IMG/VR virus record: IMGVR_UViG_3300020185_000161
Coordinates: 1-32,240 of that record
Length of the DNA stretch: 32,240 bases
From: a virus
Direction: 5' to 3' (one strand)
The notes beneath the pieces are model-generated. The model made no database searches, was not told where the DNA came from, and saw only the letters and a program-made list of their open reading frames with translations. This document shows, in pieces, positions 1 to 32,240 of the stretch. The first letter of the stretch is position 1. Each line of letters opens with the position of its first letter. Both the position numbers and the translations under genes were made by a program.

Positions 1-159
1 GCTAGAGACAATGCTAAGTTTAAAGCGGTGGATACCGCCAGACCAGGTGAAGTGGACTTTCTTGGACAACGAGAAGCCGCTAAGAAGAAAAAAAGATCTG
101 AGGCTATACAACGCTGGTATACAGACTATATAAAAAACCGGTCATTAAGTAAAAAATAA
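1..159 (+). CDS. C-terminal fragment of an unidentified protein (5' end outside window)
   Basis: Frame 1 is open from the first base to a TAA at 157-159 and gives 52 residues that are rich in Lys/Arg, including a KKKKR run near the middle and an aromatic RWYTDYIKNR stretch near the end. The next gene starts 14 bases later behind AAGGAAG, so the two are probably in one late operon. I do not recognise the family. The position ahead of putative head-internal proteins suggests a structural or head-assembly gene, but this is inference from context only. Confidence 0.6.
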   Translation, partial: ARDNAKFKAVDTARPGEVDFLGQREAAKKKKRSEAIQRWYTDYIKNRSLSKK

Positions 160-173
160 AGGAAGATCAAATA

Positions 174-725
174 ATGTCACATATTAAAGGATACTTGCAG
201 TTTATATCCGAACAAAACAAGGGCGATGATATAGCCGCAGAAATTAAAAAAAAGAAAGATATAATCAAAGGGCTACGAAATACACCAAATTTAAGCAATC
301 AAAAAACAATTGAAAAAATAGAACAGGAGATCCAGGATTTAAAAGCCGAGAAGTTCGTGCCCGGAAATGAAATCAAAATAGAACTCTTACCAATACATCC
401 CGTTATATCTAGTGAACCTGCTGATCCAAAACTTGATCCAAAAAAACCTGATCCAAAAAAACCTGATCCAAAAAAACCTGATGCAAAAAACCCTGATCCA
501 AAAAAACCTGATGCAAAAAACCCTGATCCAAAACCTGTTCAGATGTCTAGTGGACGAGGGAATGAGGCTTTACGCGCAAGGAATATAGCTAAAGCTAAAG
601 CTCGCAAACAGAATCCAACTGTGAATACCAAACCAACGCTCAATAAAGCTGGTACAGATTCCGGTTCTGGCGTTGATGCATTAAAACAAAGAATGATCAA
701 ACGTTCAGAAGAAAGAGGAAAATAA
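174..725 (+). CDS. Lys/Pro-rich protein with capsid-targeting-like N-terminus
   Basis: This 183-residue protein starts with MSHIKGYLQFISEQ, which resembles the T4 capsid-targeting leader (MKTYQEFIAEA) used by internal head proteins. Residues about 20-70 look helical and charged. Residues about 83-122 are tandem D-P-K-K-P pentapeptides, and the C-terminal 60 residues are basic with many Ala/Lys/Arg. The start follows an AAGGAAG ribosome site. The repeat is encoded by 15-base units that contain A7 runs, which may be prone to slippage. The next two genes share related leaders. A packaged, DNA-binding head protein is my best inference; no enzyme motif is present. Confidence 0.75.
   Translation: MSHIKGYLQFISEQNKGDDIAAEIKKKKDIIKGLRNTPNLSNQKTIEKIEQEIQDLKAEKFVPGNEIKIELLPIHPVISSEPADPKLDPKKPDPKKPDPKKPDAKNPDPKKPDAKNPDPKPVQMSSGRGNEALRARNIAKAKARKQNPTVNTKPTLNKAGTDSGSGVDALKQRMIKRSEERGK
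417..537 (+). repeat. 15-base tandem repeat encoding Asp-Pro-Lys-Lys-Pro units
   Basis: The unit cctgatccaaaaaaa, or a one- or two-base variant, is repeated about eight times in phase with codons. It encodes a flexible, basic, proline-rich linker. Two variant units change Pro-Lys-Lys to Ala-Lys-Asn. The repeated A7 runs are potential polymerase slippage sites. Confidence 0.8.
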
Positions 726-729
726 TCTA

Positions 730-1011
730 ATGCCAAACAATTATGTAAATAAGTATGCAGATTTCATTAATGGACACCATAAAGGTGACTATTGGAAGCT
801 GAGTTCGGTCGTCGACCGAGCGAAAGGCATTAAGTCGAAAGAGGTCACACCCCCAGAAGACATGGAGGGCGGACCTTATGGTAAAGTTAAACCTAAATTA
901 ACGAAGGCTGATATATCTCAAATGATGTCTGCGTTGCTTGACGATAACATGCATCATCCGGATGCACGTAAAACACCAACAGTTAAACGGAATAAATCTG
1001 ATCTTAAATAA
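730..1011 (+). CDS. Small basic protein with the shared NYVNKYADFI leader
   Basis: This protein of 93 residues begins MPNNYVNKYADFI, nearly identical to the first 13 residues of the gene at 1067 (MSNNYVNKYADFI), while the rest of the two proteins differs. The shared N-terminus therefore behaves like a detachable targeting leader. The remainder is hydrophilic and basic, with no recognised domain. It lies 4 bases after the previous stop, behind GAGGAAA. Likely a head-internal or core-associated protein by analogy with T4 proteins carrying a capsid-targeting sequence; function otherwise unknown. Confidence 0.7.
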   Translation: MPNNYVNKYADFINGHHKGDYWKLSSVVDRAKGIKSKEVTPPEDMEGGPYGKVKPKLTKADISQMMSALLDDNMHHPDARKTPTVKRNKSDLK

Positions 1012-1066
1012 ACTCACTAACAACAAACACATTTTTTTTTAATTTAAAGCGAAGGAAGAATCACTA

Positions 1067-1918
1067 ATGTCAAACAATTATGTAAATAAGTATGCTGATT
1101 TTATTAGCCAAGAAAATCTAAAAGAGAGCAAAAAGACTATGTCGAAAGACGACATAAAAGCCACTCTAGAAGCTCTCGGGCATGTCCATGAAGCTGAGTT
1201 AGCAGCAGCTGAAGCTGAGCTAGAAGAAGCTTTTGCGGATATCCATGAAGCCATTTCCAATAGTCTTTTGGAAGACTATGATGTTTCTGATATCACGGAA
1301 GAAGAGTTCGACGATTATGTTCTCGATGTTATTGCCGAGATGGTGGAAAACTCTGATGAGTTATTGGAATCAGAAGACTTGCAAGAAAACGCTGGTCTTG
1401 CGGTTCTGAGATTTCTTGCTAAAGCTTTTAAAGCTCCAATCGCGGCTAATAAATTTAGAAAGGAAGTTAGTGATAAAATCGGCAAAATGGCTGCGGACAA
1501 GCTCAAATTGACACCAGCCGCTTTGGGTGTGGGTGTATCCATTGGTCGAGAGATTGATAAGCGAGAGATCGATAAGAAAATCAACAAGAAATCTAAAGGT
1601 CCACACACTGAAGAATACGGCGACGACGCCCCAAAGGCAAAACGTGGACGTCCTAGTAAAGACGAAGGCGATGTTGAACATCCATTCCAACAAGTACGTA
1701 CTGCTCACACTAAGGGCAGAGTGCAAGGCGATCATATCAGAATCACGCATCCATCAACGAATGCGAATAAAATGATCCACAAGGACGATGTCAAGGCGTA
1801 TTATAACAAGTATGTTAATTCTCAAAAGCCAGCCCAGAAAGAGCAATGTACTAGCGATTTCCTTGCTAAACATTTTGGTGCGGAGATGACACGTGCACAA
1901 ATGTTGAAGCACTACTAA
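1067..1918 (+). CDS. Putative cleaved head-internal protein: leader, acidic prodomain, basic AT-hook C-terminus
   Basis: Residues 1-13 match the leader of the preceding gene. Residues about 27-107 are very acidic and helical and contain several (L/I)-x-E sequences, including I-A-E (89-91) and L-Q-E (105-107), the cleavage consensus of the T4 prohead protease gp21. From about residue 108 the protein turns basic and contains KRGRPSK (192-198), an AT-hook-like DNA-binding motif. This is how T4 prohead precursors and internal proteins are built: a targeting or acidic propeptide is removed and a basic, DNA-binding remainder stays in the head. The 55-base gap before it holds a T-run but no clear promoter. 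A perfect-stem terminator follows the stop. The gp21 site and DNA binding are inferences. Confidence 0.75.
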   Translation: MSNNYVNKYADFISQENLKESKKTMSKDDIKATLEALGHVHEAELAAAEAELEEAFADIHEAISNSLLEDYDVSDITEEEFDDYVLDVIAEMVENSDELLESEDLQENAGLAVLRFLAKAFKAPIAANKFRKEVSDKIGKMAADKLKLTPAALGVGVSIGREIDKREIDKKINKKSKGPHTEEYGDDAPKAKRGRPSKDEGDVEHPFQQVRTAHTKGRVQGDHIRITHPSTNANKMIHKDDVKAYYNKYVNSQKPAQKEQCTSDFLAKHFGAEMTRAQMLKHY

Positions 1919-1925
1919 ATAATGG

Positions 1926-1958
1926 AATGGGATGGAGTCGACTCCATCCCATTTTTAT
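1926..1958 (+). terminator. Intrinsic terminator after the AT-hook protein
   Basis: A perfect dyad spans 1926-1953 with 14-base arms centred on GTCGAC, leaving about a 12-bp RNA stem with a TCGA loop. TTTTTATT follows directly. It lies 8 bases after the stop at 1918 and would end the upstream late operon. Confidence 0.85.
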
Positions 1959-1982
1959 TCAAAGAAGAATTATAGGTGTAAA

Positions 1983-2258
1983 ATGTTAAGTTACAGACAG
2001 TTTATGGAAGCCACATACAAAGGGAGGAAGGTGAAATTAAATAAGCCTTTCAGAACACCTGGCGGAACAAAAAAGTCAGCTGTTTATGTAGACCCTGATG
2101 GTGATGGTACAGCGCAGGTTGTACGATTCGGTGACCCAAACATGAAAATTAAAAAGAATATTCCAGCTCGGAAAAAGTCTTTCAGGGCTAGACATCATTG
2201 CGACACCAATCCTGGTCCCAAAACAAAGGCGCGATACTGGTCGTGCAAAGCTTGGTAA
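1983..2258 (+). CDS. Conserved phage protein with Cys/Arg-rich C-terminus
   Basis: The protein has 91 residues starting MLSYRQFMEAT, another Y.QF leader resembling a capsid-targeting sequence. I chose the ATG at 1983 because the upstream in-frame ATG at 1932 lies inside the terminator hairpin. The body has a beta-rich middle (VVRFGDPNM) and ends in a compact motif, FRARHHCD...GPK.KARYWSCKAW, that I recall from many phage structural or capsid-region proteins. The paired Cys/His could bind metal. Function unknown; it lies at the head of a structural operon. Confidence 0.75.
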   Translation: MLSYRQFMEATYKGRKVKLNKPFRTPGGTKKSAVYVDPDGDGTAQVVRFGDPNMKIKKNIPARKKSFRARHHCDTNPGPKTKARYWSCKAW

Positions 2259-2261
2259 ATA

Positions 2262-2594
2262 ATGTCCACTAAATTAAATCTTGTTATAGATCAAGGCGTT
2301 ACTTGGTCTAGTAATATTTCCATGACAGACTCTAATGGCGACATACTTGATTTGACAAGTTATGTTGCTAATTCACAAATCAGAAAGCACGCTGGATCTA
2401 CTAATATTTCAGAAAATTTCACAACAGCGATCAACGTTTCATCAGGTGTTATCACATTAAGTCTCAGCGCTAACCAAACCAGCAATTTATCAGCTGGTAG
2501 ATATGTGTATGATTTAGAAACAACTGATAGCTTGGGCTCGGTTGCAAGGGTGCAAGAAGGTATTGTTACAGTAACCCCAGGCGTGACAAGATAG
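2262..2594 (+). CDS. Ig-like/BppU-type virion protein, stand-alone copy
   Basis: The protein has 110 residues with a predicted beta-sandwich: N-terminal KLNLVIDQG, central SNGDILDL, and GRYVYDLE plus RVQEGIVTVTP near the end. It is a clear paralogue of residues 1-110 of the giant fibre encoded immediately downstream (about 60% identical by eye). In phages this fold is found at the N-terminus of baseplate or fibre proteins, where it acts as an attachment module. It starts 3 bases after the previous stop, so translation is probably coupled. A tandem domain duplication is the simplest origin. Confidence 0.75.
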   Translation: MSTKLNLVIDQGVTWSSNISMTDSNGDILDLTSYVANSQIRKHAGSTNISENFTTAINVSSGVITLSLSANQTSNLSAGRYVYDLETTDSLGSVARVQEGIVTVTPGVTR

Positions 2595-2614
2595 GACTAA
2601 ATACACCTGTGGAT

Positions 2615-2622
2615 GATAAATA
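2615..2622 (+). promoter_or_regulatory. Possible late promoter box before the fibre gene
   Basis: GATAAATA matches the T4 late -10 consensus TATAAATA at 7 of 8 positions. It lies 13 bases before the fibre ATG, leaving a very short leader with an AAGG ribosome site. The short spacing makes this weaker than the box at 7619. Confidence 0.4.
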
Positions 2623-2635
2623 TTAAGGCGAACCA

Positions 2636-5600
2636 ATGAGTGTTAAACTAAATCTTGTTATAAACCAAGGCGAAACATATTCTTCTAACATAGTTTTGAC
2701 GGATTCGAATGGTGACGTCTTAGATCTGTCAGGGTATAGCTCTAAGTCTCAAATCAGAAAGCACCATGGCGCTGGATCACTAACAGCTGAGTTCACAACA
2801 GCAATTAACGTCTCAGCAGGTGTTATCACATTAAGCTTAACAGCTAACCAGACTAGCGTCATGACACCTGGGAGGTATGTGTATGATGTTGAAGCTAATA
2901 ATGCCGGTGTCATCACAAGGGTGCAAGAGGGTCTGGTAACTGTAAGCCCACAGGTCACTTCTAATCAAGCTGATCCTGGCGCCAACGCTATTGGTGTGTT
3001 AGTTTCAATTGATGCAGATGCAGCATATACTAACGCTGTTTCTTACGCGGATACATCTTCAGCGACTGCATACACTAACGCTGTTTCTTATGCTAATGGA
3101 CTAATATTGGACTCGGTTGTTAACACTAGCATCACGTATGCAGGGGCTGCTAACTCAGTAAAAACTGCTTACGATACCGCCATATATGCCAACACAAGAG
3201 CCGCCAGTGCACAAACAGCGGCAGCCAGCGCATATACTAACGCTGTATCATATACAGATATTCAAATAGCGGGCGTGGTTTCTGGTATCAGTAGCATCTT
3301 GGTTGTTGATTCGGTTGGTAACACTAGCATATCGTATGCAGGGGCTGCTAACTCAGTAAAAACTGCTTACGATATGGCAATAACGGCGAACACAAACGCT
3401 GGCGCTGCTAACACGAGAGCCGCTAGTGCGCAAACTGCAGCTGCAGCCGCTTACACTAACGCTGTTTCTTATGCTGATGGATTGCTTGTTGATTCGGTTG
3501 TTAATACTAGCATCACACATGCAGCAGCTGCTAACTCCGCCAAGACCGCTTACGATATGGCAATAACGGCGAACACAAACGCTGGCGCTGCCAACACAAG
3601 AGCCGCTAGTGCACAAACTGCAGCTGCGGCTGCATACACTAACGCTGTTTCTTATACTGATGGGCTGAGACTGGACTCGGTTGTTAATACTAGCATTACC
3701 CATACAGCTGTTGCTAACTCCGTCAAGACCGCTTATGATATGGCAATAACGGCGAACACAAACGCTACTGCAGCCAACACGAGAGCCGCTAGTGCGCAAA
3801 CTGCAGCTGCGGCTGCATACACTAACGCTGTTTCCTACACTGATGGATTACGTTTGGATTCGGTTGTTAACACTAGCGTTACTTATGTAGCAGCTGCTAA
3901 CTCAGTAAAAACAGCATATGATACCGCCATATCTGCTAACACGAGAGCCGCTAGCGCGCAAACTGCAGCTGCAGCCGCTTACACTAACGCTGTTTCTTAC
4001 ACGGATACATCTTCAGCGACTGCATACACTAACTCTGTTTCTTACGCGGATACATCTTCAGCGACTGCATACACTAACGCTGTTTCTTATACTGATGGAT
4101 TACGTTTAGATTCCGTTGTTAATACTAGCATTACTCGTATAGCTGTTGCTAACTCAGTCAAGACCGCTTATGATATGGCAATAACAGCGAATACAAACGC
4201 TGGTGCCGCTAACACAAGAGCTGCTAGCGCGCAAACAGCGGCGGCCAGCGCATATACTAACGCTGTTTCTTACGCAGATGGACTAATATTGGACTCGGTT
4301 GTTAATACTAGCATCACACATGCAGCAGCTGCTAACTCCGCCAAGACCGCTTATGATACCGCCATATCTGCTAACACAAGAGCTGCTAGCGCGCAAACAG
4401 CATCTGCCAGCGCATATACTAACGCTGTTTCCTACACTGATGGATTACGTTTAGATTCGGTTGTTAATACTAGTATTACTTATGTAGCAGCTGCTAATTC
4501 CGTTAAAACAGCATATGACACAGCGATTACCGCAAATACAAATGCTGCTGATGCTTACGCCAACGCTGTATCATATACAGACGCTGAGATAACTACTTTG
4601 TTAAATTCACCTCCCGCCGCTCTAGACACTCTAAATGAACTGGCTGCAGCCCTGGGTGATGATGCTAACTTCTCTACTACCATAACGAATTTGATAACAG
4701 ATAAATCCGCAAATGCGTATTCAAACGCTGTTTCTTACGCAGATGGACTAATATTGGACTCGGTTGTTAACACTAGCGTTACTTATGTAGCAGCTGCTAA
4801 CTCAGTAAAAACTGCTTACGATACCGCCATATCTGCTAACACAAGAGCTGCTAGCGCGCAAACAGCGGCGGCCAGCGCTTACACTAACGCTGTTTCTTAT
4901 ACTGATGGATTGATTGTTGATTCGGTTGTTAACACTAGCGTTACTTATGTAGCAGCTGCTAACTCCGCCAAGACCGCTTACGATACCGCCATAACCGCTA
5001 ACACAAGAGCCGCTAGTGCACAAACAGCGGCTGCAGCCGCTTACACTAACGCTGTTTCCTACACTGATGGGCTGAGACTGGACTCGGTTGTTAATACTAG
5101 CATTACCCATACAGCTGTTGCTAACTCAGTAAAAACTGCTTACGATACCGCCATATCCGCTAACACAAGAGCCGCTAGCGCGCAAACAGCGGCAGCCAGC
5201 GCTTACACTAACGCTGTTTCTTATACTGATGGGCTGAGACTGGACTCGGTTGTTAATACTAGCATTACTCATATAGCAGTCGCTAACTCCGTCAAGACCG
5301 CTTACGATATGGCAATAACGGCGAACACAAACGCTGGCGCTGCCAACACCAGAGCCGCTAGTGCACAAACAGCAGCTACAGCCGCTTACACTAACAGTGT
5401 TTCTTACACGGATACATCTTCAGCGACTGCATACACTAACGCTGTTTCTTATGCTAATGGACTAATATTGGACTCGGTTGGTAACACTAGCATCACGTAT
5501 GCAGGGGCTGCTAACTCAGTAAAAACTGCTTACGATACCGCCATATCTGCCAACACAAGAGCAGCCAGCGCGCAAACAGCAGCAGCCAGCGCATATACTA

Positions 5601-7606
5601 ACGCTGTATCATATACAGACGCTGAGATAACTACTTTGTTAAATTCACCTCCCGCCGCTCTAGACACGCTTAATGAACTAGCCGCGGCGCTTGGCGATGA
5701 TGCTAACTTCTCTACTACCATAACGAATTTGATTGCTACTAAACTGGCACTAGCCGGTGGTACTATGACTGGCAATATTGTTATGTCAGGCACCGAAACA
5801 GTAGATGGTAGAGATGTATCAATAGACGGTACTAAGTTAGATACAGTCGCCACAAATGCTGATGTTACGCCTTCTTGGGTTCCTTCATCTGACCCTAGTT
5901 ACCTAACATCTTATACAGTAACTGAGTCGGATGTAACAACACACCAAGCTGCTCTGTCTATTACAGAGTCACAAATCTCAGACCTTGATACATACCTACA
6001 AGCGTCAAGCAATCTCAGTGATGTGGCAAATGCTGCTACCGCAAGAACTAATCTTGCATTAGGTACGACTGACGCGCCTACGTTCGATGGCCTTACTTCA
6101 ACTAGCGACGTAACCATTTCGAATACCGATGGAGGGTCTGCCGCAGGTCCAGAGTTTTCTTTATATCGAAACAGCGCATCACCAGCTGATGGCGATTATC
6201 TTGGCCAAGTTCGCTTTGATGGTAAGCACAGCAGCGGCGGAGATCAGCTTTACGCTAAAATAACAGGTAAAACTTCTGATGTAACGGCGGGCACTGAAGA
6301 CGGTCTATTGGAGTTTGCTGTAGTAAAAAACGGCACACAAACAATAGTAGGGCGACTAACTGGTGATGCTCTCAAGCTTATTAACTCCACTGGCCTGGAT
6401 GTATCGGGCAGCGTGACCGCGACCGGCCTGGATGTATCGGGCACCACGACATTAGCAGGGGCAACGTTTTCTGGCGGGGTTGCGGTCATCAACCCGCCTG
6501 CTGGGTTAGACTTGGACGACACCCTAACAGGTAGTTCGAACACTTTGGAAATTCGACAAGATACAGCGCAAAAAGATGCGCTAATGGCTTTCCACGTTAT
6601 TGGTGATTTTGCTACGTATTTTGGTCTCGATGGCGGTCTGAATGACTTTGTTATTGGGGGTTGGTCGCTCGGCGCTAACAAATATCGTGTATGGTCTGAA
6701 TACAACGACGGTACGGGTTCTGGTCTTGATGCTGATTTACTTGATGGTGTACAAGGTTCAAGCTTTTTGCGCAGCGATGCAAATGACAGCTTCAGTGGTA
6801 CATTGAGTGGTGCAGGAAACATTAACATAACAGGTAACATTCAAGCCAACATATTCACAGGTGACGGTAGTGGATTGACTGGTATTAGTGCCGATGATGC
6901 AAATACTCTAGATGGTATTGACAGTTCAGGCTTCTTACGCAGTACTGCAACAGCAAGCCAAAACATTTATATTAGAAACGCATCACCAACTATCTACTTG
7001 CGTGATACTAATAACAGTGTTAGTATGATACACCAAAACAGTGATATCTTCTACCTCTTACGTGGCGGCACTGACAGTACAACTTGGACTCAAACAAACA
7101 GTAGATGGCCTCTGCAAATTGTTACCAGCGGCAGCAACGATATGCAAACAGGTGGTGCTATCAACGCACGTACTGAAATCACAGCATATGGTTCAGACGA
7201 AAGACTGAAAGAAAACATTCGCACAATTGATGGAGCATTGGACAAAGTTAAATCACTAGACGGTGTATACTATGACTGGAAAGACATGGTAGAAGAAGTT
7301 GGATTCTTCCCAAGCCGTAGAAAAGATGAAGCAGGTGTCATTGCTCAACAAGTTGAAAAAGTTCTTCCACAAGCAGTTGCACTAGCACCGTTTGATGCAG
7401 ACTTTGGTAGAGATGAAAATGGTAAGCCAACTGGCGAGTCAGGCGATTGGCAAAGTAGATCAGGCGAGAACTACTTAACTGTCAAGTACGAAAAGCTTGC
7501 GCCACTGTTCATCGAAGCTATCAAAGAGCAAGATGCTAAGATCGAAGCACAAGCAGCAGAGATTGCAGAACTCAAAGCAATGGTCCAAAAATTACTGGAT
7601 AAATAA
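2636..7606 (+). CDS. Long tail fibre/adhesin with S74 intramolecular chaperone
   Basis: At 1656 residues this is the largest gene in the window. Residues 1-110 form an Ig-like attachment domain paralogous to the preceding gene. Residues about 130-1040 are some 13 copies of a 45-65-residue unit with the core DSVVNTS, an ANTRAASAQTAAA helix and a YTNAVSY segment, interrupted twice by ALDTLNELAAALGDD modules typical of fibre shafts. Residues about 1360-1435 hold two DLLDG/TLDG...SSGFLRS shaft repeats. The C-terminus from about 1515 is a Peptidase_S74 chaperone: SDERLKENI starts at Ser1520, GVIAQQVEKVLP follows, and a coiled coil ends the protein. In this family the chaperone trimerises the fibre and is cut off autocatalytically at the Ser. 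It probably recognises the host surface. Confidence 0.93.
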   Translation: MSVKLNLVINQGETYSSNIVLTDSNGDVLDLSGYSSKSQIRKHHGAGSLTAEFTTAINVSAGVITLSLTANQTSVMTPGRYVYDVEANNAGVITRVQEGLVTVSPQVTSNQADPGANAIGVLVSIDADAAYTNAVSYADTSSATAYTNAVSYANGLILDSVVNTSITYAGAANSVKTAYDTAIYANTRAASAQTAAASAYTNAVSYTDIQIAGVVSGISSILVVDSVGNTSISYAGAANSVKTAYDMAITANTNAGAANTRAASAQTAAAAAYTNAVSYADGLLVDSVVNTSITHAAAANSAKTAYDMAITANTNAGAANTRAASAQTAAAAAYTNAVSYTDGLRLDSVVNTSITHTAVANSVKTAYDMAITANTNATAANTRAASAQTAAAAAYTNAVSYTDGLRLDSVVNTSVTYVAAANSVKTAYDTAISANTRAASAQTAAAAAYTNAVSYTDTSSATAYTNSVSYADTSSATAYTNAVSYTDGLRLDSVVNTSITRIAVANSVKTAYDMAITANTNAGAANTRAASAQTAAASAYTNAVSYADGLILDSVVNTSITHAAAANSAKTAYDTAISANTRAASAQTASASAYTNAVSYTDGLRLDSVVNTSITYVAAANSVKTAYDTAITANTNAADAYANAVSYTDAEITTLLNSPPAALDTLNELAAALGDDANFSTTITNLITDKSANAYSNAVSYADGLILDSVVNTSVTYVAAANSVKTAYDTAISANTRAASAQTAAASAYTNAVSYTDGLIVDSVVNTSVTYVAAANSAKTAYDTAITANTRAASAQTAAAAAYTNAVSYTDGLRLDSVVNTSITHTAVANSVKTAYDTAISANTRAASAQTAAASAYTNAVSYTDGLRLDSVVNTSITHIAVANSVKTAYDMAITANTNAGAANTRAASAQTAATAAYTNSVSYTDTSSATAYTNAVSYANGLILDSVGNTSITYAGAANSVKTAYDTAISANTRAASAQTAAASAYTNAVSYTDAEITTLLNSPPAALDTLNELAAALGDDANFSTTITNLIATKLALAGGTMTGNIVMSGTETVDGRDVSIDGTKLDTVATNADVTPSWVPSSDPSYLTSYTVTESDVTTHQAALSITESQISDLDTYLQASSNLSDVANAATARTNLALGTTDAPTFDGLTSTSDVTISNTDGGSAAGPEFSLYRNSASPADGDYLGQVRFDGKHSSGGDQLYAKITGKTSDVTAGTEDGLLEFAVVKNGTQTIVGRLTGDALKLINSTGLDVSGSVTATGLDVSGTTTLAGATFSGGVAVINPPAGLDLDDTLTGSSNTLEIRQDTAQKDALMAFHVIGDFATYFGLDGGLNDFVIGGWSLGANKYRVWSEYNDGTGSGLDADLLDGVQGSSFLRSDANDSFSGTLSGAGNINITGNIQANIFTGDGSGLTGISADDANTLDGIDSSGFLRSTATASQNIYIRNASPTIYLRDTNNSVSMIHQNSDIFYLLRGGTDSTTWTQTNSRWPLQIVTSGSNDMQTGGAINARTEITAYGSDERLKENIRTIDGALDKVKSLDGVYYDWKDMVEEVGFFPSRRKDEAGVIAQQVEKVLPQAVALAPFDADFGRDENGKPTGESGDWQSRSGENYLTVKYEKLAPLFIEAIKEQDAKIEAQAAEIAELKAMVQKLLDK
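3019..5630 (+). repeat. Tandem intragenic repeats in the fibre gene
   Basis: About 13 imperfect units of roughly 130-240 bases carry near-identical blocks, such as cactaacgctgtttcttat and gactcggttgttaa. Some units differ by only a few bases over more than 150. Insertions such as gatacatcttcagcgactgc occur singly and in tandem (around 4000-4075). This arrangement supports recombination that changes shaft length. Confidence 0.9.
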
Positions 7607-7618
7607 GAATATTATTCT

Positions 7619-7626
7619 TATAAATA
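7619..7626 (+). promoter_or_regulatory. T4-type late promoter
   Basis: The sequence is an exact TATAAATA, 13 bases after the fibre stop and 43 bases before the next ATG, with AAGGAG upstream of that start. In T4 this octamer is the whole late promoter, read by gp55/gp33-modified RNA polymerase. Confidence 0.75.
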
Positions 7627-7669
7627 CTATCTAATTGGATAATTCGATATACACAAGGAGTATACAAAC

Positions 7670-8284
7670 ATGGCTCAATGGGGCAAAAACGACGCGGCGT
7701 CAAATTCAACGATTTTCGCTGCTGGTGGCTTGAAGGTCACAGCAAATGTTGCTAACCGCACTGCATTATTTGGTAATACAACAGCTGATGCTTTCATCAC
7801 AGGCCAGACAATCGGCCAGTTTGGTGTGAGTGATGACGAAGTGTCCGCGAAACAAGGCGCAGTCACACACTCAGGTTGGGTGTTGGAAACAAAAGGTTCA
7901 GGCGGTCGCTCTGGACGTATTATGCGTGAGACTCTAGTTGCTGGTGGTATTACTGGTGATGCTGAAGACACATCTTTCGCTGATTATCTCCTACGAATCA
8001 CTACACAACCAAGTGCTACTTCGGCTAATACAACAGCTGCCGAAAATGCAACGTTCACTGTTGTATCTGATTCTGTACCATCTGGTGCTAGCTTAACATA
8101 CGCTTGGACATACGCAAACGGCGACGCTATCCAGACTGGTGGTAACGTTGGTGTGACTACTACCGCATCACTTGTCGTTAACTCAGCCGTCGAGACAGCT
8201 AATATCGATGTTAAGGTGACTGTGTCTACTACTGGTGCTGCTAATATTGTATCGTCTAACGCCACTCTTACAATCACAACATAA
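7670..8284 (+). CDS. Virion structural protein with C-terminal Ig-like domain
   Basis: This protein has 204 residues. Residues 1-105 (MAQWGKNDAASN..., then FGVSDDE, HSGWVLETKGSGGRSGR and ETLVAGGITGDAEDT) match a structural protein I recall from many marine T4-like phages. Residues about 110-204 form an Ig-like beta-sandwich with a YAWTYANG core, a type of module often displayed on phage capsids or tails. It has its own late promoter and a strong AAGGAG site, which suggests high late expression. The exact virion location is not known to me. Confidence 0.8.
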   Translation: MAQWGKNDAASNSTIFAAGGLKVTANVANRTALFGNTTADAFITGQTIGQFGVSDDEVSAKQGAVTHSGWVLETKGSGGRSGRIMRETLVAGGITGDAEDTSFADYLLRITTQPSATSANTTAAENATFTVVSDSVPSGASLTYAWTYANGDAIQTGGNVGVTTTASLVVNSAVETANIDVKVTVSTTGAANIVSSNATLTITT

Positions 8285-8301
8285 TTGATATAAATTAAAA
8301 A

Positions 8302-8574
8302 ATGGCAAATAATTCACTTAAAGTCTCAGAACTGGCGACAGCGGCTAATGTCGCCAGTACTGATCGTGTTATGGTTCTGAGAGATCCAGCTGGTAGCGCT
8401 AGTGTTCGCACTGTTACTATGTCGAATTTCTCAGCCAATATCGTGGTTTCATCTAGCGCGCCTGCTAATTCTTCAGCAAATGGTATAGCTGGTAGTATTG
8501 CATATGATAGTAGCTATATCTACATCTGCACTGCTACGAACACTTGGAAAAGAACTGCTATCGCTAGCTGGTAA
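8302..8574 (+). CDS. Small virion-associated protein
   Basis: The protein has 90 residues with the N-terminus KVSELATAANVASTDRVMVL and the C-terminus GSIAYDSSYIYICTATNTWKR. Both segments recur at the ends of fibre and baseplate-associated proteins in marine T4-like phages. The start has no good Shine-Dalgarno sequence. A TATAAATT, one mismatch from the late box, ends only 5 bases before the ATG, so coupled translation from the upstream gene is more likely than a separate transcript. Probable structural or fibre-accessory protein. Confidence 0.75.
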   Translation: MANNSLKVSELATAANVASTDRVMVLRDPAGSASVRTVTMSNFSANIVVSSSAPANSSANGIAGSIAYDSSYIYICTATNTWKRTAIASW

Positions 8575-8589
8575 AGAATTAATTATAAA

Positions 8590-8982
8590 ATGAAAAATAT
8601 TGTTTTGAATGACGAGAATTTCTTGTTATATTGCGCGCATCATTACGACAACAGTAAATATACTTCTACTGAGGAATTTAACCATGACCTCAGTAGAATC
8701 AAATATATAAAGAAATTGATCACGCGATACATCGTCAATGACGAGCTGAAAGAAAGATTGATACTGAATCATATTATTATTTTAAATAATTGTTTCGGTC
8801 CGGAAGTTCTTTGTAAGTTGTTGTGGTTGAAACTAGAAAAACAGATTGAATATGTGAAACCATTTTTGGTATTGCTGGGTGTATTGCCTAGATACATATA
8901 CCATGTTGGCGATAAAGACTATATAGATACAGACTTAATACTAATGGACCAACATATAGTCGAAAGGCTCAGAGAACTATGA
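8590..8982 (+). CDS. Conserved T4-like phage protein of unknown function
   Basis: The 130-residue protein is mostly alpha-helical. It carries LNDENFLLYCAHHYDN at the start, a helical ERLILNHIIILNNCFGPE segment in the middle and a hydrophobic KPFLVLLGVLP later. I recall this pattern as a widespread unnamed family in T4-like marine phages, usually near tail or baseplate genes. The following gene starts inside its stop codon (ATGA at 8979-8982), so the two are co-translated. No catalytic motif is visible. Confidence 0.75.
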   Translation: MKNIVLNDENFLLYCAHHYDNSKYTSTEEFNHDLSRIKYIKKLITRYIVNDELKERLILNHIIILNNCFGPEVLCKLLWLKLEKQIEYVKPFLVLLGVLPRYIYHVGDKDYIDTDLILMDQHIVERLREL

Positions 8983-9239
8983 ATGAAGAGATCGCCGCAA
9001 ATGTCACTGGAGCAGCTGTTGTTGGTACAGGCGACAATAGCCAGGGTGTGACCTGGAAGCCACGCAATTCAAACGGTCGAAATATGATCGGTGGTGGTGT
9101 CAATACACGCGCTGGCATAATGAAGCCTAACGAGAAGAAGAAGAAGCTTTCCGATATTGTTAAGACAAACACACTGAAAAGCCTTACTCCTCTAGCTAAA
9201 ATGAAGCCCGCATTTAAGACATTAAAAAAGACTCTCTGA
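8979..9239 (+). CDS. Small basic hypothetical protein
   Basis: The protein has 86 residues. The N-terminal half is Gly/Asn/Val-rich and probably disordered, and the C-terminal half is strongly basic (NEKKKKLSDIVK, then KMKPAFKTLKKTL). It overlaps the upstream stop by 4 bases and is followed 1 base later by a GTG-started gene. I do not recognise it; its charge suggests nucleic-acid or membrane contact. Confidence 0.6.
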   Translation: MNEEIAANVTGAAVVGTGDNSQGVTWKPRNSNGRNMIGGGVNTRAGIMKPNEKKKKLSDIVKTNTLKSLTPLAKMKPAFKTLKKTL

Positions 9240-9240
9240 T

Positions 9241-9633
9241 GTGTCTGGTTCTGAGCATCATGACAGAAGACTCGAGAGGGCGCTGGAGAAACTAACGGAC
9301 GTATCGGCCGATCTTAATACGTTGTTAGCTGTCCACGAACAAAGAATTAACCAACAAGAGAAAGGTCTGGTCTCTATGCACGATTCTATAGAATTGAGAC
9401 GCGCAGAATTACAAGAAGCGTTGGATAAGGTCTACAAAACCATGCATGATGAAGATATGCAGGTTGTGGCGAAATTAGATGTAATGAGACTTGAACATAT
9501 CTCACAATACGAAAGACTGACAGAAAAACTCAATACCATGCAGAGATATTTCTGGATGTATATTGGCGGCTTCACAGCGGTTATATTCTTCATCTCAAAC
9601 AGCTCACAAATACTTTCACTTTTCGCAAATTAA
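9241..9633 (+). CDS. Coiled-coil protein with C-terminal membrane anchor
   Basis: The protein has 130 residues and starts with GTG one base after the upstream stop. Residues about 8-105 are long charged helices with heptad-like spacing. Residues about 107-125 (WMYIGGFTAVIFFISN) form one membrane segment near the C-terminus. The architecture, a cytoplasmic coiled coil plus a tail anchor, resembles small phage proteins annotated as haemolysin XhlA-like or holin-associated, but sequence support for that role is weak. It closes the operon ahead of the primase promoter. Confidence 0.65.
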   Translation: MSGSEHHDRRLERALEKLTDVSADLNTLLAVHEQRINQQEKGLVSMHDSIELRRAELQEALDKVYKTMHDEDMQVVAKLDVMRLEHISQYERLTEKLNTMQRYFWMYIGGFTAVIFFISNSSQILSLFAN

Positions 9634-9636
9634 CGC

Positions 9637-9665
9637 TTGCCTTTTAAGTGCAACAACGGTATAAT
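9637..9665 (+). promoter_or_regulatory. Sigma70-type promoter for primase/thyX operon
   Basis: TTGCCT (9637-9642), 17 bases, then a consensus TATAAT (9660-9665). It sits 28 bases before the primase ATG. The -10 region has the same spacing as the nine-member promoter family downstream, but the flanks are more diverged. Confidence 0.75.
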
Positions 9666-9693
9666 AGGTTGTCGCTTTTGAAAAGGTATATTA

Positions 9694-10728
9694 ATGCATT
9701 GGTTAGAACATAAGTATATTAACCTTCTATCGTCTAAACTCGATAAGTTTAAACGTAAGACGTCTACTCTGTACAACTTCAGATGCCCTATTTGTAACGA
9801 CTCTGATACCAACAAGCAGAAAGCCAGAGGTTACATATACGAAAAGAAAGGTAAGATGTCGTTCCACTGTCATAATTGTGGTGCATCTGCTTCTATTAAT
9901 AACTTTATCAGACAAGTTGACAACACTCTCTATAACGAAATGAGAATGGAAAGCCTAGCTGAAAAAGCATCTACAGATACTAAAAAAACTGAACTTGATG
10001 AATTTGTGTCTAAGATGAAGAAGCCTGTTTTCTTAAAGACTGGTCCATTAAAAAGACTGAAGAAAATCAGTCAGTTAAACCACAACCACCCATTAAAACA
10101 ATACGTTGCTGGTAGGAAGATTCCCAATCAATATCACGCAAAGATGTTTTTGTGTCCAAAGTTCTTACATTTCGTTAATGAGCTCATCCCAGATAAATTC
10201 GAACCTAAAGCTTTGAAGTACGACCAGCCCAGATTGTTGATACCTTTCTTTAATCAAGAAAAGAATATGCACGCATTACAGGGTAGAGCTTTAGACAAGA
10301 ATAAGAACACCACTAAGTATATTACCATTGTACTTGATGAGAACACCCCAAAAATATATGGTCTTGATACCGTTGACCCTTCAGAGAAGGTATACTGTGT
10401 TGAAGGACCAATCGATTCGATGTTCATACCAAATTGCGTAGCTTCGGCTGGTGGTGATGTTAGTGCAGTTGGTGAAGAGTTTAGAGATAGTGATCTTGTT
10501 ATTATATATGATAATGAACCAAGATCGCACGAGACAGTTAATAAAATCCAGAAAGCGATAGACAAAGGATTGAGCGTTTGTATTTTTCCAGATAACGTAG
10601 TACATAAAGATATAAACGATATGGTGATGTGTGGTAATTCACCAGAAGCCATTAAAAAACTAATAGACGAAAACACATTCAAATCATTAACAGCGAAATT
10701 GAGACTTTCGAATTGGAGAAAAGTATGA
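9694..10728 (+). CDS. 61: DNA primase, T4 gp61-like
   Basis: At 344 residues this matches T4 gp61 (342) in length and layout. An N-terminal zinc ribbon has Cys31-Cys34 (CPIC) and Cys59-Cys62 (CHNC). The Toprim region has VYCVEGPIDSM, the acidic LVIIYDNE and a terminal DINDMV. In T4 the enzyme makes RNA primers for lagging-strand synthesis with the gp41 helicase. It heads an operon with thyX, whose ATG overlaps its stop, under the promoter at 9637. The assignment is confident from the combination of zinc finger, Toprim and length. Confidence 0.92.
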   Translation: MHWLEHKYINLLSSKLDKFKRKTSTLYNFRCPICNDSDTNKQKARGYIYEKKGKMSFHCHNCGASASINNFIRQVDNTLYNEMRMESLAEKASTDTKKTELDEFVSKMKKPVFLKTGPLKRLKKISQLNHNHPLKQYVAGRKIPNQYHAKMFLCPKFLHFVNELIPDKFEPKALKYDQPRLLIPFFNQEKNMHALQGRALDKNKNTTKYITIVLDENTPKIYGLDTVDPSEKVYCVEGPIDSMFIPNCVASAGGDVSAVGEEFRDSDLVIIYDNEPRSHETVNKIQKAIDKGLSVCIFPDNVVHKDINDMVMCGNSPEAIKKLIDENTFKSLTAKLRLSNWRKV

Positions 10729-11408
10729 GCAGCAAAGTTAGAATTATTGGTAAAACTGAAGTGGTGTGTGATGATCTGGCCGGATCATCGATGGATTCAC
10801 AATCACTGATTGCATATTGTGCACGCATCAGTAATCCATCTGGTCAAACACGTACGGATTCGGAAAAGCTGATCGAGTATTTGATTAAAAATTCCCACTT
10901 TTCGCCTTTTGAAATGGTTTCTGTCCTGATGGAAATTGAGACAACTCGCGATATAGCTAGACAGATTTTGCGCCACCGTTCTTTTTCTTTCCAAGAATAT
11001 AGCCAACGGTACGCTGATCCAACTAAAGATCTAGATTTTGTAACGCGCGAAGCTCGTCTCCAAGACACTAAGAACAGACAAAATAGTATTGAGATAGAAA
11101 ATGATTCAGAATTGCATAGAGATTGGAGAAACGCTCAGGATGGTTTGATTGACGATAGTAAAGAAGTGTACTTGTGGGCTATTAGAAATGGCATAGCTAA
11201 AGAGCAAGCTCGTGCTGTTCTGCCAGAAGGTTTGACTGTTAGTCGTATGAATATGAATGGAACATTACGCTCATGGATTCATTATTGCGCATTACGCTGT
11301 GGGCCAGAAACTCAGAAAGAACACAGAGAAATTGCCACACAATGCTGGGAGCAGATTTGTAAGCACTATCCTATCGTCGCCAACGCATTAGATCATGTGG
11401 AATTATAG
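10725..11408 (+). CDS. thyX: Flavin-dependent thymidylate synthase ThyX
   Basis: The 227-residue protein has the ThyX signature RHR-x7-S at Arg83-His84-Arg85 to Ser93, followed by QRY. ThyX makes dTMP from dUMP using FAD, NADPH and methylene-tetrahydrofolate. I use the ATG at 10725, which overlaps the primase stop (ATGA) and has GGAG at 10715-10718; an in-frame TTG at 10713 is unlikely. With NrdA/NrdB nearby it supplies deoxynucleotides for replication. T4 itself uses a ThyA-type enzyme, so ThyX points to the marine T4-like branch. Confidence 0.95.
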   Translation: MSSKVRIIGKTEVVCDDLAGSSMDSQSLIAYCARISNPSGQTRTDSEKLIEYLIKNSHFSPFEMVSVLMEIETTRDIARQILRHRSFSFQEYSQRYADPTKDLDFVTREARLQDTKNRQNSIEIENDSELHRDWRNAQDGLIDDSKEVYLWAIRNGIAKEQARAVLPEGLTVSRMNMNGTLRSWIHYCALRCGPETQKEHREIATQCWEQICKHYPIVANALDHVEL

Positions 11409-11410
11409 TA

Positions 11411-11686
11411 ATGGACGAATATGCATTAGATAAAAAACAAATTATCGATAATTTGTATCCATTAGCTCTGGATGCATTTGATGAACACATGAATATAAAC
11501 AGAACCATAACATATCTTAAAATTTGTGCTGAAAATGGTTATGCACCGGCGCTTGGTAAGTTAGGTTTCCTATATAGCGAACGGATAAAAGATATTAAAC
11601 AAGCAGAATATTGGTATAATAAAGCGCATGAAGTAGGCGATCAGAATGCAGAACATTACATGCGTTCTATGAAGGAAGGGACGTAA
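11411..11686 (+). CDS. Sel1/TPR-like repeat protein
   Basis: The protein has 91 residues, helical throughout. NGYAPALGKLGFLYSE and QAEYWYNKAHEVGDQNA fit the Sel1-like repeat pattern (A..LG.LY, then A..WY.KA...G...A), so roughly two helix-turn-helix repeats are present. Such repeats mediate protein contacts. It is wedged between thyX and nrdA with gaps of 2 and 6 bases, so it is co-transcribed with nucleotide-metabolism genes. Its partner is unknown. Confidence 0.7.
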   Translation: MDEYALDKKQIIDNLYPLALDAFDEHMNINRTITYLKICAENGYAPALGKLGFLYSERIKDIKQAEYWYNKAHEVGDQNAEHYMRSMKEGT

Positions 11687-11692
11687 ACTAGA

Positions 11693-14029
11693 ATGACAAA
11701 AAAGAATATTGTATGTGTTACAAAGAGAAATGGAGCCAAAGAGGCTCTCGATCTCAATAAGTTCCATAAAGTCGTAGGATGGGCTTGCGAAGGTATTAGT
11801 GGCGTTTCTGCTTCAGAGATAGAATTAAAATCTCAAATTCAATTTTATGATAACATCAAGACTGTTGATATCCAAGAAACACTTATTAAGGCGTCTGCAG
11901 ACCTTATCAGCGAAGAATCCCCAGGGTATCAATACGTAGCATCTAGATTGATCAATTATAATCTACGAAAACAAGTATATGGTAAAACTAAAGATTGGAT
12001 GTTTGATATTCCACACCTGAATGATCATATCAATACTACTGTAGATTTGGGCTATTACGACTCAGATATTACTGGCGTGTATAGCGACGAAGAGCTAGAC
12101 AAGATCAACAATATGATAGATCACGAGAGGGATTATAATATTGCTTATGTCGGTATGGAACAGTTCCGTGGTAAATATCTTATTAAAAACCGAGTGTCAG
12201 GCGAGGTGTTTGAAACACCGCAGATGTGTTTTATCATGATTGCTCTAACTTTATTCCGCGAATACGATAAGAGGTATGATAGCGAATATAGGCTTGGGAT
12301 GATCAAATCTTTTTATGATTGCATTTCTAACTTTGAAATCTCTCTCCCGACTCCAATCATGGCTGGTCTACGTTCCCCTCAGAAACAATTCTCTTCGTGT
12401 GTTTTGGTGGAAACTGATGATTCGTTGGATTCCATCAGCGCTACATCATCGGCGATCGTTAAATACGTTTCTCAGAAAGCAGGTATTGGTATTGGCGCTG
12501 GTAGAATCAGGGCTATTGGTTCTAAGATTCGAAACGGAGACACCACGCATACCGGGACAATTCCGTTCTTTAAACACTTCCAGAGTGCAGTCAAAAGTTG
12601 TAGTCAAGGCGGAGTTCGCGGGGGAGCTGCAACGTTATATTATCCCATCTGGCACTACGAGGTGGAGGATCTATTAGTACTCAAGAATAATAAAGGCACT
12701 GAGGATAACCGTATTCGACATATGGATTACGGCGTGCAGTTCAACCGTTTAATGTACCAGCGTGTTATAGAAAATAAAGATATAACACTGTTCAGTCCTA
12801 ATGATGTTCCTGACTTGTACGATGCTTTCTTTATCGATAATGATAAGTTTGAAACCTTGTATGAGAAATATGAGAAATCTACTAAAATTAGAAAGAAAAC
12901 AGTTCCAGCGATAGAGTTGTTTTCTTCCTTTGTACAAGAAAGAAAGGACACTGGTCGCATCTATTTGATGAATGTGGATCACGCAAATGATCATGGATCT
13001 TTTATCAAAGACAAAGCGCCTATCAGGATGAGCAATCTCTGTTGCGAAATCACACTCCCAACAAAGCCACTGAACAATATCAATGATCCAGCTGGTGAGA
13101 TTTCACTATGTACTCTTGCCGCGGTCAACTGGGGTAAAATCAAATCACCCGAAGACTTCAAGAAACCATGTGAAGTTATTGTCCGTGCATTAGATGAATT
13201 GCTGACATATCAAGATTACCCAGTACTAGCTGCAGAGATATCAACGATGAACCGCAGACCACTTGGTGTTGGTATCGTTAATATGGCGTATTGGATTGCT
13301 AAGAATAATCTATCTTACCAGAATATTGATAAAGATGGCCTCCAAATGATCCACGAATACACAGAAGCATGGTCTTACTATCTGATTAAAGCGTCTATTG
13401 ATTTAGCAAGAGAAAGAGGCGCGTGTCTAAAGACTGATGAAACCAAATATTCACAAGGTATCATGCCTATCGACACTTATAAGAAAGATGTCGACGAGCT
13501 AGTTGACCCTGTGTACCATTATAACTGGGAATCACTTAGAGAACAAGCAAAAGAATACGGTATTCGAAATTCAACTTTGATGGCATTAATGCCGTCAGAA
13601 ACATCAGCGCAGGTCTCGAACTCCACTAACGGGATTGAGCCTCCAAGAGCTCTAGTCTCTATCAAACAATCAAAGGATGGTGTGCTGAGGCAGGTTGTTC
13701 CAGAAATTCGGAAGTTGAAAAACAAATATGATTTGTTGTGGGACCAGAAATCACCAATAGGTTATTTGAAGATTTGTGCTGTTCTGCAGAAATTTATCGA
13801 CCAAGGAATTTCAATCAACACATCATATAACCCACAACATTATACCGACGAGAAGATTCCGTTGAGTGAGATGATTCAACACCTATTAGTCTGTTACAAA
13901 TATGGAACGAAACAGCTGTATTATTTTAACACATATGACGGTGCTGGTGAGATCGATGTTTACAACTCAGAGCCTGAATTGGCTGTGGGTGAAATTGACG
14001 AGGAAGATTGCGATTCCTGTCACATCTAA
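11693..14029 (+). CDS. nrdA: Ribonucleotide reductase class Ia large subunit
   Basis: The protein has 778 residues. Residues about 5-95 form an ATP-cone allosteric domain. The active site is intact: Cys236 (SSCVLVE), Asn448/Cys450/Glu452 (SNLCCE) and Cys473 (LCTLAAVN), with the radical-path tyrosine pair in LYYFNT near residue 743 and redox cysteines in the C-terminal DCDSC. It reduces NDPs to dNDPs using the NrdB tyrosyl radical. The C-terminal CxxC is re-reduced by a thioredoxin or glutaredoxin, and a candidate glutaredoxin is encoded at 18203. nrdB follows 630 bases later, separated by a structural gene and an unexplained segment. Confidence 0.96.
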   Translation: MTKKNIVCVTKRNGAKEALDLNKFHKVVGWACEGISGVSASEIELKSQIQFYDNIKTVDIQETLIKASADLISEESPGYQYVASRLINYNLRKQVYGKTKDWMFDIPHLNDHINTTVDLGYYDSDITGVYSDEELDKINNMIDHERDYNIAYVGMEQFRGKYLIKNRVSGEVFETPQMCFIMIALTLFREYDKRYDSEYRLGMIKSFYDCISNFEISLPTPIMAGLRSPQKQFSSCVLVETDDSLDSISATSSAIVKYVSQKAGIGIGAGRIRAIGSKIRNGDTTHTGTIPFFKHFQSAVKSCSQGGVRGGAATLYYPIWHYEVEDLLVLKNNKGTEDNRIRHMDYGVQFNRLMYQRVIENKDITLFSPNDVPDLYDAFFIDNDKFETLYEKYEKSTKIRKKTVPAIELFSSFVQERKDTGRIYLMNVDHANDHGSFIKDKAPIRMSNLCCEITLPTKPLNNINDPAGEISLCTLAAVNWGKIKSPEDFKKPCEVIVRALDELLTYQDYPVLAAEISTMNRRPLGVGIVNMAYWIAKNNLSYQNIDKDGLQMIHEYTEAWSYYLIKASIDLARERGACLKTDETKYSQGIMPIDTYKKDVDELVDPVYHYNWESLREQAKEYGIRNSTLMALMPSETSAQVSNSTNGIEPPRALVSIKQSKDGVLRQVVPEIRKLKNKYDLLWDQKSPIGYLKICAVLQKFIDQGISINTSYNPQHYTDEKIPLSEMIQHLLVCYKYGTKQLYYFNTYDGAGEIDVYNSEPELAVGEIDEEDCDSCHI

Positions 14030-14077
14030 GATTTGTTAAAACTCGACGCGATATTGAATTGTATTTGTATAGGTTAA

Positions 14078-14101
14078 TATAAATACGAGATAGCATAAAT
14101 A
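14078..14101 (+). promoter_or_regulatory. Late promoter, two overlapping-type boxes
   Basis: An exact TATAAATA lies at 14078-14085 and a second ATAAATA (preceded by C) ends at 14101. They precede the ATG at 14136 by 50 and 34 bases. Both match the T4 late octamer, so the next gene is probably expressed late although it lies inside the early nucleotide-metabolism block. Confidence 0.7.
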
Positions 14102-14135
14102 CAATTATACAACACCCGTATAGGAAACCTCAATA

Positions 14136-14372
14136 ATGGCATATCACAATAAAAAATTTAGTGAAGATAACTTCGTTCAAACTGGTTTTGGTATTGGACC
14201 ACACGACTATGTGGCATATACTTATGGCACAGGTGGCGGAACTTCAGCTACTAATCTTACTGATGTACGTTATTATCGTGGTGGGCAACAAGCATCGGGC
14301 ACTCTAATCGCGCATATCACTTACACATACGACGCAAGCGACAACATGCTAACTGCTGAACGCGTTTCGTAA
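14136..14372 (+). CDS. Small structural-type protein inserted between nrdA and nrdB
   Basis: This protein of 78 residues has a pattern (ENRFVQ-like DNFVQTGFGIGP, DYVAYTYG, LTDVRYYRGG, IAHITYTYDASDN) seen in small beta-rich virion proteins of marine T4-like phages. It has its own T4-type late promoter and GGAAAC upstream of the ATG. Its presence between nrdA and nrdB looks like a late-gene insertion into an early module. A tiny ORF starts on its stop codon (TAATG at 14370). Confidence 0.65.
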   Translation: MAYHNKKFSEDNFVQTGFGIGPHDYVAYTYGTGGGTSATNLTDVRYYRGGQQASGTLIAHITYTYDASDNMLTAERVS

Positions 14373-14546
14373 TGTCTAGGTATACAATCAATCCCAGACC
14401 AGGAAGAGAAGCTCAATTAGACAAGAGAAGGGCGGCGGGGACTTTATGGCCTGCAATACAAATTTGACTCTTTCCGTCCTGCAATGCTAGGATCTGGGCA
14501 ACAGCTAAGAGGTGGGAACGGCTACCCCACGCACCGGAAACGGTAA
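14372..14546 (+). pseudogene. Possible small gene split by a +1 frameshift
   Basis: An ATG overlaps the upstream stop (TAATG) and opens 31 codons (MSRYTINPRPGREAQ...) ending at TGA 14465-14467. A second frame, open from 14421 to TAA 14544-14546, continues with codon-like sequence (LYGLQYKFDSFRPAMLGSG..., then GGNGYPTHRKR). Dropping one base near the G4 run at 14437-14440 joins them into a basic protein of about 57 residues. This could be a decayed gene, a sequencing error or programmed frameshifting. I do not recognise the product. The 3' part overlaps a run of GNRA hairpins, so the segment may act as RNA instead. Confidence 0.4.
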
Positions 14547-14585
14547 GTAAGCCCGCAAGGGTCCAAGAGATGAGTGTTAGCAAGC
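14485..14585 (+). ncRNA. Candidate structured RNA with GNRA hairpins
   Basis: Within about 100 bases there are small hairpins: CTG-ggcaa-CAG (14494-14504), GTGGG/CCCAC (14512-14530), CCG-gaaa-CGG (14534-14543) and CCC-gcaa-GGG (14552-14561). TGCTAG at 14485 can pair with TTAGCA at 14577-14582 to close the whole as a multibranch domain. GAAA and GCAA are classic GNRA tetraloops. GC content is higher than in neighbouring sequence. I could not match it to a group I or II intron core, tRNA, tmRNA or a known small ribozyme. The stems are short, so this is a candidate only. Confidence 0.35.
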
Positions 14586-14602
14586 TCCTTAGTTAATAAA
14601 GC

Positions 14603-14631
14603 TTGACTTTATATTGAAACTACGTTATACT
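14603..14631 (+). promoter_or_regulatory. Family promoter for nrdB
   Basis: TTGACT (14603-14608), 17 bases, TATACT (14626-14631), then a second TATAA nine bases downstream. The nrdB ATG is 28 bases past the -10, behind AAGG. This is one of nine near-identical promoters in the window. Confidence 0.85.
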
Positions 14632-14659
14632 ACGTTATAATTAATTTACCTAACTAAGG

Positions 14660-15757
14660 ATGTCTCGCGTGAAAGTATTTGATACTAATACCAAGAAAAA
14701 CCATATGGATTGTAAGCTCTTTTTGGACGAATCACCTACTATTGCAAGATACGATATGCAGAAATACCCATTTCTGGATAAGCTCACCGAAAAGCAGCTG
14801 GGTTTCTTCTGGACTCCACAAGAAGTGGATATCTATAAGGATAGCAAAGACTTCAAACAACTCAGCTCGCATGAGCAACATATTTTTACATCAAACCTCA
14901 AAAGGCAAATATTACTAGATTCAGTGCAGGGTCGTGCACCCACTGCTGCTTTTGGTAGTATTTGCTCCCTTCCGGAATTAGAAAACTGGATCATCACCTG
15001 GGCTTTCAGTGAGACAATCCACTCTCGATCATACACTCATATCATTCGAAACATTTACTCGAATCCATCTGAAGTGTTTGATACTATCATGGACACGGAT
15101 GAAATTGTTGATTGTGCTGATCAAATTAGCGAGTACTACGATAAACTTATCCACTTCAATAATGCTGTGGATATGGGTACGCCCGTATCTTCATACGAAC
15201 ATAAGAAAGCTATCTGGCTGACTCTCATGTCGGTGAATATTTTGGAAGGCGTTCGCTTTTATGTCAGCTTTGCTTGTTCGTGGGCTTTCGCTGAACTGAA
15301 GAGAATGGAAGGTAATGCAAAGATCATTAAGTTGATTGCTCGTGACGAAAATCTCCACCTAGCCGGCACTCAGCAATTGTTAAAGGTGCTGCCGAAAGAC
15401 GATCCTGATTTCGCTAAGATACGCGAAGACACCCTTGATGAATGCATCCAGATGTTTGTTGACGCTGTCGATCAAGAAAAGTCATGGGCTGATTATTTGT
15501 TTGCTGATGGTAGCATGATTGGTCTCAACTCAGAACTTTTATGTGACTACATCGAGTGGATTGCGAATAAACGCATGACAGCTGTTGGCGTCGAATCCCC
15601 ATACAAAGGCGGATCAAATCCTCTACCGTGGACTGCTAAATGGATCAGTGGAGGGGATGTTCAAGTGGCGCCACAAGAAACGGAAATAACGAGCTATATT
15701 GGTGGTGGAGTTAATAAGGACGTGGGTGAAGATACATTCAAGGGGTTCTCGCTTTAA
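14660..15757 (+). CDS. nrdB: Ribonucleotide reductase class Ia small subunit
   Basis: The protein has 365 residues with all the di-iron ligands of the E. coli R2 pattern: Asp87 (LLDS), Glu118 and His121 (SETIH), Glu196 (ILEGV), Glu230 and His233 (ARDENLH). The radical tyrosine is Tyr125 (SRSYTHIIRNI). It generates the radical used by NrdA. No intron interrupts it, unlike T4 nrdB. It is transcribed from its own family promoter with a short leader. The GIY-YIG-like gene follows, with a late promoter between. Confidence 0.96.
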   Translation: MSRVKVFDTNTKKNHMDCKLFLDESPTIARYDMQKYPFLDKLTEKQLGFFWTPQEVDIYKDSKDFKQLSSHEQHIFTSNLKRQILLDSVQGRAPTAAFGSICSLPELENWIITWAFSETIHSRSYTHIIRNIYSNPSEVFDTIMDTDEIVDCADQISEYYDKLIHFNNAVDMGTPVSSYEHKKAIWLTLMSVNILEGVRFYVSFACSWAFAELKRMEGNAKIIKLIARDENLHLAGTQQLLKVLPKDDPDFAKIREDTLDECIQMFVDAVDQEKSWADYLFADGSMIGLNSELLCDYIEWIANKRMTAVGVESPYKGGSNPLPWTAKWISGGDVQVAPQETEITSYIGGGVNKDVGEDTFKGFSL

Positions 15758-15773
15758 TGACCTCGAAGCCATA

Positions 15774-15781
15774 TATAAATA
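15774..15781 (+). promoter_or_regulatory. T4-type late promoter
   Basis: An exact TATAAATA, 16 bases after the nrdB stop. The predicted start lies about 6 bases downstream, which puts the ATG at 15804 on a short leader containing TGGGA. Confidence 0.6.
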
Positions 15782-15803
15782 TTCTGAAATGGGATATTTT
15801 ATT

Positions 15804-16217
15804 ATGTGGCTCTATGAGAATAAAGAATTCGATGGCGAAGATCTCTCTGATTTTGCAGGTTTTGTGTATATTATTACCAATTCTGAAACCAATAAGAAAT
15901 ATATTGGTAAAAAACTATTCAAAAACACAAGACATGTTCGGCTGAAAAGCAAAAAGCGCAGAGAGAAAAGAGTTACTGAATCCGATTGGAAAGATTATTT
16001 CGGGTCCAATAAAGTTTTGATTGAGGATGTGGCTTCCATGGGCGCAGATAAATTCCAAAGAGAAATATTGAGATTATGTGCAACCAAAGGCGAGTGTAAT
16101 TATTGGGAAGCGCATTACCAGTTCAAACATGAGGTGTTGTTGCATCCGGAAGATTGGTACAATGAACATATCTGGGTCAGAGTCCACCGCACTCATGTTA
16201 ATAAAATAATAAAATAA
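15804..16217 (+). CDS. GIY-YIG-like nuclease domain protein
   Basis: Starting at the ATG at 15804 gives 137 residues (MWLYENKEFDGED...); the ATG at 15789 is an in-frame alternative. GFVYIITN followed by KKYIGKK fits the GIY-YIG fold, with the two Tyr and a downstream Lys/Arg-rich strand. Then DWKDYFGSN and the acidic GECNYWEAHYQF supply a candidate catalytic Glu. I recall this as a conserved T4-like phage family rather than a typical homing endonuclease, because it lacks an obvious DNA-binding tail. It has its own late promoter. A role in DNA processing during packaging or recombination is inferred. Confidence 0.75.
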   Translation: MWLYENKEFDGEDLSDFAGFVYIITNSETNKKYIGKKLFKNTRHVRLKSKKRREKRVTESDWKDYFGSNKVLIEDVASMGADKFQREILRLCATKGECNYWEAHYQFKHEVLLHPEDWYNEHIWVRVHRTHVNKIIK

Positions 16218-16220
16218 AAC

Positions 16221-16249
16221 TTGACTTTAATGCATTATTACCGTATACT
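16221..16249 (+). promoter_or_regulatory. Family promoter upstream of small membrane protein
   Basis: TTGACT (16221-16226), 17 bases, TATACT (16244-16249). The -10 is part of an inverted repeat TATAC-tactt-GTATA. The AAAAAAGGAAA leader continues to the ATG at 16281. It drives the membrane protein and probably the genes to 17404 or beyond. Confidence 0.85.
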
Positions 16250-16280
16250 ACTTGTATAATTTACTAAAAAAGGAAACGTA

Positions 16281-16487
16281 ATGAATACTCTAGCTATAAC
16301 TGACTTGGTTAATATTGTTTCTGGGTCCAATCTATTCGAACTTGGTATTATTGCACTACCCGCCTCAATTATTGTCATCGCCGCAATCCTTGCTATCATT
16401 AAAGTTGCCATGAAGCCTATGGCTCTCCTTGCGTTAGCTGGACTTCTTGGTTGGGGACTTTTGACCACTGGATGGTTTAGTTTTTAG
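16281..16487 (+). CDS. Small two-helix membrane protein
   Basis: The protein has 68 residues, with two hydrophobic segments at about 20-43 and 46-64 joined by a short KPM turn and a short polar N-terminus. Size and topology fit small phage membrane proteins, including class II-type holins, but an early-type promoter and separation from the spanins (28855) argue against calling it a holin. Strong AAGGAAA ribosome site 7 bases before the ATG. Function unknown; likely acts at the inner membrane. Confidence 0.65.
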   Translation: MNTLAITDLVNIVSGSNLFELGIIALPASIIVIAAILAIIKVAMKPMALLALAGLLGWGLLTTGWFSF

Positions 16488-16501
16488 GGGTGATTAGTCA
16501 T

Positions 16502-16720
16502 ATGTCGCAGAAAAAAAGAACATGGTACACCGAGAGAGAATGGTTCCGTGATGTGGGTTGGGGAGTTGTTCCAGAAGAATATCAAAAGAACTACACTGAA
16601 CCTGATCAGTCTGAACCTGAACAACTAGAACCTGAACAACTAGAACTGTTTGATGAACATAGAAAGAAAATAGATGCCAAGAACGGCGGATGCACGCCTA
16701 GCTCTATCCGAAAAAGCTAG
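16502..16720 (+). CDS. Small acidic protein with EPEQL repeats
   Basis: The 72-residue protein begins at the ATG at 16502, behind GGGGTG; a GTG at 16490 is an upstream alternative without a ribosome site. The N-terminal TWYTEREWFRDVGWGVVPEEY is aromatic and compact. Residues about 36-52 contain EPEQL units encoded by a 15-base direct repeat. The C-terminus is basic. Not recognised. A short ORF in another frame overlaps its 3' end. Confidence 0.55.
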   Translation: MSQKKRTWYTEREWFRDVGWGVVPEEYQKNYTEPDQSEPEQLEPEQLELFDEHRKKIDAKNGGCTPSSIRKS

Positions 16721-16835
16721 ACGTAAACGTAGCGAGACCAAAGCTTTGTTGGCTCGACTGAGCACTAACAAAATCAACAAACTAAGGAAAATTGAAAACA
16801 AACTAAAGAAATCAACCATTAATAATATTATATAG
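16674..16835 (+). CDS. Short basic helical protein (53 aa)
   Basis: An ATG at 16674, inside the end of the previous gene, opens 53 codons to TAG 16833-16835. The product is rich in Lys/Arg (ALSEKARRKRSETKALLARL, then KLRKIENKLKK) and should be almost entirely helical with amphipathic spacing. An AGAAAGA lies upstream. It fills the otherwise empty 129-base interval before the ClpP-like gene. It is probably real because codon use is uniform and the interval lacks any other signal, but I cannot assign a function. Confidence 0.5.
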   Translation: MPRTADARLALSEKARRKRSETKALLARLSTNKINKLRKIENKLKKSTINNII

Positions 16836-16849
16836 GATTTGATTATAAT

Positions 16850-17404
16850 ATGGATTTACCTAAAAAAGATATGCTGAGCATAGAAGAACACAACTACTTC
16901 ATGTTCAATAAAAAGTTTGACGCCGCTTCGTGCGGTGAAGCCATGAAGTTTATTCTTGAACGGAATTTAATGGCGGAAAATAAGCCTAAAGAAATGAAGA
17001 TGTTGATCAATTCTCCAGGCGGCGAAGTCAACTCTTGTTTCGCTTTGGTTGACACTATGAAAGGTTCGCCAATCCCAGTACACACCTATGGGTTGGGATT
17101 GATTGCTTCTTGTGGTCTGTTGGCTTTTATTGCTGGCGAGAAGGGCAAACGTTACATTACCAGAAACACCAGTATCCTCTCGCATCAGTTTAGTTGGGGT
17201 AGCAGTGGTAAAGAACACGAGCTATTCGCTAAAGTTAAAGAGTTCGAGTATTCACAAGTACGTATGATTGACCACTACAAGAAGTGCACAGGGTTGTCTG
17301 AGAAAGAAATCCGTAAGTATCTACTACCACCTGAAGATGTTTGGCTGACTGCTAAAGAAGCTGTGAAATATGGTATTGCTGACGAAGTAGTGGAGTTTTA
17401 TTGA
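16850..17404 (+). CDS. clpP: ClpP-like serine protease
   Basis: The protein has 184 residues with the ClpP/crotonase fold order: INSPGGEVNSCFAL (oxyanion glycine strand), Ser87 in LIASCG, His112 in SHQFS and Asp163 in PEDVWLTAKEA. These correspond to the ClpP Ser-His-Asp triad. Classic ClpP has ASMGA around the serine; here Met is Cys. Phage ClpP homologues can act in prohead or protein turnover or work with host ClpX/ClpA, but no ATPase partner is encoded beside it. Its stop overlaps the next start. Confidence 0.88.
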   Translation: MDLPKKDMLSIEEHNYFMFNKKFDAASCGEAMKFILERNLMAENKPKEMKMLINSPGGEVNSCFALVDTMKGSPIPVHTYGLGLIASCGLLAFIAGEKGKRYITRNTSILSHQFSWGSSGKEHELFAKVKEFEYSQVRMIDHYKKCTGLSEKEIRKYLLPPEDVWLTAKEAVKYGIADEVVEFY

Positions 17405-18126
17405 TGTCTATGATTCGGTTTAGTACGGAAGAAGTATTTGATACAGATTCGCAAGAGTATCAAATACTTTATAATGCAGCGAAGGAAGTAGGCTCTACAC
17501 CTGGCGCTGTTGTTGAGATTGGCACTCGCCGCGGCGGTTCTGCTAAAATCATTATGGATGCATTAGTTGAGACTAATAGCGCCCAAGACCGCCCAATGTT
17601 TTGTATCGATCCATATGGCAACATTGATCTAGAAATCACCAATATCAACGCTTCAATCCATTATCCAGGGAAATATGAAGTTGAAGGTGATGCTATGTCG
17701 AAAGACGACAGCTTCGCCACTAAGTTTGATTATACTAATAGTATGCGGAATCGGATTATCCCGTCTTTGTATTATTATGCATTCCAAGCTGGCTTCAATT
17801 TTACTTTCTTCTGTTTGGAGGACACTGAGTTCTTTAAACGTTATGCCGATGGTGTTCCAATCTACGATGAAGAGAAAAAACTTGTGGATCAATACGCCTT
17901 TGTCTTCTATGATGGTCCTCATACAAACGAAGCCGTCGATGAAGAGATGGCGTTCTTCGTCCCGCGATCGCCTTTGGGTGCTGTGGCTGTTTTTGACGAT
18001 ATTTGGATGATGGAACACGATAAAATTGTAGAAGATAAGTGGTTTTTTAATCAGAAAGATACTGGCCAGAAATGGGAGATTCTAGAGAAAGGCGACATCA
18101 AAGCGTCTTATATTCGGGTTTCATAG
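17404..18126 (+). CDS. Class I SAM-dependent methyltransferase (Methyltransf_24-like)
   Basis: The 240-residue protein starts at the ATG that overlaps the clpP stop (TGATG). The SAM-binding motif is AVVEIGTRRGGSAKII near residue 37; an acidic motif II is MFCIDPYG; the late strand has FVFYDGPHTNEAV and AVFDDIWMM, which in related O-methyltransferases hold the metal-binding aspartates. Relatives include sugar O-methyltransferases of the TylF type. It lies 640 bases upstream of the heptose cassette, so a role in decorating the sugar is possible, but this is inference. Confidence 0.75.
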   Translation: MSMIRFSTEEVFDTDSQEYQILYNAAKEVGSTPGAVVEIGTRRGGSAKIIMDALVETNSAQDRPMFCIDPYGNIDLEITNINASIHYPGKYEVEGDAMSKDDSFATKFDYTNSMRNRIIPSLYYYAFQAGFNFTFFCLEDTEFFKRYADGVPIYDEEKKLVDQYAFVFYDGPHTNEAVDEEMAFFVPRSPLGAVAVFDDIWMMEHDKIVEDKWFFNQKDTGQKWEILEKGDIKASYIRVS

Positions 18127-18140
18127 TATTGAAATTAAAA

Positions 18141-18185
18141 CCAATAAATAAATTATTGGCTCTGGCTGCTTATCTGATCAGAGCC
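18141..18185 (+). other. Two consecutive RNA hairpins in the intergenic gap
   Basis: CCAATAA (18141-18147) pairs with TTATTGG (18153-18159) across a 5-base loop. GGCTCTG (18158-18164) pairs perfectly with CAGAGCC (18179-18185) across 14 bases. The two share the GG and so are mutually exclusive at the junction. No T-run follows, so this is not a simple terminator. The first loop contains AATAAATA, close to the late box. Possible processing or translation-control site before the glutaredoxin gene. Confidence 0.5.
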
Positions 18186-18202
18186 ATTACTAGGAAAAAT
18201 AA

Positions 18203-18478
18203 ATGAGGGTTAATAATAAAATGAATGTCGTCATATATTCGAAACCAAAATGCGGTTTTTGTAATAATACAAAAGCCTTATTGAATTCCAAAGGTATCGG
18301 GTTCACAGAGATGGTTTTGGGGCAAGATTTTACAAGGGATTTCCTGATGGAAACTTTCCCAACAGCTAAGAGTTATCCGGTTATTGTCATCGATGGTTTC
18401 AATATCGGTGGTTTCAAAGAACTGCAAACTCAATTAAATGAACAAGTAGAAGACAACCGTAAACTACTAAACGAGTAA
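18203..18478 (+). CDS. Glutaredoxin
   Basis: The protein has 91 residues from the ATG at 18203 behind AGGAAA; the ATG at 18221 behind GAGGG gives an 85-residue alternative that begins at the fold. VVIYSKPKCGFC holds the redox Cys-Gly-Phe-Cys, SYPVIVIDG supplies the cis-Pro loop and IGGFKEL the glutathione-binding Gly-Gly. It is probably the electron donor for phage ribonucleotide reductase, filling the role of T4 NrdC, although it is separated from nrdA/nrdB by several genes. Confidence 0.92.
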   Translation: MRVNNKMNVVIYSKPKCGFCNNTKALLNSKGIGFTEMVLGQDFTRDFLMETFPTAKSYPVIVIDGFNIGGFKELQTQLNEQVEDNRKLLNE

Positions 18479-18491
18479 GAAAGTATAAATT

Positions 18492-18764
18492 ATGTATAGC
18501 CGTGATGAAGTTATTAAAGACCTACGCGCTGGTGTATTAGAAATCCGTTTCACTAAAGCGGATGGAACCACGCGTATTATGAAGTGTTCTCTGTCAGAGA
18601 AATTCCTACCACCTTCGTTCCAGAACCTAGACGAACAGGAACAAGAGAAAACCTTCCATAAAACTAACCCAGAAGTGGTTGCATGTTGGGATGTAGAAAA
18701 TGTTGGTTGGCGCTCATTCCGTATGGACAGCATTCAATATATTCAATTCTTGGATGCATACTAA
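18492..18764 (+). CDS. SH3-like beta-barrel phage protein (DUF2693-type)
   Basis: This protein of 90 residues has a pattern (VLEIRFTKADGTTRIMKCSL, then PEVVACWDVENVGWRSFRMDSI) that I recall from small phage proteins annotated as SH3 beta-barrel fold-containing. They occur widely in T4-like marine phages, function unknown; a nucleic-acid or protein-binding role is assumed. The next gene's ATG overlaps the stop (TAATG), which places this gene at the head of the heptose cassette transcript. Confidence 0.75.
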   Translation: MYSRDEVIKDLRAGVLEIRFTKADGTTRIMKCSLSEKFLPPSFQNLDEQEQEKTFHKTNPEVVACWDVENVGWRSFRMDSIQYIQFLDAY

Positions 18765-19201
18765 TGACAGGCGTTATCGGATACACATTCGGATCGTTTG
18801 ATTTGATGCATGCGGGCCACAGCGTTTTCTTCAGAGATTGTAGGAAGCACTGCGACCTTTTGTTTGTTGGACTACATACTGATCCCAGCACCGACCGTTC
18901 TAGTAAAAATAAACCCGTCCAGACTGTATACGAGCGGTACGTGCAGCTTATTAATTGCCAATGGGTTGATCATGTTATTCCATATGAAACAGAAGCTGAT
19001 TTGATCAATCTTATTCAGACCGCTAACCAGATTGATGTTCGTTTCTTAGGTTCGGATTATCTTTTAAGCAGTTTCACAGGCAAAGACTTGTGTGTTGCGA
19101 AAAATATCGATATTAAATATATCGATAGGCATCATTCATTTAGTTCGTCCGAATTAAGAAACAGAGTAGGAAACCATTATGTCGAATCGTGGACCGAGTA
19201 G
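18764..19201 (+). CDS. Cytidylyltransferase-fold sugar-phosphate nucleotidyltransferase
   Basis: The 145-residue protein starts at the ATG overlapping the upstream stop. GSFDLMHAGH (10-19) is the HxGH nucleotide-binding motif, PVQTVYERYVQL and VDHVIPY follow, and HSFSSSELRNRV replaces the usual (I/R)ST(S/T)xI motif. This is the TagD/HldE-C family, which joins an NTP to glycerol-3-phosphate or heptose-1-phosphate. Neighbouring GmhB-, HddA- and GmhA-like genes make heptose-1-phosphate the likely substrate, giving ADP- or CDP-heptose. The nucleotide cannot be read from sequence. Length is closer to TagD (about 130) than to the HldE domain. Confidence 0.82.
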   Translation: MTGVIGYTFGSFDLMHAGHSVFFRDCRKHCDLLFVGLHTDPSTDRSSKNKPVQTVYERYVQLINCQWVDHVIPYETEADLINLIQTANQIDVRFLGSDYLLSSFTGKDLCVAKNIDIKYIDRHHSFSSSELRNRVGNHYVESWTE

Positions 19202-19746
19202 TGAATAGGGCGGTATTTTTTGATCGTGATGGGGTTATTAATCCTCTGATCGAGAGACCGAACGGATCTCTAACATCGCCATGGAATATAAATGAGATGG
19301 AGATATATTCTAGCGTCCCATATAACATGTCGCGATTGAAGGACTTCGGATTCCTGGTTTTTATTGTAACAAACCAACCAGGAATTGCTGATGGTGATAT
19401 GACTAGCAACGAGCTTCGGGTTATCAACGAAAATCTTATGGATAAATTAGAGATCGATAGTATTCTCTGTGCGTTAAGGAAACATGCTTCCAGCTACAAA
19501 CCTAGTAATGGAATGTTGGAATCGACCATAGAGAAATACAACATCGACCGTAATGAAAGCTGGATGATTGGTGATAGATGGAAAGACATAAAACCAGCGA
19601 ATGATAGCAGAATCAAAAGTATATTATTGCATAGCAGCGCTACGACTGATTGTAGTGGACTTGCTGTTCCAGATTACGAGTCGTACAATATCAGCGATGC
19701 TTGTGAAATTATTATCGGCGAGATGTTAACAAATAGCTTGACTTAA
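19201..19746 (+). CDS. gmhB: HAD phosphatase, GmhB-like (heptose bisphosphate phosphatase)
   Basis: I start at the GTG at 19201, which overlaps the upstream stop (TAGTG) with GGA 8 bases before; a GTG at 19189 is an alternative. The product is about 181 residues. FFDRDGVIN is the HAD nucleophile motif, VTNQPGIADG the second motif, SYKPSNGML the Lys motif and MIGDRWKDI the metal-binding acidic motif. GmhB removes the C7 phosphate from heptose-1,7-bisphosphate. The zinc-loop cysteines of E. coli GmhB (CPHH...CDC) are missing. It sits between the nucleotidyltransferase and glycosyltransferase genes. Confidence 0.82.
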   Translation: MNRAVFFDRDGVINPLIERPNGSLTSPWNINEMEIYSSVPYNMSRLKDFGFLVFIVTNQPGIADGDMTSNELRVINENLMDKLEIDSILCALRKHASSYKPSNGMLESTIEKYNIDRNESWMIGDRWKDIKPANDSRIKSILLHSSATTDCSGLAVPDYESYNISDACEIIIGEMLTNSLT

Positions 19747-19766
19747 ATAAAATATTATCGTATAAT
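19738..19766 (+). promoter_or_regulatory. Family promoter for the glycosyltransferase operon
   Basis: TTGACT (19738-19743), 17 bases, consensus TATAAT (19761-19766). It overlaps the end of the GmhB-like gene. It gives the second half of the heptose cassette its own start, with GAGGAGA before the ATG at 19797. The operator-like inverted repeat is degenerate here. Confidence 0.85.
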
Positions 19767-19796
19767 ATGTTTATAATATAATTGAGGAGAAATATA

Positions 19797-20792
19797 ATGC
19801 AAGGCTTCGAAGAGAATGATATCTCTAAGAACTCTAATGGTGGAACTGAAATCACCAAACGCGCTTTAACAGAATACGTACCAGCTGAGTTGGTGGAACA
19901 CTTCCAGATTATTCCTAGTCGTGTTCGTGATATTAATCCAGAGAAGATTCGGGTCTACTGGCAGCACGATCTAGCTGGTGATCCAGAAGTAAACCACCTA
20001 GCTGGTTCAGAAAGCCGAGATCGTTTTCATCAGTTTGTGTTCAGTTCGAACTGGCAGCTCAATGACTTTGTTACTAAGTTACAGTTCCCGAGAAACAAAA
20101 AGGTTAGTGTTATTGAGACACCAATCAAGCCTATCGAGGTCAAACAGAAAGACTTTAATGATAAGATCCGATTAATTTATTTCTCCACACCGCACCGCGG
20201 GCTTGATGTTCTGGTTCCTGTGTTTGAGCATTTGGCTAAGACGTATAGCAACATCCACTTGGATGTTTTCTCTAGTTTCAAGATTTATGGGTGGGAAGAT
20301 TCTGATCAGCAGTACGAACCTTTGTTCGAGAAAGTCAGACAACACCCACAAATGACATATCATGGTAGTGTCGATCAGGCCACTCTGCGTAATGCATTAG
20401 CTGATGCCCATATCCTTGCTTACCCTAATATCTGGGAAGAAACGAGCTGTCGTGTTCTCATCGAATCAATGTCAGCTGGTTTGGTGTGTGTTCACCCTAA
20501 CCTAGCTGCATTACCGGACACTAGCGGTGGACTGACTTCGATGTACCAGTTTGATGAATCACCAAACGAGCATGCAGCTGTATTCCATAGAAATCTAGAT
20601 CATGCTATTCAGGTTGTTGCTAATGAACCTATCCAGAATTATCTCAAATTTGTTAAGGCTTATGCGGATTCAAGGTTTAATATCGATAAGATTTCGTCTC
20701 AATGGGAGAGTCTTTTGACTGCATTGAAGGAAGAGTATCCCACTGTCGAATCAAGGGTTCTTGCTAAACAGATGTTTACGTATTCGACATGA
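19797..20792 (+). CDS. GT-B family (GT4-like) glycosyltransferase
   Basis: The protein has 331 residues from the ATG at 19797, which has GAGGAGA upstream; an in-frame TTG at 19782 lies in the ribosome site. The N-terminal domain has NGGTEITKRAL (donor-fold Gly loop) and VYWQHDL. The C-terminal Rossmann domain has IRLIYFSTPHRGLDVLV and YHGSVDQATLRNAL. EETSCRVLIESMSAG carries the E-x7-E motif of retaining GT4 enzymes. It shows no likeness to T4 alpha- or beta-glucosyltransferase that I can see. Flanked by four heptose-metabolism genes, it most likely transfers the NDP-heptose made by them. The acceptor is unknown. Confidence 0.85.
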   Translation: MQGFEENDISKNSNGGTEITKRALTEYVPAELVEHFQIIPSRVRDINPEKIRVYWQHDLAGDPEVNHLAGSESRDRFHQFVFSSNWQLNDFVTKLQFPRNKKVSVIETPIKPIEVKQKDFNDKIRLIYFSTPHRGLDVLVPVFEHLAKTYSNIHLDVFSSFKIYGWEDSDQQYEPLFEKVRQHPQMTYHGSVDQATLRNALADAHILAYPNIWEETSCRVLIESMSAGLVCVHPNLAALPDTSGGLTSMYQFDESPNEHAAVFHRNLDHAIQVVANEPIQNYLKFVKAYADSRFNIDKISSQWESLLTALKEEYPTVESRVLAKQMFTYST

Positions 20793-21775
20793 TTGTAGTA
20801 AAAGCTCCGCTCAGGGTAAGTTTTTTTGGGGGAGGTTCCGACCTCCCTCAGTACTACAACAAAAAACCAGGGATGTGTCTTTCTACTTCCATCAATAAAT
20901 ATATCTACTTGGCTGTCAATAAATGCGTGGCTAATCATATCAGAGTTGTGTATTCAGAGTTCGAATATACTGATAGTATTAATAATATCCGTCACGATCG
21001 AGTAAGAGAAACACTAAAACATTTCTCATTGACCAATAATATCGAGATCAGTAGTTTCTCGGACGTGCCGACCAAAGGTACTGGTTTGGGTTCGAGTTCG
21101 ACCTTTACTGTTGCAATGGCCCAAGCGGCGAGCTACCTATCAGCACCACTTAAAAATAAAATCACCAGAGCCGATTTGGCTGAACTTGCTTGTGATATCG
21201 AGATCAATAAGTGCAGGGAACCAATTGGCAAGCAAGATCAATACGCGGCGACTTATGGTGGACTCAATCAGTATCACTTCCATTCCCAAGGCGAGGTGTT
21301 CGTCCAACCAGTCTCGCATAATAACCACGCTTATGGTCTACAAAACAACTTGATGTGTTTTGCTACTGGTAATACTAGATACGCTTCTATGATTTTACAT
21401 AAACAGACTGAAGATCTGAATTCAGACAAAAACGATGTAATCGGTAAAACAGCTCAGATGGTTGATATGGCATTTCAGGGATCAAAATATTTGTCCTGTG
21501 GTAAACTAGATGATTTTGGACAGCTTCTTCATGAAGCTTGGATGGTCAAGAAAACAATCAATTCCGGTATCTCTAATGATAATATTGATTGTATGTACGA
21601 AACAGCATTGAAGGCTGGAGCGCTCGGTGGGAAGTTGTTGGGCGCTGGTGGTGGTGGATATCTATTATTGTATGTTCCTACTAAATATCAGAGAAACGTA
21701 ACAGACGCTATGACGGATTTCAATAAATTCCCCTTTGCCTTTGAGACTAAAGGTTCGACTTTGAAAGTGATATGA
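20789..21775 (+). CDS. hddA: D-glycero-D-manno-heptose 7-phosphate kinase (HddA-type GHMP kinase)
   Basis: The protein has 328 residues, and its start overlaps the glycosyltransferase stop (ATGA). KAPLRVSFFGGGSDLP is the N-terminal GHMP motif as in HddA, KGTGLGSSSTF (96-106) the ATP-binding motif 2 and GGKLLGAGGGGYLLL the motif 3. HddA phosphorylates C1 of heptose-7-phosphate with ATP. Other sugar GHMP kinases, such as fucokinase or galactokinase, differ in the N-terminal motif. The adjacent isomerase and phosphatase genes strengthen the heptose assignment. Confidence 0.88.
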   Translation: MIVVKAPLRVSFFGGGSDLPQYYNKKPGMCLSTSINKYIYLAVNKCVANHIRVVYSEFEYTDSINNIRHDRVRETLKHFSLTNNIEISSFSDVPTKGTGLGSSSTFTVAMAQAASYLSAPLKNKITRADLAELACDIEINKCREPIGKQDQYAATYGGLNQYHFHSQGEVFVQPVSHNNHAYGLQNNLMCFATGNTRYASMILHKQTEDLNSDKNDVIGKTAQMVDMAFQGSKYLSCGKLDDFGQLLHEAWMVKKTINSGISNDNIDCMYETALKAGALGGKLLGAGGGGYLLLYVPTKYQRNVTDAMTDFNKFPFAFETKGSTLKVI

Positions 21776-22368
21776 TGAGAGAATTAAAAGAATATATTCC
21801 TGAGTATAAAAAGATGATTGACGAAGCTTACGCTAGTATGGATATTCCTGAGATGGAGAAAGCTTTGTATATCCTGAATAAAGCTATGACCGACGGGAGA
21901 AACATATTCACATGCGGTAATGGTGGCTCGGCTGCTATAGCCGAACACATAACATGTGATTTTAATAAAGGTGTTGCATCAGACACAGAAATTAGACCCA
22001 TGTTTGTACCGTTGGCATCGAATATCTCACTGCTAACTGCAATTGCTAACGATCACAACTGGTATGAAGTGTACTCGAAACAGATTGAAAATACAAGATC
22101 GATCGGTAACGTATTATTTGCGATTTCCTCAAGCGGTGATTCACTTAATATTGTGAATGCATGCAAAGCGGCGAAAGATAAAGGATGGGGAGTGATTTCA
22201 TTTGTCGGCTTTACTGGTGGTGCAGTGAAAGATCTTTCGGATGCATGCATACATATAAAATCCAACAACTATGGCGTCGTTGAAGATTGCCATCATATGC
22301 TGATGCATATATTGGCGCAACACTTGCGCATCGCACATCAATCGTCTGACTATGGGATGAAATTATAA
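21772..22368 (+). CDS. gmhA: Sedoheptulose-7-phosphate isomerase (GmhA-like SIS protein)
   Basis: The 198-residue SIS-domain protein overlaps the kinase stop (ATGATG). FTCGNGGSAAIAEHI is the sugar-phosphate loop, ISSSGDSLNIVNA the second loop and EDCHHMLMHILAQHL contains the histidine of the GmhA active site. The usual (E/T)-E pair after AxHF is C-D here (HITCDF), so the E. coli Glu65 position appears to be Asp62. The enzyme converts sedoheptulose-7-phosphate to heptose-7-phosphate, the first step of the pathway. It ends the cassette. Confidence 0.88.
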   Translation: MMRELKEYIPEYKKMIDEAYASMDIPEMEKALYILNKAMTDGRNIFTCGNGGSAAIAEHITCDFNKGVASDTEIRPMFVPLASNISLLTAIANDHNWYEVYSKQIENTRSIGNVLFAISSSGDSLNIVNACKAAKDKGWGVISFVGFTGGAVKDLSDACIHIKSNNYGVVEDCHHMLMHILAQHLRIAHQSSDYGMKL

Positions 22369-22369
22369 C

Positions 22370-22377
22370 TATAAATA
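22370..22377 (+). promoter_or_regulatory. T4-type late promoter box
   Basis: An exact TATAAATA directly after the isomerase stop and 16 bases ahead of the TTGACT of the early-type promoter. The two would give the gene at 22451 both early and late transcription. Confidence 0.5.
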
Positions 22378-22392
22378 AACTGTAATAAATGC

Positions 22393-22421
22393 TTGACTTT
22401 TTATCAAAACAACGTTATACT
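22393..22421 (+). promoter_or_regulatory. Family promoter with operator-like dyad
   Basis: TTGACT (22393-22398), 17 bases, TATACT (22416-22421). The -10 forms the left arm of TATACTACAGTATA, a near-perfect 14-base dyad, and TATCAA/TTGATA flank it. The leader runs on with AAGGAA to the ATG at 22451. Confidence 0.88.
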
Positions 22422-22450
22422 ACAGTATAACTTGATAAGGAATATGTGAA

Positions 22451-22927
22451 ATGGATGATGATGATAAGAAAAATGTTCTTTCTTTTCCAGGAAAGAAAAT
22501 AGGATATGCCACTTTCTCGGAAAGCGATAAAGAGGCTATTTCCCTCGCGGCTGAACCCGCCAATGCGATCACAGTAATGGCTGACGACATTAATGATAAA
22601 ATAGTATCATTAAAGATGTTCCATGTACAAGAGACATTAGCCCACACATTGACACAAATATTCCAAAACCTAGATATCGCAGGCTTTGCGCTGCCTGACG
22701 ACGAAGATATTATGGAAGGGGTTCTTCCTGATAGTTTATTGAAAGAAAGCGCAATGATCACTGAATGTTTGCGGTCTTTGATGTACCGTCATCACGGTAT
22801 TAAACATCCTTTCCAGAAACTATCTGACGAAATATTTGTGGTTGAAGATAACAGTCACGAGCAACCAGTCCTATCAATCGTAGATGAATTAAATATAAAA
22901 TTAGAAAAAGAGAAAAAGAAAGATTAA
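22451..22927 (+). CDS. Hypothetical acidic helical protein
   Basis: The protein has 158 residues. It begins with an acidic DDDDKK run and has a helical middle (LKMFHVQETLAHTLTQIFQ) and a Lys/Glu-rich tail. No domain recognised. It is the first gene of the operon that continues into RNase H 4 bases later, so a replication-associated role is plausible. It is preceded by both a late box and an early-type promoter. Confidence 0.65.
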   Translation: MDDDDKKNVLSFPGKKIGYATFSESDKEAISLAAEPANAITVMADDINDKIVSLKMFHVQETLAHTLTQIFQNLDIAGFALPDDEDIMEGVLPDSLLKESAMITECLRSLMYRHHGIKHPFQKLSDEIFVVEDNSHEQPVLSIVDELNIKLEKEKKKD

Positions 22928-22931
22928 TATA

Positions 22932-23798
22932 ATGATTATCGTGGATCTTAACCAGGTAATGCTATCTAACCTTCTATCGCAACTTGGTAGCCATACTAAT
23001 GCAAAAATTGAAGAGAATATGGTCAGACATATGATCATCAATACTTTACGGTCATATAAAGTGAAGTTTGGTGCTGAATATGGTGAAATGGTCATAGCAT
23101 GTGATAATAGGAACTACTGGAGAAAACAGATATTTCCTTATTACAAAGCCAACCGCAAGAAGAGCCAAGCTAAATCCGAACTAGATTGGAGCGAGATCTT
23201 CGGTTGTATGGATAAAATCAGATCAGAACTTAAAGAGTTTTTCCCCTATAGAATCATTGACATTGAATCAGCTGAGGCTGATGATATCATTGGTACGCTG
23301 TGTACAGAGTTTGGTCAAACTATTGGTGGTGATCCAATCCTCATACTTTCAGGCGATAAAGACTTCATCCAACTACACGTGTATGGTAATGTTAAGCAGT
23401 ACGACCCAACACGTAAACGCTGGATCAAACATAACGATCCTGAAACATATCTCATTGAACATATTATGAAAGGCGATAGTAGCGACGGAGTACCTAACAT
23501 TCTTTCGTCTGATAATTGCTTCGTTGTCGGCGAAAGACAAAGACCATTGACTGCGAAACGTATAGAGAAATTTAAAAAGATCACTGATGATGAGTGGCCA
23601 GAGTACCCGGAAACAAATATTTCTAGAAACTATTTTAGAAACGCACAGCTGATTGATCTTTCACACACGCCCGATACTATTAAAGAAAACGTTATGGTAT
23701 CGTATAACAAACAAACAGGTAAGAACAGGTCTAAACTTTTAGATTATTTTACCTCATTCAAACTCCGAGAGTTAACACAACACATCGGTGATTTTTAA
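22932..23798 (+). CDS. rnh: T4 RNase H-like 5'-3' exonuclease (FEN family)
   Basis: The protein has 288 residues (T4 Rnh has 305). Metal ligands in order: Asp5 (IIVDLN), Asp58 (ACDNR), Glu115, Asp117 and Asp118 (AEADDII), Asp142 and Asp144 (SGDKDF), and Asp182/Asp185 (KGDSSDGVPNI). The helical arch region has KANRKKSQAKS. In T4 the enzyme removes RNA primers and adjacent DNA from lagging-strand fragments. It works downstream of the primase encoded at 9694. Confidence 0.93.
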   Translation: MIIVDLNQVMLSNLLSQLGSHTNAKIEENMVRHMIINTLRSYKVKFGAEYGEMVIACDNRNYWRKQIFPYYKANRKKSQAKSELDWSEIFGCMDKIRSELKEFFPYRIIDIESAEADDIIGTLCTEFGQTIGGDPILILSGDKDFIQLHVYGNVKQYDPTRKRWIKHNDPETYLIEHIMKGDSSDGVPNILSSDNCFVVGERQRPLTAKRIEKFKKITDDEWPEYPETNISRNYFRNAQLIDLSHTPDTIKENVMVSYNKQTGKNRSKLLDYFTSFKLRELTQHIGDF

Positions 23799-23815
23799 AT
23801 TTAAGGAGAATAACC

Positions 23816-24253
23816 ATGGTTATTGGTATGGCAGAATTCCTGACGAAAGTAGGAAAACAAAAGAAGACTATTGATAAGATTAATATGCTCGGTGCGAATG
23901 ATACTTTTGCATTGCGTGTTATCCTGCAAGCTATTTATGACGATTCAGTTAGATTTTTGTTGCCTGCAGGCACACCGCCATTTAAAGTGCAAGAATTGGC
24001 CGACCAGGAACATGTGCTACATAAAGAAGCAAAGAATATCCAGTACTATGTTGAAGGGTTTCACCCAAACCTAAGCCAATCCAAACGAGAGATGATGTTT
24101 GTGCAGCTACTCGAGCGAGTGACGACTGAAGATGCTGCTCTTCTTTGTGATATGAAGGACAAAAAACCAATCAAGGGAATTACGATCAAACACGTAATGG
24201 AAGCTCTACCGGGATTAATTCAAAACAACACACAAGAAGAACATGTCGAATAA
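23816..24253 (+). CDS. Conserved T4-like phage protein (DUF6433-type)
   Basis: The protein has 145 residues behind a consensus AAGGAGA. The pattern LGANDTFALRVILQAIYDD..V.FLLPAG.PPFK, then QSKREMMFVQLLERVTTEDAALL and KDKKPIKGIT matches, from memory, a family found next to RNase H and other replication genes in T4-like marine phages. It is mostly helical with no catalytic motif. Probably a replication or late-transcription accessory protein by location, but function is unknown. Confidence 0.75.
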   Translation: MVIGMAEFLTKVGKQKKTIDKINMLGANDTFALRVILQAIYDDSVRFLLPAGTPPFKVQELADQEHVLHKEAKNIQYYVEGFHPNLSQSKREMMFVQLLERVTTEDAALLCDMKDKKPIKGITIKHVMEALPGLIQNNTQEEHVE

Positions 24254-24431
24254 ATTCAAGAATATTAAGAAAAATTATAACACTACACAAGACGAGCTCG
24301 AGGGTGAGTCAGCGAGTCGTGGATATAAAAAAGAATATAAAAAAGAAAAAGCTCGTAAACTAAGTAAGATGAACCTACGATCTAAGCACATCGATGACTT
24401 ATTAGATCTAATGGAAGATAATAATTACTGA
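24243..24431 (+). CDS. Small basic hypothetical protein
   Basis: The 62-residue protein overlaps the previous stop by 11 bases and the next start by 1 base. It is rich in Lys and Arg (KKNYNTTQDE, then KKEYKKEKARKLSKMNLRSK) with a short acidic helical tail. Tight coupling on both sides supports it being real. No family recognised; may bind nucleic acid. Confidence 0.65.
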   Translation: MSNKFKNIKKNYNTTQDELEGESASRGYKKEYKKEKARKLSKMNLRSKHIDDLLDLMEDNNY

Positions 24432-24685
24432 TGCCAACATATAGTTTTAAAGATATCCAAACCGGCGTTATCTATGAGGAATTCTTGACTCTTTCTGAGT
24501 TCGATGAATACAAAGAACAACACAAAGATTCCGTCATACCATTGATTACTACACCACCATTAATTAGCTCTGGTCGTGGTATGGGTAAACCAGATGAGGG
24601 GTTTCGTGATGTGTTAAAGGAGATAAAAAAGAATCACACACACCAGCGCTCTTTCTCAGCGAAAAGTACAATCAACACTTTCTAA
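24431..24685 (+). CDS. Small conserved phage protein, FmdB-like N-terminus without zinc cysteines
   Basis: The protein has 84 residues. MPTYSFKDIQTGVIYEEF resembles the start of FmdB-type zinc-ribbon proteins, but the cysteines are absent. The C-terminal KPDEGFRDVLKEIKKNHT and STINTF are conserved in related T4-like phage proteins as I recall them. It starts on the previous stop (TGATG). Function unknown. The 36-base gap that follows is an AAT/AAC-rich tract. Confidence 0.7.
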   Translation: MPTYSFKDIQTGVIYEEFLTLSEFDEYKEQHKDSVIPLITTPPLISSGRGMGKPDEGFRDVLKEIKKNHTHQRSFSAKSTINTF

Positions 24686-24721
24686 AAATAACAATAACAA
24701 TAATAACAAGCAGGATGACCA

Positions 24722-25474
24722 ATGTACGGGACAAAGTCAAATAAAAAACTATCTCGAAAACAAAGAAGAAAACTGCGACAAGAGAGTCCTCTCGATCCGT
24801 CTTCAAAGTCTAAATTTAATTTGAAGCATGTAGAGCCATTAACTGATAATCAAGCTCGGTGTTTTGATGCGTTTGCTGAAGGACAGAATCTGATGTTACA
24901 CGGTATTGCGGGGACGGGAAAGAGTTTTGTTTCTTTGTATCTCGCTCTTAAAGAAATCGAAAGTAATCCCGATTCATGTTATAAGAATGTGACAATCATC
25001 AGAAGCGTTGTTCCCACCAGGGACATGGGTTTTTTACCTGGAAACGCTAAAGAAAAAACTAAAGCATACGAAGCGCCATATTATGCAATTTGTTCTGAAC
25101 TTTATGAACGTGGTGATGCGTATGAGTTATTAAAATCTAGGAATATGATTGATTTTATCACCACATCTTTTATTCGTGGTATAACGTTGGACAATACCAT
25201 TATCGTTGTTGATGAAATAGCTAACATGACGCTACACGAACTCGATTCTGTCATGACGCGTGTCGGTAGGAATTGCAAGATCATTTTTTGTGGTGATTTC
25301 AGACAAAGCGATTTCACGACTGAGCGAGAAAAAAGTGGCATCATGAAATTCATGCAGATTATCAATAGAATGAATAAGTTCGAATTCGTTGATTTCCATG
25401 AGGACGACATTGTACGATCAGGTTTGGTCAAATCGTATATCATCCAAAAAGAAAAAATAGGCATCGATGTCTGA
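24722..25474 (+). CDS. phoH: PhoH-like P-loop ATPase
   Basis: The protein has 250 residues. GIAGTGKS (61-68) is Walker A, TIIVVDEIANMT (159-170) Walker B, and IIFCGDFRQSDF the sensor-type motif; the order matches PhoH. A basic N-terminal extension (KLSRKQRRKLRQ) is present. PhoH genes are frequent in marine phages; the related PhoH and helicase families bind RNA, and the phage role is unsettled. An in-family change from DEAQN to DEIAN is visible at Walker B. Confidence 0.92.
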   Translation: MYGTKSNKKLSRKQRRKLRQESPLDPSSKSKFNLKHVEPLTDNQARCFDAFAEGQNLMLHGIAGTGKSFVSLYLALKEIESNPDSCYKNVTIIRSVVPTRDMGFLPGNAKEKTKAYEAPYYAICSELYERGDAYELLKSRNMIDFITTSFIRGITLDNTIIVVDEIANMTLHELDSVMTRVGRNCKIIFCGDFRQSDFTTEREKSGIMKFMQIINRMNKFEFVDFHEDDIVRSGLVKSYIIQKEKIGIDV

Positions 25475-25679
25475 GGAATATAAAATAATCCCAGAAGATA
25501 TTGTAGAAGACACAGCCAAAGCTTTAATGGAAATGGGTGAATCTGATAATAAATTTAGTAATCTTATGGCAATTGGTGCTAGGTGGAAAGTCGCTGGTTG
25601 CACACCTATATATCTGATCAATTCATCAATGATAATGTATTGTGTATCAGAAGAAACATGGGGTAGAAAATTGCATTGA
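25467..25679 (+). CDS. Hypothetical protein overlapping phoH
   Basis: The 70-residue protein starts 8 bases inside the phoH 3' end. It has an acidic helical N-terminus (EEYKIIPEDIVEDTAKALMEMG) and a more hydrophobic C-terminal half (GARWKVAGCTPIYLINSSMIMY). Not recognised. Translationally coupled to phoH. A family promoter begins 16 bases after its stop. Confidence 0.6.
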   Translation: MSEEYKIIPEDIVEDTAKALMEMGESDNKFSNLMAIGARWKVAGCTPIYLINSSMIMYCVSEETWGRKLH

Positions 25680-25695
25680 TTAATGAAAATAAAGG

Positions 25696-25724
25696 TTGAC
25701 TTTATATCAAAACAACGCTATACT
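25696..25724 (+). promoter_or_regulatory. Family promoter ahead of a terminated leader
   Basis: TTGACT (25696-25701), 17 bases, TATACT (25719-25724), with the TATAC-tactt-GTATA dyad and TTGATAAGG following. Unlike its relatives it is not followed by an ATG. The leader runs into a terminator at 25769. Confidence 0.88.
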
Positions 25725-25730
25725 ACTTGT

Positions 25731-25800
25731 ATAACTTGATAAGGTTCGTCGCTTTAAATAGACGCGTCGGGGAGAGAAAGTTATCTCCCCATTTATTTTT
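25731..25800 (+). ncRNA. Candidate short RNA or attenuated leader
   Basis: From the predicted start near 25731 to the T-run at about 25800 is some 70 bases with no ATG. It can form CGTC-gctttaaata-GACG (25747-25764) and then the GGGGAGA/TCTCCCC terminator stem. This is either a small phage RNA or a leader that attenuates the secreted-protein gene at 25819. Confidence 0.45.
25769..25800 (+). terminator. Intrinsic terminator/attenuator upstream of the secreted-protein gene
   Basis: GGGGAGA (25769-25775) pairs perfectly with TCTCCCC (25784-25790) across an 8-base loop, followed by ATTTATTTTT. It lies between the promoter at 25696 and the ATG at 25819. Readthrough is required for the gene unless another promoter exists. 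Confidence 0.75.
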
Positions 25801-25818
25801 ATATTATGGAGAATACTT

Positions 25819-26241
25819 ATGATTAGTCGCCAAAAATTCACAACAGCAATCAGTGCTGTATTGTTAACAACACCAATGCTCGTTTCAGTAGCTTCGGCTT
25901 CTGGTCCGGATCTACTTAAATTCCCTACAAATACTCCTGTTATCTCAGAAGTAAAGGAATCATTCAATGGCATTGAATTCAAACGATACGCCCAACTGGA
26001 ATATTCTATTGATGGTGAGCAGTGGGAAGGACGACTCGGTTTTTCGGCTGAGTACGGTCAGTGGACGTTGACACCTAGCCTCATCAGCACATACGATAAC
26101 ACAGATGAGCTGGAATATTCTGGATTAGAAACTGTGCTGCAGTACAAATTTAATGATATGTTTACAGCGTATGGTGAACTTACGATTGATGATTCACTCA
26201 ACAACTCAGATACAGTTCTGGGCGTCAGGGTCAATTTTTAA
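25819..26241 (+). CDS. Secreted beta-rich protein, outer-membrane-like
   Basis: The protein has 140 residues. Residues 1-27 form a Sec signal peptide: basic MISRQK, a hydrophobic core and a V-A-S-A cleavage site. The mature 113 residues alternate hydrophobic and polar residues in strand-like segments (RYAQLEYSI, WEGRLGFSAEYG, WTLTPSLISTY, TVLQYKF, FTAYGELTI) and end in VLGVRVNF. A terminal Phe is the recognition signal for the BAM outer-membrane assembly machine. About five or six strands are too few for a monomeric barrel, so it may oligomerise or be periplasmic. It is flanked by an attenuator and a strong terminator. Function unknown; a role in altering the host surface is plausible. Confidence 0.72.
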   Translation: MISRQKFTTAISAVLLTTPMLVSVASASGPDLLKFPTNTPVISEVKESFNGIEFKRYAQLEYSIDGEQWEGRLGFSAEYGQWTLTPSLISTYDNTDELEYSGLETVLQYKFNDMFTAYGELTIDDSLNNSDTVLGVRVNF

Positions 26242-26256
26242 AAAAGTTTAGGATTA

Positions 26257-26282
26257 GGGCGGGCTTCGGTTCGCCCTTTTTA
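26257..26282 (+). terminator. Intrinsic terminator with UUCG tetraloop
   Basis: GGGCGGGC (26257-26264), loop TTCG, then GTTCGCCC (26269-26276) gives an 8-bp stem with two G-U pairs, followed by TTTTTAT. It is 15 bases past the secreted-protein stop and insulates that gene on its 3' side. Confidence 0.92.
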
Positions 26283-26308
26283 TAAGACTACATATAAAGA
26301 GATGAAAA

Positions 26309-26521
26309 ATGAAATCAGTTACATTACAAGTTGAAGATGTCGACCAAGTTGTTATTGATGAGTTGAAAGATGCTTACCAGAGAAATAACAAGTTTGATCG
26401 GGTAGACTGTTCTGATACAGTGCTTGAACCAGATTATGAGTTGCTCAAAGCAATTCAAACTGTACTTGAATATTATATGTCCGCCGATGAAATTAAAGTT
26501 TGGAATGAAAATGAAAAATGA
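26309..26521 (+). CDS. Small acidic conserved hypothetical protein
   Basis: The protein has 70 residues. VTLQVEDVDQVVIDELKDAYQ, DCSDTVLEPDYELLKAIQTVLEYYMS resembles small helical phage proteins I have seen next to early genes in T4-like marine phages. The following gene overlaps its stop (ATGA). No promoter is apparent between the terminator at 26257 and this gene apart from a TATAAAGA near 26294. Confidence 0.65.
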   Translation: MKSVTLQVEDVDQVVIDELKDAYQRNNKFDRVDCSDTVLEPDYELLKAIQTVLEYYMSADEIKVWNENEK

Positions 26522-26994
26522 TTAAACACGAACCACAATTTGATACTGATAAGGTTTGCAAACTCTATTCGGAAAGGGATGGAGTTTCTATTACCTATGT
26601 CTGTACATCGGCACTAGGGGGTGAAGCCCAAGCGATGGATATCTTCTATCGCGACACGCCACACCCCGTGTTTGGTAACAAGTATTTTGGCATTTTCCAA
26701 CTACCGTGCGGCAATCTAATGATTACCAATGCAGATAGGATCGAACAAGCAGAGTTTGGACTTATCGAAGATGATGCTGGCGATCTACAGTATAGCGCCC
26801 ATCGACATGACTACAAACAATTCGAGAATGGTCATATGATTGATGGTGGACGTTCTTATATCAAATCAAGTATGTGTCCGATTCATATGCATGTTGTTCG
26901 TGATGGTGAAATGGTTCAAGAGGTTACAAAAAAGATGGCAAATATAGTGCACCAGAATGGTAATAATGAAATACGCTATAAAAGTTTGTCTTGA
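26518..26994 (+). CDS. Hypothetical protein with IHMHVVRDGEM C-terminal segment
   Basis: The 158-residue protein starts on the previous stop (ATGA). It is mixed alpha/beta with a Cys/His-containing middle (CGNLMITNADRIEQ, SAHRHDYKQF) and no recognised motif. Near the C-terminus PIHMHVVRDGEMVQEV is of interest, because the DNA for IHMHVVRDGEM is repeated exactly 350 bases downstream in a 19-codon ORF. The next gene overlaps its end by 29 bases. Confidence 0.65.
   Translation: MIKHEPQFDTDKVCKLYSERDGVSITYVCTSALGGEAQAMDIFYRDTPHPVFGNKYFGIFQLPCGNLMITNADRIEQAEFGLIEDDAGDLQYSAHRHDYKQFENGHMIDGGRSYIKSSMCPIHMHVVRDGEMVQEVTKKMANIVHQNGNNEIRYKSLS
26881..26913 (+). repeat. 33-base direct repeat, copy 1 (copy 2 at 27233-27265)
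   Basis: The 33 bases starting attcatatgcatgttgttc are identical to 27233-27265. Copy 1 lies in the gene at 26518 and encodes IHMHVVRDGEM. Copy 2 encodes the same peptide in a short ORF. Confidence 0.9.
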
Positions 26995-27154
26995 CGGCAA
27001 GGACGATTGGATGTATATCACAGAGCCTACAAAACATCAGTCGGATCTAGTTCCTATGATTTTTGAAGATGAGGAAAGTGCAGAAAAGATTGCTATTATT
27101 TGGCGGCTTGAAGGTAAAGAAGATAACGTTAAGGTAGTGGAATATGAAAGTTAA
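26966..27154 (+). CDS. Small conserved phage protein
   Basis: The protein has 62 residues from the ATG at 26966, which begins MKYAIKVCLDGKDDWMYIT; this is the natural start of the family as I recall it, so I prefer it over the in-frame ATG at 26957. It is a small alpha/beta protein with an EEDEESAEKIA-like acidic helix and VKVVEYES end. Overlaps the upstream gene by 29 bases and the next ORF by 11. Function unknown. Confidence 0.65.
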   Translation: MKYAIKVCLDGKDDWMYITEPTKHQSDLVPMIFEDEESAEKIAIIWRLEGKEDNVKVVEYES

Positions 27155-27224
27155 AATTGGCGTGAAGGTTAAGATGCTAGATGAAGAAACAGACTGGTTA
27201 GAAATGGATTGGATTATCAAATGA
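27144..27224 (+). CDS. 26-codon ORF, possible truncated paralogue
   Basis: An ATG inside the previous gene's end opens MKVKIGVKVKMLDEETDWLE..., 26 codons to TGA 27222-27224. The basic/hydrophobic start and the DDW/TDW position resemble the first 20 residues of the preceding protein, so it may be a shortened duplicate. Both ends overlap neighbours (the next ATG is in its stop). Too short to be sure. Confidence 0.35.
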   Translation: MKVKIGVKVKMLDEETDWLEMDWIIK

Positions 27225-27280
27225 GGTATTCAATTCATATGCATGTTGTTCGTGATGGTGAAATGTTATTAAAAAAATAA
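27221..27280 (+). pseudogene. 19-codon remnant carrying the duplicated IHMHVVRDGEM segment
   Basis: An ATG on the previous stop (ATGA) opens MRYSIHMHVVRDGEMLLKK and stops at 27278-27280. Its middle is the exact 33-base repeat of the gene at 26518, after which sequence diverges into an A-rich tract. This looks like a gene fragment left by partial duplication or deletion; a functional micro-peptide cannot be excluded. Confidence 0.45.
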
Positions 27281-27288
27281 AATAAAGC

Positions 27289-27317
27289 TTGACTTTTTAT
27301 CAAAACAACGGTATACT
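27289..27317 (+). promoter_or_regulatory. Family promoter
   Basis: TTGACT (27289-27294), 17 bases, TATACT (27312-27317), followed by the ACAGTATA right arm of the dyad. AAAAAGGAA precedes the ATG at 27348. Confidence 0.88.
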
Positions 27318-27347
27318 ACAGTATAATCTTAAAAAGGAATAGATTAA

Positions 27348-27526
27348 ATGACTGAGACAATATACCTGTATGTATTTATTTTTGTATTGATTCTCTTGCT
27401 GGTGTCGGTGTTGCTATTAAAGGGGCAATCGATACGTATGTGAGAGCCAAGCTCTGGTGGTATGGCTTCAAAAAAGTCAAGAATGCCAAAAACGAAGACG
27501 CTATTGATTATTATAGCCAACTGTAA
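27348..27526 (+). pseudogene. Small membrane protein gene split by a -1 frameshift
   Basis: The ATG follows a family promoter and ribosome site. Its frame encodes MTETIYLYVFIFVLILL... and stops after 31 codons (27441-27443). From 27356 the -1 frame is open to TAA 27524-27526 and reads like a gene: DSLAGVGVAIKGAID, VRAKLWWYGFKKVKN, EDAIDYYSQL. That frame has no ATG of its own. Joining the two near the T5 run at 27379-27383 gives about 59 residues. A mutation, a sequencing error or programmed slippage could explain it. The 48 bases that follow, up to the next ATG, hold an AATAAATA and an AAGGA. Confidence 0.5.
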
Positions 27527-27574
27527 TAAATATAATATGCCAACAATCCTAAAATAATCACAAGGACATATAGA

Positions 27575-28600
27575 ATGATTAACTTTAATAAAATCAAAAA
27601 AAGCGTTGCGATCGCAGGCATCGGCGTTGTTCTGCTCGCATCAGCTTCTTGCATAATTGACCCGACAACGGCGCAAAAAAGCTCAAGTGAGGTATACCAG
27701 CAATCCATTAACGCTGTTGTGATGATACAAAACGACCCTCCGAGCAGTATGGGGACAGGATTCTTTATTGATGAAAATGTAATCGTAACAAATTATCATG
27801 TGGTCGAGGGAATGACAAATGTCATTGTATACGCAGATAGTTCAAACGCGCCTTATCACGCCGAAGTATTACATTCCTCACCATACCATGATATTTCTAT
27901 TTTAAGGATTAAAGACTGGGATGATTTCAAAGCTACTGCAGACTGGAACGCTTTAACTATCTCAGACGAAGATCCCAATATTGGAGATATTGCTTATACA
28001 TTAGGACATCCATGGGGTGTTTACTGGACTTTCTCCACTGGAATCATTAGCGGCACCAAAAGACGCGCGCCTGGCTCGGTAGGAGGGGAAGTATTGTTCC
28101 ATCAAACGGACGCTAATATGTTTGAAGGTAACTCGGGCGGACCTCTACTCAACGTCGATGGTGACGTTATCGGTATCAACTCCCGAATCCAACTTGGCAA
28201 CGGAGGCAGTCATGCATATGCTATTCCAGGCGTAATAGCGAATAAAGTTATCTATGATTTCTTGACTTATTCCAAGACAAATGTCCCGAAACTAGGCGTC
28301 AACCTGGGATACTCTGATGAATGGGAAATTGATGTTGAAGCTTTCGCCTCTACTGACTCGCCAGCTGAGAAAGCTTGTGGTCTGAGCGAAGGCGATATTA
28401 TCTTGAGGATCAAAAAAGAAACAACGGTGGATCAGTATGATAACGAAACAACATATGATTTTGTAGATGTAGGTATATCGGCTGATCTTATCTACTTTAT
28501 TCAAAAACTGAATTTGGACGAAGGCGCCATTGTCATGGAGATCAAAAATCAATACGATGGCACTATTGAAAATAAATCTTGCACGATCCAACGTCCATAA
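27575..28600 (+). CDS. HtrA/DegP-like trypsin-fold protease with lipoprotein-type signal
   Basis: The protein has 341 residues. Residues 1-26 are a signal peptide, MINFNKIKKS then a hydrophobic stretch ending LLASASC; Cys26 is the candidate lipidated residue, though Ser at -3 is atypical. The triad is His75 (TNYHVV), Asp106 (YHDISIL) and Ser187 (GNSGGPL), with GTGFFI and YAIPG flanking as in DegP/DegQ. The C-terminal 100 residues, with SEGDIILRIKKE, look like one PDZ-type domain. Such proteases act in the periplasm on misfolded or outer-membrane proteins. A phage copy with an export signal suggests envelope remodelling or protein quality control during infection. Confidence 0.88.
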   Translation: MINFNKIKKSVAIAGIGVVLLASASCIIDPTTAQKSSSEVYQQSINAVVMIQNDPPSSMGTGFFIDENVIVTNYHVVEGMTNVIVYADSSNAPYHAEVLHSSPYHDISILRIKDWDDFKATADWNALTISDEDPNIGDIAYTLGHPWGVYWTFSTGIISGTKRRAPGSVGGEVLFHQTDANMFEGNSGGPLLNVDGDVIGINSRIQLGNGGSHAYAIPGVIANKVIYDFLTYSKTNVPKLGVNLGYSDEWEIDVEAFASTDSPAEKACGLSEGDIILRIKKETTVDQYDNETTYDFVDVGISADLIYFIQKLNLDEGAIVMEIKNQYDGTIENKSCTIQRP

Positions 28601-28613
28601 GAAAGGAAATATA

Positions 28614-28862
28614 ATGTCTTACCGTCAATTTCCAGAACTAACGCCGGTTGAAGAGAAGATGGGATTCAAGCTTATAGAGAGAGCCGAAAGGGTTATCAAT
28701 ATCATGGAAGCCGATAAAGGTCGCGCTGGTAGTGATGATTACTACACCCATGGCAGAATTTCTGAGCTTCGTACTTTAATTGAGTTAATTAAAGATCATT
28801 ATTCCAATGACATGACACAATATAATGAACTACTAGCTCAGGAAAAGAGCTGGTATGTTTAG
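28614..28862 (+). CDS. Hypothetical helical protein ahead of the spanin genes
   Basis: The 82-residue protein starts at the ATG at 28614 behind GAAAGGAAA; an upstream in-frame ATG at 28530 lies within the protease gene. It is charged and helical (VEEKMGFKLIERAERVINIME, RISELRTLIELIKDHY). The next gene overlaps its stop by 8 bases. Not recognised. The YRQF start echoes the leaders near 174-1983, but the rest does not, so I treat this as coincidence. Confidence 0.65.
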   Translation: MSYRQFPELTPVEEKMGFKLIERAERVINIMEADKGRAGSDDYYTHGRISELRTLIELIKDHYSNDMTQYNELLAQEKSWYV

Positions 28863-29262
28863 ATTATATGGCGCGCTGCTGGTCCCCGCTTTGCTAGCAG
28901 TGCTTTTGGGTGGTGCATACTACTATTACAACTCTTCCCAAAAAACTATTACGAACCTACGTGAATCTGTTACTGAGCTGAGTTTCGCTGTGAAGCAAAA
29001 GGACGAAGCCTTTAAACAAATGACTGAGCAAAATGAATTGATTGAGAAACTCAATCGGGAGTTAGCCGAGAACTTGAAAGAAAGCCAAGGATATATCTCC
29101 GAGCTGAGGGAAAAGTTTGCTAGGATTAACATTAATCGTCTGGCCGAAACTACACCAGATATATTAGAAGGAAAAATCAACAGTGCGACTAAAAAAGTAT
29201 TCGACGATCTTAGGAGCATCACTAGCACTGATATTGGTGACCAGCTGCAGCCAGCAGAGTGA
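28855..29262 (+). CDS. Putative inner-membrane spanin subunit (Rz-like)
   Basis: The protein has 135 residues. Residues about 5-26 form one N-terminal membrane segment (GALLVPALLAVLLGGAYYYY). Residues 28-105 are a charged coiled coil (NLRESVTELSFAVKQKDEAF, EKLNRELAENLKESQGYISE). This is the i-spanin layout: membrane anchor plus periplasmic coiled coil. A lipoprotein gene starts inside its 3' end in another frame, which is the standard Rz/Rz1 arrangement. With the partner it would fuse inner and outer membranes at lysis. No endolysin is present in this window. Confidence 0.78.
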   Translation: MFRLYGALLVPALLAVLLGGAYYYYNSSQKTITNLRESVTELSFAVKQKDEAFKQMTEQNELIEKLNRELAENLKESQGYISELREKFARININRLAETTPDILEGKINSATKKVFDDLRSITSTDIGDQLQPAE

Positions 29263-29542
29263 TATCGTAAAAGTACCACAAGTAATTGAGAAGAAAATAC
29301 CTATTGTCCCCAGACCTAGTGGGGTGGCAATCCAAGAGCCTTATTTCTATGTGGTCTCTGATGCTAATTTAGATGCATTTATTGAACGTTATAGGAGCGA
29401 AAATGGAAACATTAACTTCATAGCCGTGACGCCACAAGGATACGAGAACCTGGCGTTCACTATGGCTGAACTGAGACGCTATATCTTACAACAAAAAGAA
29501 ATCATTGTATATTATGAACGATCAATCGCAGGCACGAAATAA
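29183..29542 (+). CDS. Putative outer-membrane lipoprotein spanin subunit (Rz1-like)
   Basis: The protein has 119 residues from a GTG start at 29183, embedded in the +1 frame of the preceding gene, with GAAGGA about 10 bases upstream. Residues 1-22 are a lipoprotein signal: basic MRLKKY, a hydrophobic core and lipobox V-T-S-C, Cys22 lipidated. The mature part includes a short Pro-containing segment (VPQVIEKKIPIVPRP). Rz1-type o-spanins are short, Pro-containing lipoproteins overlapping Rz genes; at about 97 mature residues this is longer than lambda Rz1. Overlap, lipobox and partner together support the call. Confidence 0.78.
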   Translation: MRLKKYSTILGASLALILVTSCSQQSDIVKVPQVIEKKIPIVPRPSGVAIQEPYFYVVSDANLDAFIERYRSENGNINFIAVTPQGYENLAFTMAELRRYILQQKEIIVYYERSIAGTK

Positions 29543-30197
29543 GAAATTATTCAACCACACTCTGGTTGATTTTCAAGAGATGGAAACCGAGACGATTGGC
29601 GGCAAACGCCACTATGTGACGCCAGAAGGTGACAGGCTAAAATCTGTCACCTCAATTCTTTCTGAGGCTTTGGATAACTCAGCCTTATTGAGGTGGAAAG
29701 CCAGAGTGGGCGAAGAAGAAGCCAGCAAGGTGTCCACACAAGCGGCGAGAAGAGGGACTGCAGTCCATAATATTGCAGAGCGATATGTCCTTAACCAAAA
29801 TGATATTTACAAAGGCGAGATGCCATTCAATGTAGGATCTTTCCAACCCATCAAGAAAATATTGGACGAACATGTCAACAACGTGTTGGGTGTAGAAATT
29901 CCACTCTATGATACCACACTCGGTTGCGCTGGCAGAACAGATCTGGTAGCTGAATATAATGGCGTCGCGTCTATCATCGACTATAAGACCTCTAAGAAAA
30001 TTAAACCAGAGGCGTGGATTGAATCTTATTTTTTACAATCAACCATCTATTCAATGATGTTCCAGAAGACTTTCGGAATCGAAATACCACAAATCGCGAT
30101 CATTATCACAGTAGATCATGAACCAGACGCACAAATATTTGTGCGTAATAGATCGCAATATGTCAAGAAATGTTTAGATATTTTAATAAAAAAATAA
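29514..30197 (+). CDS. PD-(D/E)XK exonuclease, MGME1-like
   Basis: The 227-residue protein starts at the ATG at 29514, 29 bases inside the spanin gene. RRGTAVHNIAERY supplies the RecB-type N-terminal His/Glu motif, CAGRTDLVAEY the metal-binding Asp, IIDYKTSKK the D-x-K core and YFLQSTIYSMMF the conserved Gln-Tyr helix. The layout matches the MGME1-like nuclease family common in marine T4-like phages. It probably trims single-stranded or recombination DNA ends, perhaps with the AAA+ ATPase further on. Confidence 0.85.
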   Translation: MNDQSQARNKKLFNHTLVDFQEMETETIGGKRHYVTPEGDRLKSVTSILSEALDNSALLRWKARVGEEEASKVSTQAARRGTAVHNIAERYVLNQNDIYKGEMPFNVGSFQPIKKILDEHVNNVLGVEIPLYDTTLGCAGRTDLVAEYNGVASIIDYKTSKKIKPEAWIESYFLQSTIYSMMFQKTFGIEIPQIAIIITVDHEPDAQIFVRNRSQYVKKCLDILIKK

Positions 30198-30205
30198 AAT
30201 AAAGG

Positions 30206-30234
30206 TTGATTTTATTCCAAAACAACGCTATACT
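30206..30234 (+). promoter_or_regulatory. Family promoter
   Basis: TTGATT (30206-30211), 17 bases, TATACT (30229-30234), with the TATACTACAGTATA dyad and TTGATAAGG leader. It is the only copy with T in place of C in the -35 hexamer. Confidence 0.85.
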
Positions 30235-30264
30235 ACAGTATAACTTGATAAGGAATGAATGGAC

Positions 30265-30417
30265 ATGACTATTACATACTATACTACTGACACTAAAGGA
30301 TACACCATCGAAAAGAAAATCAACGTTGCTGATGGAGATAATGTATTCTCTTTGATCCAATCTATACGCGCGAAACGCGGAATTATCGGCGCGCCGACCA
30401 TACATGCGGGAAAATAA
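30265..30417 (+). CDS. Small single-gene-unit hypothetical protein (50 aa)
   Basis: From the ATG at 30265 (AAGG 11 bases upstream, the same spacing as its sister promoters; ATG 30259 is the alternative) this ORF encodes MTITYYTTDTKGYTIEKK..., ending IGAPTIHAGK at TAA 30415-30417. It has its own promoter and is followed by another before the next gene, so it is a monocistronic early unit. Beta strand then helix predicted; no family recognised. Confidence 0.6.
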   Translation: MTITYYTTDTKGYTIEKKINVADGDNVFSLIQSIRAKRGIIGAPTIHAGK

Positions 30418-30445
30418 TTAATTTACTTATTCTTACAATTAAGTG

Positions 30446-30474
30446 TTGACTTTATATCAAAACAACGCTATACT
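30446..30474 (+). promoter_or_regulatory. Family promoter for the AAA+ ATPase
   Basis: TTGACT (30446-30451), 17 bases, TATACT (30469-30474), full TATACTACAGTATA dyad, TATCAA and TTGATA flanks, and AAGGAATAGATGAA before the ATG at 30504. This copy is closest to the family consensus. Confidence 0.9.
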
Positions 30475-30503
30475 ACAGTATAACTTGATAAGGAATAGAT
30501 GAA

Positions 30504-31361
30504 ATGTCCGTAAGAACTACTTCACCGAAGAAAGTAAGAATGTCGAAAGCCGATCGGATGGCGTCCGTGAAGGTGCAGTATAACACAGAAGAGCCAACAG
30601 AAACTCTGGCTGAAATCGATACTAGAATTTCAGAGCGTTTTGAGATCCTAGAGTTGCTCACTAAGTCAGCAATCAGTGGCGAATCTCGCGCGCTTATCGT
30701 GAGTGGTCCGGCTGGATTGGGTAAATCCTATTCTGTTGAGAGCGCTCTCGCTGAGTGGGATCCGGCGGAAGATAATCACACTATCGTGAAAGGTTATGTT
30801 CGCGCTACTGGTATTTACAAGCTGTTGTATCAGTACAAAGACAAAGGCCAGGTAATCGTGTTTGATGATGCTGATTCTGTTTTCTTTGATGACGTGTCCC
30901 TCAATATCCTGAAAGCTGTCTGTGATACGACTGAAAAGCGCCGCGTTTCATGGATGTCCGAGGGCAAGCTGGTTGACGAAGAGTCAGCTGAATTGATTCC
31001 ACGTAACTTTGAATTCAATGGTACAATTATCTTCATTACTAACTATGATTTTGATGCTATGATTGACCGCGGTCATAAGTTAGCCCCACACCTACAGGCG
31101 CTTGTTTCGCGTAGCCACTATATCGATTTGGCGCTGAAGACACGCACTGACTACCTAGTACGAATTCGTCAGGTGGTTGCGCAAGGATTGCTTGACAATC
31201 TGACTGCACCACAGAAGAATGATGTGCTTCAGTATATCGAAATAAATAATCATAAACTACGCGAGTTGTCGCTTCGTATGGTACTCAAGCTAGGGTCTTT
31301 GCGGTCTTCAGCTGGCGCGGACGGTTGGGTGAGAATGGCGAATGTCACTTGCTGCAGGTAA
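30504..31361 (+). CDS. AAA+ ATPase
   Basis: The protein has 285 residues. SGPAGLGKSYSVES (67-80) is Walker A, QVIVFDDADSVFFDD (116-130) Walker B, and TIIFITNYDFD the sensor 1 Asn. An Arg-containing helix (ALVSRSHYIDLAL) follows as in AAA+ proteins. The first 30 residues are basic and flexible. I recall related ATPases in marine T4-like phages without a settled role; helicase loader, recombination mediator or chaperone are possible. It is a monocistronic unit with a consensus family promoter. Confidence 0.85.
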   Translation: MSVRTTSPKKVRMSKADRMASVKVQYNTEEPTETLAEIDTRISERFEILELLTKSAISGESRALIVSGPAGLGKSYSVESALAEWDPAEDNHTIVKGYVRATGIYKLLYQYKDKGQVIVFDDADSVFFDDVSLNILKAVCDTTEKRRVSWMSEGKLVDEESAELIPRNFEFNGTIIFITNYDFDAMIDRGHKLAPHLQALVSRSHYIDLALKTRTDYLVRIRQVVAQGLLDNLTAPQKNDVLQYIEINNHKLRELSLRMVLKLGSLRSSAGADGWVRMANVTCCR

Positions 31362-31384
31362 TTAGCTGTTAATATCCAGGTCAT

Positions 31385-31410
31385 AAAATATTATTATTAT
31401 TATTATTATA
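31385..31410 (+). repeat. ATT trinucleotide microsatellite
   Basis: About seven ATT units in the 68-base gap between the ATPase and the next gene. No promoter of the family type is present here; the tract is simply AT-rich upstream sequence. Confidence 0.8.
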
Positions 31411-31429
31411 GAAAGTTATAGGTTCTAAG

Positions 31430-31702
31430 ATGACAAACAAATATTACGAACTAGATAAAAGCTTCATGTGTAATACTGAGCCGTATACATGGAGTGATGA
31501 CGCTGTACTAACGATATTTAAGGAGTCGGGACACGATACTAGCAGCTGGGATAAGATTAAATATTACAAGATCGATAACTACCGTCCTAGTTGGAATGTC
31601 ACCCATAAGGATGGAGGGACAAGCATTGGTCACATCACTGTGGTTAAGTCTGCTGATGGGAATTATAATTATCACGGAACACATTTTTATAAAAATTATT
31701 AA
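31430..31702 (+). CDS. Hypothetical protein
   Basis: The protein has 90 residues, probably alpha/beta, with many aromatics (YYELDKSFMCNTEPYTW, WDKIKYYKIDNYRPSWN, NYNYHGTHFYKNY). It has a single Cys and no recognised motif. The gap of 68 bases before it contains AGAAAG and an ATT repeat. It may be read through from the ATPase promoter. Confidence 0.6.
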   Translation: MTNKYYELDKSFMCNTEPYTWSDDAVLTIFKESGHDTSSWDKIKYYKIDNYRPSWNVTHKDGGTSIGHITVVKSADGNYNYHGTHFYKNY

Positions 31703-31708
31703 TAAGTG

Positions 31709-31737
31709 TTGACTTTAAACTAGAATAGCGCTATACT
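31709..31737 (+). promoter_or_regulatory. Family promoter for the pentapeptide-repeat gene
   Basis: TTGACT (31709-31714), 17 bases, TATACT (31732-31737), dyad TATAC-tactt-GTATA, and AAAAGGAATAGATTAA before the ATG at 31771. The spacer diverges from the others (tagaatagc) although the ends are conserved. Confidence 0.87.
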
Positions 31738-31770
31738 ACTTGTATAACTTAAAAAAAAGGAATAGATTAA

Positions 31771-32240
31771 ATGTCTAACTCAATCGATAATAAAACACTA
31801 AGAGGCGCTAACCTAGAAGGCACTGACCTAGAAGGCGCTAATCTATATAACGCTGATCTAAGAGGCGCTTATCTAAAAGACGCTGATCTATATAACGCTA
31901 ACCTAACAAAAGCTAACCTAAAAGGCGCTACCCTAACAAACGCTGATCTATCAAAAGCTAACCTAGTAGGCGCTTGTCTATATAACGCTAACCTAAGAGA
32001 CGCTAACCTAAAAGGCGCTAACCTAGTAGGCGCTAATCTAACAGGCGCTTGTCTATATAACGCTAACCTAAAAGGCGCTAATCTATATAACGCTGATCTA
32101 AGAGGCGCTTATCTATATAACGCTAACCTAGAAGGCACTGACCTAGAAGGCGCTAATCTATATAACGCTAATCTATATAACGCTAACCTAGAAGGCGCTA
32201 ATCTATATAACGCTAACCTATCAAACGCTAACCTAGAAGG
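31771..32240 (+). CDS. Pentapeptide-repeat protein, 3' end outside window
   Basis: After MSNSIDNKT the frame is open to the end of the window with about 30 consecutive A(N/D/Y)L-x-x pentapeptides ([20 protein letters not shown] type). This sequence folds as a right-handed quadrilateral beta-helix. Some members mimic double-stranded DNA and inhibit gyrase; most have no known role. The DNA units are 15 bases and often identical (for example ggcgctaacctagaa), so the array has expanded recently. Own family promoter and AAGGAA site. Function cannot be inferred further without the end of the gene. Confidence 0.9.
31796..32240 (+). repeat. 15-base codon-phased tandem array
   Basis: About 30 units related to gcgctaacctagaag vary mainly at codons 1, 2 and 5 of each pentapeptide. 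Longer units of several pentapeptides recur almost unchanged (compare 31810-31850 with 32130-32170), which suggests block duplication. Confidence 0.9.

Follow-up and report, generated by a model that had tools for sequence, protein, structure and literature searches.

A viral isomerase, kinase and heptose nucleotidyltransferase are reported to make ADP-heptose, and a phosphatase is reported to be absent in viruses (Tang et al. Science 2024; PMC11461863, PMC11573728). The role of viral NDP-heptose enzymes was left open after this 2024 work (PMC11573728). Among T4-like phages, RB69 has arabinosyl-hmC DNA (PMC6024577) and Thanatos has pentose-cytosine DNA (PMC12838424). Bacterial GDP-heptose loci (GmhA-HddA-GmhB-HddC) have isomerase, GHMP kinase and phosphatase families in common with the phage cassette considered here, but use HddC where the phage cassette has a nucleotidyltransferase of the HldE-C/TagD type (CyT). 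The ADP-heptose (HldE) pathway employs a PfkB-type kinase domain, whereas the kinase of the phage cassette belongs to the GHMP family (domains PF00288/PF08544).

The window, meaning the whole stretch of 32,240 nucleotides that we analyzed (IMG/VR record IMGVR_UViG_3300020185_000161), contains five adjacent genes at positions 18764-22368 on the plus strand, as the preliminary description had it, with a family match for each of the five (Table 1). By ORF check the genes are intact, tightly packed and without internal stops, in the 5' to 3' order CyT, GmhB-like phosphatase, GT4-fold glycosyltransferase (GT), HddA-like kinase and GmhA-like isomerase, with 4-nt ATGA-type overlaps at the GT-HddA-GmhA junctions. 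The phage fragment is T4-like, and the cassette lies in its nucleotide/DNA-metabolism module, with NrdAB, ThyX and PhoH near the GT locus, which is fixed between glutaredoxin and RNase H. The Methyltransf_24/TylF-like protein to the left is possibly a sugar O-methyltransferase. The sigma70-like promoter is the sole match of its kind to the consensus in the window, where 0.08 would be expected. None of the five proteins of the cassette was matched by PADLOC.

Table 1. Features of the heptose cassette and its flanks, in window coordinates
Feature	Position	Strand	Evidence
Methyltransf_24/TylF-like methyltransferase, syntenic in close relatives	17401..18126	+	PF13578 1.5e-7; homologue in 18/80 GT loci
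Glutaredoxin, conserved left neighbour of GT locus	18203..18478	+	homologue in 43/80 GT loci, also Cr30, DLP6, phiM12
WYL_2 (DUF2693) small protein, conserved neighbour	18492..18764	+	PF10902 1e-12; 54/80 GT loci
CyT, HldE-C/TagD-like nucleotidyltransferase, 145 aa; proposed NTP:heptose-1-phosphate nucleotidyltransferase	18764..19201	+	PF01467 (CTP_transf_like) 2e-13
GmhB-like HAD phosphatase, 185 aa; proposed heptose-1,7-bisphosphate 7-phosphatase	19189..19746	+	NF006506/PRK08942 2e-20, below cut-off; TIGR00213 2e-16
Sigma70-like promoter TTGACT-17-TATAAT	19738..19766	+	just upstream of GT gene; 11/12 consensus positions; consensus match only
GT, retaining-type GT4/GT-B glycosyltransferase	19782 (TTG) or 19797 (ATG)..20792	+	PF13692 (Glyco_trans_1_4) 3e-8/PF00534; phrog_2170 3e-45
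HddA-like GHMP kinase, 328 aa; proposed heptose-7-phosphate 1-kinase	20789..21775	+	NF049969 4.5e-42, 144.7 bits, below cut-off of 600 bits
GmhA-like SIS isomerase, 198 aa; proposed sedoheptulose-7-phosphate isomerase	21772..22368	+	PF13580 1e-17; TIGR00441 7e-31
T4-type RNase H/5' exonuclease, conserved right neighbour of GT locus	22932..23798	+	phrog_107 9e-55; 67/80 GT loci

The same gene order, with kinase/GT identity of 54-69%, is found in the independent contigs L035 (to the contig end), L037, L038 and L040, and again at 99-100% identity in two contigs of the same population (L008 and L009); because the order recurs in all of these, a chance arrangement is excluded. The possibility that the window is unique or chimeric is ruled out by the same recurrence in independent contigs and by the uniform GC content, which is 0.405 for the cassette and for the window alike. 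A further contig of the same population (L403) breaks off close to the end of the window, where a repeat array occupies 31.8-32.2 kb. A survey of IMG/VR for the cassette returned at least 600 matches, and 46 of the loci listed span both flanks. Among the matches listed, kinase, isomerase and nucleotidyltransferase lie beside the same GT in 41 of these 46 loci, all four heptose enzymes do so in 25, and a sister version of the cassette with a transaldolase accounts for 21; the transaldolase (PF00923 1.5e-39; TIGR02134 267 bits) is present in 21 of the 22 listed loci that have a divergent SIS isomerase. SDR epimerases and methyltransferases are also present in relatives. The grouping, first presented as an observation in one phage, instead belongs to a widespread locus, and heptose genes had already been annotated in Caulobacter phage Cr30 and in a cyanophage. 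Cr30 (KF301602/NC_025422) has the arrangement glutaredoxin-SDR-GT(49%)-HddA(36%)-orf-GmhA(41%), with an annotated heptose kinase and isomerase; unlike those of the window, its heptose genes are split, with CyT (44%) near RNase H across the record's start. No GmhB homologue was found in the Cr30 genome.

Profile searches matched CyT, the phosphatase, the kinase and the isomerase to the families first proposed for them, and because the scores for heptose families fall well below the NCBIfam equivalog cut-offs, the enzyme names are to be taken at family level and not at orthologue level. CyT matches the HldE C-domain (TIGR02199) at 8e-18 and 64.6 bits, below the cut-off of 181.5, and phrog_7878 at 3e-30. 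Its HxGH motif and a phage-specific S(S/T)(S/T)xLRxR motif are conserved in 10 relatives, and it resembles the CTP-dependent enzymes TagD/ECT as much as HldE-C. The motif (F/L)XXGRSTT of the promiscuous heptose nucleotidyltransferase STTR5 (PMC11573728) is absent from CyT, the stretch in the window reading HHSFSSS, and in relatives, too, an aromatic residue, not Arg, precedes S(S/T)(S/T). The phosphatase has GmhB as its PDB neighbours (3l8e/2gmw, about 1e-8), and DxD, VTNQPG, K and GDRWKD motifs appear in its sequence, where a zinc loop is not evident. The PDB neighbours of the kinase are HddA-type sugar kinases (3k85 at 1e-35, 4n3o at 1e-30, and 4usm), and its GHMP motif residues are conserved in 12 relatives. 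The isomerase matches GmhA structures at 2e-23, with H59, D63, E171 and H179 conserved in relatives; at the positions that we take to correspond to Glu65 and Gln172 of E. coli GmhA, it has Asp and Glu. Placement of the kinase and isomerase in non-heptose sugar pathways had been named earlier as a refuting outcome; the kinase matches HddA at 144.7 bits, against 62.7 for the next GHMP kinase, and the isomerase matches GmhA. It nevertheless seems to us improbable to a marked degree, though conceivable, that the cassette makes another activated sugar, either a heptose isomer such as altro-heptose or a non-heptose. The sub-cut-off scores, the two isomerase substitutions, the closeness of CyT to CTP-dependent enzymes, and the relatives' SDR epimerases and methyltransferases, which imply further decoration, would all fit such a product, but the sister-cassette transaldolase and the steady GmhA, HddA and GmhB grouping point to sedoheptulose-7-P, and the match of the kinase to HddA is much stronger than to any other GHMP kinase.

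Transaldolase produces sedoheptulose-7-P, the substrate of the heptose pathway, and its presence in sister cassettes therefore provides strong support for heptose. Taken with the family matches and the conservation of active sites, with a grouping that is fixed across dozens of phages, and with the bacterial HddA neighbourhoods, this makes the heptose route well supported, and the cassette product is very probably an NDP-heptose. In 80 bacterial HddA loci we found GmhA in 51, GmhB in 56 and HddC in 56, often with an SDR, and a CyT-type nucleotidyltransferase in one; none of the 80 phage GT loci had a hit to HddC (PF00483-type), and its absence there rules out an HddC-based GDP-heptose route. 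Judged from sequence, the pathway is a hybrid, with an HddA-type kinase and an HldE-C/TagD-type nucleotidyltransferase in place of bacterial HddC. The complete route from sedoheptulose-7-phosphate to NDP-heptose claimed in the preliminary description is well supported as regards heptose, but as a hybrid without HddC; CyT taking the place of bacterial HddC in phage heptose loci is what is new here.

Beyond gene content, conserved order, active-site residues, the sister-cassette transaldolase and the co-occurrence with hydroxylation enzymes in relatives, which are observed, every enzyme activity is inferred, as are the nucleotide, the anomer, a DNA acceptor and a protective role. GmhA would convert sedoheptulose-7-P to a heptose-7-P, which HddA would phosphorylate at C1; GmhB would remove the 7-phosphate, and CyT would transfer a nucleotide to give NDP-heptose, with ATP or CTP more likely as donor and GMP not predicted. 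The GT4-fold GT may then place heptose onto a 5-hydroxymethyl-pyrimidine in the phage's own DNA, supplied by a hydroxymethylase encoded outside the window, and the heptosylated DNA would be shielded from host nucleases.

An AlphaFold2 model of the GT (mean pLDDT 91.8) matches GT4 enzymes in Foldseek at E to 7e-13, with TM-scores of 0.55-0.69 that assign it to the GT4 group and no further, a group spanning small-molecule, lipid, glycan and peptide acceptors. The top matches are BshA (2jjm/3mbo), SenB (8rz3/8jjn) and the SdgB/GtfA serine glycosyltransferases; T4 DNA glucosyltransferase is not among the top 50. The EX7E residues E220/E228 are invariant in 57 relatives, and the pI is acidic (family mean 5.9). 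A virion protein, host protein or small molecule would be in keeping with these nearest folds, which also include peptide O-GlcNAc transferases, and with the known protein heptosylation by Aah (PMC11461863), but the GT4 group covers all of these acceptors at such TM-scores and no conserved acceptor-protein gene was found adjoining the GT. We consider acceptors of this kind distinctly unlikely.

LPS, DNA and virion protein had been listed as possible acceptors, and of these DNA gains the most from the relatives. The earlier remark that no dCMP hydroxymethylase was visible is correct for the 32-kb window, in which we found neither this enzyme nor TET/JBP, but the window is a fragment, which is why none was seen, and relatives do encode one. 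G013, whose genes follow exactly the order of the window, encodes a T4-type dCMP hydroxymethylase (64% to T-even homologues; E=1e-88 to PDB 1b49), and so does G015. TET/JBP is encoded by G014, also with the exact gene order, and by G018, G022-G025, G028, G029, DLP6 and Cr30 (annotated there as an SNF2 protein), and the active-site HxD...H is conserved. In G013 and G014 the gp42 or TET gene lies about 16-20 kb downstream of the GT, a distance that in the window would fall just past its end. Most large contigs of the window's sub-clade have one enzyme or the other, and none has both; phmmer detected no T4 agt/bgt homologue in the window or in the 15 records that were searched in pieces. Since dCMP hydroxymethylase or TET/JBP, never both, occurs in relatives and no T4 DNA glucosyltransferase homologue does, we favour DNA heptosylation, and regard the case for the phage's own DNA as acceptor as evenly balanced. 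In a reverse test with contigs picked only for TET, the GT with adjacent HddA was present in 7 of 10, including all three longer than 100 kb; a gp23-based control sampling comprised four contigs longer than 100 kb only, and the co-occurrence counts are not independent because many contigs share ancestry. No C5-cytosine methyltransferase feeding TET was found in 16 records, so the modified base would have to be thymine or arise in another way. TET-like genes also occur in phage C48C1 and others that lack this GT.

Against a DNA acceptor are these last two observations, the lack of a hydroxymethylase in the window itself, the generic GT4 fold, the acidic pI of the GT, and the lack of hydroxylation enzymes in phiM12 and the SDR-type sister clade (G021, G030, G031; 151-164 kb): the clade has the GT and heptose genes, phiM12 has the GT, and neither gp42 nor TET/JBP was found in either. 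A profile search for a divergent TET in the SDR clade, with filters off, gave nothing significant. The main rival is that the infecting phage uses NDP-heptose to modify LPS or a different surface glycan of the host, for receptor masking or superinfection exclusion. Heptose is a classical sugar of LPS and capsule, the bacterial HddA/GmhA/GmhB homologues sit in HddC-containing sugar clusters, and the GT4 fold and the SDR-type clade without a known DNA hydroxylation enzyme agree with a surface acceptor. The heptose genes of cyanophage SynMITS9220M01 were named LPS genes (PMC7378029), and pelagimyophage glycosyltransferases and rfaE were assigned to O-chain modification by their authors (PMC7029224). 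The locus is, however, in a DNA/nucleotide metabolism module and not in a tail-fibre/host-recognition region, its surroundings show no recognisable gene for a flippase, a polymerase or lipid-linked transfer, and TET/JBP or dCMP hydroxymethylase co-occurs in the window's sub-clade. On balance we think an LPS acceptor fairly unlikely.

Returning to DNA, we tentatively propose, with a little less assurance than for the acceptor itself, a widespread T4-like phage lineage that combines a hybrid NDP-heptose route, in some members with transaldolase, with heptose on genomic 5-hydroxymethyl-pyrimidines formed via dCMP hydroxymethylase or TET/JBP oxygenase. If true, this would add heptose to the sugars known from phage DNA, which are glucose, arabinose and a pentose, and would explain, within one large group of phages, why viral genomes encode enzymes for NDP-heptose. 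It would also yield an NDP-heptose pathway and perhaps a DNA heptosyltransferase as new reagents, together with a modification whose effect on host nucleases could be examined. The question of viral heptose enzymes becomes testable in cultured phage Cr30, whose laboratory host is C. crescentus CB15. Should the acceptor not be DNA, the occurrence in many environmental phages of a conserved hybrid heptose pathway that has its own phosphatase and transaldolase is still a new finding at the family level.

In the literature searched, we found no earlier report of heptose on phage DNA. The viral enzymes of Tang 2024 are reported without a viral phosphatase, whereas the window's cassette has a GmhB-like gene and a dedicated GT. 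Like those cassette phages that encode a hydroxymethylase, T4, RB69 and Thanatos combine a hydroxymethylase, sugar-nucleotide genes and a glycosyltransferase, and the candidate for the arabinose pathway in RB69 is an SIS-type isomerase, as the cassette likewise has (PMC6024577, PMC12838424). The cassette phages differ in that the sugar would be heptose, in often having TET/JBP and not dCMP hydroxymethylase, and in a GT4-like GT to which T4 AGT/BGT are not homologous by phmmer.

The 32-kb IMG/VR fragment comes from a T4-like phage, and its genes run from a tail-fibre-like protein (with a Peptidase_S74 end) through primase, ThyX, NrdA, NrdB, a SegE-like endonuclease and ClpP to a methyltransferase, glutaredoxin, a WYL_2 protein, the five cassette genes, a 158-aa protein, RNase H and a PhoH-like protein, the last called from the window sequence and synteny with phiM12 and RHph_I1_18. 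The preliminary description had placed five ORFs leading to a transferred NDP-heptose at 18764-22368; all are there and intact, and by family they are an HldE-C/TagD-like nucleotidyltransferase (CyT), a GmhB-like HAD phosphatase, a GT4-type glycosyltransferase (GT), an HddA-like GHMP kinase and a GmhA-like SIS isomerase. None of the cassette's heptose-family scores reaches an NCBIfam equivalog cut-off, so we assign predicted functions by family membership, active-site residues and genomic context instead of orthology. Elsewhere in the window, the promoter-like element TTGACTTT-N-TATACTAC occurs seven times (none expected by shuffling) and is probably a host-type early/middle promoter of this phage, a pentapeptide-repeat-like array is the likely reason that assemblies break off at the window end, and a trypsin-like protease weakly resembles the protease component in models of RT-Protease defence.

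Features of the window and of related loci
Feature	Location or gene order	Remarks
Promoter-like element	window 14603, 16221, 22393, 25696, 27289, 30446, 31709	+ strand
Trypsin-like protease gene	window 27575-28600	PF13365 4e-27
Tandem pentapeptide-repeat-like coding array	window 31770-32240	right end of record
Window-type version	CyT-GmhB-GT-HddA-GmhA	
SDR-type version	CyT-SDR-GT-HddA-GmhA	
Divergent-isomerase and transaldolase (Tal) version	CyT-SIS-GmhB-Tal-GT-HddA	
Transaldolase, sister version with divergent SIS isomerase	L074:5256-6014, L107:5261-6001	between GmhB and GT
TET/JBP 2OG-Fe(II) oxygenase	Cr30 NC_025422 59353-60681	annotated 'SNF2 DNA repair protein'; near sliding-clamp genes
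TET/JBP 2OG-Fe(II) oxygenase	DLP6 KU682439 27179-28525	annotated 'SNF2 DNA repair protein'; near sliding-clamp genes

H59, D63, E171 and H179 of the isomerase occupy metal/catalytic sites of GmhA; these two histidines and two acidic residues are kept across relatives, and E. coli GmhA has Glu65 and Gln172 in place of D63 and E171. GHMP motifs are retained in the kinase, and the phosphatase has DxD, VTNQPG, Lys and GDRWKD, with the zinc loop typical of GmhB not evident in its sequence. The GT keeps its EX7E glutamates, and the structural matches of its AlphaFold2 model (pLDDT 91.8) are GT4 enzymes. HxGH is present in CyT, as is S(S/T)(S/T)xLRxR, a phage-specific motif; the Arg of STTR5, a hallmark of heptose nucleotidyltransferases with promiscuous nucleotide use, is missing (PMC11573728).

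A GT-profile scan of IMG/VR gave at least 600 matches, and the best 80 loci, mostly flanked by glutaredoxin/WYL_2 on one side and RNase H on the other, contain HddA in 69, CyT in 54, GmhB in 33, an SDR epimerase in 26, and a GmhA-type (32) or divergent SIS (27) isomerase. Among the matches listed, 41 of 46 loci spanning both flanks have kinase, isomerase and nucleotidyltransferase, 25 of the 46 the phosphatase in addition, and three main versions occur, the window's gene order being one. An S-adenosylmethionine decarboxylase-like gene (PF02675) adjoins the cassette in 42 of the best 80 (e.g. L010:2653-3036), and the closest large relative has a putative 2OG-Fe(II) oxygenase directly 3' of GmhA (L037:8545-9186; PF13759, under cut-off).

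The strongest single argument for heptose as the predicted sugar is the transaldolase of sister cassettes, whose product is sedoheptulose-7-P; among the matches listed, 21 of the 22 full-span loci that have the divergent isomerase carry it, and no full-span locus with the window-type isomerase does. HddC is absent from the best 80 phage loci, the reverse of the bacterial loci of the nearest HddA homologues (HddC-like nucleotidyltransferase 56/80, CyT 1/80), so the product is probably not GDP-heptose. HddA is associated with the alpha-1-phosphate and HldE-C with the beta-1-phosphate, so either anomer and more than one nucleotide are candidates. A human faecal phage scaffold (L005, MT835644.1) has a bacterial-type cluster of HddC-like nucleotidyltransferase, HddA, GmhA, GmhB and SDR.

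DLP6 and phiM12 have the same GT in a comparable place, after glutaredoxin, without heptose genes, so the GT appears ancestral and its sugar supply variable. Large contigs of the window's sub-clade encode one of two unrelated enzymes making 5-hydroxymethyl pyrimidines: a T4-type dCMP hydroxymethylase (64% to T-even enzymes; PDB 1b49, E=1e-88) in G013, which has the exact window order, and G015, or a TET/JBP protein with a conserved HxD...H site in G014 (also the exact order), G018, G022-G025, G028 and G029; Cr30 and DLP6 likewise have TET/JBP. The two occur together in none of these, and the 15 records examined yielded no homologue of a T4 DNA glucosyltransferase. GT with adjoining HddA was present in 7 of 10 contigs picked by TET alone, including all three above 100 kb, and in 2 of 6 picked by dCMP hydroxymethylase alone (43-60 kb pieces). 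Such a distribution would be expected of a GT that adds sugar to hydroxymethylated DNA. Since the contigs share ancestry, their counts overstate independence. Neither enzyme was found in the GT-bearing SDR-type clade (G021, G030, G031) or phiM12, pointing there to another enzyme or a different acceptor. G019 and G027, of the window's sub-clade, also have neither, but at 45-62 kb are too short for absence to count; a hydroxymethylase of the window phage, if any, would lie just beyond the window end. No C5 methyltransferase was found accompanying TET, making thymine the likelier substrate in the TET phages.

Phage heptose genes as such are not new, being already annotated in Cr30 and SynMITS9220M01. 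Viral enzymes making ADP-heptose have been reported, with the phosphatase said to be absent from viruses (PMC11461863), whereas a GmhB-like phosphatase gene is present here. New here, as predicted from sequence, are the phosphatase, transaldolase, hybrid nucleotidyltransferase step, conserved dedicated GT and tie to hydroxymethyl-pyrimidine enzymes. We came across no description of phage DNA bearing heptose in the literature searched, whose coverage is incomplete. Proposed parallels for the cassette GT are the sugars on DNA of T4 (glucose), RB69 (arabinose; PMC6024577) and Thanatos (a pentose; PMC12838424).
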